Of a DNA stretch of 49,619 nt, positions 1 to 49,619 are shown piece after piece. Within the stretch, counting starts at the first letter, position 1. Each line of letters begins with the position of its first letter. The stretch spans positions 1 to 49,619 of the forward strand of contig JAJPIJ010000050.1 in the NCBI GenBank assembly GCA_021324815.1. The letters run 5' to 3'. The translations under genes and the position numbers were made by a program. Source of the DNA: Gammaproteobacteria bacterium (lineage in GTDB: Bacteria; Pseudomonadota; Gammaproteobacteria; JAJPIJ01). The notes under the pieces were generated by a model. That model was not told the origin of the DNA. It searched no databases and saw only the letters and a list, made by a program, of their open reading frames with translations.

Positions 1-288
1 ATGGAGATGGACGAGATCAACGAGGACTTCCCCGAGACCGACGTGGCCATGGTCATCGGCGCCAACGACATCGTCAACCCGGCGGCGCAGGAGGACCCGG
101 GGAGCCCCATCGCCGGCATGCCGGTGCTGGAGGTGTGGAAGGCCAGAACCTCCATCGTCATGAAGCGCAGCATGGCCTCCGGCTATGCCGGCGTGGACAA
201 TCCGCTGTTCTACAGGGGCAACAGCCGCATGCTGTTCGGCGACGCGAAGAAGATGCTGGAGGAGGTTCTCACCGCGCTCAAGCGCTGA
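1..288 (+). CDS. pntB: NAD(P) transhydrogenase subunit beta, C-terminal end (partial)
   Basis: The window opens inside this gene; only the last 95 codons are present. The product is the beta subunit of the proton-translocating membrane transhydrogenase, which couples hydride transfer between NADH and NADP+ to the proton gradient and so supplies NADPH. What is visible is the end of the soluble NADP(H)-binding domain III, including the family-typical segments [28 protein letters not shown] and [16 protein letters not shown], and the usual C-terminal helix. The pntA genes must lie upstream, outside the window. The stop is 14 bases from the stop of a convergent GGDEF/EAL gene. The identification is firm; the true start is not visible. 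Confidence 0.95.
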
Positions 289-302
289 AGGCGTGCCGCC
301 TC

Positions 303-2372
303 TCAGGGCCGCTGTTCCATGAACATTTGCCTGAATTCGTCGGCGGGAAGCGGCTTGTGGAGGAAGTGGCCCTGCGCCACGTCGCATTGGTTGTCGGCGA
401 GGAATGCAAATTCATCCTTCGTCTCCACTCCCTCGGCGACCACCTTGAGGTCGATGGCGTGCGCCAGTTGGATGAGCTGCCTCAACATCACCGTGGCGGT
501 GGGGATGGTGGACAGTTCGCGGATGAGGGAGCCGTCGATCTTCAGCCTTTCAATCGGCAGGCGCCGCAGATAATTCAGCGAGGAATATCCGGTCCCGAAG
601 TCGTCCATGCTGACGGCGACCCCCAGGGTCCTGAGTTCATTGATCGTGCGCACGGTTTCCTGGATGTTGCGCAGGAACACGGCCTCGGTGACCTCCAATT
701 CGAGATCCTGCGGCGGCAGGCTCGTCTCCATCAATATCCGTCTGACGGTCTGTAAAATCTGGCCCTCCCAGAACTGCCGGGCGGAAATGTTGACGCCCAT
801 GCGCAGGTGCGGCAGTCCCGCGTCCTGCCAGGCCTTGTTTTGCGCGCACGCCGTTTTGAGCGCCCAGGTGCCGATGGGGACGATGAGGCCGGTCTCCTCG
901 GCGACCGGCATGAAATCCTGCGGAGAGACAATCCCCATCGATGGATGCCGCCAGCGCAGCAGGGCTTCGACGCCGATGACGCGCCCCGTCTTCATCTCCT
1001 TCTGCGGCTGGTAATGGAGGACGAATTCGCCGCGATCGATCGCGCGGCGCAGGGCGTTTTCGAGTTCCAGCCGACGGGTGACCTGCGCGCTCATTTCCGG
1101 TTCGAAGAACTGGAAGCCGTTCCGACCCATCTGTTTGGCGCGGTACATGGCGGCGTCGGCGTTCTTCAACAGCGCTTCCGAAGTCCTGCCGTCCGCGGGG
1201 AACAGCGCGATGCCGATGCTGGTCGAGGAATAAAGCTCGGTGTTCAGCACCGAGAACGGCGTGGCGAAGATGTTCTGCAGCCGGCGCACGACCGGGATGG
1301 CTTCCTGCGTGTTTTTGAGGGGGGAAAGCAGGACGACGAATTCATCGCCGCCGAGCCTGGCCACCGTGTCGCCTTCGCGCACGGCCTCCCGCAGCCGCGC
1401 CGAGAGCGCCAGCAGCAGGGCATCGCCGTAGACGTGACCGTAGCCGTCGTTGACGAGCTTGAACCGATCCAGATCCAGTATGAGCACGCCGAAGGTGTTG
1501 CCGGTGCGGTGCGCCTGCGCGATGGCCTGGGCGATGCGATCATCGAGCAGGTTGCGGTTGGGGAGATCCGTGAGCGCGTCGTGGGTCGCGAGATATTGCA
1601 ATTTTGCCTCCTGGGCCTTGCGCTCGGTGACGTCGTGGGCGACGCCATCAAGTCTGGCGGGCCGCCCGTCCGGGCCGCGACCAATCGCCACCTTGTCCTC
1701 CAGCCAGCGCACCTCGCCGTCGGGACGCAGGATGCGGTATTGAATGGTCAACGCGCCTTTTTCGGTCAGCTCGGGAAGTACCTGGGCAACCCGTTTTCGA
1801 TCGTCGGGGTGGACGATGTTGAGAAACAGATCAGGGTCCCTGTAGAACGCCTCCGCCGGCCGGCCGTAGACCTTCTCGGCGGCCGGGTTGAGATACAAGG
1901 TTTCATAAGTGTGCGCGGAAATCGACCACACCACGTCGTCGATGGTCGCGAGGATGGCGTTCAATTTTTGTTCCGTGGCCAGGCGCTCGGTGATGTCGTG
2001 GGCGACGCCGTCGATTCTGACCGGTCCGCCGGACGCGTCGCGCGCCACGGCGATTTTGTCCTCCAGCCAGCGCACCTCGCCGTCGGGACGGACAATGCGG
2101 TATTGGATGGAAGCGGCGCCCTTGTCCATCAATTCGGGAAGCACCCGGGAGACCCGCTCGCGATCCTCCGGGTGGACGATGCTCAGGAACAGGCCGGGAT
2201 CCTTGTAGAATGCCTCCGCCGGCCGGCCGTATATTTTTTCGGCGGCAGGGTTGAGGTAGAGTGTCTCATAGGTGCTCGCGGATATGGACCATACGACGTT
2301 GTCGATGGTCGCGAGGATGGCGTTGAGTCGTTCTTCGGCCACTTTATCCCTGTCCATTGACGCCTTCGACAT
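303..2372 (-). CDS. PAS-PAS-GGDEF-EAL cyclic-di-GMP signalling protein
   Basis: Predicted 689-aa cytosolic protein that makes and/or degrades the second messenger cyclic di-GMP. Two PAS sensor domains (about residues 14-134 and 135-255) are followed by a GGDEF domain and an EAL domain. GGDEF is intact at 341-345, and an RxxD inhibitory site (R332, D335) sits the expected five residues before it. The EAL motif is intact at about 469 and DDFGTGYSS follows, so both activities are possible. No transmembrane segment is evident. The start is set at the ATG of MSKASMDRDK, because upstream codons would run into the divergent dehydrogenase gene and AAGGA lies about 12 bases ahead; a start five codons later is also possible. 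The two PAS domains are close copies of each other. Confidence 0.93.
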   Translation of the reverse strand: MSKASMDRDKVAEERLNAILATIDNVVWSISASTYETLYLNPAAEKIYGRPAEAFYKDPGLFLSIVHPEDRERVSRVLPELMDKGAASIQYRIVRPDGEVRWLEDKIAVARDASGGPVRIDGVAHDITERLATEQKLNAILATIDDVVWSISAHTYETLYLNPAAEKVYGRPAEAFYRDPDLFLNIVHPDDRKRVAQVLPELTEKGALTIQYRILRPDGEVRWLEDKVAIGRGPDGRPARLDGVAHDVTERKAQEAKLQYLATHDALTDLPNRNLLDDRIAQAIAQAHRTGNTFGVLILDLDRFKLVNDGYGHVYGDALLLALSARLREAVREGDTVARLGGDEFVVLLSPLKNTQEAIPVVRRLQNIFATPFSVLNTELYSSTSIGIALFPADGRTSEALLKNADAAMYRAKQMGRNGFQFFEPEMSAQVTRRLELENALRRAIDRGEFVLHYQPQKEMKTGRVIGVEALLRWRHPSMGIVSPQDFMPVAEETGLIVPIGTWALKTACAQNKAWQDAGLPHLRMGVNISARQFWEGQILQTVRRILMETSLPPQDLELEVTEAVFLRNIQETVRTINELRTLGVAVSMDDFGTGYSSLNYLRRLPIERLKIDGSLIRELSTIPTATVMLRQLIQLAHAIDLKVVAEGVETKDEFAFLADNQCDVAQGHFLHKPLPADEFRQMFMEQRP
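1608..2333 (-). repeat. Tandem duplication of a PAS-domain segment
   Basis: Two adjacent 121-codon units (1971-2333 and 1608-1970) encode PAS domains that match at about 91 of 120 aligned residues by hand count. Shared blocks include TYETLYLNPAAEK and RPDGEVRWLEDK. This is an in-gene tandem duplication inside the GGDEF/EAL gene. Confidence 0.85.
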
Positions 2373-2390
2373 GCCCGGAATGAATCCTTC

Positions 2391-2419
2391 TTTTTGTTGT
2401 CCTTGATTACAAGTATAGT
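2391..2419 (+). promoter_or_regulatory. Possible divergent promoter region
   Basis: An 86-base gap separates the divergent GGDEF/EAL and alcohol dehydrogenase genes. On the plus strand TATAGT (2414-2419) lies 17 bases after a T-rich hexamer (2391-2396). On the minus strand the overlapping TATACT (2417-2412) is an equally good -10. The -35 elements are weak on both sides, so this is tentative; overlapping -10 boxes would make the two directions compete. Confidence 0.35.
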
Positions 2420-2458
2420 CAATAGCAGGCATCCGGGTAAAAACAGGAGCTTGTGAAA

Positions 2459-3514
2459 ATGATTGCTTCCACGGGATATGCAGCCCGCAGCGCAACCACG
2501 CCGCTCGCTCCCTTTTCCTTTGAACGGCGCGAACCCGGGCCGCAGGACGTGCAGATCGAGATTCTCTACTGCGGCGTCTGCCACTCGGACCTGCATCAGG
2601 TTCGCGACGAGTGGGGCGGCGCGATTTTCCCCATGGTGCCCGGACACGAGATCGTGGGCAGGGTGGCGAAGGTCGGCGGACAGGTAAGGAATTTCAAGGC
2701 GGGTGATCTGGCCGCCGTCGGCTGCATGATTGATTCCTGCCGGCGGTGCGAGTCATGTGCAGGGGGTCTGGAGCAGTACTGCGAAAACGGCATGACGCTG
2801 ACCTACAACGACCGCTACAAGGACACCGGCGAGCCGACCTATGGCGGCTATTCTGACAGCATCGTGGTGACGGAAAAATTCGTGCTGAAGGTCCCCGGAA
2901 ATCTCGATCTCAAGGGCGCGGCGCCGCTGCTGTGCGCCGGCATCACCACTTATTCGCCCCTGCGTCACTGGAGGGTGCAGGCGGGCGACAAGGTCGGCGT
3001 GGTGGGCCTGGGCGGCCTGGGCCACATGGGCGTCAAGTTCGCCCACGCCTTCGGCGCGCATGTCGTCCTGTTCACGACCTCGCCGGGCAAGGCGCAGGAC
3101 GCCATACGCCTTGGCGCCGACGAAGTGGTGATCTCCAGGAATCCGGAGGCGGTGAAAAAACACGCCGGCAGCTTCAATTTCATCCTGAACACCGTGGCGG
3201 CGCCTCATAATCTCGACGCTTATCTCGAGCTGTTGAAGCGCGACGGCACGATGTGCCTGGTGGGCGTGCCGGATCAGCCGCATCCGTCGCCCACCGTCGG
3301 CAATTTGATCTTCAAGCGCCGCCAGCTCGCCGGGTCGTTGATCGGCGGCATCCGGGAGACGCAGGAAATGCTGGACTTCTGCGGCCGGCACAATATCACC
3401 TCCGACGTGGAGGTGATTCCGATCCAGAAGATCAACGAGGCCTACGAGCGATTGCTGAAGAGCGACGTGAAGTACCGCTTCGTCATCGATCTTGCGTCCC
3501 TGAAGCAGAAATAA
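2459..3514 (+). CDS. Zinc-dependent NAD(P) alcohol dehydrogenase (YahK/CAD type)
   Basis: Predicted 351-aa medium-chain dehydrogenase/reductase that oxidises alcohols or reduces aldehydes with NAD(P). Catalytic-zinc ligands appear in YCGVCHSDLH and VPGHEIVG. The structural zinc is bound by the four-cysteine cluster in CMIDSCRRCESCAGGLEQYC. The Rossmann motif GLGGLGHMG follows. Length and motif spacing fit the cinnamyl-alcohol-dehydrogenase/YahK branch, which often has broad aldehyde specificity, so the physiological substrate is unknown. ATG 2459 is preferred over GTG 2453 because AGGAG (2445-2449) is nine bases from the ATG but only three from the GTG. It is divergent from the c-di-GMP gene and is followed by a terminator shared with the opposing lipoprotein gene. 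Confidence 0.92.
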   Translation: MIASTGYAARSATTPLAPFSFERREPGPQDVQIEILYCGVCHSDLHQVRDEWGGAIFPMVPGHEIVGRVAKVGGQVRNFKAGDLAAVGCMIDSCRRCESCAGGLEQYCENGMTLTYNDRYKDTGEPTYGGYSDSIVVTEKFVLKVPGNLDLKGAAPLLCAGITTYSPLRHWRVQAGDKVGVVGLGGLGHMGVKFAHAFGAHVVLFTTSPGKAQDAIRLGADEVVISRNPEAVKKHAGSFNFILNTVAAPHNLDAYLELLKRDGTMCLVGVPDQPHPSPTVGNLIFKRRQLAGSLIGGIRETQEMLDFCGRHNITSDVEVIPIQKINEAYERLLKSDVKYRFVIDLASLKQK

Positions 3515-3545
3515 AAAGGCCGGCAGCGATCAGTCGCTGCCGGCC
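3511..3545 (-). terminator. Rho-independent terminator for the peptidoglycan-binding lipoprotein
   Basis: A perfect 12-bp stem (GGCCGGCAGCGA, 3518-3529, with TCGCTGCCGGCC, 3534-3545) encloses a TCAG loop. Reading the minus strand the stem is followed by TTTTTAT, so it ends the minus-strand lipoprotein transcript. It may also stop the converging alcohol dehydrogenase transcript, although that side has no T-tract. Confidence 0.85.
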
Positions 3546-3559
3546 GGATGCCGAGAGGA

Positions 3560-4084
3560 TCAGGCGCTGGTGCCGGCGACGCCGCGCTGGCGCAGGTGCT
3601 CCAGCAATTGCGTGCTGGGCTGCCCGTTCACCGCCAGTCCGTTCTGCTGTTGATACGTGCGGATGGCGCTCTGGGTGCGGGGGCCGGCGATGCCGTCCAC
3701 CTGCCCGTCATACAGGCGCAGGTGTTTCAGCGCGGCTTGAATCTGCCGCACCGTGCCCGGGTCGGCGGGTGCGTAGGCATAGTTTGAATATTGCGCCGAG
3801 CCTTGCTGCGCCGGCGACGCGGACGCGGTCGGCGGCGGACTGTTCTGGCTCCATGCCGGCTTGCCCAGATTGACCTGATCGGGCTTGGTCAAGGCCCCCG
3901 TCAGACCGCCGGCCACGGCGCCCAGCACCGCGGCCTCCGGGACCCCGAGGCTGGTCACCGCGCCCACAACCGCACCGGCGCCCGCGCCGATGCCGGCGCC
4001 GCTCAACGTGCGGTCCGAGGTCGTGGTGCCGCAACCGGCCAGCACCAGACCACAAGCTGTCACGGCCGATAATGCCTTTTTCAT
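3560..4084 (-). CDS. Peptidoglycan-binding glycine-zipper lipoprotein
   Basis: Predicted 174-aa lipoprotein. The N-terminus has a lipoprotein signal with lipobox LAGC (Cys at about 18). A glycine-zipper segment (about 30-66, GIGAGAGAVVGAV and LGAVAGGLTGAL) follows, a feature of proteins that insert in or span membranes. A Pro/Ser/Ala-rich linker leads to a C-terminal peptidoglycan-binding domain (about 108-165) with the family pattern VRQIQAALKHLRLYDGQVDG and TQSAIRTYQQQNGL. The likely role is an outer-membrane lipoprotein anchored to the cell wall; no enzymatic domain is present. It is a single-gene unit with its own terminator, a recognisable promoter and a CRP-like site upstream. Exact function unknown. 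Confidence 0.88.
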   Translation of the reverse strand: MKKALSAVTACGLVLAGCGTTTSDRTLSGAGIGAGAGAVVGAVTSLGVPEAAVLGAVAGGLTGALTKPDQVNLGKPAWSQNSPPPTASASPAQQGSAQYSNYAYAPADPGTVRQIQAALKHLRLYDGQVDGIAGPRTQSAIRTYQQQNGLAVNGQPSTQLLEHLRQRGVAGTSA

Positions 4085-4114
4085 GGTGCTCTCCTGTCTC
4101 GTTGGGAGGATGTC

Positions 4115-4144
4115 TTTATAGACAATTCACCGCGCGCGTGACAG
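4115..4144 (-). promoter_or_regulatory. Predicted sigma-70 promoter of the lipoprotein gene
   Basis: On the minus strand CTGTCA (4144-4139) and TATAAA (4120-4115) are separated by 18 bases. The expected start is near 4108, about 24 bases before the ATG at 4084. The -10 is strong and the -35 matches four of six positions. The CRP-like site upstream is centred about 61.5 bases from this start. Confidence 0.6.
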
Positions 4145-4161
4145 CAGTCCATCGTCATATT

Positions 4162-4177
4162 TGTGAACGTGCTCACA
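4162..4177. promoter_or_regulatory. CRP/FNR-family binding site (TGTGA-N6-TCACA)
   Basis: TGTGA (4162-4166), six bases, then TCACA (4173-4177) is an exact match to the CRP consensus core, with flanking TTTG/CAAA that extends the dyad. Its centre lies about 61.5 bases upstream of the predicted lipoprotein start, the classic class I activator position. The binding protein is inferred; it is not encoded in the window. Confidence 0.7.
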
Positions 4178-4194
4178 CAAATCACGTCCCGGAG

Positions 4195-4224
4195 AAAAAG
4201 CGGCTCGGGCGTGACGCGCCGCTT
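4195..4224 (-). terminator. Terminator after a decayed outer-membrane gene
   Basis: AAGCGGC (4198-4204) pairs with GCCGCTT (4218-4224), and the intervening bases can fold further. On the minus strand the stem is followed by TTTTTC. It overlaps the stop codon of the short barrel-like remnant at 4224-4313, so it looks like the original 3' end of a minus-strand gene. Confidence 0.6.
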
Positions 4225-4313
4225 CAGAAGCGGTACAGCAATCCAGCCAGTATTCTCCGATCATCGTATGTCAGGCCGCCGTCGCCCTCCGCGTGTAGAT
4301 AGCGCGCGGACAT
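4224..4313 (-). pseudogene. C-terminal remnant of an outer-membrane beta-barrel protein
   Basis: On the minus strand a 29-codon frame reads MSARYLHAEGDGGLTYDD and ends in RRILAGLLYRF, directly followed by a terminator. Alternating hydrophobic residues and a terminal Phe are the signature of the last strand of an outer-membrane barrel recognised by BamA. A stop codon lies eight codons upstream in the same frame and there is no long reading frame beyond. The 5' part is therefore gone or scrambled. The rest of the 4085-4475 gap holds only the promoter, the CRP-like site and nothing else I can recognise. The protein family is not identified and the call is tentative. Confidence 0.4.
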
Positions 4314-4433
4314 GCCGGCGCCATTCAAGAATCACACGGACGAGGAACTCGAACTCATCGAGGCGCTCGTCGGGGCGTTCCGCCGTTTGTCCTGCCCGGG
4401 GACTCCTACGCCACCTCGCGCCGCACCGAATAC

Positions 4434-4461
4434 TGAGCCGCGGCTTCGGCTGTCGTATAAT
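4434..4461 (+). promoter_or_regulatory. Promoter of tRNA-Ser
   Basis: A perfect TATAAT (4456-4461) stands 14 bases before the tRNA. The -35 region (around 4434-4439, TGAGCC) is weak. A GC-rich stretch lies between the -10 and the tRNA, as in stringently controlled stable-RNA promoters. Confidence 0.55.
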
Positions 4462-4475
4462 CCGCCCGGCATCTC

Positions 4476-4565
4476 GGAGAGGTGGCAGAGCGGTTGAATG
4501 CACCGGTCTTGAAAACCGGCGCGGGCGCAAGCCCGCCGTGGGTTCGAATCCCACCCTCTCCGCCA
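4476..4565 (+). tRNA. tRNA-Ser (anticodon TGA)
   Basis: A 90-base class II tRNA. The acceptor stem GGAGAGG (4476-4482) pairs with CCTCTCC (4555-4561), followed by G and an encoded CCA (4563-4565). The anticodon arm CCGGT-CTTGAAA-ACCGG carries TGA. A long GC variable arm (GCGGGC/GCCCGC) and TTCGAAT T-loop are present, as expected for serine tRNA. Confidence 0.97.
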
Positions 4566-4721
4566 ACATTTGGAAATGCGTGAGGAATTAGACCGGGATC
4601 CGCCGTGGGTTGCCCGTCCCATCCTTGGGACTCGTCCCTGCGCGGCTTGCGCGCCGTTTCGCTCCTGGAAAACGGTCGATCCCCCTTTCCGCCGGTTTTA
4701 TCCTTCCCATGAAGGTTGCGC

Positions 4722-5252
4722 ATGAACGGGGAAATTTTCGCGGTGGTCAACGAGCGGGACGAGGTGATTGATTACCGCCCGCGTGCGGAAATCCACCGTC
4801 TGCATCTGCGTCATCGCGCCACGCATATCTGGGTTTTCAATCATCGCAAGGAAGTGCTTCTGCAAAAACGCTCGCTGCGCAAGGACTGTTCGCCGGGGTT
4901 GTGGGATTCATCGGCGGCGGGACACGTCGATCGCGGCGAGGATTACGACGCCTGCGCGCAGCGTGAGCTCCACGAGGAGCTGGGCGTCGAGGCGTCGCCA
5001 TCCATGCTCAGGCGCTGGTTCAAGATCGACGCCTGCGCGGCCACGGGATGGGAGTTCGTCTGGGTCTATGGCTGCCGTGCGGAGGGGCCGTTCAGGCACA
5101 ATGCCGATGAAATCGACGCCCTCCGCTGGCTGGCGCTTGAACAACTGTCGCAGTCATTGCAGCGCGAACCCGCCTCGTACTCCGGCACCGTGCCGCTCAT
5201 TCTGGATCGGCTGCTGCGCGGACCCGCGTTGCTGGAATCCATGGATTTATGA
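4722..5252 (+). CDS. Nudix hydrolase, YfcD/IPP-isomerase-like
   Basis: Predicted 176-aa Nudix protein. The Nudix box is clear in AGHVDRGEDYDACAQREL followed by HEELGVEA, which supplies the metal-binding glutamates. The N-terminal part (RAEIHRLHLRHRATHIWVFN) and overall architecture resemble YfcD and isopentenyl-diphosphate isomerase relatives; the substrate is not established for this group. ATG 4722 is chosen over TTG 4716 because GAAGG (4711-4715) is six bases upstream of the ATG. The stop overlaps the start of uvrC by four bases (ATGA), so the two are translationally coupled and probably form one operon with pgsA. Confidence 0.88.
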   Translation: MNGEIFAVVNERDEVIDYRPRAEIHRLHLRHRATHIWVFNHRKEVLLQKRSLRKDCSPGLWDSSAAGHVDRGEDYDACAQRELHEELGVEASPSMLRRWFKIDACAATGWEFVWVYGCRAEGPFRHNADEIDALRWLALEQLSQSLQREPASYSGTVPLILDRLLRGPALLESMDL

Positions 5253-7081
5253 GCGCCGGTTTTGACGGCAGGGCGTTTTGCCGGACGCTGACCCCGCTAC
5301 CCGGCGTCTATCGGATGCTGGACGCCGAAGGCCGGCTGCTGTACGTCGGCAAGGCGAGCAACCTGAAAAAGCGTGTCGGGAGCTATTTCACGCGCGCCAC
5401 GCGCCTGAGTCCGAAAATCCAGGCCATGCTGGGGAGAACGGCGTCCATCGAGGTCACGGTGACGCACACGGAGACCGAGGCCCTGCTGCTGGAGAACAAT
5501 CTCATCAAGCAGCAGCGGCCGCGCTACAACGTGACGCTGCGCGACGACAAGAGCTTTCCATGGATTTACCTCAGCAGCGATCAGGAATTTCCCCGCCTGA
5601 CCTTTCATCGCGGCCGGCGCTCCGGGCCCGGGCGTTATTTCGGCCCTTATCCGAATGCCGGCGCGGTGCGCGCCAGCATCAACCAGTTGCAGAAACTGTT
5701 CCGCATCCGCAACTGCGAGGACGCCTTTTTCCGGCATCGCACGCGACCCTGCCTGCAGTACCAGATCAAGCGCTGCACGGCGCCCTGCGCCGGCCTGATC
5801 AACGCGGAGGCCTACCGCGAGGACGTGAGACACGCGGAGCTGTTTCTGGAAGGGCGCGGCAATGAGGTCATCGACATGCTGGTGCCGCGCATGGAGGCCG
5901 CCGCCCGGCGGCTGGACTACGAGCTCGCCGCCCGTTACCGCGATCAGATCGCCGACCTCAAGCGGGTGCAGCTCAGACAGCACATCAGCGGCGCCGGCGG
6001 CGATCATGACATCGTCGCGGCGGCGGCGAACGAGCAGGGCGGTTGCGTGCAGATTTTCTTCGTCCGCGGCGGCCTGCACCTGGGCAACCGGACGTTTTTC
6101 TTCAACAACAGCGAGGGCGCCGGCGCGGAGGAGATTCTGAATGCCTTCCTGACCCAGTATTATCTCGACGGCGAGGGCAAACAGGCGCTGCCTGATGAGA
6201 TTCTCATCAGTCATCCGCTGCCGGAGCTTCCGGCGCTGGCCGCCGCCTTGTCCGAGACCGCAGGGCACAGGGTGCGCATCCGGCACGAGGCGCGAGGCGG
6301 GCGCGCGCACTGGCTCGCCATGGCCGGTGAAAACGCCCGCCACGCCCTGGCGCAAAGGGAATGGATGAGCGGCGGTGAGCGGGAACAACGGGAGGCCTTG
6401 CAGAAGGCGCTGGGACTGCCGGCGCTGCCCGAGCGTATTGAGTGTTTCGACATCAGCCACACGCGCGGCGAGGCCACGGTGGGCGCCTGCGTGGTCTTCG
6501 GTCCGGCCGGTCCGATCAAATCCGATTACCGCCGCTACAACATCGAGGGCATCACGGCCGGCGACGATTACGCCGCCATGCGCCAGGTGGTGGAGCGGCG
6601 CTACGGACGCGTGCAGCGTGAAGAAGGGAGACTGCCCGACCTCGTGTTGATCGACGGCGGCTCGGGACAGGTGTCACAGGCGCTGGGGGTTCTGCAGGAA
6701 CTGGGGGTGGCGGACACCCCGGTCGTGGGCGTGGCCAAGGGGCCGGGACGCAAGCCGGGACAGGAAACGCTGGTGCTCGCGCAGGGCCGCGGGACCCTGA
6801 CCCTGCCGCCCGACTCCGCGGCGCTGCACCTCATCCAGCGCATCCGCGATGAGGCCCACCGGTTTGCCATCACCGGACACCGGCAGCGGCGCGCCCGCCG
6901 CCGCAACACCTCGATCCTGGAGGAGATCGAAGGCATCGGCTCGCGTCGGCGGCGCACGCTGATCCAGCACTTCGGCGGCCTGCGGGGCGTGGCCAGGGCG
7001 GGCGTCGAGGATCTCCGCCAGGTGCCCGGCATCAGCCGCGAACTCGCAAGGCGTATCTACGAGCGGTTTCACGCGCTATGA
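5249..7081 (+). CDS. uvrC: UvrABC excinuclease subunit C
   Basis: Predicted 610-aa nuclease that makes both incisions around bulky DNA lesions in nucleotide excision repair with UvrA and UvrB. The order of domains is standard. An N-terminal GIY-YIG domain (PGVYRMLDAEGRLLYVGKAS, about 14-35) makes the 3' cut. A cysteine patch and UVR motif (about 200-235) contact UvrB. An RNase H-like domain starting near ECFDISHTRGE (about 396) makes the 5' cut. Tandem helix-hairpin-helix motifs close the C-terminus (LEEIEGIGSRRRRTLIQHFG; LRQVPGISRELARRI). Full length, start ATG overlapping the Nudix stop. Followed 27 bases later by pgsA, the same pairing as in E. coli. Confidence 0.98.
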   Translation: MSAGFDGRAFCRTLTPLPGVYRMLDAEGRLLYVGKASNLKKRVGSYFTRATRLSPKIQAMLGRTASIEVTVTHTETEALLLENNLIKQQRPRYNVTLRDDKSFPWIYLSSDQEFPRLTFHRGRRSGPGRYFGPYPNAGAVRASINQLQKLFRIRNCEDAFFRHRTRPCLQYQIKRCTAPCAGLINAEAYREDVRHAELFLEGRGNEVIDMLVPRMEAAARRLDYELAARYRDQIADLKRVQLRQHISGAGGDHDIVAAAANEQGGCVQIFFVRGGLHLGNRTFFFNNSEGAGAEEILNAFLTQYYLDGEGKQALPDEILISHPLPELPALAAALSETAGHRVRIRHEARGGRAHWLAMAGENARHALAQREWMSGGEREQREALQKALGLPALPERIECFDISHTRGEATVGACVVFGPAGPIKSDYRRYNIEGITAGDDYAAMRQVVERRYGRVQREEGRLPDLVLIDGGSGQVSQALGVLQELGVADTPVVGVAKGPGRKPGQETLVLAQGRGTLTLPPDSAALHLIQRIRDEAHRFAITGHRQRRARRRNTSILEEIEGIGSRRRRTLIQHFGGLRGVARAGVEDLRQVPGISRELARRIYERFHAL

Positions 7082-7108
7082 TGCCCCGGCCGTGATGAGC
7101 AGCGCGCC

Positions 7109-7678
7109 ATGAACGTCCCCAATACGCTGACCCTGCTGCGGCTGTTTTTGATCCCGGTGTTCGTGGTGGTGTTTTACCTGCCTGTTCATGGAGCGCACGC
7201 CTTGAGCGCCTTGATCTTCGCCTTCGCCGCGCTCACCGACTGGCTCGACGGCTATCTGGCGCGCCGGCTAAAACAAATCTCGCCGCTTGGCGAATTCCTC
7301 GATCCCGTCGCCGACAAGATCATGGTCGCGGTCGTCCTGGTGTTGCTGCTGCAGCAGTACCCCACCGTGTTGCTGGCGCTGCTGACCGCGGTCATCGTCG
7401 GCCGCGAGATCGCGGTCTCGGCGCTGCGGGAGTGGATGGCGGGCCTGGGCGTGCGGCGGCGCGTGGCGGTTTCGGCGCTCGGCAAAATCAAGACCGTCAT
7501 GCAAATGCTGGCGCTGATTTTGATGCTCTACCGCGCCCCGCTGGGCGGGTTCGACACCTACGCTCTCGGCCTGCGGCTGCTTTACCTTGCCGCGCTGCTC
7601 ACGCTGTGGTCGATGTTCGTTTATTTGCTGGCCGCCTGGCCGCAATTGCGGGACGGCGGGAATAAAAACCCCGGTTGA
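7109..7678 (+). CDS. pgsA: CDP-diacylglycerol--glycerol-3-phosphate 3-phosphatidyltransferase
   Basis: Predicted 189-aa integral membrane enzyme that makes phosphatidylglycerol phosphate from CDP-diacylglycerol and glycerol 3-phosphate, the committed step to phosphatidylglycerol and cardiolipin. The CDP-alcohol phosphotransferase signature DxxDGxxAR(x8)GxxxDxxxD is complete in DWLDGYLARR through PLGEFLDPVADK (about residues 35-70). Several hydrophobic helices follow, including the C-terminal LRLLYLAALLTLWSMFVYLLAAW. It sits behind uvrC and ahead of tRNA-Gly, the conserved gammaproteobacterial order. A short stem (ACCCCG/CGGGGT, 7668-7688) overlaps the stop codon and may weakly terminate transcription. 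Confidence 0.97.
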   Translation: MNVPNTLTLLRLFLIPVFVVVFYLPVHGAHALSALIFAFAALTDWLDGYLARRLKQISPLGEFLDPVADKIMVAVVLVLLLQQYPTVLLALLTAVIVGREIAVSALREWMAGLGVRRRVAVSALGKIKTVMQMLALILMLYRAPLGGFDTYALGLRLLYLAALLTLWSMFVYLLAAWPQLRDGGNKNPG

Positions 7679-7722
7679 TTTGCGGGGTCCTGTTTTATGC
7701 GTCCTGTGGATGGGTCTCTCCC

Positions 7723-7751
7723 TTGACACCTTTGCCATGGGCATGAACAAT
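7723..7751 (+). promoter_or_regulatory. Promoter of tRNA-Gly
   Basis: A consensus TTGACA (7723-7728) is followed after exactly 17 bases by AACAAT (7746-7751), 13 bases before the tRNA. The perfect -35 makes this a confident sigma-70 promoter despite an average -10. Confidence 0.65.
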
Positions 7752-7764
7752 ACACCTCAAGCAT

Positions 7765-7840
<76 letters not shown>

Positions 7841-7852
7841 GTTGAACTCAGG

Positions 7853-7882
7853 AAAACCCCGGCCACGGGGTTTTCTTTTTTT
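7853..7882 (+). terminator. Rho-independent terminator after tRNA-Gly
   Basis: AAAACCCCG (7853-7861) pairs with CGGGGTTTT (7866-7874) around a GCCA loop, then a C and seven T residues. It would separate tRNA-Gly from tRNA-Cys and tRNA-Leu. Confidence 0.85.
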
Positions 7883-7928
7883 AATCGGCATGCTTCAGGG
7901 CCGCCGGCAGGCGGTCGAGACCTATACA

Positions 7929-8002
7929 GGCTGGATGGCAGAGTGGTCATGCAGCGGACTGCAAATCCGTGTACGCCGGTTCGATCCCGACTCCAGCCTC
8001 CA
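7929..8002 (+). tRNA. tRNA-Cys (anticodon GCA)
   Basis: A 74-base tRNA with acceptor GGCTGGA (7929-7935) paired to TCCAGCC (7992-7998), T discriminator and encoded CCA. The anticodon loop CTGCAAA between GCGGA and TCCGT gives GCA. It matches the cysT position of the conserved cluster. I see no convincing promoter directly in front, although a terminator lies about 46 bases upstream. Confidence 0.97.
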
Positions 8003-8016
8003 TTTGCGCAATCCCC

Positions 8017-8022
8017 TATAAT
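8017..8022 (+). promoter_or_regulatory. -10 element ahead of tRNA-Leu
   Basis: A perfect TATAAT between tRNA-Cys and tRNA-Leu, 16 bases before the latter, suggests that tRNA-Leu and the cofactor operon behind it have a promoter of their own. No good -35 is visible at 16-18 bases, where the sequence is the tRNA-Cys 3' end. Confidence 0.45.
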
Positions 8023-8038
8023 TCCAGTGTGCTCAGCA

Positions 8039-8125
8039 GCCCGGGTGGCGGAACAGGTAGACGCAAGGGACTTAAAATCCCTTGGGGGAAACCCCGTGCC
8101 GGTTCGACTCCGGCCCCGGGCACCA
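8039..8125 (+). tRNA. tRNA-Leu (anticodon TAA)
   Basis: An 87-base class II tRNA. The acceptor GCCCGGG (8039-8045) pairs with CCCGGGC (8115-8121), followed by A and CCA. The anticodon stem AGGGA/TCCCT encloses CTTAAAA with anticodon TAA; a long variable arm and GGTTCGACTCC T-arm follow. It corresponds to leuZ of the E. coli cluster. The next gene begins only 23 bases after the CCA, with no terminator between. Confidence 0.97.
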
Positions 8126-8148
8126 ACTGAAAATCAGCGGCCAAGCCC

Positions 8149-9162
8149 TTGTCAGAATTAATCCGCCGACCCGGCAAAATCTTCGTATGCGAGTTCGTCA
8201 CGGGCGGGGGCTTCATCGGCCGGTCCCTGCCCCCGGCGCTCGCTGGCGAGGGCGACATGATGCTGCGCGCGGCGCTGGCCGATTTTTGCGCACTGAACGA
8301 TGTTGCAATCGTCACGACCCGCGACGCGCGACTGCCGTCCTTGGATCATGCCGCGGAGATTATCACGGTGCAGGGGGAGCCGTGGGAGGTGTGGCGGCGG
8401 TGCATTGCAACGACGGATGCGGCGTTGATTGTCGCGCCCGAAACCGGCGGCGTTTTGGAGCGGCTCAACCGCATGGTCGAGGATGCGGGCAAATTGCTGT
8501 TGGGATGCTCCTCGCCGGCGGTGGCCCTCACGGCGAGCAAGATCACGACGCTGAATACATTCGCGCAGCACGGCGTGAGGGTGCCGGAGACCGTGTATTG
8601 GGGGACACGGCCCCCGAAGGGGGACGACGGCTACGTGGTGAAGCCGGATGACGGGGCGGGCAGTGAAGATACCTTCTTCTTTGCAACGGCGGCGGAATTT
8701 TCGGGATGGAGTCCTCCCGATATCCGGCGCACATGGATAGCGCAGTCTTACGTGCCAGGACGGGCGATGAGTCTTTCGCTGCTCTGCGGTCCGGGCCGCG
8801 CCGCGGTGCTGACCGTCAACGAACAGCTGCGGGACCGCGAAGGAGAGGTCTTGAGGCAAACCGGCACGCTGGTCAACCCCTCCCCGCAACCGAGATCCGC
8901 CATGCAGGGACTCGCCGATCAACTGGTGGGGCTGCTGCCGGGTTTGCGTGGTTTTGTGGGCGTCGACTACATCGAGACCGGCGCAGGGCCGGTCGTGTTG
9001 GAAATCAATCCGCGCCTGACCACGAGCTACGTGGCGGCGAGCCGGTCCCTGGGCGTCAATGCCGCGCAATTAATCGTGGAGGCATGTCTGGGACGGGGGG
9101 AAGCGATGACTCGAACGCCGGCGTCATGCCTCTGGCGGGTCGAGGTGCCTCATCTTGCGTGA
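8149..9162 (+). CDS. ATP-grasp ligase, MfnD-like (methanofuran-type cofactor synthesis)
   Basis: Predicted 337-aa ATP-grasp enzyme. The fold shows in CEFVTGGGFIG at the N-terminus, GYVVKPDDGAGSEDTFF in the central ATP-binding part and the metal-binding end VVLEINPRLTTSYVA. ATP-grasp ligases of this type next to MfnF- and MfnE-type genes correspond to MfnD, which in methanogens joins glutamate to tyramine. Bacterial methylofuran uses tyrosine-derived chains, so the exact acceptor here is open. The assignment rests mainly on context. The start is TTG (8149); no strong ribosome site is visible and no other start keeps the N-terminal motif. It lies 23 bases after tRNA-Leu and overlaps the next gene by eight bases. 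Confidence 0.75.
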   Translation: MSELIRRPGKIFVCEFVTGGGFIGRSLPPALAGEGDMMLRAALADFCALNDVAIVTTRDARLPSLDHAAEIITVQGEPWEVWRRCIATTDAALIVAPETGGVLERLNRMVEDAGKLLLGCSSPAVALTASKITTLNTFAQHGVRVPETVYWGTRPPKGDDGYVVKPDDGAGSEDTFFFATAAEFSGWSPPDIRRTWIAQSYVPGRAMSLSLLCGPGRAAVLTVNEQLRDREGEVLRQTGTLVNPSPQPRSAMQGLADQLVGLLPGLRGFVGVDYIETGAGPVVLEINPRLTTSYVAASRSLGVNAAQLIVEACLGRGEAMTRTPASCLWRVEVPHLA

Positions 9163-10195
9163 GGTCGCGGCATGTGCCGGATGGGACATCGGCGGCGCGC
9201 ATCTCAAGCTGGCGGTCGCGGACACGCGCGGCCGGCTGATCCACGTGGGCCAGTATTCCTGCCCCCTCTGGCGGGGGCTGAATGAACTCGATCTACAGCT
9301 GTCGCGCCTGCACCGCCGCTTTCGCTTGCGGGAGGCCCTGCACCTCGTCACCATGACGGGGGAACTCGCGGACATATTTGCCGATCGCCACGAGGGCGTG
9401 CAGACTTTGTTGCGCGTGGCCGGCCGGCGCATCGGTGCAGGGCGGCTCAGGGTCTATTCGCTGCGCCATGGATGGTGTGACGTACGGACCGCGGTCCGCG
9501 TTCCCCTCGAAGTGGCCTCGGCGAACTGGCATGCCACCGCGGCGTCGGTGGCGGGGATCGTGCCGGAGGCGCTGCTGGTGGACATCGGCAGCACCACCAC
9601 CGACATCATCCCCATTCACAACGGCCGGGTGGCGGCGCGGGCGTCGACGGACGCCGGACGCCTGCGCACTGGCGAACTTCTATACACTGGCGTGAGCCGC
9701 ACCCCCGTCATGGCGGTGGTGCGGCGGATGAAATTTCGCGGCGTGTGGCAGAACATGACGGCGGAGCAGTTTGCAAACATGGCGGACGTTTACCGGCTGA
9801 TCGGCAATTTGCGCTTTGGTGCTGATGAAACCGCCGATGGCCGCGGCAAAAAACCGCGTGACTGCGCCCGGCGCCTGGCGCGCATGCTGGGTTGCGATCT
9901 GCGCGATGCATCGATGCGGGACTGGCGGCAGGCGGCGCGATTCATCGCCGGTGCGCAGCAGGAGGGCGTGATGAAGGAGATGAATCGGGTGCTGTCCGTG
10001 TTCCCCCGATCCTCCGGCTGGCCGGTGATCGGCGCCGGCGCCGGCCGCTTTATTGCCCGGCGATTGGCAAAACGGCTGCGGCGCCGCTACCTCGATTATG
10101 CAGAACTCGTTAACGCGCCGCGCAGATGGCGCGAGCCGGCCGCCGTTTGCGCGCCCGCCGTGGCGCTGGCGCTGATGGGCCGGACATCATGCTGA
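9155..10195 (+). CDS. Hydantoinase/ASKHA-fold H4MPT-linked C1-pathway protein, MfnF-like
   Basis: Predicted 346-aa protein of the acetate/sugar kinase-Hsp70-actin superfamily. Phosphate-binding motifs appear as GWDIGGAHLKLA (9-20) and DIGSTTTD (143-150), with a C-terminal GAGAGRFIARRLA loop. Proteins of this family were first noted as H4MPT-linked C1-transfer genes in methylotrophs. In methanogens the homologue MfnF condenses the furan phosphate-derived unit with gamma-glutamyltyramine to build the methanofuran core. The start is TTG (9155), supported by GAGG at 9142-9145, nine bases upstream. It overlaps both neighbours (8 and 7 bases), so translational coupling is likely. Function is inferred from the family and the operon. 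Confidence 0.78.
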   Translation: MREVAACAGWDIGGAHLKLAVADTRGRLIHVGQYSCPLWRGLNELDLQLSRLHRRFRLREALHLVTMTGELADIFADRHEGVQTLLRVAGRRIGAGRLRVYSLRHGWCDVRTAVRVPLEVASANWHATAASVAGIVPEALLVDIGSTTTDIIPIHNGRVAARASTDAGRLRTGELLYTGVSRTPVMAVVRRMKFRGVWQNMTAEQFANMADVYRLIGNLRFGADETADGRGKKPRDCARRLARMLGCDLRDASMRDWRQAARFIAGAQQEGVMKEMNRVLSVFPRSSGWPVIGAGAGRFIARRLAKRLRRRYLDYAELVNAPRRWREPAAVCAPAVALALMGRTSC

Positions 10196-11583
10196 AAACC
10201 CCGCGCATCGTGGAGCTTCCCTACCACGAGGACACCGCGATCCGTTTTGACGCCTTCGCCGACCGGCCGTGGTGCGTGCTGCTGGACAGCGACCGCCTGT
10301 GCCAGCGCCAGGGCCGATTCGATATCTTCGCCGCCGATCCCGTCTTTACCCTTACCACGCGCGGCGGCCGCACCGAGATCAACACCGCCGGCGGAACGGC
10401 GATCTCCGATCTCGATCCCTTCGCCTTGTTGAAGCGGCACTTGGGCGAAATCCTGCCGGGGCATCCGCTGCTGCCCTTCACCGGCGGGGCGATGGGGTAT
10501 TTCGCCTACGATTTGGGACGGCGTGTGGAGCGGCTGCCCGACATTGCCATTCACGACATCGACATGCCGGACATGGCGATCGGCGTCTACGAGCGTTGCG
10601 TGGTGGTCGATCACTTCGACAGGCGGGCATACTTTATCAGCCGTGCAGAGGATGGCCGCGGCGACGCCGAATGGCTGCACAAACTCGAGGTGGCTCCGCC
10701 GCCGCAAACGCCCGTCGCCTTCTGTCCCCGGTTCCGGGTGCTGTCCGCGGTCAAGCCGAATCTGAGCCGCGCGCAATACGCCGTGCGCTTTGAGCGCATC
10801 AAGAAATATCTTCGCAACGGCGATTGTTACCAGGTGAATCTGGCGCTGCGCTTTTCCGCCCGCGCCGACGGCGATCCCTGGGACGCCTACAAATACCTGC
10901 GGCAGCTCAACCCTGCGCCGTACTCGGCGTTTTTGCGCGTGCCCGGCGGCGAGGTGCTGAGTTCATCGCCGGAGCGTTTTCTGAACGTGCGCAACGGCGT
11001 GGTCGAGACCAGGCCGATCAAGGGCACCCGCCCGCGCAGCGCCGATCCGATCCGCGATCAGCAAATGATCGAGGAGCTGCGCAACAGCCTCAAGGACCGC
11101 GCCGAGAACGTCATGATCGTGGATTTGCTGCGCAATGATCTTGGCAAGAACTGCCGCACCGGCTCGGTCAGCGTGCCCAAACTGTTCGCCGTGGAGAGTT
11201 TCGCCACCGTGCATCATCTGGTCAGCACGGTGCGGGGCGAGCTGGCGCCGGGACGCCATCCGGTGGATTTGCTGCGCGGCTGTTTTCCCGGCGGCTCCAT
11301 CACCGGCGCGCCCAAGCTCCGCGCCATGGAGATCATCGAGGAGCTGGAGCCGCACCGGCGCAGCGTGTACTGTGGGGCCATCGGTTACATCGGCGTCGAC
11401 GGCGGTATGGATACCAGCATCGCCATCCGCACGCTGGTGTGCCACGACGGCTTCATGCATGCCTGGGCGGGCGGCGGCATCGTCATGGATTCGGTGATGG
11501 AGGCGGAATACCAGGAAAGCCTCGACAAGGCGGCCGGCATGATCCGGCTGTTCATGAACACCGAGACGCCGGATGCCGTTTGA
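10189..11583 (+). CDS. pabB: Aminodeoxychorismate synthase component I
   Basis: Predicted 464-aa chorismate-binding enzyme that, with a glutamine amidotransferase (PabA), makes 4-amino-4-deoxychorismate, the precursor of p-aminobenzoate. The diagnostic PIKGT (276-280) carries the lysine typical of PabB; anthranilate synthase has Ala there. The segments SSSPERFLNV, LLRNDLGKNC and GGSITGAPKLRAMEIIEELE complete the chorismate domain, preceded by a TrpE_N-like region. ATG 10189 is used, overlapping the previous stop by seven bases; an in-frame GTG farther upstream would lie deep inside that gene. p-Aminobenzoate is needed for folate and also for tetrahydromethanopterin, which fits its place among MfnD/F/E-like genes. 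No pabA is visible in the window. Confidence 0.95.
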   Translation: MLKTPRIVELPYHEDTAIRFDAFADRPWCVLLDSDRLCQRQGRFDIFAADPVFTLTTRGGRTEINTAGGTAISDLDPFALLKRHLGEILPGHPLLPFTGGAMGYFAYDLGRRVERLPDIAIHDIDMPDMAIGVYERCVVVDHFDRRAYFISRAEDGRGDAEWLHKLEVAPPPQTPVAFCPRFRVLSAVKPNLSRAQYAVRFERIKKYLRNGDCYQVNLALRFSARADGDPWDAYKYLRQLNPAPYSAFLRVPGGEVLSSSPERFLNVRNGVVETRPIKGTRPRSADPIRDQQMIEELRNSLKDRAENVMIVDLLRNDLGKNCRTGSVSVPKLFAVESFATVHHLVSTVRGELAPGRHPVDLLRGCFPGGSITGAPKLRAMEIIEELEPHRRSVYCGAIGYIGVDGGMDTSIAIRTLVCHDGFMHAWAGGGIVMDSVMEAEYQESLDKAAGMIRLFMNTETPDAV

Positions 11584-12199
11584 GCTCTGGGTGGTGAAGG
11601 TCGGCGGCAGCCTCCACGGCACGCCCGATTTGAAACCCTGGCTGCACGCGCTGGCGCTGACCGGCGGCGGACGCCTCGTCATCGTGCCGGGGGGCGGGCC
11701 GTTCGCCGATCATGTGCGCGCGGCGCAGCGGCGCGACGGATTTGACGACCTCACCGCCCACCGCCGCGCGCTCTCGGCGATGGAGCAGTACGGGCGCGAA
11801 CTCATCGATGAGCAGCCGGGGCTGCGGCCCGCCGCGACCGACGGAGCGCTGCATGCCGTTCTCGGCGCGCGTGCGGTGCCGGTGTGGATGCCCGCCGCCA
11901 TGGCGGGAGACACCGCCGATCTGAAATGCGACTGGGGGACGACCTCGGACACGCTGGCGGCCTGGCTCGCCGCGCGCCTCGGCGCGGCCCACCTGGCCCT
12001 GATCAAATCCGCGCCGCCGGAAGCGGGCCGCTGGCCGGCGCGGCAGCTCTCGGCCGCGGGGGTGATCGACCGGCATTTCGGCGATCATCTGCGGACGGGC
12101 CGCTTCCGCGCCTGGTGGCTGGGCCGCGGCGACCACCGGCGGTTTGCCGACTACATCAACGCCGATGGCCTGCCGCCCGCTGAAATCCTGTCCGTCTGA
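11573..12199 (+). CDS. Amino-acid-kinase-family protein, MfnE-like
   Basis: Predicted 208-aa small kinase of the amino acid kinase superfamily. The nucleotide/phosphate motifs are VVKVGGSLHG (7-16), IVPGGGPFADHVR (37-49) and CDWGTTSDTLAAW (120-132). At this length it lacks the extra domains of aspartate or glutamate kinases. In methanogens the short member MfnE phosphorylates the aminomethylfuran phosphate intermediate of methanofuran. Given MfnD- and MfnF-like genes two and three places upstream, the same reaction is the most likely one here. It starts inside the end of pabB (11-base overlap) and is the last gene of the operon. A weak stem without T-tract follows (12206-12237). Confidence 0.78.
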   Translation: MPFELWVVKVGGSLHGTPDLKPWLHALALTGGGRLVIVPGGGPFADHVRAAQRRDGFDDLTAHRRALSAMEQYGRELIDEQPGLRPAATDGALHAVLGARAVPVWMPAAMAGDTADLKCDWGTTSDTLAAWLAARLGAAHLALIKSAPPEAGRWPARQLSAAGVIDRHFGDHLRTGRFRAWWLGRGDHRRFADYINADGLPPAEILSV

Positions 12200-12513
12200 G
12201 TCTCCAATCCGGCGCGGGCGGGCGTGCGGCCCGGATTCCAGATGCGCTCGGCGTGGCCGCCGATGCACCGCAGGCTAGCGGCCAGCAGGGCGGAAACACC
12301 GCCTTGTGCAGGCCGTTCCAGAACAGCTCGAAAAACCGCGGGTGGAGATTGATGAACGGGAACACCAGCCCGACGCCGCGGGTCATGCCGTCGTTCCATT
12401 TCGATCCGTGCCGGATGGCCGCGCCGCCCGCCGGCGTTCCATCGCCGCGTCGACCACCGCGGCTTGTCCGCGATTGCAGTGATGAGGCGGCATCCTGCCG
12501 GGTCCCGCCTTTT
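12200..12513. other. 314-base gap with a possibly decayed minus-strand reading frame
   Basis: No intact gene is recognised. On the minus strand from about 12380 one frame reads GLVFPFINLHPRFFELFWNG and continues for a few codons. An adjoining frame then continues with SALLAASLRCIGGHAERIW, as if one hydrophobic protein had been broken by a frameshift near 12300. Neither frame has a convincing start or ribosome site. A stem AATCCGG/CCGGATT lies at 12206-12237. Confidence 0.25.
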
Positions 12514-13530
12514 TCATTCGAGCGGAAGCTTGTAGGGCAGGCCGGCGAGCTCGCGGACCAGCCGCGGCACGAGATAGCCGGGGAGTCTGGCGCGGACGAT
12601 GTCCAGCAGTTTCTCCGCCACCGCGTCTTCGACATGGAAATGGGCGGCGCCCCGCACCGGATCGAGCATATGCAGATAGTAAGGCAGCGCGCCCGCGTCG
12701 AACAGCGCCTCGCTCAAGTCGCACAGCGCATCGGCGCTGTCGTTAACGCCTTTGAGCAGCACCGATTGATTCAGCAACGGCACGCCCCGGTCGTGAATCA
12801 TCCGCAGCGCTTTGCGCGCGGCGTCATCGATTTCGTTGGCGTGATTCACGTGGACGACCATCACCGGCTTGAGACGGGTGCCGGCCAGCCAGTCCAGCAA
12901 TTGCTCATCCACGCGTTCCGGCAGCACCACCGGCAGGCGGGTGTGCACGCGCAGCCGCTTCAAGTGCGGAATGTCCGCGAGCGCGCGCGCCAGCTCCGCG
13001 AGGCGGGCGTCGGGCAGCGACAGCGGATCGCCGCCGCTTAGAATCACCTCTGTAATGGAAGTATCGTCGCGCAGATACTCCAGGGCCCGCCGCCATTGGC
13101 CGGGGGAGGGATTGGAGTCGCCATAGGGGAAATGCCGGCGGAAGCAGTAGCGGCAATGGATGGCGCAGGCGCCGGTGGTGATGATCAACGCACGGCCGTG
13201 ATACTTGTGCAGCACGCCCGGCACCGTTTCAGCCCCGAGATCATGGACGGGATCGGAGACGAAGCCGGGCGTATCCGCGTCCTCGTCGGCGAGCGGCAGC
13301 ACCTGGCGGAGCAGGGGATCGTGTGGATCACCCTTGCGCATGCGCGCTGCGAAGCCACGCGGCACGCGCTGCCGGAATCCGGCATCCGCCGACAGTTCCG
13401 GTCCCGCGGCCGCCGGGTCGATGTCGAGCAGGCGCAGCAACTCCCGGGGGCTGGCAATGGCCTCCGAGAGCAGCCGCCGCCATCGCGGCGCCGGTTTGGA
13501 CTGAAACGAAATCGCGGGTTGGGTTATCAT
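12514..13530 (-). CDS. epmB: EF-P beta-lysylation enzyme, lysine 2,3-aminomutase
   Basis: Predicted 338-aa radical-SAM, PLP-dependent enzyme that converts (S)-alpha-lysine to (R)-beta-lysine, which EpmA then attaches to elongation factor P. The iron-sulfur site CxxxCxxC is present in [13 protein letters not shown] (about residue 118). The family segments [30 protein letters not shown] and VLLKGVNDS follow. It lacks the long extra regions of catabolic lysine 2,3-aminomutases, consistent with EpmB. It is divergent from efp with only 38 bases between starts, the same arrangement as in E. coli. EpmC, the hydroxylase, is not in the window. Confidence 0.94.
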
Positions 13531-13568
13531 ACGCGCCTTTTTTAACCTATTTTTACCTGGAAAACGAC

Positions 13569-14138
13569 ATGGCGACCTACAGCACCAATGAGTTCAAGGC
13601 CGGACTGAAGCTGATGATCGACGGCGATCCCTACAACGTCCTGGAGAACGAGTACGTCAAGCCCGGCAAGGGCCAGGCGTTCAACCGCGTCAAGCTGCGC
13701 AACCTCAAGACCGGCCGCGTGCTGGAGCGCACCTTCAAATCCGGCGATACCTGCGAGGGCGCCGACGTCGTGGACGTGGAATTGCAGTTTCTCTACAGCG
13801 ACGGCGAATTCTGGCATTTCATGAACCCGCAGAACTACGAACAGATCGCCGCCGGCAGGACGGCCATGGCGGACGCGGCGCAATGGCTCAAGGGCGAGGA
13901 GATCTGCGTGGTCACGCTGTGGAACGGCGTGCCGCTGACGGTGCAGCCGCCGGCGTTTGTGAATCTCAAGATCGTCGAGACGGACCCGGGCGTGCGGGGC
14001 GACACCGTGACCGGCGGCTCCAAGCCCGCCAAGCTGGAGACCGGCGCCATCGTCAAGGTGCCGCTTTTCATCAACAACAATGAAGTCATCCGCATCGACA
14101 CCCGCACCGGGCTGTATTCGTCGCGGGTCAAGGAATAG
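13569..14138 (+). CDS. efp: Elongation factor P
   Basis: Predicted 189-aa translation factor that binds between the P and E sites and relieves ribosome stalling at consecutive prolines. The N-terminal KOW-like domain ends in the loop [11 protein letters not shown], where Lys34 is the residue that receives beta-lysine. The two OB-fold domains follow, with the conserved end VRIDTRTG-like segment ([15 protein letters not shown]). The gene sits between divergent epmB and downstream epmA, so factor and modification enzymes are together. ATG 13569 gives the normal family length. The upstream ribosome site is weak (TGGAAAA). Confidence 0.97.
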
Positions 14139-14154
14139 CCCCGCGGCGATTCCC

Positions 14155-15141
14155 TTGGCTCCGACGGCTTCATCCGACTGGCGCCCGGGCGCGTCGCTGG
14201 AGACGCTCAAGCTGCGCGCCGGCACGCTCGATCGCGTCCGCGCCTTCTTTTCCGATCGACGGGTGATGGAGGTGGAGACGCCGCTGCTCGCCGCGGCGGG
14301 GGTGACCGATCCGCATCTGGAAAACCTGCGCACGGAATGCCGGCTGCCGGGGCGGGCCGCGCCCGTGCCACTGTACCTGCAAACCTCGCCGGAATACGCC
14401 ATGAAGCGCCTGCTGGCGGCGGGTGCGGGGCCCATCTATCAGATCACCCGGGCCTTCCGCGACGGCGAGGCGGGCAGGCTGCACAATCCTGAATTCACCC
14501 TCCTTGAATGGTACCGGCCGGGTTTTGACATGCACGACCTCATGGCGGAAGTCGAAGACCTGCTTGCCTGGCTTCTGGGCACGGATTTCTGTGATCGCAC
14601 GACCTATGCCGCGGCGTTCGTCAAGCACGCGGGATTCGACCCGCTGCTCATCAGTGATGACGAATTGCGCGAATCCATGCGACAGCTGGGGCTCAACGCG
14701 TCCGCGGCGGAGCGGTGGGGGCGCGATGATTGCCTGGACTGGGCGCTGAGTGAGATCGTCGCGCCCCGGCTGGGCGTGGAGCGGCCGCTGTTCCTGTGTC
14801 ATTTCCCTGCGGGCCAGTCGTCGCTGGCGCGCATCATTTCTGATGAGAACCCGCCGGTGGCGGCGCGGTTTGAACTCTTCATCAACGGCATCGAGATCGC
14901 CAACGGCTTTGAAGAATTGTGCGACGCCGGGGAGCTGCGGCTGCGTTTTGAAGCGGACAACAGGGCGCGGCGCGCACGCGGCCTGGAGGCCGCGCCGATC
15001 GACGAGCGTCTGCTGGCCGCACTTGAGCACGGATTGCCTGCGTGCGCCGGCGTGGCCCTGGGTTTTGACCGGCTGGTCATGGTCGCTGCGCGTTGCGGGC
15101 GACTCGATGAGGTGATGGCGTTTGATACCTCACATGCTTGA
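14155..15141 (+). CDS. epmA: EF-P lysine aminoacyltransferase (PoxA/GenX)
   Basis: Predicted 328-aa paralogue of the catalytic domain of class II lysyl-tRNA synthetase that ligates beta-lysine to Lys34 of EF-P. Class II motif 2 is visible as ITRAFRDGEAGRLHNPEFT with LEWYRPGF, and motif 3 as GVALGFDRLVMVA. The tRNA-binding N-terminal domain of LysS is absent, which separates it from the tRNA synthetase. The start is uncertain: TTG 14155 gives the usual N-terminus (W.PGASLETLKLRA), whereas the upstream ATG at 14080 lies inside efp. It begins 16 bases after the efp stop and is probably cotranscribed. Confidence 0.92.
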   Translation: MAPTASSDWRPGASLETLKLRAGTLDRVRAFFSDRRVMEVETPLLAAAGVTDPHLENLRTECRLPGRAAPVPLYLQTSPEYAMKRLLAAGAGPIYQITRAFRDGEAGRLHNPEFTLLEWYRPGFDMHDLMAEVEDLLAWLLGTDFCDRTTYAAAFVKHAGFDPLLISDDELRESMRQLGLNASAAERWGRDDCLDWALSEIVAPRLGVERPLFLCHFPAGQSSLARIISDENPPVAARFELFINGIEIANGFEELCDAGELRLRFEADNRARRARGLEAAPIDERLLAALEHGLPACAGVALGFDRLVMVAARCGRLDEVMAFDTSHA

Positions 15142-15214
15142 GAATATTTCTATGTTGTGTATAAATATCATTTATAATTTATATAGTTATACAATATAAT
15201 TAAAGTAAATCAGC
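15142..15214 (+). promoter_or_regulatory. AT-rich island and promoter region before the DinG-type helicase
   Basis: About 70 bases of strongly AT-rich DNA in otherwise GC-rich sequence. It holds two TATAAT boxes (15173-15178 and 15195-15200), an ATAAAT/ATTTAT dyad (15161-15175) and a TTATAT/ATATAA dyad. The -35 elements are poor. No LexA-type box is recognisable. Confidence 0.5.
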
Positions 15215-17179
15215 ATGCCGGACTCTCCAGCCGAACTCCTGGGTGCGCAAGGGCCGTTTGCACGCCTGCTTCCCGGGTTTAAACCACGGCGCATGCAACA
15301 GCGGATGGCGGAGGAGGTGGCGGCAGCCCTAGCCGGGAAGGCCACGCTGGTCTGCGAGGCCGGCACGGGCACCGGCAAGACCTTCGCGTATCTCGTGCCC
15401 GCGCTCCTGTCAGGCAGGCGCGTCATCATCTCCACCGGCACGAAAAACCTTCAGGACCAGCTGTTTCATCGCGATCTGCCGGTGGTGCGCGAGGCGTTGC
15501 GCGTCCCCGTGGGCGTGGCCCTGCTCAAGGGACGGGCCAATTACCTCTGCCTGCATCGATTGCGTGAAGCCGCCGCCGCGGGCATGGGAACGGCGAAACA
15601 ACAGGCGGAATTGCAAAAGATCCAGTCGTGGGCGGGACGCACGGTGCAGGGCGACATCGCCGAACTGGCTGAAGTGCCGGAGGACGCATCCATCTGGCCG
15701 CTGGTGACGTCCACGGTGGAGAACTGCCTGCGCCAGGAATGCCCGCACTATGAGGACTGCCATGTCGTCAAGGCACGGCGCGAGGCGCAGGCGGCGGAGA
15801 TCGTGGTGGTCAATCATCATCTGTTTCTGGCGGATCTGACGCTGAAGGAACAGGGCTTCGGCGAGGTGCTGCCGGGCGCCGAGGCGGTCATCTTCGATGA
15901 GGCCCATCAACTGCCGGAGATCGCCACCCAGTTCTTCGGCAGCGCGCTCGGCAGCCGGCAGTTGCTGGATCTGGCGCGGGATGCGCAGCGGGCGCAGATC
16001 AGCGAGGCCGCCGACATGCCGGCACTGCGGGATCTGGCCTCTGGCCTGGAGAAGGCGGCGCGCGATTTGCGGCTGGCAATGGACGGCAGGGAGCGTGGCT
16101 ACTGGCAGGAGCAAAACGACAGGCCGGCGGTCCGCGAAGCCCTGCGGCAGTTGCAGGAGGCGCTGGAACGGCTGATCGGGGGACTGGCGCCGGCGGCGGA
16201 GCGCGGGCCCGCGCTCGCCAATTGCCATCGCCGCGCGGGCGCCTTGCAAGAATTGCTGCAATCCCATTCCGCGGGCGAGGTTTCCGGCATGGTGCGCTGG
16301 TACGAGACGCACCGCCGCGGTTTCGTGCTCCATCAAACGCCGATCGATGTGGCGGAATTATTCAACGAACGCATGAGCCGCTATCGCGGCGCGCGCATTT
16401 ACACCTCGGCGACGCTGGCGGTGGGCGATGATTTCAGCTACTTCACGCGCCAATTGGGATTGCAGGAAGCGATGCGGCGCCGCTTTGACAGCCCCTTTGA
16501 TTACGCCAGCCAGGGGTTGATCTACCTGCCGCGCATCGGGCTGGACCCGCGCCATGCGCACTACCCCCGCGCGGTGGTCGATGCGGCGCTGCCGGTATTA
16601 AAGGCCAGCGGGGGGCGGGCGTTTCTGCTGTTCACCAGTCATCGGGCGTTGAACAAGGCTGGCGAATTGTTGCAGGAAATGGACGTGGGATTTTCATTGT
16701 GGATGCAGGGGCAGGCGCCGCGCGCGCAACTGCTGGAACAGTTCCGCCACGCCGATCGCGCGGTGCTGCTCGGCACCAGCAGCTTCTGGGAGGGCGTCGA
16801 CGTGCGCGGCGAGGCCTTGTCCTGCGTGGTCATCGACAAGCTGCCGTTCGCCTCCATGGATGATCCGGTGATGCAGGCCCGCATACGCGCCCTGGAGGAA
16901 CGCGGCGGCAATCCGTTCGTGGAATACCAGATTCCGGAGGCGGTGATCATGCTCAAACAGGGCGTCGGGCGACTCATCCGCGACATCGGCGATCGCGGCG
17001 TGGTAGTGCTGTGTGATCCGAGGCTGACGGAGAAATCCTACGGCGGGAGATTCATGGCGGCCCTGCCACCGATGCCGTGCACCCGCGATCTGGCCGATGT
17101 GGAGGCGTTTTTTCGGGGTCGCGGCGGGCCCCGATCAGCTCCCCCGGGGCTGGATCAATTCCTGCGAAACAGGCAGTAA
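15215..17179 (+). CDS. DinG-family ATP-dependent DNA helicase (YoaA-like)
   Basis: Predicted 654-aa superfamily 2, XPD-like iron-sulfur helicase that unwinds DNA 5' to 3' and processes R-loops or repair intermediates. Walker A is CEAGTGTGKTFAYLVPALL near residue 48, and the DEAH box is IFDEAHQLPEIA near 225. Four cysteines for the 4Fe-4S cluster are seen in YLCLHRL and NCLRQECPHYEDC. C-terminal helicase motifs include FTSHRALNKAGELL, GTSSFWEGVDVRGE and QGVGRLIRD. Length matches YoaA rather than the longer DinG of E. coli. Its stop overlaps the end of a convergent methyltransferase gene by 25 bases. A distinctive AT-rich promoter region precedes it. Confidence 0.93.
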   Translation: MPDSPAELLGAQGPFARLLPGFKPRRMQQRMAEEVAAALAGKATLVCEAGTGTGKTFAYLVPALLSGRRVIISTGTKNLQDQLFHRDLPVVREALRVPVGVALLKGRANYLCLHRLREAAAAGMGTAKQQAELQKIQSWAGRTVQGDIAELAEVPEDASIWPLVTSTVENCLRQECPHYEDCHVVKARREAQAAEIVVVNHHLFLADLTLKEQGFGEVLPGAEAVIFDEAHQLPEIATQFFGSALGSRQLLDLARDAQRAQISEAADMPALRDLASGLEKAARDLRLAMDGRERGYWQEQNDRPAVREALRQLQEALERLIGGLAPAAERGPALANCHRRAGALQELLQSHSAGEVSGMVRWYETHRRGFVLHQTPIDVAELFNERMSRYRGARIYTSATLAVGDDFSYFTRQLGLQEAMRRRFDSPFDYASQGLIYLPRIGLDPRHAHYPRAVVDAALPVLKASGGRAFLLFTSHRALNKAGELLQEMDVGFSLWMQGQAPRAQLLEQFRHADRAVLLGTSSFWEGVDVRGEALSCVVIDKLPFASMDDPVMQARIRALEERGGNPFVEYQIPEAVIMLKQGVGRLIRDIGDRGVVVLCDPRLTEKSYGGRFMAALPPMPCTRDLADVEAFFRGRGGPRSAPPGLDQFLRNRQ

Positions 17180-17769
17180 AGATACATTTGCTCCACGCCG
17201 CTCGGAGTCACGTGCAATTCCTTTTGATGCCGCATCGGCCGGAACTCCGCGCCCAGCGTATTCTGCAACAATTCCACGTCATAGCGCCGCACCGGCAATC
17301 CGCTGCATTTTGGCGGCGCCTCCGGGGCAAATGTCGCCATGATGAGATGGCCGCCGGGTTTCAGCGCCTTCAGCAGGCTGGTCCGGTACCGTTCCCGCTG
17401 TTCAGGCGCGGTGAGGAAATGGAAGACCGCGCGATCGTGCCAGAGTTCGTAATGGTGCGCCGGCAAATCAACCCGCGTAATGTCGCCTTCAAGCCAGATC
17501 ACCCGTTTCGCCCTTTCGCCAAGCCGCGCCTTGGCGAGGGACAGGGCCTTCGCCGAGAGGTCCATGACCGTCACGCAACGGAATCCTTCGTGCAACAGGT
17601 CGTCAACGAGAGTGGAGGCGCCGCCGCCGACGTCGATGATGGGGGCATCCCCGGCCATGTTGAGTTCCCTGATCCAGTTGAGGGAGGTTTGCAAATGAAG
17701 TTCATACCACCCGAGCCTTTCCACCGGCTTGGTCGAATAAACCTTCTCCCAGTGTTCTTTTTGCTTCAT
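17155..17769 (-). CDS. Class I SAM-dependent methyltransferase
   Basis: Predicted 204-aa methyltransferase. Motif I of the SAM-binding fold is IIDVGGGASTLVDDLL (about 44-59), followed by VMDLSAKALSLAKARLG, VIWLEGDI and LKPGGHLIMATFAPE. The N-terminal HWEKVYSTKPVERLGWYE is typical of an uncharacterised family of small bacterial methyltransferases related to thiopurine or tellurite-resistance enzymes; the acceptor is unknown. It is the last gene of the minus-strand polyamine cluster, 21 bases after the aguB stop, but a role in that pathway is not implied. The 3' end overlaps the convergent helicase gene by 25 bases. Confidence 0.85.
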   Translation of the reverse strand: MKQKEHWEKVYSTKPVERLGWYELHLQTSLNWIRELNMAGDAPIIDVGGGASTLVDDLLHEGFRCVTVMDLSAKALSLAKARLGERAKRVIWLEGDITRVDLPAHHYELWHDRAVFHFLTAPEQRERYRTSLLKALKPGGHLIMATFAPEAPPKCSGLPVRRYDVELLQNTLGAEFRPMRHQKELHVTPSGVEQMYLYCLFRRN

Positions 17770-17790
17770 TCGCCACGCTGCCGACGGCGG

Positions 17791-18684
17791 CTAGTCGAGA
17801 AAGCGCCGGGTGAGGCCGCCGTAGGCGTCGATGCGGCGATCGCGCAGGAACGGCCAGTGGGTGCGTGAAAAGTCCAGTTGCGACAGATCCAGCGCCTGCA
17901 CGATCACGGCTTGCTTGCCGGCGGGCGCGCGCGTCGGCACGGTGCCGTCCGGCGCGGCGATGAAGCTCTGGCCCCCGAATTCGATGCCCTGGCCGGCGTG
18001 CACAGGGTCGGGTTCAAAGCCGGTGCGGTTGACGGCGGCGACGAAACAGCCGTTGGCGATGGCGTGCGCGCGCTGGATGGTCTCCCAGGCATCGTGCTGG
18101 ACCCGGCCAAATTCCGCCTTTTCCTGCGGCTGCCAGCCGATCGCGGTCGGATAGAACAAAATCTGCGCGCCCTGCAGCGCGGTCAGTCGCGCCGCCTCCG
18201 GATACCACTGATCCCAGCAGATCAGCACGCCAATCTCGGCATGGCGAGTGGAAAATTTCCTGAATCCAAGATCGCCGGGGGTGAAATAGAATTTTTCGTA
18301 GAAGCGCGGGTCGTCGGGAATGTGCATCTTGCGGTAGACGCCGATCTCGCCGCGGCCGCCTTCGATCACCAGCGCCGAGTTGTGGTACAGCCCCGCCGTC
18401 CGGCGCTCGAAGATCGGAACGATGACGGTGATATCGAGCTCCGCCGCCAGCCTGCCGAAGGCGTCGCTGGAGGGGCCGGGCACCGGCTCGGCCAGCTCAA
18501 AGTGCGCGTGGTCCTCGGTCTGGCAGAAATAGCGCGAGCGGTACATTTCAGGCAAGCAGACAATCCGTGCGCCCTTCGCCGCCGCCTCGCGGGTGAGACG
18601 CAGCGCCTTGTCCATGTTGATCGAGGGGTCGGCGTCGCAGGCCATCTGCACGAGGCCGACGTGCACCCGGCGCGGCGCGTTCAT
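17791..18684 (-). CDS. aguB: N-carbamoylputrescine amidase
   Basis: Predicted 297-aa nitrilase-superfamily hydrolase that converts N-carbamoylputrescine to putrescine, CO2 and ammonia. The Glu-Lys-Cys triad is visible: Glu in VCLPEMYRSRYFCQ, Lys in VYRKMHIPDDPRFYEKFYF and Cys in VLICWDQWYPEAARL. The motif YEKFYFTPGDLGF is characteristic of AguB. The start ATG at 18684 overlaps the stop of speA (ATGA), so translation is coupled. Together with speA and aguA the cluster encodes the full arginine-agmatine-carbamoylputrescine-putrescine route. Confidence 0.96.
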   Translation of the reverse strand: MNAPRRVHVGLVQMACDADPSINMDKALRLTREAAAKGARIVCLPEMYRSRYFCQTEDHAHFELAEPVPGPSSDAFGRLAAELDITVIVPIFERRTAGLYHNSALVIEGGRGEIGVYRKMHIPDDPRFYEKFYFTPGDLGFRKFSTRHAEIGVLICWDQWYPEAARLTALQGAQILFYPTAIGWQPQEKAEFGRVQHDAWETIQRAHAIANGCFVAAVNRTGFEPDPVHAGQGIEFGGQSFIAAPDGTVPTRAPAGKQAVIVQALDLSQLDFSRTHWPFLRDRRIDAYGGLTRRFLD

Positions 18685-20714
18685 GCGGAATTGCCGTTGT
18701 TCGGGGGAGTGTCCCGGCTCGTGGGTTCGTAGTAGGTGCTTTGCGAAAAGCACTGCATGTATTGATCCAGCAGATCCACGCCGGCCTTCGGGCGGATGCG
18801 GCCTTCGTCGATCTTCTGCTTGATGAGGTCGTTCATGCGCCGTTGCAGGTCATTGGGAAAGTACTGCACCTGCGCCAGCATTTCCTGCACCACCGTGCCG
18901 GGGATGATCTTCTCGATGTAATAGCCGCCCGGCTCGGCGGCGTCGGCGTAGATGTGCGCCTCGGTCACGCGTCCGAACAGGTTGTGCGAGTCGCCCATGA
19001 TGTCCTGGTAGGCGCCCATCAGAAAGAAGCCGAGTTCATAGGGCCCGTCGTTCCTGAAGTCGTGCAGTTCCAGGAAATCCTTGTCGGCGTTCGACGAGAC
19101 GTAGTGCGACACCTTGCCATCCGAGTCGCAGGTCAGGTCCACCAGCACGGCGCGGCGGCAGGGTTTGCGGTCGAGACTGCGGATGGGCAGGATGGGAAAG
19201 CGCTGGCCGATGGCCCAGTGGTCGAGGATGGACTGGAACACGGAGAAGTCGCAGAGGAATTGATCGACCAGATGATCGTCCAGTGCGCGCAGCTCGACCG
19301 GCACCAGCTCCGGCCGCGGCGCCTTTTTCACCTGCCGGTCGATGTCGCGGCAGATGGTCCAGTACAGCCGCTCGGCCACCGCCTTCTCCTCGATGGGCAG
19401 GTAGCCCAGGTTGAAGAGGGTGTCGGCCTCCTGCCGTTTTTCCACGGCATCGTGGTAGTTCTCCATCAGCTCGGCCAGCGGCGGGTTCTTGCGGCGCTTG
19501 TTGGCGGCGAGCTGGCGCACGCGGCACAGGGTGTCGAACAGCTGCCGGACCACGGCGTTGTGCTCCGCCGCCGGCGTGAAATCGTCCTCCACCGTGTCCT
19601 TGCGGTAGGCGCCGAGGGCCTCGACGATCAGCACGGAATGGTGCGCCGTGATGGCGCGCCCGCTCTCCGAGATCAAAATCGGGTGCGGGCTTTGTTCCTC
19701 GTCGCAGACCTCCTTCATCGAATACACCACGGCGTTGGCGTACTCACGCAGGCTGTAGTTGATGCTGTTCTCGTCGCTGCCGTAGCCCGCCTCGTAGTTG
19801 ACGCCCAGGCCGCCGCCGACGTCGACGTACTTCAGCGGCATGCCGCGCTTGAGCAGCTGCACGTATATCTGGGCGATTTCCTTGACCGCCTTTTTCAGGA
19901 TCTGCACGTCGGCGATCTGGCTGCCCAGGTGGAAATGCAGCAGCACCAGTGATTCGTTCAGGGCGTCCGCCTTGAGACGGCTGACGAGGTTGACGAGCTC
20001 CGGGATCGAGATGCCGAACTTGGAATGGTCGCCGCCGGACTCCGCCCATTTGCCGGCGCCGGTGGTGCCGAGCCGCACGCGCACGCCGAAGCGCGGCGTG
20101 ACGTTCATCTCGCGCGCCAGTTCCAGCAGGTGCTCGAACTCGCCGTACTTTTCCATCACCGGGATGACGTTCTTGCCGATCTGCTGCGCGGCCAGGATCA
20201 GGCGCAGCATGACGGCGTCCTTGTAGCCGTTGCAGACGAGCAGCGCCTCGTCGTCCATCATGTGCGGCAGCGCCGCGATGAGTTCCGCCTTGGAGCCGCA
20301 TTCGAGTCCCATCTTGAACGGCTTGCCAGCCTCCACGACTTCCTCCACGACCTCGTGCAGTTGATTGACCTTGATGGGATAGACGCCCTGGTAATGTCCC
20401 CGGTAGCCCGCGTTCTCAATGGCCTCGCGGAAGGCGGTGTTGAGCCGCACCACGCGCGCCTGCAGCACATCCTGGAACCGGAGCAGGATGGGGAATTTCA
20501 CCTTGCGGTTGCGCAGGTCCTGCACGACGTCGGCGATGTCGATGCTCAGCGCCTGATCGCGCAAGGGGCGCACCGCCATGTGGCCGTGCTCGTTGACGAA
20601 AAAGAAACCGTCGCCCCATTGACGGATGCGGTACAGATCCTCCGCGTCCTGGGCGGTCCAGCCCGGAGGTTCGGCAGCTGCCGCCGGCGACGGCAGGGGC
20701 TGCGGTGTGCTCAT
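18681..20714 (-). CDS. speA: Biosynthetic arginine decarboxylase
   Basis: Predicted 677-aa PLP enzyme of the alanine-racemase fold that decarboxylates arginine to agmatine. The PLP lysine lies in GVYPIKVNQLHEVVEEVVE (about residue 108). Further family blocks are GLECGSKAELIAAL, HFHLGSQIADVQILKKAV, YVDVGGGLGVNYEAGYG and ILISESGRAITAHHSVLI. The C-terminal VEFGFFLMGAYQDIMGDSHNLFG-type region is present as LGFFLMGAYQDIMGDSHNLF. The true start is the ATG at 20714, which overlaps the preceding stop by four bases; a longer open frame upstream is only overlap with that gene. Length is normal for SpeA (about 630-680 aa). Confidence 0.97.
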   Translation of the reverse strand: MSTPQPLPSPAAAAEPPGWTAQDAEDLYRIRQWGDGFFFVNEHGHMAVRPLRDQALSIDIADVVQDLRNRKVKFPILLRFQDVLQARVVRLNTAFREAIENAGYRGHYQGVYPIKVNQLHEVVEEVVEAGKPFKMGLECGSKAELIAALPHMMDDEALLVCNGYKDAVMLRLILAAQQIGKNVIPVMEKYGEFEHLLELAREMNVTPRFGVRVRLGTTGAGKWAESGGDHSKFGISIPELVNLVSRLKADALNESLVLLHFHLGSQIADVQILKKAVKEIAQIYVQLLKRGMPLKYVDVGGGLGVNYEAGYGSDENSINYSLREYANAVVYSMKEVCDEEQSPHPILISESGRAITAHHSVLIVEALGAYRKDTVEDDFTPAAEHNAVVRQLFDTLCRVRQLAANKRRKNPPLAELMENYHDAVEKRQEADTLFNLGYLPIEEKAVAERLYWTICRDIDRQVKKAPRPELVPVELRALDDHLVDQFLCDFSVFQSILDHWAIGQRFPILPIRSLDRKPCRRAVLVDLTCDSDGKVSHYVSSNADKDFLELHDFRNDGPYELGFFLMGAYQDIMGDSHNLFGRVTEAHIYADAAEPGGYYIEKIIPGTVVQEMLAQVQYFPNDLQRRMNDLIKQKIDEGRIRPKAGVDLLDQYMQCFSQSTYYEPTSRDTPPNNGNSA

Positions 20715-21709
20715 CGGGATTTCCGGGCCGGGGGCGCCAGGACGTAGGCGAAGATCAAGGGCGCCACGATGGTGGCGTCCGACTCGATGATGTAATTGGG
20801 GGTGTCCAGCGACAGCTTGCCCCAGGTGATTTTCTCGTTCGGCACGGCGCCGGAGTAGGAGCCGTAACTGGTGGTCGAGTCGCTGATCTGGCAGAAGTAG
20901 CTCCAGCGCGGGATGTCGCGGATCCGCAGATCCTGCTCCAGCATGGGCACCACGCAAATCGGGAAGTCGCCGGCGATGCCGCCGCCGATCTGGAAGAAAC
21001 CGATGGGATGATCGCGGCAGTTGCCCTGGTACCACTCGGCCAGCGACATCATGTATTCGATGCCGGAGCGCACCGTGTGCACATTTTTGATGTCGCCCCT
21101 GATGCAATGGCTGGCGTAGATGTTGCCGAGCGTGGAGTCCTCCCAGCCGGGGACAAACAGCGGCAGATCGGCCTCGCAGGCGGCCGCCAGCCAGCTGTCC
21201 CCGGGGTCGATCTGGTAATATTTTTCCAACGCCCCGCTGCGGATGACGCGGTACAGGAATTCGTGTGGAAAGAGGCCTTCTCCTTTTTTATCGGCGCCGA
21301 TCCATTCCTTCAGCACGGCCTTTTCCAGGCGCCGTATGGCCTCCTCCTCGGGAATGCAGGTGTCGGTGACGCGATTCAGATGGCGATGCAGCAGTTTTTC
21401 CTCGTCGGCGGGGGTCAGATCGCGGTAGTGGGGCAGGCGGACGTAGTGATCGTGCGCCACCAAGTTGAACAAATCCTCCTCCAGATTGGCGCCGGTGCAG
21501 GTGATGGCGTGAACCTTGTCCCGGCGGATCATCTCCGCCAGCGACAGGCCGAGTTCGGCGGTGCTCATGGCGCCGGCCAGGGTCATGAACATCTTGCCGT
21601 TGTCTTCGAGCAGGTTGATGTAGCCGTTGGCGGCGTCGATCAGTGCGGCGGCGTTGAAATGACGGTAGTGATGGCGGATGAATTCAGCGACCGCTGCCGT
21701 GTTTTTCAT
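20711..21709 (-). CDS. Deoxyhypusine-synthase-family protein (probable homospermidine synthase-like)
   Basis: Predicted 332-aa NAD-dependent aminobutyl transferase related to eukaryotic and archaeal deoxyhypusine synthase. The catalytic lysine segment is conserved as ITWGKLSLDTPNYIIESDATIV near the C-terminus. NAD- and polyamine-binding blocks include FMTLAGAMSTAELGLSL, AITCTGANLEEDLFNL and GGGIAGDFPICVVPML. Bacteria have no eIF5A, and EF-P here is modified by EpmAB, so the substrate is probably a free polyamine. Some bacterial homologues make homospermidine from putrescine; that is an inference here. It is coupled to speA by an ATGA overlap. The start ATG 21709 follows AGGA closely. Confidence 0.85.
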   Translation of the reverse strand: MKNTAAVAEFIRHHYRHFNAAALIDAANGYINLLEDNGKMFMTLAGAMSTAELGLSLAEMIRRDKVHAITCTGANLEEDLFNLVAHDHYVRLPHYRDLTPADEEKLLHRHLNRVTDTCIPEEEAIRRLEKAVLKEWIGADKKGEGLFPHEFLYRVIRSGALEKYYQIDPGDSWLAAACEADLPLFVPGWEDSTLGNIYASHCIRGDIKNVHTVRSGIEYMMSLAEWYQGNCRDHPIGFFQIGGGIAGDFPICVVPMLEQDLRIRDIPRWSYFCQISDSTTSYGSYSGAVPNEKITWGKLSLDTPNYIIESDATIVAPLIFAYVLAPPARKSR

Positions 21710-21771
21710 TCCTGTTCCCGTGCATGTCCGTGATGACCAGTGCGATATCAAGTACTGGAAATTTTGCGCGA

Positions 21772-21800
21772 AATGTAGGGTAAATCAGCGGCGACAGCAA
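21772..21800 (-). promoter_or_regulatory. Predicted promoter of the deoxyhypusine-synthase-like/speA/aguB operon
   Basis: On the minus strand TTGCTG (21800-21795) and TACATT (21777-21772) are spaced by 17 bases, about 60 bases before the ATG. The match is moderate. It would let these genes be transcribed independently of aguA, which ends 40 bases upstream of it. Confidence 0.4.
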
Positions 21801-21839
21801 GTGTTTTTTGTCCTGCGGGGCGATGGTGCGGACAACGCA

Positions 21840-22886
21840 TCATCCATCGACCGCCGGAACCTGCTGGGTCAGACAATGAAACGCGCCCAACCCCCACACC
21901 AGGTCAGTGCAGTCGATGCCCACGACGCGCCGGCGGGGAAAACATTCACCGAGCGTGGCCAGCGCCCGTGCGTCCTGCGCGCAGTTGAACACCGGCGCCA
22001 GCACCACGGTGTTGCCGATGTAGAAGTTGGCATAGCTCGCCGGCAGGCGCCGGCCGTCGTAAACCACGGGCGCCGGCATCGGCAGGCGGATGATGCGGAG
22101 CTTGCGCCCATCCGGAAGCCGCATGGCCTCAAGGCGTCGTAGATTGTCCCGCAGCGCGGCGTAATTGGCGTCCGCCGGGTCGTCCTCGACGACGGTGATC
22201 ACGGTGTCCTCGGCCGCGAAGCGGGTGATATCGTCGATGTGGCCGTCGGTGTCGTCGCCGGCGATCCCCTCGCCCAGCCACAGGATGGTCTGCACGCCCA
22301 GGAAATCGCGCAGCCGCTGCTCGATCTGCGCGCGGGTCATTCCCGGGTTGCGGTTGGAGTTGAGCAGGCACTGTTCGGTTGTCATCAGCACGCCGGCGCC
22401 GTTGGTCTCGATGGAGCCGCCTTCCAGCACCATGCCGCTCTCGAACCGGGGTGCGGCCAGCACCTCGGCCATGAGCCGCGGAATGTCCTGATCGAGATCA
22501 TAGGGCGGGTATTTGCCGCCCCAGGCGTTGTAGCCCCAGTGCGTCGCCGCCAGCTCGCGGCGGCCGGCGCGCTCGCGCACGACGAAAATCGCGCCGTGAT
22601 CCCGGCACCAGGCGTCGTTGGTGGGAAAGTGGTGAAAAATCACGTTGCGCGTGCCGGCCTCATGCGCCACCAGCAGCGCGCGCACCTGCGCCTCGTGGGC
22701 GGCATCGAGCACGTTGATGCGCACCGTCTCGCTGTGTTGGAGCGCCGCCACCGCGCGGGCCACCGCCGGCTCCACGGTTTCGAACTTGCCGGGCCAGGAA
22801 TCACGGTTGTGCGGCCAGGAGAGCCATACCGCCTGGTGCGGCTCCCATTCCGCCGGCATGCGGTAGCCCATCTGCGCGGGCGTCAT
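21840..22886 (-). CDS. aguA: Agmatine deiminase
   Basis: Predicted 348-aa enzyme of the guanidino-group-modifying superfamily that hydrolyses agmatine to N-carbamoylputrescine and ammonia. Family motifs are AEWEPHQAVWLSWPHN, DAWCRDHGAIFV, LEGGSIETNG, DDTDGHIDD with the catalytic His and Asp, and the C-terminal nucleophile Cys in GLGAFHCLTQQVP. ATG 22886 (MTPAQMGYRMPAEW) is taken as start. It provides the step between SpeA and AguB and is the most upstream gene of the polyamine cluster. A rho-independent terminator for the preceding cytochrome gene ends about 20 bases before this start, so its promoter must overlap that hairpin or transcription must read through. Confidence 0.96.
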   Translation of the reverse strand: MTPAQMGYRMPAEWEPHQAVWLSWPHNRDSWPGKFETVEPAVARAVAALQHSETVRINVLDAAHEAQVRALLVAHEAGTRNVIFHHFPTNDAWCRDHGAIFVVRERAGRRELAATHWGYNAWGGKYPPYDLDQDIPRLMAEVLAAPRFESGMVLEGGSIETNGAGVLMTTEQCLLNSNRNPGMTRAQIEQRLRDFLGVQTILWLGEGIAGDDTDGHIDDITRFAAEDTVITVVEDDPADANYAALRDNLRRLEAMRLPDGRKLRIIRLPMPAPVVYDGRRLPASYANFYIGNTVVLAPVFNCAQDARALATLGECFPRRRVVGIDCTDLVWGLGAFHCLTQQVPAVDG

Positions 22887-22904
22887 CTCAGACGTCTGCC
22901 GGTG

Positions 22905-22934
22905 AAAAAACAACGGCCCGGAAATCCGGGCCGT
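22905..22934 (-). terminator. Rho-independent terminator after the cytochrome c genes
   Basis: ACGGCCCGGA (22913-22922) pairs with TCCGGGCCGT (22925-22934). On the minus strand it is followed by TGTTTTTTC. It ends the two-cytochrome transcript and lies only about 20 bases before the aguA start. Confidence 0.85.
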
Positions 22935-22967
22935 GTCGGTGAAATTGCCGAATCAAACCGCGATGGT

Positions 22968-23303
22968 TCAACGCTCGAGAACGAACACCGCGGGTTTCTG
23001 CCGGGAGAAATAAGCAGCCGCGTTTTCGATATCCTGCTCCGAGAGCGGGGCGGCCATCGGGCCCATGATCGGGTTTTTGCGCTCGCCCGACTTGTATTCC
23101 TTCAGGGCCTGGATGATGTAGCTTTCCCATTGACCGGCGAGCTTGGGGTACATGGCGGTCTGGCTGTTGCCGTCGATGCCGTGACAGGCCGAGCAGACCT
23201 CCTTGGCCTTTTGCTGCCCCGCCGCGTAGTCACCCGCGGCGCGGGCGCTCATCGACAACAACCCCATCATCAGGGCGCCAGTGATCTTCGACAACGTTTT
23301 CAT
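22968..23303 (-). CDS. Small monoheme cytochrome c
   Basis: Predicted 111-aa periplasmic class I cytochrome c. A Sec signal peptide (MKTLSKITGALMMGLLSMSARAA) precedes the single CxxCH haem site CSACHG (about residues 37-42). The axial methionine is probably in NPIMGPMAAPLSEQDIE. The fold resembles one half of a cytochrome c4. It carries electrons between periplasmic redox partners, which cannot be named from sequence. ATG 23303 is chosen because GGAGA lies about eight bases upstream. It is the second gene of a pair with a paralogous cytochrome 32 bases upstream, and is followed by a strong terminator. Confidence 0.92.
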   Translation of the reverse strand: MKTLSKITGALMMGLLSMSARAAGDYAAGQQKAKEVCSACHGIDGNSQTAMYPKLAGQWESYIIQALKEYKSGERKNPIMGPMAAPLSEQDIENAAAYFSRQKPAVFVLER

Positions 23304-23335
23304 GTGCACTTTCTCCATTCTGCGTGAGCCCGGGG

Positions 23336-23665
23336 TTACTTACCGCCTTGGGAGGCGAAGAATGCGGCGATGTCCTGCATGTCCTGCTCGCTCATGGTCG
23401 AGGCATTGGCATGCATGGTCTGATGGGCGCGATCGCCTGACTTGTAGGCCTTGAGCGCGGAGACGATGTATTCCGCATGCTGTCCGCCCAGTTTGGGGAC
23501 GTTGTAGGTGGGGTAGACATTTTTATAGGTGGCTATGCCATGACAGCCCATGCAAGTCTCGGCCTTGAGCTTGCCCGCGGCGGCGTCGCCGGCGGCCTGC
23601 GCCGCGTTCATGCCAATACAACCCATGCCCAGGCCTGCCAGCATGAGCCAGTGTTTTTTCATCAT
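23336..23665 (-). CDS. Small monoheme cytochrome c
   Basis: Predicted 109-aa periplasmic cytochrome c with a Sec signal (MMKKHWLMLAGLGMGCIGMNAAQA) and one haem motif CMGCHG. The segments VPKLGGQHAEYIVSALKAYKSGDRAHQTM and STMSEQDMQDIAAFFASQG parallel those of the downstream cytochrome, so the two are probably a tandem duplication of a c4/c5-like unit. A perfect GGAGG stands eight bases before the ATG at 23665. The gap to the divergent PagL-like gene (23666-23948) shows a CCCGCC/GGCGGG stem near 23759-23781 and no convincing promoter. Redox partners are unknown. Confidence 0.92.
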   Translation of the reverse strand: MMKKHWLMLAGLGMGCIGMNAAQAAGDAAAGKLKAETCMGCHGIATYKNVYPTYNVPKLGGQHAEYIVSALKAYKSGDRAHQTMHANASTMSEQDMQDIAAFFASQGGK

Positions 23666-23948
23666 GACGAACTCCTCCAAGGGTTGGATTTTCCCCGATG
23701 GCCATCACTCGCGGGGCCCCTGTCATCCCCTGGGTGGCACGTTTTTATCGCTTTGACCCGCCAAACACGCCTGAGGCGGGCCTGAAAAACACGCGCAATG
23801 CTACCATGAATTTTCAAAAACGGAATGTCCGGGCGTGATGCCAGACCCCACAGCACCCGTCGCTTTACGGCGTTTCAATTTTCTTGTAACTTGTGCGCCA
23901 ATAATCAATAACGTCCCGTGGAAAAGGGGCGATGATGAGGGGGTCAAT

Positions 23949-24506
23949 GTGAAGTGGGGTATTCGCAGCCTGCTTGCCGCGCTGCTGGTCATGCTGGCGC
24001 CCATGCGCGCGCATGCAGTCGACGGCTTCGCGCTCGAGGGCGGCTGGGAGGAGGGCAATCATCCTACTGACGACGCCTTCCGGCTGGGAGGCGCCCTGGT
24101 TTGGGATTGGGGCGTGAAGTGGCTGCCGTTTCACAATTGGTACCTGGGGGGCCAGTGGGAGGCAAGCTTCAGTTACTGGGACGGCAGCAGGGGCAGAACC
24201 GGCACCGGCTCACTTGCGGATTTCGGCATCACGCCCGTGTTCCGCATTCAAACGGACACCCCTGTCGCCGGGATTTATCCGTTTCTGGAGGGCGCGATAG
24301 GCGCGCATCTTTTCACGGAGACGGAGCTGGGAGATCGCAAATTCGGCATCAACTATTCGTTCGGCGATCACCTGGGCGGCGGCATCCGCTTCGGCGAACG
24401 GGGACAGTACGAGATCAATTACCGCTTCCAGCATCTCTCACACCTCCTGGGCTCTCCCAACGACGGCATCAACTTCCATCTGATTCGCCTCGGCTATCAC
24501 TGGTAG
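23949..24506 (+). CDS. PagL-like outer-membrane acyloxyacyl hydrolase family protein
   Basis: Predicted 185-aa outer-membrane protein. A signal peptide (MKWGIRSLLAALLVMLAPMRAHA) is followed by beta-strand-rich sequence ending in an aromatic residue (IRLGYHW), as in eight-stranded barrels. The overall pattern fits lipid A 3-O-deacylase (PagL). The His-x-Ser pair of the active site is present in YRFQHLSHLLGSPNDGINFH, but the position where PagL carries its third catalytic residue, Glu, appears to be Asn, so activity is uncertain. The start is GTG 23949, supported by GAGGGGG (23937-23943) five bases upstream; an ATG farther upstream would add an unlikely N-terminus in front of the signal. Confidence 0.75.
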   Translation: MKWGIRSLLAALLVMLAPMRAHAVDGFALEGGWEEGNHPTDDAFRLGGALVWDWGVKWLPFHNWYLGGQWEASFSYWDGSRGRTGTGSLADFGITPVFRIQTDTPVAGIYPFLEGAIGAHLFTETELGDRKFGINYSFGDHLGGGIRFGERGQYEINYRFQHLSHLLGSPNDGINFHLIRLGYHW

Positions 24507-24603
24507 GCGAATCCCTCTGCATTGCTGTATTCGCTGCGTGTGGCAGTGATTGTGCGCAGGTGACCGCGTCGACTTTCCGAACACTTCACGCCGGGAGGCC
24601 CGC

Positions 24604-25656
24604 ATGAGCCGCCCCCTATTCCGCCCGGGTGCAATGTGCGGTTTGCGATTCCTGGTGCTGGCGCTGCTCTGGCTGCCGCCGGCGCTTGTCCATGCGGACA
24701 TCACGGCCGCGAGAGCCGCACTGCGGAGCAAGGACTACGCCGCAGCCCTGCGCGAGTTTCGCGAAGCCGCCGCGCAGGGCGATCGCGTGGCGGAAAACAA
24801 CCTCGGCGTCATGCACTATCAGGGTCTGGGCGTGGAAAGGGACTATGCCCAGGCGGTGCGCTGGTTCAAACTCGCGGCGGATCACGGGCTCGCCGGCGCC
24901 CAATACAATCTCGGCATGGCTTATCTGCGCGGCCATGGCGTTGACAAAAGCGCGCGCGAAGCCGTCCGGTGGTTGGAAAAAGCCGCCGCGCAGGGTGACC
25001 GGGAGGCGCAGTTTCAGCTCGGCGTGCGTTATTTTCTGGGGGAGGGTGTGGCGCGGGATTACCCGCAGGCGCATGACTGGTTCGCCAGGGCGGCGGTCCA
25101 GAACCTGGGCAGCGCGCAGTACAATCTCGGCATACTCTACGCCAAGGGACTCGGGGTGAAGGCCGACCCGGTGGCGGCGAATACCTGGTTCATGCGCGCC
25201 GCCGATCAAGGCAACCCGGACGCCCAATACACGCTGGGCGTGTACTACCTGGAGGGTCGCGAGCTCAAGCAGGACGACGCCAGGGCCTTCGAGTGGTTCA
25301 GCAAGTCGGCGGCACAGGGCGTGAGGCGCGCGCAGCTCAACCTTGGCATGCTCTACGTGGCCGGGCGCGGCGTCGCCGCCGATCCGGTGCAGGGCGCGGA
25401 TTGGATTCACCGCGCCGCCGAGCAGGGGTTCAACGCGGCGCAATACAATCTGGGCCTGCTGTACTACGGGGGCGTGGGGGTCGGCAAGGACCTGGTGCAG
25501 GCCTACGCCTGGTTCGATGCCAGCGTGGCCGGCGGCATGAACATCGCCCGCGAGAAGCGCGATGCCCTGGCCGGCCAGTTGCCGCCCGGGCAGCTGGCCG
25601 AGGCCCAGCGACTTTCCCAGCAGTATCTTGAAAAATACGGCTCCAGCGGCGATTAG
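24604..25656 (+). CDS. Sel1-repeat (TPR-like) exported protein
   Basis: Predicted 350-aa exported protein built from about seven Sel1-like repeats of about 36 residues, following a signal peptide (LRFLVLALLWLPPALVHA, cleavage near residue 31). Repeat units begin with AENNLGVMHYQGLG, AQYNLGMAYLRGHG, AQFQLGVRYFLGEG, AQYNLGILYAKGLG, AQYTLGVYYLEGRE, AQLNLGMLYVAGRG and AQYNLGLLYYGGVG. Such alpha-solenoids bind other proteins; no catalytic domain is present and the partner is unknown. ATG 24604 follows GGGAGG by five bases. It is 97 bases downstream of the PagL-like gene on the same strand. Confidence 0.9.
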   Translation: MSRPLFRPGAMCGLRFLVLALLWLPPALVHADITAARAALRSKDYAAALREFREAAAQGDRVAENNLGVMHYQGLGVERDYAQAVRWFKLAADHGLAGAQYNLGMAYLRGHGVDKSAREAVRWLEKAAAQGDREAQFQLGVRYFLGEGVARDYPQAHDWFARAAVQNLGSAQYNLGILYAKGLGVKADPVAANTWFMRAADQGNPDAQYTLGVYYLEGRELKQDDARAFEWFSKSAAQGVRRAQLNLGMLYVAGRGVAADPVQGADWIHRAAEQGFNAAQYNLGLLYYGGVGVGKDLVQAYAWFDASVAGGMNIAREKRDALAGQLPPGQLAEAQRLSQQYLEKYGSSGD

Positions 25657-25796
25657 GAACCCGCGGCTAGCAACTCCGGCGGTCACTTGTTTGCCATGGA
25701 CACTGAGTACGTTCCAGTCCATCCGCCGGCATCGCCTGTAACCCGGCCCGGATGGGCGCCATCATTCTTTACAACTGATGTCTGCAAGGGGGAATC

Positions 25797-26627
25797 ATGC
25801 CAATCAATATCGAATTGCTGAAAACCATTCCTTTATTCGCCACCATGGACGCCGAAGAACTGGCCGCCCTGGCCGGCATATTCAACGAGGAATCGTTCCG
25901 GGCGGGACAGACGATTTTTCGGGAAGGCCAGCTCGGCGACAGGCTCTATATCATCGACAGCGGCCAGGTCGCCGTCAGCCTGATGAACGAAAACGGGGAA
26001 AAAGTCACCATCGACGTCATGGGCCCCGGGGATTATTTCGGCGAAATGTCGCTGTTCGACGGCGGCCCGCGTTCCGCCACCGTCACCAGCGTGGAGCCGA
26101 CCCACGCCTATTCCGTGGCTCATGACCAGATTCACGAGCTTCTCATACGGCGGCCGCACATGGCCCAGGACGTCATCAAGGGCATGGTGCGACGCTTCCG
26201 CCGCACCGGCGATTTTCTCCGGCGGTGGACCACGCCCAATCCGAACGAGGTGATCGAAGAGAAGGAAACGCTCGGCAATCGCATCGCCGACAAGGTGGCG
26301 CAGTTCGGCGGCAGCTGGACGTTCATCGGACTGTTCGCCGCATTTCTGATTGCCTGGACGGCGATCAATTCATTCCTGCTCGAACAACAGGCCTTCGATC
26401 CCTATCCCTATATCCTGCTCAACCTTTTCCTTTCGATGCTGGCGGCGATTCAGGCGCCCGTCATCATGATGAGCCAGAACCGCCAGGACGCCAAGGATCG
26501 CATCCGCAGCGAGCTCGATTACAAGGTCAACCTCAAGGCGGAACTGGAGATTACCGAGCTGTTGAAAAAGGTGGATAATCTGGAGTTGGCCATAGACCAG
26601 CTCGCCGGCAGGCTGCCGGCCCGGTAG
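25797..26627 (+). CDS. Cyclic-nucleotide-binding domain protein with DUF1003 membrane domain
   Basis: Predicted 276-aa membrane protein. The N-terminal half is a cNMP-binding beta-roll (about 10-130), with the phosphate-binding-cassette-like segment GDYFGEMSLFDGGPRSATVTS. The C-terminal half is DUF1003, with two hydrophobic segments (WTFIGLFAAFLIAWTAINSFLL and YILLNLFLSMLAAIQAPVIMM) and the family sequence MSQNRQDAKDRIRSELDYKVNLKAE, then a short coiled coil. It has no DNA-binding domain, so it is not a CRP-type regulator; a sensory or membrane-associated role is likely. AAGGGGG stands before ATG 25797. It ends 24 bases before the sigma-54 activator gene, so the two are probably cotranscribed. 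Confidence 0.88.
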   Translation: MPINIELLKTIPLFATMDAEELAALAGIFNEESFRAGQTIFREGQLGDRLYIIDSGQVAVSLMNENGEKVTIDVMGPGDYFGEMSLFDGGPRSATVTSVEPTHAYSVAHDQIHELLIRRPHMAQDVIKGMVRRFRRTGDFLRRWTTPNPNEVIEEKETLGNRIADKVAQFGGSWTFIGLFAAFLIAWTAINSFLLEQQAFDPYPYILLNLFLSMLAAIQAPVIMMSQNRQDAKDRIRSELDYKVNLKAELEITELLKKVDNLELAIDQLAGRLPAR

Positions 26628-26651
26628 CCGGCCGCGGGCGCGGGGACCAGC

Positions 26652-28535
26652 GTGAACGAGGCCGCCACACATTACGACACGGAAGGCATCCTGCGGCTCA
26701 TCGCCGAGACCACGGCGTACTCCACGGGGGAGGAATTTTTGCGCCAGTTGGTGCGGACGGTGACCCAGGCGCTCAACGTCCGCATCGCCTTCGTGGCGGA
26801 ATTCATAAACAACAACACCGTTGCCCGCATCCTCGCCTGCTGGGACGGGGAGTCCTTTGATGAGCCGCGCGAATACGAACTCGCGGAAACGCCCTGCGAG
26901 ACCGTGCTTGACGGCGAGATTCACTGCTTTCCGGATCGCGTCATCGATTTGTTCCCCAAGGAACGCGATCTGGAGCCCTTGGGCATACGCAGTTATCTCG
27001 CCATACCCCTGCTCAGTCATGACGGGGAGGTCATGGGGCATCTCGCCATCCTGGATGACAAGCCGATGAAGTCGGAGCCTCGCGACATCGACGTCTTCAG
27101 GATTTTCGGCGCCCGCGCCTGCGCCGAGCTGCAGCGCAAGCGGTTCGAGGACGTCTTGAAGCAGAGCGAAGAGCGGCTGTCGCGCATCCTGGCCTCGGCG
27201 ATGGACGCCATCATTGCCATTGATCAAGAGCGGCGGATCGTGCTGTTCAACCATGCGGCCGAGCGTATTTTTGCGTGTTCCGCCGGCTGGGCGATTGGAC
27301 AGCCATTTGATCGTTTCTTATCCAGACCCTTCCGCAGCCTGCTGGATGAGTATTTTCGCGGTGCGGACGGCCCCAGGCAGGTGTGGACGCCCGCGGGGCT
27401 GACCGCCGTGCGCGCCAATCGCGAGGAGTTCCCCATCGAGGCCAGCATTTCGCCGCTCACGGCGGGCGGGCAGTTGCTCTACACCATCATTTTGCGCGAC
27501 GTGAACGAGCGCATGAAGACCCAGGCCGAACTCGCCCGGCTGCGGCAGCAGAACATCTATCTGCAATCCGAGATTGAGGGCGAGCACAAATTCGAGGACA
27601 TGGTCGGCGAGTCGGCGGTCATGAAGGAACTGTTCGCGGCGATCCGCAGCGTGGCGCACGTGGACGCGACGGTGTTGATCAACGGCGAGACCGGCACCGG
27701 CAAGGAGCTCATCGCCCGGGCCCTGCACAATCTCAGCGGCCGCAAGGACAAACTTTTTGTCAAGATGAACTGCGCGGCGCTGCCCTCCGAGCTGATCGAA
27801 AGCGAGCTGTTCGGACACGAGAAGGGGGCCTTCACCGGGGCCACGGCGCAGCGCAAGGGGCGCTTTGAAGTGGCCGATGGCGGCACATTGTTTCTGGACG
27901 AGGTGGGGGAGTTGTCGGCGCCGGCGCAGGCCAAGTTGCTGCGGGTCTTGCAGGAGCAGGAGTTCGAGCGCGTGGGCGGCAGCAGGACCCTCCGGGTGGA
28001 TGTGCGCATCATTGCCGCCACCAACCGCAATCTGGCCGACGCCGTGCAGGCCGGCGCCTTCCGCTCCGATTTGTACTACCGGCTGAATGTCTTTCCCCTG
28101 CTGCTGCCGCCATTGCGCGAGAGGGCGGAAGACATACCATTGCTGGCCGCACACTTCTTGGAGCGCAGCATGCGCAGGCTGGGCAAGTCCTTCAAGGGCA
28201 TCGAGCCGGAGTCGATGAACCGCCTGCGGCGGTATCACTGGCCGGGCAATATCCGTGAGTTGCAGAACATCATCGAGCGGGCGGCGATTCTGAGCGCGGG
28301 GGAGACGCTGGTGATCCAGGAATCCCTGGCGCCGCCGGCGGGCGGCGTGGCGCCCGGCGCGGTTGATTTGCGCACGCTGGAGCAAATTGAGGATGCGCAC
28401 ATCCGTCAGGTTTTGCAGCAGACCGAATGGGTCATTGAGGGCAAACGTGGCGCGGCCATCATCCTGGGGCTGGAGCCAAGCACGCTGCGCTACCGGATGC
28501 AAAAACTGGGCATCAAACGCCCAACGCCGGGCTAG
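26652..28535 (+). CDS. Sigma-54-dependent activator: GAF-PAS-AAA+-Fis
   Basis: Predicted 627-aa bacterial enhancer-binding protein. An N-terminal GAF domain (about 15-165) and a PAS domain (about 175-295) act as sensors. The AAA+ domain (about 320-555) has Walker A GETGTGKE, Walker B TLFLDEVGE and an intact GAFTGA loop, which contacts sigma-54 RNA polymerase. The C-terminal Fis-type helix-turn-helix ends in AAIILGLEPSTLRYRMQKLGI. There is no receiver domain, so ligand or redox sensing by GAF/PAS is likely. The start is GTG with GGGGA five bases ahead. Two sigma-54-type promoters lie nearby, one 150 bases downstream and one before bdh at 34.6 kb, making them candidate targets. Confidence 0.93.
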   Translation: MNEAATHYDTEGILRLIAETTAYSTGEEFLRQLVRTVTQALNVRIAFVAEFINNNTVARILACWDGESFDEPREYELAETPCETVLDGEIHCFPDRVIDLFPKERDLEPLGIRSYLAIPLLSHDGEVMGHLAILDDKPMKSEPRDIDVFRIFGARACAELQRKRFEDVLKQSEERLSRILASAMDAIIAIDQERRIVLFNHAAERIFACSAGWAIGQPFDRFLSRPFRSLLDEYFRGADGPRQVWTPAGLTAVRANREEFPIEASISPLTAGGQLLYTIILRDVNERMKTQAELARLRQQNIYLQSEIEGEHKFEDMVGESAVMKELFAAIRSVAHVDATVLINGETGTGKELIARALHNLSGRKDKLFVKMNCAALPSELIESELFGHEKGAFTGATAQRKGRFEVADGGTLFLDEVGELSAPAQAKLLRVLQEQEFERVGGSRTLRVDVRIIAATNRNLADAVQAGAFRSDLYYRLNVFPLLLPPLRERAEDIPLLAAHFLERSMRRLGKSFKGIEPESMNRLRRYHWPGNIRELQNIIERAAILSAGETLVIQESLAPPAGGVAPGAVDLRTLEQIEDAHIRQVLQQTEWVIEGKRGAAIILGLEPSTLRYRMQKLGIKRPTPG

Positions 28536-28572
28536 CCGGACTTTCCCGGCGGGGCTTCGCCAAGCCTCCCGC

Positions 28573-28610
28573 TCCACGATATTCTGCGGTTCCACGAAAT
28601 GCCGTGGCCA
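28573..28610. promoter_or_regulatory. Candidate activator binding sites (CCACG half-sites)
   Basis: TCCACGA occurs at 28573-28579 and again at 28591-28597, and the second forms a dyad with CGTGG at 28603-28607 (six-base spacer). The cluster lies about 100-140 bases upstream of the predicted sigma-54 transcription start, the usual place for enhancer-binding-protein sites. CCACG/CGTGG half-sites also precede the bdh promoter. Confidence 0.4.
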
Positions 28611-28683
28611 CTCCTCGGCATGCCGCTGCCGCCGGCTTGCATTAACCCGATGAAATAAAAAGAGTTAAATGACGGTGAACGTT

Positions 28684-28700
28684 TTGGCATATCTGCTGCT
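28684..28700 (+). promoter_or_regulatory. Sigma-54 promoter of the 76-aa protein/SDR operon
   Basis: The -24 element TTGGCA (28684-28689) is perfect. The invariant GG (28686-28687) and GC (28698-28699) are separated by exactly ten bases, with CTGCT as the -12. The expected start is near 28711, 45 bases before the first ATG. It lies immediately downstream of a sigma-54 activator gene. Confidence 0.7.
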
Positions 28701-28755
28701 TTCTCCATTGCATCCGGTTGAATCCAGCATCTCAAATACACAAAGGGGGAAGCTC

Positions 28756-28986
28756 ATGACACAGATGCGCCGTGTTGTTCCAATGCCGAGAAACCCATCC
28801 CGCACCCAGCTAATCTCCAACAACCGCTGCCGCGCGGAAGGATATGCCCTTCTTATCACCGAATCATCGCAGAGCACGGAGGCGCAACATGCGCGCGAGG
28901 TCCTGAGCGCCTGGGCGGGCAGCCGCCCCCCGGCTCTCAAGCGCTTGAACGTCGTCCCCGGAAGCTACATGCCTGGCGAGACGTGA
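28756..28986 (+). CDS. Small hypothetical protein (76 aa)
   Basis: Predicted 76-aa soluble protein, MTQMRRVVPMPRNP at the N-terminus and a helical middle (STEAQHAREVLSAWAG). It has no signal peptide, membrane segment or recognised domain. The N-terminus is rich in Arg and Pro. The start at 28756 is supported by an excellent ribosome site (GGGGGAAG) a few bases upstream; a longer frame from 28669 would overlap the sigma-54 promoter and is not favoured. The stop is separated by one base from the ATG of the SDR gene, so the two are translationally coupled. Function unknown; being first in a sigma-54 operon suggests a regulated role. Confidence 0.65.
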   Translation: MTQMRRVVPMPRNPSRTQLISNNRCRAEGYALLITESSQSTEAQHAREVLSAWAGSRPPALKRLNVVPGSYMPGET

Positions 28987-28987
28987 G

Positions 28988-29815
28988 ATGAATCTGTCGA
29001 TGACCATGAAGGCGGAGCCGTCGCCGGTCAGATTGCTGGCCGGCCAGCGGGCACTTGTCACGAGCGCCAACTTCGGCATTGGCGCCGCGATCGCCGAAGG
29101 GCTCGCTGCCGCCGGCGCCCGGGTCGTGGTCAATTACGAGCGGGGACCGGAGGAGGCGCAATATCTCGTCAGGAAAATCAAGGACGAGGGCGGAGAGGCC
29201 ATCGCCATCCAGGCCGACGCCAGCCAGGAACACCAGGTCCAGACCCTGTTCCGGCAGATGCGGGAATCTTACGGCGGCATCGATATTCTGGTGAACAACA
29301 CCCAGTTGGAGAAAAAGGCGGCGCTGACGGACATGACGTTCCAGGATTGGGATCAGGTTCTGCGCGTGAATCTAACGGCGCAGTTTCTATGCGCGCGCGA
29401 GGCGGCACGTGAATTCATCCGGCAGGGAGTGATGGCGGAAGTGTCTCGTTCGGCCGGCAAGATCCTCTGTTTGTCCTCCGTGCACGACGTCATCCCGTGG
29501 CCGGGGCATGCGAGCTTTGCCGCCTCCAGGGGCGGGGTGATGATGCTGATGCGCACTCTGGCGCAGGAACTCGCGCCCCACAAGATTCGCGTGAACAGCA
29601 TTTCCCCGGGCGCAATCAAGACGCCGGGAAACGCGGGGATCCGGGCCTCGCCGGAGAAGGAGGCGGAATTGCTGCAACTCATCCCTTATGGCCGGCTCGG
29701 CACCCCGCCTGATATCGCCCGTGCCGCTGTATGGCTGTTGTCCGATGAGGCCGATTATGTCACCGGCGTCACCTTGTACATCGACGGCGGCATGACGCTG
29801 TGCCCCTGTTTTTAA
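28988..29815 (+). CDS. SDR-fold protein with substituted catalytic residues (probable pseudoenzyme)
   Basis: Predicted 275-aa short-chain dehydrogenase/reductase-fold protein, similar in layout to glucose 1-dehydrogenase-type SDRs. Key positions depart from the family. The nucleotide motif TGxxxGIG reads TSANFGIG (25-32). The NNAG motif reads NNTQ (103-106). The catalytic YxxxK is F177-A-A-S-R181; the catalytic Ser164 remains, thirteen residues before Phe177. The usual LYIDGGM end is present. The reading frame is intact, so this looks like a conserved fold that has lost dehydrogenase chemistry, perhaps a sensor or binding protein. It follows the 76-aa gene by one base and shares its sigma-54 promoter. 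Confidence 0.88.
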   Translation: MNLSMTMKAEPSPVRLLAGQRALVTSANFGIGAAIAEGLAAAGARVVVNYERGPEEAQYLVRKIKDEGGEAIAIQADASQEHQVQTLFRQMRESYGGIDILVNNTQLEKKAALTDMTFQDWDQVLRVNLTAQFLCAREAAREFIRQGVMAEVSRSAGKILCLSSVHDVIPWPGHASFAASRGGVMMLMRTLAQELAPHKIRVNSISPGAIKTPGNAGIRASPEKEAELLQLIPYGRLGTPPDIARAAVWLLSDEADYVTGVTLYIDGGMTLCPCF

Positions 29816-29932
29816 GACGGCGGCTGATTCAATACCCCGAACGAATTCCCAGCCGTTACCGCCTGTCTGCCGCGACGGACAGGCCACGGACAGTTCCAGA
29901 GGACAGTCCCAGAATGTTTTGATCGTTTCGCG

Positions 29933-30385
29933 CTAGCGAAGGGCGGGAGTAATTCCCAGCATGCGGCCGAGCGGCGCATCGAGGCTGGCCCTGCCGGGAC
30001 CCGCCATCATCAGCCAGAAAAAGATCAGGATGTAGGTGAATTCGTCCAACTCGACGAAGTCATCGAAGCTGCTGACGTTCTTGATGACGACCAGCGCGAT
30101 GGCGACCACCATGTTGATGAGCAACGCGATGGCGGAAATCCGCGTCAGCAGCCCCACCATCAGCAGTCCCCCAAAGACGAACTCCGCGCCCGCCGAAAAC
30201 GGGGCGCTGAAGTTCGGGAAGGGGATGCCCCAATCGACGAAGCGCGCCGTGGCCGCCTCCAGGTTGTGCAATTTGGCCCAGCCGGTTTCCAGCCAGAAGT
30301 AGCCGAAAAACAGCCGCATCACCAGCGGCCCCAGCCAGTCCAGCGATTGGGTCAGGCTCAGAAGCGTTCTAATGAGATTGCGCAT
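29933..30385 (-). CDS. DoxX-family membrane protein
   Basis: Predicted 150-aa integral membrane protein with four hydrophobic helices (for example LVMRLFFGYFWLETGWAKL, FVFGGLLMVGLLTRISAIALLINMVVAIALVVI and FTYILIFFWLMMAGPG). The pattern RLFFGYFWLETGWAKLHN and the closing GPGRASLDAPLGR are typical of DoxX proteins, whose members have been linked to thiosulfate:quinone oxidoreduction and to oxidative stress. Specific function is unknown. It lies 89 bases after the patatin gene on the same strand and may be the last gene of the bdh operon. A GGAG stands about nine bases before the ATG. Confidence 0.88.
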   Translation of the reverse strand: MRNLIRTLLSLTQSLDWLGPLVMRLFFGYFWLETGWAKLHNLEAATARFVDWGIPFPNFSAPFSAGAEFVFGGLLMVGLLTRISAIALLINMVVAIALVVIKNVSSFDDFVELDEFTYILIFFWLMMAGPGRASLDAPLGRMLGITPALR

Positions 30386-30474
30386 GGCAGTTGCTCCAGA
30401 TTGGGGAGGGGGTTGTCGCTCGTCTTGTCGGGCAGGTCAAGGTTACCATATTGATTCGGTCATTCCCGGAAGGG

Positions 30475-31626
30475 TTACGAGACAGCCCTGATCGGCGCCT
30501 CCGCGCGCGCAGACGACTTGCGCCTCGCACGTGGAGTGGTCGGATTGGGTTGTGCCTTCGGATGGTGCTCATCGACAATGCCGCCCGAGTGCAGGCCCAG
30601 ATATTCGGCCCGCAGATCAACGGTGGATTGCCCGCCGATGTGCTCGTAATTCCTGTCCAGCCATTCGGCGGCCGCCTCGCGTCCCTTGTCGCGCAGCCCG
30701 GTGAGAAAATCCCAGTCGCAGTTGAATTTACTGGACACGTTCAAATCCGCCAGCGCCATGTCGGCGCGTATGGAATGCACCAGCACGTGTTTCAGCCGCT
30801 GCTTGTATTCATCCTTGATCCAGTCCTCGTCGATCAGCTTGTTGACGAAGGCGATGGCCCGGAACTCCTTCAGCAGCGACGAATTGAAGGAGATCTCGTT
30901 GATCCGATCCGAAATGTCCACGGAGGTCCTGGGGACATCCGGGCGGTGTATGGGATTCAGGTGCAGCACGATCACGTCACGGGATTCGGTGTGATAGAAC
31001 AGCGGGAACAGGGCCGGGTTGCCCATATAGCCGCCGTCCCAGTAGTGCTCGCCGTCGATCTCGACGGCCTTGAACAGATAGGGCAGGCAGGCGGAGGCCA
31101 TCACCACGTCCAGGGACATCTCCTCGTTGCGAAATACGCGCACCTTGCCCGTGCGCACGTTGGTGGCGCTGATGAACAGGTTGGTGCACTTGCACTGCAC
31201 CAGTTTCTCGAAATCAACGGAGGCCGCCAGCACGTCGCGCAGGGGATTGATGTCGAACGGATTTAACTGGTACGGCGAAAACATGCGCGTGATGCTGTCG
31301 AATATCCAGTACCCCAGCGAATGATCACTGTTCCCGTTCGTGCTCCAGAATTCCCAAGGCAGCCGTTTGGCGGGGCTGTAGAGACTGCCCGCCACGCTGA
31401 TCCTGCGCCAGAAATCATGCAGCGCCTGGCGCGCGCCGTCCAGTCCGCCGGTCATTTTGCCATAGGCGTACACCGAGGCGTTCATCGCCCCGGCGCTGGC
31501 GGCGCTCAGGCCCTCAATGTCGATCCGGCCGTCTTCGAGCAGTTTATCCAGCACTCCCCAGGCGAAGGCCCCGTGCGCCCCGCCACCCTGCAGTGCCAGA
31601 TTCACCATCTTGGGATTCGCTGCCAT
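30475..31626 (-). CDS. Patatin-like phospholipase
   Basis: Predicted 383-aa serine lipid acyl hydrolase with a Ser-Asp dyad. The oxyanion-hole loop is LALQGGGAHGAFAWGVLDKLL near the N-terminus, the nucleophile Ser lies in GLSAASAGAMNA (about residue 44) and the catalytic Asp in YWDGGYMGNP (about 203). The C-terminal tail is basic and low-complexity (PRARRKSSARAEAP). Patatin genes of this kind often accompany 3-hydroxybutyrate dehydrogenase genes, but the lipid or polyester substrate is not established. The start overlaps the end of the upstream ndh gene by 83 bases; an AAGGAGG seven bases ahead supports this ATG. Confidence 0.92.
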   Translation of the reverse strand: MAANPKMVNLALQGGGAHGAFAWGVLDKLLEDGRIDIEGLSAASAGAMNASVYAYGKMTGGLDGARQALHDFWRRISVAGSLYSPAKRLPWEFWSTNGNSDHSLGYWIFDSITRMFSPYQLNPFDINPLRDVLAASVDFEKLVQCKCTNLFISATNVRTGKVRVFRNEEMSLDVVMASACLPYLFKAVEIDGEHYWDGGYMGNPALFPLFYHTESRDVIVLHLNPIHRPDVPRTSVDISDRINEISFNSSLLKEFRAIAFVNKLIDEDWIKDEYKQRLKHVLVHSIRADMALADLNVSSKFNCDWDFLTGLRDKGREAAAEWLDRNYEHIGGQSTVDLRAEYLGLHSGGIVDEHHPKAQPNPTTPRARRKSSARAEAPIRAVS

Positions 31627-32917
31627 CGTGTCCTCCTTGTGTGGATTGGCCCAGCCCGGTGATCAGGCGGGAGCCGCGTTGATAGGTGAGATATGCCCAC
31701 AGCCAGTTCATGGCCACCATGATCCGGCTGCGAAAGTCGATCAGAAAATAGATGTGCACCGCGCCCCACAGCAGCCAGCCGAGAAGGCCGCTGACGCGCA
31801 ATTTGCGCAGGTCGGCGATGCCGCTGTTCCTGCCGATGGTGGCCATGGTGCCGAAGTCGCGGTAACGAAAGGCGTCAGGGGCACGGCGACCCCTTACCCG
31901 CGCGGCGATGAGCCGGCCGACGAATTCGCCCTGCTGCTTGGCCACCGGCGCCAGGCCGGGAAGCGGCTTGGCGGCGCCAGCCGGCGTGCAGGCCGCGGTG
32001 TCGCCGATCACGAAGATGTCGTTGTGCCCGGGCACGGATAGATCGGCATTGACGATAACGCGACCCGAACGATCCGTCGGCGCTTTCAACCACTGGCCTG
32101 CCGGTGAGGCCTGCACGCCGGCGGCCCAGATCACCGTCTCGGTTGCCAGCCGGCCGCCGTTCAGCACCACGTAGCCCTCGCCGATTTGCTCCACGCGCGT
32201 CCTGACGCGCACGTCGACGTCCATGCGTTCAAGATCCCGCTTGGCGCGCTGCGACAGCGCCGGCAGGAATTGCGGCAGTACGCGATCGCCGGCCTCCACC
32301 AGGATGACATGGGCGCAGCGCGTGGAGACGTTGCGGAAATCATGGGCGATGGAATGCGCCAGCTCGGCGATGGCGCCGGCCATTTCCACGCCGGTGGGGC
32401 CGCCGCCGACGATGACAAAGGTGAGATTCGCACGCCGTCGTTCCCGGTCCGCGGTCTCCATTTCGGCGCGCTCGAAGGCGATCAAAATACGCTGGCGCAG
32501 TTCCATCGCGTCGTCCAGCGTCTTGAGACCAGGCGCGTGCGCCGCCCATTGCTCGTTGCCGAAGTAACTGTGGCGCGCGCCGGTGGCGAGAATCAGGTAG
32601 TCGTAGGCGAAATCACGCCCGCTCTCGGTGCGGATGTGTCTGGTCGTTTTGTCGATGTCCGTCAAGGTGTCCATGTACACCGTGGCATTTTTCTGATCGC
32701 GCAAGATGCCACGCACCGGCGAGGCGATCTCGGCGGGCGTCAACGCGGAGGTGGCCACCTGGTAGAGCAGCGGCTGAAACAGGTGATAGTTGTGACGCTC
32801 GATGAGCGTGATGCGCACGGGGGCGCCGGCCAGGGCCCGCGCCGTCGACAGGCCGGCAAAGCCGCCGCCGACGATGACGACATGCGGCCGGGAGGTATTT
32901 GCCACGTCAGCCGGCAC
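31544..32917 (-). CDS. NAD(P)/FAD-dependent oxidoreductase, type II NADH dehydrogenase-like
   Basis: Predicted 457-aa flavoprotein of the Ndh-2 family, which passes electrons from NADH to quinone without pumping protons. The FAD-binding motif is VVIVGGGFAGLSTARAL and the NADH-binding motif FVIVGGGPTGVEMAGAI. FVIGDTAACTPAG and GLAPVAKQQGEFVG are typical FAD-contact segments. The C-terminal region (LLGWLLWGAVHIYFLIDFRSRIMVAMNWLWAYLTYQRGSRLI pattern) holds the membrane-anchoring helices. The last 27 codons run into the patatin gene. The start overlaps the adc stop by 11 bases. In this operon it may re-oxidise NADH made by 3-hydroxybutyrate dehydrogenase. Confidence 0.92.
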   Translation of the reverse strand: MPADVANTSRPHVVIVGGGFAGLSTARALAGAPVRITLIERHNYHLFQPLLYQVATSALTPAEIASPVRGILRDQKNATVYMDTLTDIDKTTRHIRTESGRDFAYDYLILATGARHSYFGNEQWAAHAPGLKTLDDAMELRQRILIAFERAEMETADRERRRANLTFVIVGGGPTGVEMAGAIAELAHSIAHDFRNVSTRCAHVILVEAGDRVLPQFLPALSQRAKRDLERMDVDVRVRTRVEQIGEGYVVLNGGRLATETVIWAAGVQASPAGQWLKAPTDRSGRVIVNADLSVPGHNDIFVIGDTAACTPAGAAKPLPGLAPVAKQQGEFVGRLIAARVRGRRAPDAFRYRDFGTMATIGRNSGIADLRKLRVSGLLGWLLWGAVHIYFLIDFRSRIMVAMNWLWAYLTYQRGSRLITGLGQSTQGGHDGSESQDGESGTAGWRGARGLRLGSAG

Positions 32918-33725
32918 GAGACACCTCCAGTGGACTTGTATTCCGCGCGTCCGCTGCGTCCCCTCCGCGGACTTTTGACAGCGCCAGATAATCGTGCAGC
33001 ACCCGTCCGTAGGGCAGGGTCAAATCGGCGATGAGATGCGTGCCGCCCAGAACCCTTCTCACCGGCAGATCGGCCACCGGCGCGTTGACATGCGGGACCA
33101 GATGCAGTCTCGCCGGTCCGCTCCAGCCCCCCTTGATTTGCACCTCGGACAGGTTGTAAGCGACCAGTTGCGCGATGACCGGTTTGCCGTCGACGTCGGG
33201 GATGATCTTGAGGTTGACCTGCGTCTTGCTCATTTTTTCCGCCAGGGCCGGCCCGTGGCCAGCCAACAGGTTTTCATGCTTGTAGCCCATGGTGGCGAGC
33301 GCCACCAGCTGGCCGGCGTATTCGAGCGTGCCGGTCAGGGTGTCGCCCGCCACCGTGAGTTTCGGCCGGGCATGCTTTTTGGGGAATCCCCAGATCTCGC
33401 GCCCGCCGGCGATCGGCGGTTCGCAATCGAGATACATCTGCGCGGTGAAATTCACCGGCATGCCCTTGTAGGTGCAGGGGATGACGATGCCGGATTCCGT
33501 GTAATCGCCGAAGCCGGCGCTGTCCGGCATGCGGATGAATTCGTACAGCACGGTATGACCGCCGTCCGGCATGAGCGGCTCGGGCACCGCCGCGCGGATC
33601 GCCTCGGGATCGGATTGATAGGACACAATCAGATATTCCCGGTTGATGAAGCGATAGGGGCCGGCGGGATAGCTGGGGCTGGCCGCCGGCATGGAGGGAA
33701 TTTTCAGAATTTGTTCGCGATTCAT
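32907..33725 (-). CDS. adc: Acetoacetate decarboxylase
   Basis: Predicted 272-aa decarboxylase that converts acetoacetate to acetone and CO2 through a Schiff base on an active-site lysine. The lysine segment EIWGFPKKHARPKL is conserved (about residues 112-125), and the N-terminal YRFINREYLIVSYQSDPEAIRA and LYEFIRMPDSAGFGDYTE regions are family-typical. ATG 33725 (MNREQILKIPSMP) is chosen with TGGAGA nine bases upstream; an in-frame upstream extension overlaps bdh. It lies between 3-hydroxybutyrate dehydrogenase (16 bases upstream) and ndh (11-base overlap), so it uses the product of its neighbour. Confidence 0.95.
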   Translation of the reverse strand: MNREQILKIPSMPAASPSYPAGPYRFINREYLIVSYQSDPEAIRAAVPEPLMPDGGHTVLYEFIRMPDSAGFGDYTESGIVIPCTYKGMPVNFTAQMYLDCEPPIAGGREIWGFPKKHARPKLTVAGDTLTGTLEYAGQLVALATMGYKHENLLAGHGPALAEKMSKTQVNLKIIPDVDGKPVIAQLVAYNLSEVQIKGGWSGPARLHLVPHVNAPVADLPVRRVLGGTHLIADLTLPYGRVLHDYLALSKVRGGDAADARNTSPLEVSRAG

Positions 33726-33741
33726 GAGGGATCTCCAAAAA

Positions 33742-34539
33742 TCAGTGGGCGGTCCAGCCGCCGTCGACCGGCAGCGCGGTGCCGGTGATGGAGGCCGCCG
33801 TGTCACTGCACAAAAAGACCGTGAGTGCGGCCAGCTCCTCCAGCGACACGAACTTCTTGGTGGGTTGCTCGCCCAGCATCACGTCGCGGATGACGGCCTC
33901 CTCGGAGATGCCGCGCGCCTTCGCGGTGTCCTTGATCTGCCCCTCGACCAGCGGCGTCCTGACGTAGCCGGGGCAGACGAGGTTGCAGGTGATGCCCGAC
34001 TGGGCGACTTCCAGCGCGACGGTCCGGGTCAGGCCAAGCAAGCCGTGTTTGGCGGCCACGTAGGCCGACTTGAACGGCGAGGCGACGAGACTGTGGGCGG
34101 AGCCGATATTGATGATGCGGCCCCAGCCTTTCGCCTTCATCAGCGGCACCGCCGCGCGCATGGTGTGGAAGGCCGAGGAAAGGTTGATGGCGATGATGGC
34201 ATCCCATTTGTCGACCGGGAATTCCTCGACAGGCGCCACCTTTTGAATGCCGGCGTTGTTGACGAGAATATCCACGCCGCCGAGGGTGCTCCTCGTGTCG
34301 TTGATCATCGCGACGATCTGATCGGGCCTGCTCATGTCCGCAGGGTGGTACTGCACCTGCACGCCGGTTTGGGAGCGCAGCTCCCGCCGGGTTTGGTCGA
34401 TTTCCTTCTGATCGCCAAAGCCATTGAGCACGATATTGGCGCCGGCCGCAGCCAGCCCGCGGGCGATGCCCAGCCCGATGCCGCTGGTCGAACCGGTGAC
34501 GATGGCCGTTCTGCCCTGGAGTGAATTGCCGTTGATCAT
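33742..34539 (-). CDS. bdhA: 3-hydroxybutyrate dehydrogenase
   Basis: Predicted 265-aa SDR that oxidises (R)-3-hydroxybutyrate to acetoacetate with NAD+. All functional SDR motifs are intact: VTGSTSGIGLGIA for the cofactor, ILVNNAGIQ, the catalytic Ser in IINIGSAHSLVAS, and YVAAK (Tyr-xxx-Lys). IQKVAPVEEFPVDKWD and the C-terminal SITGTALPVDGGWTAH match bacterial 3-hydroxybutyrate dehydrogenases. It is the first gene of a five-gene minus-strand set (bdhA, adc, ndh, patatin, doxX). A sigma-54-type promoter lies about 45-60 bases upstream; activation of hydroxybutyrate genes by a sigma-54 activator is known in Pseudomonas (HbcR). Confidence 0.93.
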   Translation of the reverse strand: MINGNSLQGRTAIVTGSTSGIGLGIARGLAAAGANIVLNGFGDQKEIDQTRRELRSQTGVQVQYHPADMSRPDQIVAMINDTRSTLGGVDILVNNAGIQKVAPVEEFPVDKWDAIIAINLSSAFHTMRAAVPLMKAKGWGRIINIGSAHSLVASPFKSAYVAAKHGLLGLTRTVALEVAQSGITCNLVCPGYVRTPLVEGQIKDTAKARGISEEAVIRDVMLGEQPTKKFVSLEELAALTVFLCSDTAASITGTALPVDGGWTAH

Positions 34540-34582
34540 GGTGTTGTTGCCATCCCGTTATGAAATTCTTCCTTGCGAATAG

Positions 34583-34599
34583 AGCGATTGTCATGCCAA
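34583..34599 (-). promoter_or_regulatory. Sigma-54 promoter of the bdhA operon
   Basis: On the minus strand TTGGCA (34599-34594) is a perfect -24 element. GG (34597-34596) and GC (34585-34584) are exactly ten bases apart, with TCGCT as the -12. The predicted start is near 34572, 33 bases before the bdhA ATG. The first eight bases resemble those of the promoter at 28684. Confidence 0.7.
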
Positions 34600-34620
34600 C
34601 TGGTTACAGGCCGCATAAAT

Positions 34621-34690
34621 TCCACGCCAATCATCGGCTTGACGGTGGTGATGGTCGTGGCTAGTCACGCCGCGCCCGGCGTGAGCCACG
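34621..34690. promoter_or_regulatory. Hairpin-forming dyad and CCACG half-sites upstream of bdhA
   Basis: CGTGGCT plus TCACGCCG (34656-34672, with a two-base bulge) pairs with CGGCGTGAGCCACG (34677-34690), and another TCCACG lies at 34621-34626. The dyad is centred about 100 bases upstream of the predicted bdhA start and has no T-tract, so an activator-binding role is more likely than termination. The remaining 34691-34867 sequence of this 328-base gap shows no further feature I can support. Confidence 0.4.
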
Positions 34691-34867
34691 GCCATTGGCG
34701 GGTCATCCGTAAATAGTTGCGAGCCTGATGATTGAAACCGCCGCAATAAGCTGCGGCAGCCGGCGGCGCGACGGCCTCAGCGCCATGACGGGGGTTGTCT
34801 GGAGAAGCCGGAATTCTATTCGACCGGGGGCTTTGCTATGTTAGGCCGGTACTCCTTCGAGGCCCAC

Positions 34868-35476
34868 ATGTTTAAAAAAGCCATTGACACCGCCCAGCCC
34901 ATCCACGATCTATTGGCGAGCCGCTGGAGCGGCCGTGCCTTTGATCCGACGCGTCCCGTTGAACGCGGCAAACTCACGGCCATGCTGGAGGCGGCGCGCT
35001 GGGCGCCGTCCTGCTATGGCGATCAGCCGTGGCGGTTCATCGTCTGGGAGAAGGCGCGCGATGAAGCCGGCTGGCGGCGCGCCCTTGACTGTCTCGCCGC
35101 GGGCAACAAGCCCTGGGCGCGGCAGGCGCCCCTGCTGATGCTGGCCTGCGCCGACAGCGTATTGACGCATGATGGATCGCCGAATCGCTGGGGGCAATAT
35201 GACACCGGCGCGGCGGCGATCAGTCTCGCCCTGCAGGCCGCCGCGCAGGGGCTGATGGTGCATCAGATGGGGGGCTTCGACAGTGATCGGGCCCGGCGGG
35301 AATTCCGGATTCCGGACCGCTACACGCCGATGGCCATGATCGCCGCGGGCTACCAGTTGCCGGAGCACGCGATTCCCGCCGAGCTGAGGGAGCGCGAATA
35401 CGCACCCCGCGCGCGCCGTCCGTTGACGGAAATATTTTTTCAATCGACGTGGGGACGGGGGATTCACGTCTCGTGA
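34868..35476 (+). CDS. Nitroreductase-family FMN oxidoreductase
   Basis: Predicted 202-aa FMN-dependent oxidoreductase of the nitroreductase fold. The N-terminal phosphate/FMN-contact motif SRWSGRAFDPTRPV, the segment LEAARWAPSCYGDQPWRFIVW and the C-terminal MAMIAAGYQLPEH fit the family. Members reduce nitro compounds, quinones or other electrophiles with NAD(P)H; the natural substrate is unknown. ATG 34868 is preferred over an upstream ATG at 34838 because GAGG lies five bases ahead and the extra ten residues are atypical. It is divergent from the bdhA operon and is followed by 147 bases to moaB. Confidence 0.88.
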   Translation: MFKKAIDTAQPIHDLLASRWSGRAFDPTRPVERGKLTAMLEAARWAPSCYGDQPWRFIVWEKARDEAGWRRALDCLAAGNKPWARQAPLLMLACADSVLTHDGSPNRWGQYDTGAAAISLALQAAAQGLMVHQMGGFDSDRARREFRIPDRYTPMAMIAAGYQLPEHAIPAELREREYAPRARRPLTEIFFQSTWGRGIHVS

Positions 35477-35623
35477 GACTGCCGCGCCAGGAATATCCAC
35501 GCCGGCGCGGGGATTTTCATTCAAGCCGGACCGGCCGTCATTCACCAGCCGCGTGAACTTGTTCTATCATGGGCTGTCAGTGAGATTTCAAGGCACCTCG
35601 ACATGAGGGGGAAGGAAGGCTGA

Positions 35624-36139
35624 ATGGAGCGGCAGTTCACGCCGGTGGGCGTCGCCGTGCTGACCGTGTCGGATACCCGCACCGAGGACACCGACAAGTC
35701 CGGACGGCTGCTCGCGGAGCGTTTGCAAAAGGCCGGCCATCAGCTGCGCGACAGGCGCATCGTGCCGGACGATGTGTACCAGATCCGCGCCGTGCTGTCG
35801 GCGTGGATCGCGCGGGCGGAGATCGAAGTCGTGTTGATCACCGGCGGCACCGGCCTCACCGGCCGCGACGGCACGCCGGAGGCGGTGCGCCCGCTGCTCG
35901 ACAAGATCATCGAGGGTTTCGGCGAAATATTCCGCGCCCTGTCATATGCGGAAATCAAGACCTCCGCGCTGCAATCACGCGCGCTCGCGGGCGTGGCCAA
36001 CGGCACCTATGTCTTCTGCCTGCCCGGTTCACCGGGCGCCTGTGCCCTGGCCTGGGACAGGCTCATCGGCGAACAACTGGATTACCGGCAGCGGCCCTGC
36101 AATCTGGTGGAGCTGATGCCGAGGCTGCGGGAGAAATAA
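35624..36139 (+). CDS. moaB: Molybdenum cofactor biosynthesis protein B
   Basis: Predicted 171-aa MoaB/Mog-type protein that binds molybdopterin and is thought to act in adenylylation or metal insertion during molybdenum cofactor synthesis. The family motifs are VAVLTVSDTRTEDTDKSG near the N-terminus, ITGGTGLTGRDGTPEAV (substrate-binding loop) and FCLPGSPGACALAWDRLI. There is no fusion to a MogA or MoeA domain. The gene starts after GGAAGG and stops nine bases before the DUF486 gene, which has an AAGGAGGA in the gap, so they are likely cotranscribed. No other molybdenum cofactor gene is visible here. Confidence 0.94.
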   Translation: MERQFTPVGVAVLTVSDTRTEDTDKSGRLLAERLQKAGHQLRDRRIVPDDVYQIRAVLSAWIARAEIEVVLITGGTGLTGRDGTPEAVRPLLDKIIEGFGEIFRALSYAEIKTSALQSRALAGVANGTYVFCLPGSPGACALAWDRLIGEQLDYRQRPCNLVELMPRLREK

Positions 36140-36148
36140 GGAGGAATC

Positions 36149-36487
36149 GTGTCCATTCTGCTGAAGACATCGGCGCTGCTGATTCTGTCCAATCTGTTCA
36201 TGACCTTCGCCTGGTATGCGCATCTGCGCAATCTGGCCGATCGGTCGTGGGTGGCGGCGGCGCTGGCAAGCTGGGGTATTGCCCTGTTCGAATATCTGCT
36301 GCAGGTGCCCGCCAACCGCATCGGCTACACGACCCTGTCGCTGCCCCAGCTCAAGATTCTCCAGGAGATCATCACCCTTTCGGTGTTTGTTCCCTTTGCC
36401 CTGCTGTACATGCACCAGCCGCTGAAACTGGATTACCTGTGGGCGGCCCTGTGCATCATGGCCGCGGCCTATTTCATTTTCCGCTGA
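36149..36487 (+). CDS. DMT-superfamily DUF486 membrane protein
   Basis: Predicted 112-aa small membrane protein with four hydrophobic helices: LKTSALLILSNLFMTFAWYAHL, VAAALASWGIALFEYLLQVP, ILQEIITLSVFVPFALLYMHQP and YLWAALCIMAAAYFIF. The segment VPANRIGYTTLSLPQLKILQE is the hallmark of DUF486. The family belongs to the drug/metabolite transporter superfamily, but no substrate is known. The start is GTG, supported by AAGGAGGA three to four bases upstream. Its end overlaps the convergent phytase-like gene by 14 bases. Likely cotranscribed with moaB. Confidence 0.9.
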   Translation: MSILLKTSALLILSNLFMTFAWYAHLRNLADRSWVAAALASWGIALFEYLLQVPANRIGYTTLSLPQLKILQEIITLSVFVPFALLYMHQPLKLDYLWAALCIMAAAYFIFR

Positions 36488-37502
36488 CCGCCGGCTCCTC
36501 GATTTCGAAGTAGAGCAGCAGGGTCCGCTGTATGGCGCTGTTGTTGTCGTCGCTCACCATGAAATAGCGATTGCCTTCCTGATGCGCGAGCCCCTCGAAG
36601 TTGTCGATCTGGAAGCCGTCGGTGTTGGTGAAGCGGGCGATGTCCTCCACCGTCAGCAATCCACCCTCCGGCTGTTCCTCCAGCCGCACGCGGCGCACGG
36701 CGAAGATGATGGGCATGAAGAAATTCCTGTAGCGGCGCTCCAGGATGAGCACCTCGTTTTTCGGCGTGACGGCCATGCCGACGATGTCGCTGTCGCCGGC
36801 ATCGATGGGGGCAAACTGCCATTGCAGGCCGGATTGCGCGTACAGGCTCATCAGGCCGGGCGAATCGGTTTTCAACGGCTTCTGCGGAGCGGTCAACAGG
36901 CCGTACACGGGATGGAGCGCCACCGCCTCCAGTTCCGCATTCCTGCCCTCGTAATTTCGTTTGTCGCGCAACAGCTCGGGCAGCGGCTCCTCGCCGAGCC
37001 AGGTGCCGTCGGGACGGTAGCGTTCAACCCGCGGCACGCCCTCGAATGAAATCACCAGCTCGCTGTCGCCGTGCCGGCCGTTTTCGGCGTTGCGGATGGC
37101 GAGGTCCTCGGCGTCGGCCAGGCCTCGCTTGAGCCTGAGGCCCTTGTCGTCGAGCAACGGATAGGCGTGGAGGTACTCCACGCCGGTGAGGATGCCGTCC
37201 TTGAACTGCGGCCGCAGATGCACCAGATGGCCCTTGTCGGAGACGGCATACAGCAATTGTTCGTCCCTGTCCCACGCCAGCCCGGACAATTCATTGGCGG
37301 GAAGGCCGTCCACCGGCGTGTTGGACAGGCGCAGCATGCCGAGCAGGCGCACCTGCATGAAACGGCCGCCGGTTTTGATTTTCTGCGAGAATTCCACGGG
37401 CGCGCCGATGGGTTCCGCGGCGCAACGCATCGCCATGAAAATGCCGGCCAACAGGAGGATTGCCGGACCGGGCCGGCGCGAGGCGGAGGACGATGGCATC
37501 AT
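36474..37502 (-). CDS. Esterase-like activity of phytase family protein (exported)
   Basis: Predicted 342-aa exported protein of the phytase-like beta-propeller family. A signal peptide (GPAILLLAGIFMAMRCAAEP) is followed by blade-like repeats such as ELSGLAWDRDEQLLYAVSDKGHLVHL, GLADAEDLAI, ELEAVALHPVYGLLTAP, VGMAVTPKNEVLILERRYRN and NFEGLAHQEGNRYFMVSDDNN. Members are usually annotated as having esterase-like phytase activity, but few have been tested, so the substrate is unknown. It converges on the DUF486 gene with a 14-base overlap and is divergent from the DUF4124 gene (45 bases). Confidence 0.82.
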   Translation of the reverse strand: MMPSSSASRRPGPAILLLAGIFMAMRCAAEPIGAPVEFSQKIKTGGRFMQVRLLGMLRLSNTPVDGLPANELSGLAWDRDEQLLYAVSDKGHLVHLRPQFKDGILTGVEYLHAYPLLDDKGLRLKRGLADAEDLAIRNAENGRHGDSELVISFEGVPRVERYRPDGTWLGEEPLPELLRDKRNYEGRNAELEAVALHPVYGLLTAPQKPLKTDSPGLMSLYAQSGLQWQFAPIDAGDSDIVGMAVTPKNEVLILERRYRNFFMPIIFAVRRVRLEEQPEGGLLTVEDIARFTNTDGFQIDNFEGLAHQEGNRYFMVSDDNNSAIQRTLLLYFEIEEPAVSGK

Positions 37503-37547
37503 GCGCGGTGGTTAACGTCGGTGGGCGGCTATGCTAGGCTTGAACTC

Positions 37548-38069
37548 ATGCGGTGCTCATTATACGTATTGGGTGCGATGATGCTGTCGGCCGCGATGAA
37601 TGCGCGGGCCGAATTTTACGTCTGGCGTGATGTCCATGGCGTCAGACAGATCAGCAACGTCCCTCCCCGTTGTCTCCGGGGTCAGACCATCTCGCCGCAT
37701 TGCAGTTCACTTTCTCCCGCGGTGGCCGATCCAGGGGTGGTCGCGGCGTTGAACGAAAGCGAGAGCCGCCGGCAATCGGCGCGGCGCGACGCCAGCCGCG
37801 CCGTGCTGGAGAAGGAGGCGCGTGCCGCGGCGGAGGAGGAGACCAGGGCCAGGCTGGCGGAACAAAAAGCGCAAGCGGAGCGTCAGGATCGCATAAGGGA
37901 ATTGCGGCGCCAGATCGATGACATCAAGGACGCCGCCTCGCTGGCCGCCTTGCGCGGCGGTGAAATCTCCGTGGATGCGTTGAGGCGCCTCGACGGCCTG
38001 CTTGCGGAACTGCGCAGGCTGGAGGGCGCGGGCACGGCTGCGCCGCCGGCTGCCGGACAGGCCTACTGA
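37548..38069 (+). CDS. DUF4124-type exported protein with coiled coil
   Basis: Predicted 173-aa exported protein. A signal peptide (MRCSLYVLGAMMLSAAMNARA) precedes a short DUF4124-like stretch (EFYVWRDVHGVRQISNVPP), then a long charged helical region (about 75-160; RAVLEKEARAAAEEETRARLAEQKAQAERQ pattern) that should form a coiled coil. Several cysteines (about 42 and 52) could form a disulfide. The function of this family is unknown. No strong ribosome site is seen before ATG 37548, but the signal peptide supports this start. It is followed 75 bases later by an L,D-transpeptidase gene on the same strand. Confidence 0.75.
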   Translation: MRCSLYVLGAMMLSAAMNARAEFYVWRDVHGVRQISNVPPRCLRGQTISPHCSSLSPAVADPGVVAALNESESRRQSARRDASRAVLEKEARAAAEEETRARLAEQKAQAERQDRIRELRRQIDDIKDAASLAALRGGEISVDALRRLDGLLAELRRLEGAGTAAPPAAGQAY

Positions 38070-38144
38070 GGTGACGTCTGGCCGGTCCGGGCGCCGCCCG
38101 CCCGCGGGGATTGCGGCAATGACGGTGAATCAATTTTGAAATTC

Positions 38145-39224
38145 ATGAGTCAAATGACCACAGGACGTCAATGCAGGGGCATCCGCTTGCCGGAATTTGC
38201 ATATATTGGAAGAGGCGCCGCCGGCGCGCTGCTGGGCGTGGTGCTGGCCGCCGCCGCGCACGCCGAGACCTTCCGGCTGCCGCGCAACGGCGACAACGTC
38301 GTCGGCAGCGTCAATCTGACCACCCTGTCCAGCAGCGATTCGGTTCTCGATCTGTACATGCTCTACGATCAGGGCTACGACGAGATGCGCATGGCCAACC
38401 CGAAGGTCAACCCCTTTGCGATGATCAAGGATGGCACGGAATTCCTGATCCCCAGCCAGTACGTGCTGCCGGACACGCCGCATGAAGGCATCGTCATCAA
38501 CGTCGCCGAGATGCGGCTGTACTTTTATCCCAAGGCGAAAAAGAACGAGCCGCGGGTGGTGATCACCCATCCCATCAGCATCGGCCGTGAAAACTGGACC
38601 ACGCCCTACGGCGTGACCAGGGTCGTCGCCAAAATCAAGGACCCGGCGTGGGTGCCGCCCAAGTCCATACGCGAGGAGCATCTGCGCGAGTATGACGAGG
38701 TGCTTCCGACGGTGGTCAAGCCCGGCCCCGACAACCCCATGGGGCAATTCGCGCTCAAGCTCGGGATCCCGGGCTACTACATCCACGGCACCGATGAGGA
38801 CAAGGAGGAGGGCATCGGCATGCGCGTGACGCACGGCTGCATACGCCTGTATCCGAAGGACATCGCCAGCCTCTTCGCGCAGGTCGACAGGGGCACGCCG
38901 GTGCGGATCGTCAATCAGCCCTACAAGGCGGGATGGCTGGATGGCAGCCTCTACCTGGAGGCGCATCCGCGGCTGGAGGAGGATCCAGCCGCACGCGCCG
39001 ATCAATATGCCCAGGCGGTGGACACCCTGACCGCCCTGGCGCGCACACAGCGGGTGGAGATCAACTGGATGCAGGTGCGCAGCACCGTCGACACCCGCAA
39101 CGGCATACCGGTGGTGGTCGGCAGGTTGATCGCCGGCGGGCCCGATTCATCTTCATCGCGCAATGCCGGCAGGCCGGAAACGCCGCCGTCCACTCCGGCC
39201 GTGCAAACCGGCGCCGTCTGGTAA
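38145..39224 (+). CDS. L,D-transpeptidase (ErfK/YbiS/YkuD family)
   Basis: Predicted 359-aa periplasmic L,D-transpeptidase, which either makes 3-3 crosslinks in peptidoglycan or attaches Braun-type lipoprotein to it. The signal segment is GAAGALLGVVLAAAAHA. A LysM-like N-terminal region (YDEMRMANPKVNPF) follows. The YkuD catalytic motif is complete: HGTDEDKEEGIGMRVTHGCIRL, with the nucleophile Cys in THGCIR. A proline-rich C-terminal extension closes the protein. ATG 38145 is used; TTG 38136 and ATG 38154 are alternatives. The convergent gene downstream encodes an Lpp-like lipoprotein ending in lysine, a plausible substrate. Confidence 0.93.
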   Translation: MSQMTTGRQCRGIRLPEFAYIGRGAAGALLGVVLAAAAHAETFRLPRNGDNVVGSVNLTTLSSSDSVLDLYMLYDQGYDEMRMANPKVNPFAMIKDGTEFLIPSQYVLPDTPHEGIVINVAEMRLYFYPKAKKNEPRVVITHPISIGRENWTTPYGVTRVVAKIKDPAWVPPKSIREEHLREYDEVLPTVVKPGPDNPMGQFALKLGIPGYYIHGTDEDKEEGIGMRVTHGCIRLYPKDIASLFAQVDRGTPVRIVNQPYKAGWLDGSLYLEAHPRLEEDPAARADQYAQAVDTLTALARTQRVEINWMQVRSTVDTRNGIPVVVGRLIAGGPDSSSSRNAGRPETPPSTPAVQTGAVW

Positions 39225-39239
39225 TCCCGCCGCCATGAA

Positions 39240-39275
39240 ATAAAAAATCCCCGGCGCCCTGCGGCGGCCGGGGAT
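39240..39275 (-). terminator. Rho-independent terminator of the Lpp-like gene
   Basis: ATCCCCGGC (39247-39255) pairs with GCCGGGGAT (39267-39275) around a GC-rich loop, followed on the minus strand by TTTTTTATTT. It also lies just after the convergent L,D-transpeptidase stop. Confidence 0.8.
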
Positions 39276-39308
39276 CGTACTGTGAACAAGCAGGGCCGGA
39301 ACGGCCGT

Positions 39309-39593
39309 TTACTTGTGCATCTTCTTCTTGAACATCTCCTCATCACGCGCCGTGTTGGCGTCGCAGCAGGCTTGCGCCGCATTGGCCGCCGCCTTGGCTG
39401 AATCAGCGGCAAGCTGGGCGGCACTCGCGGCGGAGGCGGCGGCGTCAGCCGCCGACTTGGCTGCGCGGGCCTCGCTCAGCGCGCTGTTGGCGGTGTTCTT
39501 GACGGCATCGAACTCTTCCCTCGTGATGTTCGCGCAGCCGGAAGCCATCGCCATGATGAAAGCCAGAGCAGAGATTTTCACCACTTTCTTCAT
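39309..39593 (-). CDS. Lpp-like alanine-zipper outer-membrane lipoprotein
   Basis: Predicted 94-aa lipoprotein. The signal ends in the lipobox ASGC, so Cys at about 20 is lipidated. A long alanine-rich heptad region (about 38-78; AKSAADAAASAASAAQLAAD pattern) would trimerise like Braun's lipoprotein. The protein ends in MFKKKMHK, and a C-terminal lysine is the residue by which Lpp is linked to peptidoglycan. A CC pair (about 76-77) is unusual. It lies convergent to an L,D-transpeptidase, the enzyme class that makes that link. Strong terminator after it; two palindromes in its upstream region. Confidence 0.85.
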   Translation of the reverse strand: MKKVVKISALAFIMAMASGCANITREEFDAVKNTANSALSEARAAKSAADAAASAASAAQLAADSAKAAANAAQACCDANTARDEEMFKKKMHK

Positions 39594-39617
39594 GAGTCGT
39601 CTCCTAATTTCCGTAGT

Positions 39618-39646
39618 TTAAGGGCCCTTAAGGTCGGTCCGACCTT
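39618..39646. promoter_or_regulatory. Two adjoining palindromes upstream of the Lpp-like gene
   Basis: TTAAGGGCCCTTAA (39618-39631) is a perfect 14-base palindrome. It shares two bases with AAGGTCGG-T-CCGACCTT (39630-39646), a perfect dyad with eight-base arms. They end about 25 bases before the ATG, so they may be operators or a folded 5' leader. No T-tract follows. Confidence 0.5.
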
Positions 39647-39690
39647 GAAATACATGATGACCCATTTTATTGAAATTCGCAATGATTTTT

Positions 39691-40305
39691 TTAGCCGGCA
39701 TACAGGGTTACGGGCGGGTTGGCACGATGCCAGCGCGTGCGCAATTCCGACAGCATGGCCGCGGTCGCGCCCCAGATCCGATGATGCAGGTACTGCAGGG
39801 CGAGCGTGGGTCGGGATCGTCCGTGGCAGCCGGCGGCGGGCTGGACTTGATAATGATTCGAATCCAAGAGATAGGCCAGCGGCACTGGAAAAATCTCCGC
39901 CACTTCGCTCGAATTGGGGGCGAACGCGGCGTCGCCGGGCAGGAGGCCGACGATGGGCGTCACCGCGTAGCCGCTGGTGACGCTGCGCGTGCTCAGCCGG
40001 CCCACCGGCGATACTCGATCGGGATCGAGTCCGATTTCCTCGCGCGCCTCGCGCAGGGCCGCGGCCACCGGGCCGTTGTCGTGCGCTTCGATCTGTCCGC
40101 CAGGAAAGCTGATCTGTCCGCCATGCCGCATCAAATGGTTCGCGCGCCGGGTGAATAAAACCCCGGGCTCCTCGGCCATGAGGATCGGGATCAGGACGGC
40201 GGCGGGGATGTCCGCCTCCCGTGTCTCGCCATTGCATCGGCCAGGGTCCGACCCCAGCGGATCCAGGCAGGCCAGCAGGTGCGCCTTCAGGATGCCGGCG
40301 TCCAC
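39691..40305 (-). CDS. CoA pyrophosphatase (Nudix, NudL type)
   Basis: Predicted 204-aa Nudix hydrolase that splits coenzyme A or its derivatives into phosphopantetheine and adenosine 3',5'-bisphosphate. The CoA-type signature LLTRRANHLMRHGGQISFPGG pattern is seen as LFTRRANHLMRHGGQISFPGG, merging into the Nudix box GGQIEAHDNGPVAAALREA with REEIGLDP. The start is GTG 40305 with GGGA upstream; longer upstream frames overlap the preceding gene. It begins 10 bases after the stop of the exported 130-aa protein gene, so they may be cotranscribed. It has normal length for the family. Confidence 0.9.
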   Translation of the reverse strand: MDAGILKAHLLACLDPLGSDPGRCNGETREADIPAAVLIPILMAEEPGVLFTRRANHLMRHGGQISFPGGQIEAHDNGPVAAALREAREEIGLDPDRVSPVGRLSTRSVTSGYAVTPIVGLLPGDAAFAPNSSEVAEIFPVPLAYLLDSNHYQVQPAAGCHGRSRPTLALQYLHHRIWGATAAMLSELRTRWHRANPPVTLYAG

Positions 40306-40315
40306 GTTTCCCGGC

Positions 40316-40708
40316 TCACGGCCAGCGCGGTCTCTGGCGCGGACTGGTGCGGGCGCGTTTTTCAACGTGCCCCTGCACGTAGTGGTGCAGCGCGCTCTCG
40401 AGGCTTTCAACCTGCTTGGTATCGCAATAATCGTCCAGGCTGCCGATGATCTCGTCGATCTTGGTCCCGCCGGCAATGTCATAGGTGTCCGGGGTGAAGG
40501 CGTTGTAGGCGGTCAAATAACCCGTGACATAGGATTTTATCTTTTCCAGTTCCGGCCCGGAGGCGGCGCGCGCCTTGTTGTATTTGTGGCAAGAAAGGTT
40601 GCCGTCGCCCCATACGGCGTAGGCCTCCTCGGAATCCGCCGCCGCCGCTGTTTCGAAAACAGTGAGCATCAGCGCGAGCAATACCACCTTCATCGTTGTG
40701 ATCGTCAC
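40316..40708 (-). CDS. Small exported protein, Rap1a/HdeA-like
   Basis: Predicted 130-aa periplasmic protein. A signal peptide (TTMKVVLLALMLTVFETAAAA) leads to a mature domain with two conserved-looking cysteines: Cys in NLSCHKYNKARAA and Cys in LDDYCDTKQVESLESAL. The segment IKSYVTGYLTAYNAFTPDTYDI is helical. The layout recalls Rap1a/HdeA-type small helical disulfide proteins, but I do not recognise a precise family. The C-terminus is basic (KRARTSPRQRPRW). GTG 40708 is chosen as start because GGAGG lies seven bases ahead; ATG 40693 is the alternative. The upstream open frame is not supported. Confidence 0.7.
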   Translation of the reverse strand: MTITTMKVVLLALMLTVFETAAAADSEEAYAVWGDGNLSCHKYNKARAASGPELEKIKSYVTGYLTAYNAFTPDTYDIAGGTKIDEIIGSLDDYCDTKQVESLESALHHYVQGHVEKRARTSPRQRPRWP

Positions 40709-40779
40709 CGCAATTCCTCCCTTGAAAGCCTTGTGCAGAATCTCAGAGCCGTCGGCGGCGGAGAAGTTCGCCGGCGATT

Positions 40780-41964
40780 CTAAATCAGTGCGCGCATGCC
40801 GTGCACCAACCGGCGGATGCCGGCAATGGCGGTCTCCGGCCGCAGCGCGCCGTAGGACACGCGCAAATGGCATCCCCCATTCAAGCCGAAGGCATGCCCC
40901 GGCAACACCGCCACCTTGTGGTCTTGAATCAATTTTTCCACCAGCGTCATGGGCGGCAGGTCCGTTTCCAGGCGCAGGAAAATGTAAAATGCCCCGGGCG
41001 AGGCCGACACCTGGCATCGCGGCGACAACGCCGCCAGCTCCCGCAGGACGGCGGTGCGCACCTCGGACAGCGTGGCGAGATGCCGCGCGCGAAACGACGG
41101 CGGCGTCTCCAATGCCGCCGTCGCGGCGCGCTGGGCGATGCGGGTGGCGCAGATGAGATTGGCATCCTGCGCCTTCAAGACGGAATCGTAAAGGTGTTCG
41201 GGGATCACCATGTAGCCGATGCGCCAGCCGGCAAGGCCGTAGCTTTTCGACAACGAGTACAGCGAAATGGTGTGGGGCGAGGAGCCCGGGATCGATCCCG
41301 GGGAGAAATGCCGCGCTCCGTCATAAGTGAAATGCTCGTAGGCCTCGTCGCTGATGTGGTACAACCCGTGTTCCCGGCACAGGCGGTTCACCGCCTCAAG
41401 CACGTGCCGCGGATACACTGCGCCGGTGGGATTGTTGGGGGAGACAGTGACGATGGCGCGCGTGCGCGGACTGATGGCGGCCCGCAACGTGTCGGGAAGG
41501 GGGTGGTAATTTTCATCGGTGGCGACCGGGATCGGCACGCAGTCCAGCATGCGCACAGCCATTTCATGATTGAAGTAGTAGGGCAGCGGCAGGATGATCT
41601 CGTCGCCCGGATCGGTCACTGCGAAAAGCGCGTTGATGAATCCCATGTTGGCGCCGGCGGTGACGACCACGCGTCGATCGGAATCCGGCGTGGCGTTGAT
41701 GCCGTTTTCGCGCCGCAGCTTCCCGCGGATGGCCTCGATCAATCCCTCCTCGCCCTGCACCGGCCCGTATTGGTGCCGCCCGCCCGCGTCCAGGAATTCC
41801 CGCGCCGCGCGCAGGACCGCGTCGGGAGGTTCGTAGTACACGACGCCCTGGGCCAGCGAGATGACGTTCGCCGCGCGCCCGATCATGTCGCCGACGACGG
41901 CGACGATGGGCGCCTGCACCGCCCGCATCCGGCGGCCGCCCTGGAGGCGGGAAACATCATTCAT
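40780..41964 (-). CDS. PLP-dependent aminotransferase, class I/II
   Basis: Predicted 394-aa fold-type I aminotransferase. The PLP lysine lies in LYSLSKSYGLAGWRIGY (about residue 240). Other family signatures are VSPNNPTGAVYP, YHISDEAYEHFTYDG and the C-terminal substrate-carboxylate Arg in GGCHLRVSYGAL. The enzyme transfers amino groups between amino acids and oxo acids; the specificity is not evident from sequence. ATG 41964 (MNDVSRLQGGRR) overlaps the end of greB by eight bases, and a longer upstream frame is only overlap with greB. greB and this gene are probably cotranscribed. Confidence 0.9.
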   Translation of the reverse strand: MNDVSRLQGGRRMRAVQAPIVAVVGDMIGRAANVISLAQGVVYYEPPDAVLRAAREFLDAGGRHQYGPVQGEEGLIEAIRGKLRRENGINATPDSDRRVVVTAGANMGFINALFAVTDPGDEIILPLPYYFNHEMAVRMLDCVPIPVATDENYHPLPDTLRAAISPRTRAIVTVSPNNPTGAVYPRHVLEAVNRLCREHGLYHISDEAYEHFTYDGARHFSPGSIPGSSPHTISLYSLSKSYGLAGWRIGYMVIPEHLYDSVLKAQDANLICATRIAQRAATAALETPPSFRARHLATLSEVRTAVLRELAALSPRCQVSASPGAFYIFLRLETDLPPMTLVEKLIQDHKVAVLPGHAFGLNGGCHLRVSYGALRPETAIAGIRRLVHGMRALI

Positions 41965-42487
41965 GCGAGGGAGGTTGCGAGAGATCGGGATAGTGAATGG
42001 CGGTGATTTCGAGTTGGACATTGCCCGCGGGTCGCTCCCACAGCACGACATCGCCCACCCGGCGTCCGAGCAGCGACTTGGCCAGCGGCGACACCCAGCT
42101 GATGTATCCCTTGGGCGCGCAGGTCTCCTCCTCCCCGACAATGGTGAAGGTGTGGGTTTGACTTTGCTCATCGACCACGGTGACCGCCGCGCCGAAGCGC
42201 ACGTCGGCGTGCGCCTGCTGATGCGAGTCGATGACGATGGCGCGTTGCAGGACCTGATCGAGATAGCGCAATTCGCGTTCGATCTGCTTTAATTCATCCG
42301 TCGACTTCAGATCGGCGTCCTTGTTCTTGGCCAGCTCATCCCGGCGGGCACGCAAGTCCTGGACTTTCTCCGCCAGCCGCTGGGCGCCGCCGGGCGTCAT
42401 GTAATTGGGGTGCGGGCTGGGCGCACGCTCCGGTGGCACATCCCCGGCGGCATCGCCGTCCGGTTCCTTGACGAAAGCGCGGCTCAT
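41957..42487 (-). CDS. greB: Transcription elongation factor GreB
   Basis: Predicted 176-aa factor that enters the RNA polymerase secondary channel and stimulates cleavage of backtracked RNA. The N-terminal coiled coil is visible as AQRLAEKVQDLRARRDELA through ELKQIERELRYLDQVLQRAIVID. The C-terminal FKBP-like domain contains FGAAVTVVDEQSQTHTFTIVG, SWVSPLAKSLLGRRVGDVV and a final ITAIHYP that distinguishes GreB from GreA. An additional Pro/Ala-rich leader of about 28 residues precedes the coiled coil. It overlaps the aminotransferase start by eight bases and follows the HNH gene by 57 bases on the same strand. Confidence 0.94.
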   Translation of the reverse strand: MSRAFVKEPDGDAAGDVPPERAPSPHPNYMTPGGAQRLAEKVQDLRARRDELAKNKDADLKSTDELKQIERELRYLDQVLQRAIVIDSHQQAHADVRFGAAVTVVDEQSQTHTFTIVGEEETCAPKGYISWVSPLAKSLLGRRVGDVVLWERPAGNVQLEITAIHYPDLSQPPSHE

Positions 42488-42544
42488 GAGGAATGACTCG
42501 GTGGAGTCTCAAGCAGCCCGCCACAAGGCAGGCCTGGGATCCAT

Positions 42545-43120
42545 TTACTGGAAACTCAACAGCCGGTGCTTCTGTTTGAACTGCGCTTTGAGAAACTCCA
42601 TCTGGTCGGCAAGGATGCGGCGATTGCTGAGCGCCAGGAACTCCGCCCAGTTGGGCACGTAAGGCACTGCGAGCAGCGTGGTTTTGGCCTCCTCCGGCAG
42701 GCGGTTGCCCTTGCGGGCGTTGCAACCCTTGCAAGCGGCGACCACGTTCGACCAGCAATCCCTCCCGCCGCGCGACAGGGGAATCACGTGGTCGCGGGTC
42801 AGCTGGCCTTCTGGGAATTCATCGCCGCAGTACATGCACAGGTGCCCGTCGCGCAGAAACAATTCCTTGTTGCTGAGCGGCGGTATGCCGCGACGAACGT
42901 AATGCGTGGTGTCCGAGCGCTTGATGGCGATGATGGAATTGATCGAGACCGTGGAGCGCCTGCCCGTGATGCGCGAGATGCCGCCGCGGTAGGTGAAGAC
43001 ACTCTCGCCGGCGGACCATGCGATCATGTCCCGGCTGTAGAGGCACACGGCGTCCTGCCACGGCATCCAGGTGATGGGCACGCCGGAAACATCCAGCCGC
43101 AATATCAATGGCGAAGACAT
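42545..43120 (-). CDS. HNH endonuclease
   Basis: Predicted 191-aa protein with a C-terminal HNH nuclease domain. Two CxxC zinc pairs (CMYCGDEF and CKGCNARKG) bracket the catalytic DHVIPLSRGGRDCWSNVVAA, with His and Asn in the expected places. The N-terminal part (LDVSGVPITWMPWQDAVCLYSR) matches the common stand-alone chromosomal HNH family found in many proteobacteria, whose target is unknown. It is probably not a restriction enzyme, since no methylase lies nearby. ATG 43120 is used; ATG 43174 is in frame but lacks a ribosome site. It is divergent from mazG. Confidence 0.88.
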   Translation of the reverse strand: MSSPLILRLDVSGVPITWMPWQDAVCLYSRDMIAWSAGESVFTYRGGISRITGRRSTVSINSIIAIKRSDTTHYVRRGIPPLSNKELFLRDGHLCMYCGDEFPEGQLTRDHVIPLSRGGRDCWSNVVAACKGCNARKGNRLPEEAKTTLLAVPYVPNWAEFLALSNRRILADQMEFLKAQFKQKHRLLSFQ

Positions 43121-43232
43121 GGTTTCTCGCGTTTTTTCACTGCTTTTGACCGTAACAATGCGGTCGACGTTCATTTTGTATGCGATTAACACGCTAAAAT
43201 CAAGTCTTACATCCGGGACAGACGGAGGAAAA

Positions 43233-44024
43233 ATGGAAGCGATGATGCGATTGCTGGACATCATGGCGCGCCTGCGCGACCCGGAGCGGGGCTGCCCCTG
43301 GGACCGGGCGCAGGACTTCAAGAGCATCGTGCCGCATACCCTGGAGGAGGCCTACGAGGTGGCCGATGTCGTTGAGCAGGAAAGGTTTGACGCCCTGTGC
43401 GGCGAACTGGGGGACCTCCTGTTCCAGGTGGTGTTTTACGCGCAACTGGCGGCCGAGCGTGGCTGGTTTGACTTTGAAGACGTGGCGCGGAGCATCGCCG
43501 GCAAGCTGACGGCGCGTCATCCGCACGTGTTCGCGGGGGCGCCGGCGGGCACGGCCGCGGAATTGTCCCTGCAATGGGAACGGCACAAGGAGCATGAGCG
43601 CCGCCGGACGGCGGAGCATGCCGGCGTCCTTGACGGCATCGCCGCGACCCTTCCCGCCATGAGCCGCGCCGTGAAGCTGCAGAAGCGCGCCGCGCGCGTC
43701 GGTTTCGACTGGGCCGAATCCGCGCCCGTGCTGGCGAAGATCCGGGAGGAATTGGGCGAAGTGGAGCAGGCGCTGAACGATGCGCCCGGGCGCATGGCCG
43801 ATGAAATCGGCGATCTGCTGTTCGCCTGCATCAACCTGGCGCGACACGCGGGCGTGGAGCCGGAGCAGGCATTGCGCGGCGCCAACCGCCGCTTTGAGCG
43901 CCGGTTCCGCTACGTCGAGGAAAAACTGCGCGAGCGGGGCAGGGCCCTCATGGACGCCAGTCTGTCCGAAATGGACGCCCTGTGGGAGGAGGCCAAGCGT
44001 GAGGAGCGGGCAGGGCCGGCCTAG
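43233..44024 (+). CDS. mazG: Nucleoside triphosphate pyrophosphohydrolase
   Basis: Predicted 263-aa housecleaning enzyme that hydrolyses (d)NTPs to monophosphates and pyrophosphate and may lower (p)ppGpp effects. It has the two tandem MazG domains of the long form: the first with [25 protein letters not shown] and [17 protein letters not shown], the second with [26 protein letters not shown] and [16 protein letters not shown], each carrying the metal-binding Glu/Asp set. GGAGG stands five bases before ATG 43233. The stop overlaps the convergent folE2 stop by four bases. It is divergent from the HNH nuclease gene. Confidence 0.95.
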
Positions 44025-44851
44025 CCGGCGTGGAGATGTTGTCTGCCGGCGTCCTTGTCGCGCGCGATCATGGCGTAGGCGGAATGGTTGTGGATGGACT
44101 CGAAGTTCTCCGACTCCACGGTGTAGGCGGCGATGCGGTCGTCGGCGTTCAGTTGCATGGCGATGTCGCGGACCATGTCCTCCACGAATTTGGGATTGTC
44201 GTAAGCCCGTTCGGTGACGTACTTCTCATCCGGCCGCTTGAGCAGGCCGTACAGCTCGCAGGAGGCGGCCTTCTCGACCATGTCGATCAATTCCTCGATC
44301 CAAACGAAATCATTGAGGCGCACGTTGACGGTCACGTGCGAACGCTGGTTGTGCGCGCCGTAGTCGGAGATGCTCTTGGAGCACGGGCACAGCGAGGTCA
44401 CCGGCACGACCACCTTCACGCCCGTGCTCATGACGCCGTCGCTGATTTCGCCGAAGAAAGTGACTTCGTAGTCCAGCAGGCTCCTGACGCCGGAGACCGG
44501 GGCGGACTTGGTGATGAAGTAGGGGAAGGTCATTTCCACGTGGCCCTTGCGGGCCTCCAGCACCTCGGCGGTCTCCTTCACCATGCGCATGAACGATTCC
44601 ACGGAAATCTCGTATTCGTGCTTGTTCAGGATTTCCACGAAGCGCGACATGTGCGTGCCCTTGAATTTCTCGCACAGGCCGACGTACATGTTGAAACGGG
44701 CGACGGTGTGCTGCTCGCGCCCGGCGCGGTCCCTGACCACCACGGGGTGACGGATGTCCTTGATGCCGACGCGATCGATGGGAAGGTGGCGGTTGTCCGC
44801 GCTCGCCTGCGTGTCGGGCAGTTCCTTGTAGACGACGGTCGGCTTGTTCAT
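44021..44851 (-). CDS. folE2: GTP cyclohydrolase FolE2 (type IB)
   Basis: Predicted 276-aa GTP cyclohydrolase IB, which converts GTP to 7,8-dihydroneopterin triphosphate, the entry step to tetrahydrofolate and other pterins. The metal-binding Cys lies in [20 protein letters not shown], and the tunnelling-fold segments [34 protein letters not shown] and [14 protein letters not shown] are typical. Type IB enzymes tolerate low zinc, and their archaeal relatives (MptA) begin methanopterin synthesis, which is relevant because a methanofuran-type operon lies 32 kb away. No zinc-regulator site is recognisable. It follows ispA by 119 bases on the same strand. Confidence 0.95.
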
Positions 44852-44970
44852 GAAGCGGCTCCTTGGGGATCGGGGTGGCGCTGCGGGCTCCGGGCCGATG
44901 TCAGCGCCGAATGAATTAGTCCCGATTTTAGGCAGTTTGGTTCGATAAGGCCAGCGGTCGTTTGCATGGC

Positions 44971-45864
44971 CTATTTTTCACGCTGCACGATGTAATCCGC
45001 CAGTTCCCGCAACAATCCGCCGTTTTCGCCCAGCGCTGCCAGCGCCTGCACGGCCTGTTGATGGAACTGCCCGGCGGTCTGCTTCGCGCCCGCAAGGCCG
45101 AGCAGATTGGGATAGGTGGGCTTGTTGCGGGCGGAGTCAGAGCCCTGGGGCTTGCCGATGGTCTCGGTCGCCCCTTCCACGTCGAGTATGTCATCCTGGA
45201 CCTGGAACGCCAGTCCGATGGCGCGGGCGTAGCCGTCCAGATGCTTGAGTTGTTCCATGCCGATGTTCGCGCGGCACAGCGCGCCGAGGCGCACGCTGGC
45301 GCGGATGAGCGCGCCGGTCTTGTGCAGGTGCATGTTCTCCAGTTCGTTCAAATTCAACTGGCGGCCGACCGCGTCGAGGTCCAGGGCCTGGCCGCCGCAC
45401 ATGCCGAGCGAGCCGCTGGCGTCCGCCAGTGTTTCGAGCATGGTCAGCCGCTGCGCGGCATTGAGTGAGGGATGGCCGCCGTGCGCCAGCACGTGAAAGG
45501 CCAGCGTCTGCAAGGCGTCGCCGGCGAGTATGGCCATGGCGTCGCCATAGACCTTGTGGCAGGTGGGACGCCCGCGGCGCAGATCATCGTTGTCCATGGC
45601 CGGCAGGTCGTCATGCACCAGCGAATAGGCGTGAATCAGTTCGACCGCGGCGGCGGGCGCATCGAGAACTTCCGGTGCGACGCCCAACGCCGTGCCGGTG
45701 AGATACACCAGCAGCGGGCGCACGCGCTTGCCGCCGCCGAGGACGGAATAGCGCATCGCCTCGTGCAACCGCCGGGGCGGGGTGTCCGCGGCCGGCAGCC
45801 AGGATTCCAACGCCGCCTCGCTGCGGGCCTGGAAGATCCGCATGGCCTCCTGGAGATCGGTCAT
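44971..45864 (-). CDS. ispA: Farnesyl diphosphate synthase
   Basis: Predicted 297-aa trans-prenyltransferase that condenses isopentenyl diphosphate with dimethylallyl and geranyl diphosphates to farnesyl diphosphate, feeding quinone and undecaprenol synthesis. The first aspartate-rich motif is [17 protein letters not shown] and the second [25 protein letters not shown] and the KT pair in [12 protein letters not shown] also match. It begins two bases after the xseB stop, the usual xseB-ispA pairing. In many proteobacteria dxs follows ispA; here folE2 comes next. Confidence 0.96.
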
Positions 45865-45866
45865 TG

Positions 45867-46112
45867 CTACTCGGCTTCCGGCTCGAAGGGCTGCAATTCC
45901 TCCTGGCCGTTTTTCTGGGTGAGGATTTTGACCTTTTGCTCGGCCTCCGCCAGTGCCTTCTGGCAGGCCCGGGTCAGGGCGATGCCGCGCTCGAAATCCT
46001 TGAGCGACTGCTCCAGCGAGGATTCCCCGGCCTCGAGCCGCGCCACGACCTCCTCCAGCTCCTTGAGCGATTTTTCAAAGTCGATGTTTTCGCGCTTTTT
46101 ATTCATGGGCAT
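45867..46112 (-). CDS. xseB: Exodeoxyribonuclease VII small subunit
   Basis: Predicted 81-aa helical subunit of exonuclease VII, which degrades single-stranded DNA with the large subunit XseA. The family sequence [20 protein letters not shown] followed by [30 protein letters not shown] is complete. A Glu-rich tail ends the protein. The start is ATG 46112 or 46106; neither has a clear ribosome site. It is the first gene of the xseB-ispA unit and is divergent from the rubrerythrin gene across a 175-base gap that contains the rubrerythrin promoter. xseA is not in the window. Confidence 0.94.
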
Positions 46113-46184
46113 GGGCGGGGAAATAAAAGTGGGAGCAAACGTTAGCCCAGCCGGCCGGCAGGGTCAATTTTTGTTCTTGATTTA

Positions 46185-46213
46185 TTGACACTGCCTGAGT
46201 CGCGCACTAGACT
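46185..46213 (+). promoter_or_regulatory. Sigma-70 promoter of the rubrerythrin cluster
   Basis: A perfect TTGACA (46185-46190) is followed after exactly 17 bases by TAGACT (46208-46213). The predicted start is near 46220, giving a leader of about 68 bases. This is one of the strongest promoters in the window. Confidence 0.75.
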
Positions 46214-46222
46214 GGTTTCCAG

Positions 46223-46239
46223 ATTAGACACAGTCTAAT
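46223..46239. promoter_or_regulatory. Palindromic operator at the rubrerythrin promoter
   Basis: ATTAGAC-ACA-GTCTAAT is a perfect dyad with seven-base arms, starting just after the predicted transcription start; CTGG-TTT-CCAG overlaps its left side. This position suits a repressor. The sequence does not match Fur, PerR, IscR or NsrR consensus that I know. Confidence 0.6.
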
Positions 46240-46287
46240 ATCGTTTCGGGCGACCAACCTGACCAAATAATCCTACAAGGAGGCACC

Positions 46288-46707
<420 letters not shown>

Positions 46708-46730
46708 GCCACCGCCGGCGTTGATGAAAA

Positions 46731-46757
46731 ATGGGGCCGGGTTAATCCCGGCCCCAT
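46731..46757 (+). terminator. Hairpin between rubrerythrin and the Fe-S gene
   Basis: ATGGGGCCGGG (46731-46741) pairs perfectly with CCCGGCCCCAT (46747-46757) around TTAAT. Only AGTTTATG follows, so it may be a partial terminator that lowers expression of the downstream genes relative to rubrerythrin. Confidence 0.6.
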
Positions 46758-46790
46758 AGTTTATGAAGACGCGCAGAAAGGGGATCCGGC

Positions 46791-48125
46791 ATGGCCGGTG
46801 AGGGCACTCGCGAAGGTAGCCTCTCGGCGCCCATCCGCCATCCGGTGCCGTGGAAAACGCCGGAGTTCAACAACGAACCCGCGCTCTACAAGGAACTCGA
46901 ACGCGTGTTCGACATCTGCCACGGCTGCCGCCGCTGCGTCAGCCTGTGCAATGCCTTCCCCACGCTGTTCGATCTGGTGGACAACTCCTCCACCATGGAA
47001 ATCGACGGCGTCGCCAAATCGGATTACGGCAAGGTCGTGGATCACTGTTATCTCTGCGACCTCTGCTACATGACCAAATGCCCCTACGTGCCGCCGCACG
47101 AGTGGAACGTGGACTTCCCGCACTTGATGCTGCGCGCCAAGGCGCAGCGCTTCAAAAAAGGCGAGAGTCGTTTCCGCGATCGGCTGCTGACTTCGACGGA
47201 TCTGGTGGGAAATCTCGCCGGCATTCCCGTGGTGGCGGAGGTGGTCAATGCCGCCAACAGGATGAAGCCGCTGCGCCGGCTGCTCGACAAAACGCTGCAC
47301 ATCCATCCCGACGCGCCGCTGCCGAAGTTTCACGGCAGAAGCGCGCGCAAGCGCTGGCGCAAAGCAGCCGCCGCCCGGGCCGAACCGGCGGGCCAAACGC
47401 GCGGCAAGGTCGCGGTATTCGTCACCTGCTACGGCAATCGCAATCTGCCATCCATGGTCGAGGACATGGCGGCCGTATTCAGGCACAACGGCATCGTCGT
47501 TGACCTCGTGCCGCGGGAGAAATGCTGTGGCATGCCCAAGCTGGAGCTGGGTGATCTCGACACCGTGGAGCGGCTCAAAAACGCCAACATCCCGATGCTG
47601 GCGCAGATGGTGGATCAGGGCTGCGACATCGTCGCGCCGGTGCCGTCCTGCGTGCTCATGTTCAGGAAAGAACTGCCGCTGTTGTTTCCCGACGAACCCA
47701 TGGTGCGCAAGGTCAGTGAAGCGATGTTTGATCCGTTTGAATACCTCTTCTTGCGCCACAAGGCGGGGAGATTCAAGACCGACTTCAAAAAGTCATTGGG
47801 CAAGTTGGTTTATCACGTGCCCTGCCATCAGCGCGTGCAGAACATCGGCCTCAAGACCCGCGATGTGCTGAAGCTTGTGCCCGGCACGGAGATCGAAGTG
47901 GTGGAGCGCTGCTCCGGCCACGACGGCACTTATGCGGTCAAGAGCGAGTGCCACGAGTTTGCCGTGAAAATCTGCAAACCCGTCGTGAGCAAGGTGCGGC
48001 AATCGGAGTGCGATCATTATTTCAGCGACTGCCACATGGCCGGCGTGCAGATCGAAAGCGGCCTCGACGACGGCAAATCCGTCGAGACTCCTTTCGCATT
48101 GCTTCGGCAGGCCTACGGCATTTAA
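46791..48125 (+). CDS. Heterodisulfide-reductase-related Fe-S protein (GlpC-like)
   Basis: Predicted 444-aa cytoplasmic iron-sulfur protein. Two 4Fe-4S cysteine sets are in CHGCRRCVSLCNAFP (about 43-57) and CYLCDLCYMTKCPY (about 86-99). Two CCG-type domains follow: one with EKCCGMPKLELGD and PVPSCVLMFRKELP, the other with YHVPCHQRV, VERCSGHDGTYAVK and SDCHMAG. The layout is that of GlpC and HdrD-type subunits, which pass electrons between flavoproteins, quinones or disulfides. Here it could be the electron donor to the rubrerythrin, which lacks its own rubredoxin domain; that is an inference from context. AAGGGGA precedes the ATG. Confidence 0.9.
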   Translation: MAGEGTREGSLSAPIRHPVPWKTPEFNNEPALYKELERVFDICHGCRRCVSLCNAFPTLFDLVDNSSTMEIDGVAKSDYGKVVDHCYLCDLCYMTKCPYVPPHEWNVDFPHLMLRAKAQRFKKGESRFRDRLLTSTDLVGNLAGIPVVAEVVNAANRMKPLRRLLDKTLHIHPDAPLPKFHGRSARKRWRKAAAARAEPAGQTRGKVAVFVTCYGNRNLPSMVEDMAAVFRHNGIVVDLVPREKCCGMPKLELGDLDTVERLKNANIPMLAQMVDQGCDIVAPVPSCVLMFRKELPLLFPDEPMVRKVSEAMFDPFEYLFLRHKAGRFKTDFKKSLGKLVYHVPCHQRVQNIGLKTRDVLKLVPGTEIEVVERCSGHDGTYAVKSECHEFAVKICKPVVSKVRQSECDHYFSDCHMAGVQIESGLDDGKSVETPFALLRQAYGI

Positions 48126-48134
48126 GGTGGTCTG

Positions 48135-48165
48135 AGATTGTCATTTCGAGTGCAACGAGAAATCT
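48135..48165. repeat. Possible REP-like intergenic repeat unit
   Basis: The gap before DUF3501 contains TCATTTCGAG and ACGAGAAATCT as an imperfect dyad. It resembles short interspersed palindromes seen in many proteobacterial genomes. Only one copy is evident in the window, so the call is tentative. Confidence 0.3.
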
Positions 48166-48180
48166 TAGGTTTTACATCAC

Positions 48181-48765
48181 ATGAATAAACTTACCCGCGC
48201 GGATTTGTGGTCGCTGGAGGAATACAGCACGCGACGCGTCGCGTTCCGCCAGCGGGTCATCGAACACAAGAAGAACCGGCAATTGGCGCTGAGCGATCAC
48301 ATCAGGCTGTATTTCGAGGATCGACTGACCATTCAGTATCAAGTTCAGGAGATGCTGCGCATCGAGCGCATCTTCGAGGCCGCCGAGATTCAGGCGGAAC
48401 TGGATGCCTACAATCCACTAATTCCGGATGGCAGCAACCTCAAGGCCACCTTCATGATCGAATACGAGGATGAAAACGAGCGCAGGCAGGCGCTGGCCCG
48501 GCTCATCGGCATTGAGCACAAGGTATGGGCGAAGGTGGAAGGCCACGAGAAGGTCTGGACCATCGCTGATGAGGACATGGACCGCACGCGCGGCGAGGAG
48601 AAGACCTCCTCCGTGCATTTCCTGCGCTTTGAATTCACGCCCGCGATGATCGCCGGGCTAAAGAAAGGCGCGTCACTCAGTTTCGGCTGCGATCACCCGC
48701 AGGCGACATTATCCACTCAAGCCCCCGATAATGTCCGCATCTCGCTTATCCGCGATTTCACCTGA
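48181..48765 (+). CDS. DUF3501 family protein
   Basis: Predicted 194-aa soluble protein of DUF3501. Recognisable stretches are LTRADLWSLEEYSTRRVAFR, KNRQLALSDHIRLYFEDR, IQYQVQEMLRIERIFE and SSVHFLRFEFTPAMIAGLKKG. There are no cysteine clusters, membrane segments or known catalytic motifs. The family is regularly found beside rubrerythrin and GlpC-like Fe-S genes, so a role in the same peroxide or redox response is likely, though no biochemical function is known. It begins 55 bases after the Fe-S gene stop. A diverged copy of codons near its 3' end recurs exactly 800 bases downstream. Confidence 0.9.
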   Translation: MNKLTRADLWSLEEYSTRRVAFRQRVIEHKKNRQLALSDHIRLYFEDRLTIQYQVQEMLRIERIFEAAEIQAELDAYNPLIPDGSNLKATFMIEYEDENERRQALARLIGIEHKVWAKVEGHEKVWTIADEDMDRTRGEEKTSSVHFLRFEFTPAMIAGLKKGASLSFGCDHPQATLSTQAPDNVRISLIRDFT

Positions 48766-48819
48766 CACTCGGGTTTGGCCCCGCATAGCTTGTAAACTCG
48801 TTGTCGGCACGCGGCATTT

Positions 48820-49086
48820 CTACTCGTAATGCGTCCACATGCGGATGATTTTGATTACACGCTGTTTCTCGAGGACTTGATAGACGAGGCGATGCTGGAT
48901 ATTGATGCGGCGTGAATACGCCCCCTCCAGATCTCCAACCAGTTTCTCGTAGGGAGGCGGATTCTGATAGGGATTCTTTTCGACGATGTTCAACAGCCGT
49001 TGGGCCTTTTCTTTAAGCCCCGCTGATGCGATTTTCTTTGCGTCTTTCCCGGCCTGCCTGGTGTAGACGAGCGTCCACCTCACCAA
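48820..49086 (-). CDS. yoeB: Toxin of the YoeB/Txe family
   Basis: Predicted 88-aa RelE-fold mRNA interferase that cleaves mRNA on the ribosome and arrests growth when not bound by its antitoxin. The family pattern is clear in the N-terminal WTLVYTRQAGKDAKKIASAGL, the central KNPYQNPPPYEKLVGDLEGAYSRRIN and the end HRLVYQVLEKQRVIKIIRMWTHYE, where the C-terminal His-Tyr pair is catalytic in YoeB. Its start overlaps the antitoxin stop by seven bases, the standard antitoxin-first arrangement. It lies in a short accessory stretch between DUF3501 and an IS element end. Confidence 0.94.
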   Translation of the reverse strand: MVRWTLVYTRQAGKDAKKIASAGLKEKAQRLLNIVEKNPYQNPPPYEKLVGDLEGAYSRRINIQHRLVYQVLEKQRVIKIIRMWTHYE

Positions 49087-49322
49087 TCAAGTTCCTTGCC
49101 GCACTTCTTGACAGGCGTGGCTAGCCCCTTGCGAATGGACTTCCTCATGCCGGGAATACTCAGAAGGTAGAGGGTCTCCTGAACCGCGTCCCAGTCCGAT
49201 TCAGATAGAAGTACGGCGCTGTTCCGCTTCCCCGTGATGCGGATCGGGCGATGGCTTTTTGCCGCCTCGTCAATCAGGCGGTATAGACCCGCGCGGGCCT
49301 TGCTGACGGTAAGTGTGCTCAT
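49080..49322 (-). CDS. yefM: Antitoxin of the YefM/Phd family
   Basis: Predicted 80-aa antitoxin. The N-terminal Phd/YefM DNA-binding domain is visible as STLTVSKARAGLYRLIDEAA followed by PIRITGKRNSAVLLSESDWDAVQETLYLL. The C-terminal tail (MRKSIRKGLATPVKKCGKELDW) should bind and neutralise the toxin. It is upstream of yoeB with a seven-base overlap, and the complex is expected to repress its own promoter. A CGTACGT/ACGTACG dyad ten bases upstream of the start, close to the GTAC-containing palindromes used by YefM-YoeB, supports this. Confidence 0.94.
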   Translation of the reverse strand: MSTLTVSKARAGLYRLIDEAAKSHRPIRITGKRNSAVLLSESDWDAVQETLYLLSIPGMRKSIRKGLATPVKKCGKELDW

Positions 49323-49331
49323 GGAAGGCAG

Positions 49332-49349
49332 CGTACGTGAAAACGTACG
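49332..49349. promoter_or_regulatory. YefM-YoeB autoregulatory operator
   Basis: CGTACGT (49332-49338) and ACGTACG (49343-49349) form a perfect dyad around GAAA, ten bases upstream of the yefM start. The nested GTAC cores resemble the TGTACA-type operators known for this family. Confidence 0.65.
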
Positions 49350-49391
49350 TCACATCAAGTGGCCTAAAAACGCAACCCAAAAGCCGCAAGT

Positions 49392-49472
49392 GACGAGGAG
49401 AAGACCTCCTCGGTGCACTTCCTGCGCTTCGAATTCACGCCCGCGATGATTGCCGCACTGAAGCAGGGCGCC
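49392..49472 (+). pseudogene. Fragment of a diverged DUF3501 gene
   Basis: This stretch encodes DEEKTSSVHFLRFEFTPAMI and then AALKQGA, matching residues near 138-163 of the intact DUF3501 protein (48592-48672), offset by 800 bases. Most nucleotide differences fall at third codon positions, so it derives from a related but distinct copy rather than a fresh duplication. It has no start and runs out of homology after about 27 codons. Confidence 0.75.
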
Positions 49473-49536
49473 GAGCGAAGCGAGGGAACCCATGGCAGCG
49501 CTTCGCGACGACATGGGCGGAATCTTCCCCCGATTT

Positions 49537-49619
49537 TGTTGACACCGGGTTTTCATGCCTGCAGTTTCTCATACGTCGCGGGCGACACGTAGTTAAGCGA
49601 TGAGTGAAGTCTATCGCGA
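49537..49619. mobile_element. End of an IS3-family insertion sequence (continues past the window)
   Basis: The sequence beginning TGTTGACACCGGG at 49537 starts with TG, as IS3-family ends do, and is followed by the transposase 3' end on the minus strand. The other end and the rest of the element are outside the window, so target duplications cannot be checked. Confidence 0.6.
49553..49618 (-). CDS. IS3-family transposase, C-terminal end (partial)
   Basis: Only the last 21 codons are present, reading RDRLHSSLNYVSPATYEKL and a two-residue tail before the stop. The motif R-L-H-S-S-L-N-Y-V-S-P-A-x-Y-E is the well-known C-terminus of the DDE integrase-type OrfB of IS3-family elements. The rest of the gene lies beyond the right edge of the window on the minus strand, so completeness and activity cannot be judged. 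Its 3' end is 16 bases from the presumed IS terminus. Confidence 0.85.
   Translation of the reverse strand, partial: RDRLHSSLNYVSPATYEKLQA

Follow-up and report, generated by a model that had tools for sequence, protein, structure and literature searches.

Four open reading frames lie head to tail on the + strand at positions 8149-12199 of the window, that is, the whole stretch of 49,619 nucleotides of gammaproteobacterial DNA that was analysed. They encode an MfnD-like ATP-grasp ligase (orf1; 8149..9162, TTG start, 337 aa), an MfnF-like ASKHA-type H4MPT-linked C1 pathway protein (orf9; 9155..10195, TTG start, 346 aa), PabB, the aminodeoxychorismate synthase component I (10189..11583, ATG start, 464 aa), and an MfnE-like short protein of the amino-acid-kinase family (orf21; 11573..12199, ATG start, 208 aa). 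Overlaps of 8 bases between mfnD and mfnF, 7 between mfnF and pabB and 11 between pabB and mfnE had been described in an earlier note on this DNA, and both the reading frame coordinates and a genome of the same genus confirmed them. This second genome (locus L031) had all four genes, with identities of 68% (mfnD), 70% (mfnF), 88% (pabB) and 70% (mfnE), and with the nearest start codons the overlaps were again 8, 7 and 11 bases. These identities and equal overlaps indicated that the genes are real and that the overlaps are not due to chance, and such short overlaps suggest translational coupling of the four genes. The earlier note was mistaken, however, in calling the genes fused: the frames are separate and merely overlap, which rules out gene fusion. 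With regard to start sites, the TTG of mfnD at 8149 may be off by a few codons, because the same-genus gene begins with GTG slightly further in. A longer version of pabB with an ATG start at 10126 was disfavoured, since matches with relatives open on the first residue, or close to it, of the protein read from 10189. Just before the operon (window 7109-8125) we found a gene for a pgsA-type CDP-alcohol phosphatidyltransferase and genes for tRNA-Gly, tRNA-Cys and tRNA-Leu; the last of these occupies 8039-8125, and the operon starts 23 bases downstream of it.

The MfnF-like protein passed the curated cut-off of TIGR03123 (Orf9, H4MPT-linked C1 pathway protein) with 319.4 bits against 244.1, and matched PDB entries 3c0b/3cet (E 3e-31), the former being an archaeal protein of the MfnF kind. 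Against NF040623 (MfnF) it reached 138.7 bits, under the equivalog cut-off of 520, and is a homologue only. For the MfnD-like protein, NF040722 (MfnD) was the top NCBIfam match (77.8 bits, E 9e-22; the cut-off of 400 was not reached), Pfam ATP-grasp_3 and preATP-grasp_3 were both over cut-off, and the ATP-grasp structure 3df7 was a relative in the PDB (E 4e-14). NF040622 (MfnE) was the sole NCBIfam match of the MfnE-like protein (51.8 bits, E 8e-14, under the cut-off of 300), which also had Pfam AA_kinase over cut-off and PDB 7qrh, an amino-acid kinase fold, as a relative (E 2e-11). Near-invariant positions among 8-15 homologues included the motifs that are rich in glycine and those that bind phosphate, such as KxGGS and VPGGG of MfnE and GSTTxD of MfnF. 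Because MfnD, MfnE and MfnF all scored below the archaeal equivalog cut-offs, these matches indicate homology and not proven function, and the exact substrates named below are predictions. Judged by its sequence, the MfnD-like product is probably a tyramine/tyrosine:glutamate ligase. A chance assignment of the ATP-grasp and kinase genes was rejected.

Another reading starts from the low scores that the first and fourth proteins had with the archaeal equivalog models: the ATP-grasp protein and the kinase would be unrelated paralogues drawn into a pABA/folate operon, and the assigned roles would hold for mfnF and pabB alone. We consider this unlikely, since MfnD and MfnE were respectively the best and the only NCBIfam matches of these two proteins, and mfnD- and mfnE-like genes accompany mfnF and fae in relatives that belong to several families. 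In addition, deletion of orf1 (Mfla_1650) in Methylobacillus is reported to increase formaldehyde sensitivity (PMC8141765).

The third product scored 376.7 bits against TIGR00553, over the cut-off of 328.4. It carries the motif PIKGT, whose catalytic lysine marks PabB, and the only related gene in the genome (contig C6) has PIAGT, the form found in TrpE. The PIKGT-type pabB is therefore a single copy and should serve folate synthesis too; an operon for folate only was rejected. A common association of pabB with the biosynthesis of H4MPT has been described for methylotrophs (PMC3615186).

Gene order was compared in a sample of 37 genomes, this one included. TIGR03123 was carried by seven of them, and all seven kept the order mfnD-mfnF-pabB-mfnE. 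In five of the seven (L032-L036), the block adjoins fae, and mch, orf5 and orf7 belong to the same run; except for L034 this run also includes mptG, mtdB and orfY. An orf17-like gene of the HisA family lies between fae and mfnD in L032 (11694-12404), L034 (11573-12271) and L035 (5118-5960), on the strand opposite to the mfnD operon, so that orf17 and the four-gene transcription unit diverge in these genomes. With this gene in between, the block does not come straight after fae in these three; in L036, mfnD is next after fae. The full four-gene order was also found on gammaproteobacterial contigs L009 and L012, and L008 and L011 had mfnF-pabB-mfnE. The alphaproteobacterial loci that were fetched contained mfnF without the four-gene arrangement. 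In the genus of the window, represented by this genome and G001, the block is separated from the other genes of the island. The genes fae, mch and orf5, linked to it in L032-L036, are located on contig C21 in this genome, in the order mptG-mtdB-orfY-mch-orf5-orf7-fae.

The search of the whole genome, a 2.37 Mb draft that is 98% complete, covered fae, mtdB, mch, fhcABCD, mptG and mfnB, all of which were present. There were two fae genes, one mch, two fhcD and fhcA/B/C in two fhc sets, as well as mptG, an orf5/MyfB-type ligase, an mtdB-type dehydrogenase, an orfY/MyfA-type ATP-grasp protein and an orf7/CitG-like protein. The mfnB gene adjoins a DUF447 gene and an orf20-like gene, the latter matching TIGR00284 below cut-off, and an orf17-like gene on contig C50 had 46% identity to a relative's gene. 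Other H4MPT and methylofuran genes are thus present, so that the outcome which the earlier note had named as refuting its reading, a genome with no such genes, did not occur. One PQQ alcohol dehydrogenase was found over cut-off; the host is probably a methanol-oxidising gammaproteobacterium. One could see the operon as a relic of a pathway that the organism has given up, as the island is split across contigs in this genus and forms a single run in five relatives. However, the four reading frames are open and conserved, and those of the other pathway genes are also open, which makes this very improbable.

Taken with the family relationships, gene order and genome context described above, the operon is best read as a compact unit making precursors of two C1 carriers (methylofuran and, through p-aminobenzoate, the pterin carrier) for formaldehyde oxidation, a reading to which we assign a probability of about 90%. 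The role in C1-carrier synthesis that the earlier note had proposed is thus supported by the family matches, by the pathway genes of the genome and, in relatives, by the linkage with fae and mch. The product expected in bacteria is methylofuran, not methanofuran. With the published methylofuran pathway used as a template (PMC8141765), we infer the following order of reactions and substrates. MfnB and a transaminase would yield aminomethylfuran phosphate, and MfnE would phosphorylate aminomethylfuran-methyl phosphate to the pyrophosphate. MfnD would ligate glutamate to tyramine (or tyrosine), giving glutamyl-tyramine (or -tyrosine), and MfnF would join the products of MfnE and MfnD into the methylofuran core, to which MyfA and MyfB would add further glutamates. 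PabB would form aminodeoxychorismate and hence p-aminobenzoate, the substrate of MptG for (dephospho)tetrahydromethanopterin and also used for folate. The remaining steps in which the carriers are made and used would fall to the MyfA/MyfB-like ligases, MfnB, MptG, Fae, MtdB, Mch and Fhc, whose genes lie on other contigs.

Against this assignment stand the Mfn scores below the equivalog cut-offs and the genome-wide search for an MfnA-type tyrosine decarboxylase, which found none although an MfnD homologue is present. An MfnD homologue without a recognisable MfnA makes tyrosine conceivable as its substrate, and a minor possibility is that it joins glutamate to tyrosine instead of tyramine. If so, it would be the first ligase known for tyrosine-type methylofuran.

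Contig C21 carries two tandem fhc operons. In one, FhcB (L023:9085-10536) is of the usual bacterial type. The other (L023:12379-17143, contig positions 36379-41143, - strand) has a B subunit close to archaeal FwdB: this second FhcB (L023:15806-17143) matched archaeal FwdB structures with E 1e-111. It retains the iron-sulfur cysteines and also the cysteine in SVCHGPS, which is the metal ligand in archaeal FwdB and presumably here, and which the usual type lacks. A sample of 274 genomes of the class contained 12 with the FwdB-like type, this one counted; the others are 70-80% identical, the SVCHGPS motif is present in all 12, and most have a normal bacterial fhcB alongside. A flavoprotein resembling GltD/ferredoxin-NADP-reductase is encoded between the two operons (L023:10667-12193, - strand), and a two-gene NAD-type formate dehydrogenase then follows (L023:1230-5673). 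Genome G122 has both fhc sets, the flavoprotein (L077:8425-9810, + strand, at the equivalent position) and the formate dehydrogenase in equal order. The flavoprotein is a candidate electron partner. The second fhc set may encode a genuine bacterial formylmethanofuran dehydrogenase. It is more interesting than the four-gene operon and merits its own study.

The view in the earlier note that the combination with pabB is little described does not hold: the same genes have already been published as H4MPT/methylofuran genes of methylotrophs (PMC4109929, PMC3615186, PMC8141765), and what the note annotated well is an ordinary gene block of methylotrophs. Specifically, orf1 (mfnD), orf9 and pabB have been listed for Methylophilaceae as genes of the H4MPT pathway (PMC4109929), and the bacterial homologues have been equated as orf9 with MfnF, orf21 with MfnE and orf22 with MfnB, orf1 being MfnD-like (PMC8141765, PMC5020050). 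Compared from published gene lists, the islands of methylotrophic proteobacteria (orf1, orf9, pabB, orf21; mch, orf5, orf7, fae, orf17) are alike in gene content, but here the four genes come after a pgsA-type gene and tRNA genes and are not part of the C21 run. Of the enzymes of methanogen methanofuran synthesis (MfnA-F), MfnB, MfnD, MfnE and MfnF have homologues in this genome; the differences are that no MfnA was found and no gene was assigned to MfnC, and that the expected product is polyglutamylated methylofuran. Our analysis leaves the current understanding of methylofuran or H4MPT biosynthesis unchanged; it adds one more gammaproteobacterial lineage in which the cofactor pathway of formaldehyde oxidation is nearly full, and shows a four-gene unit whose order is conserved across several families.
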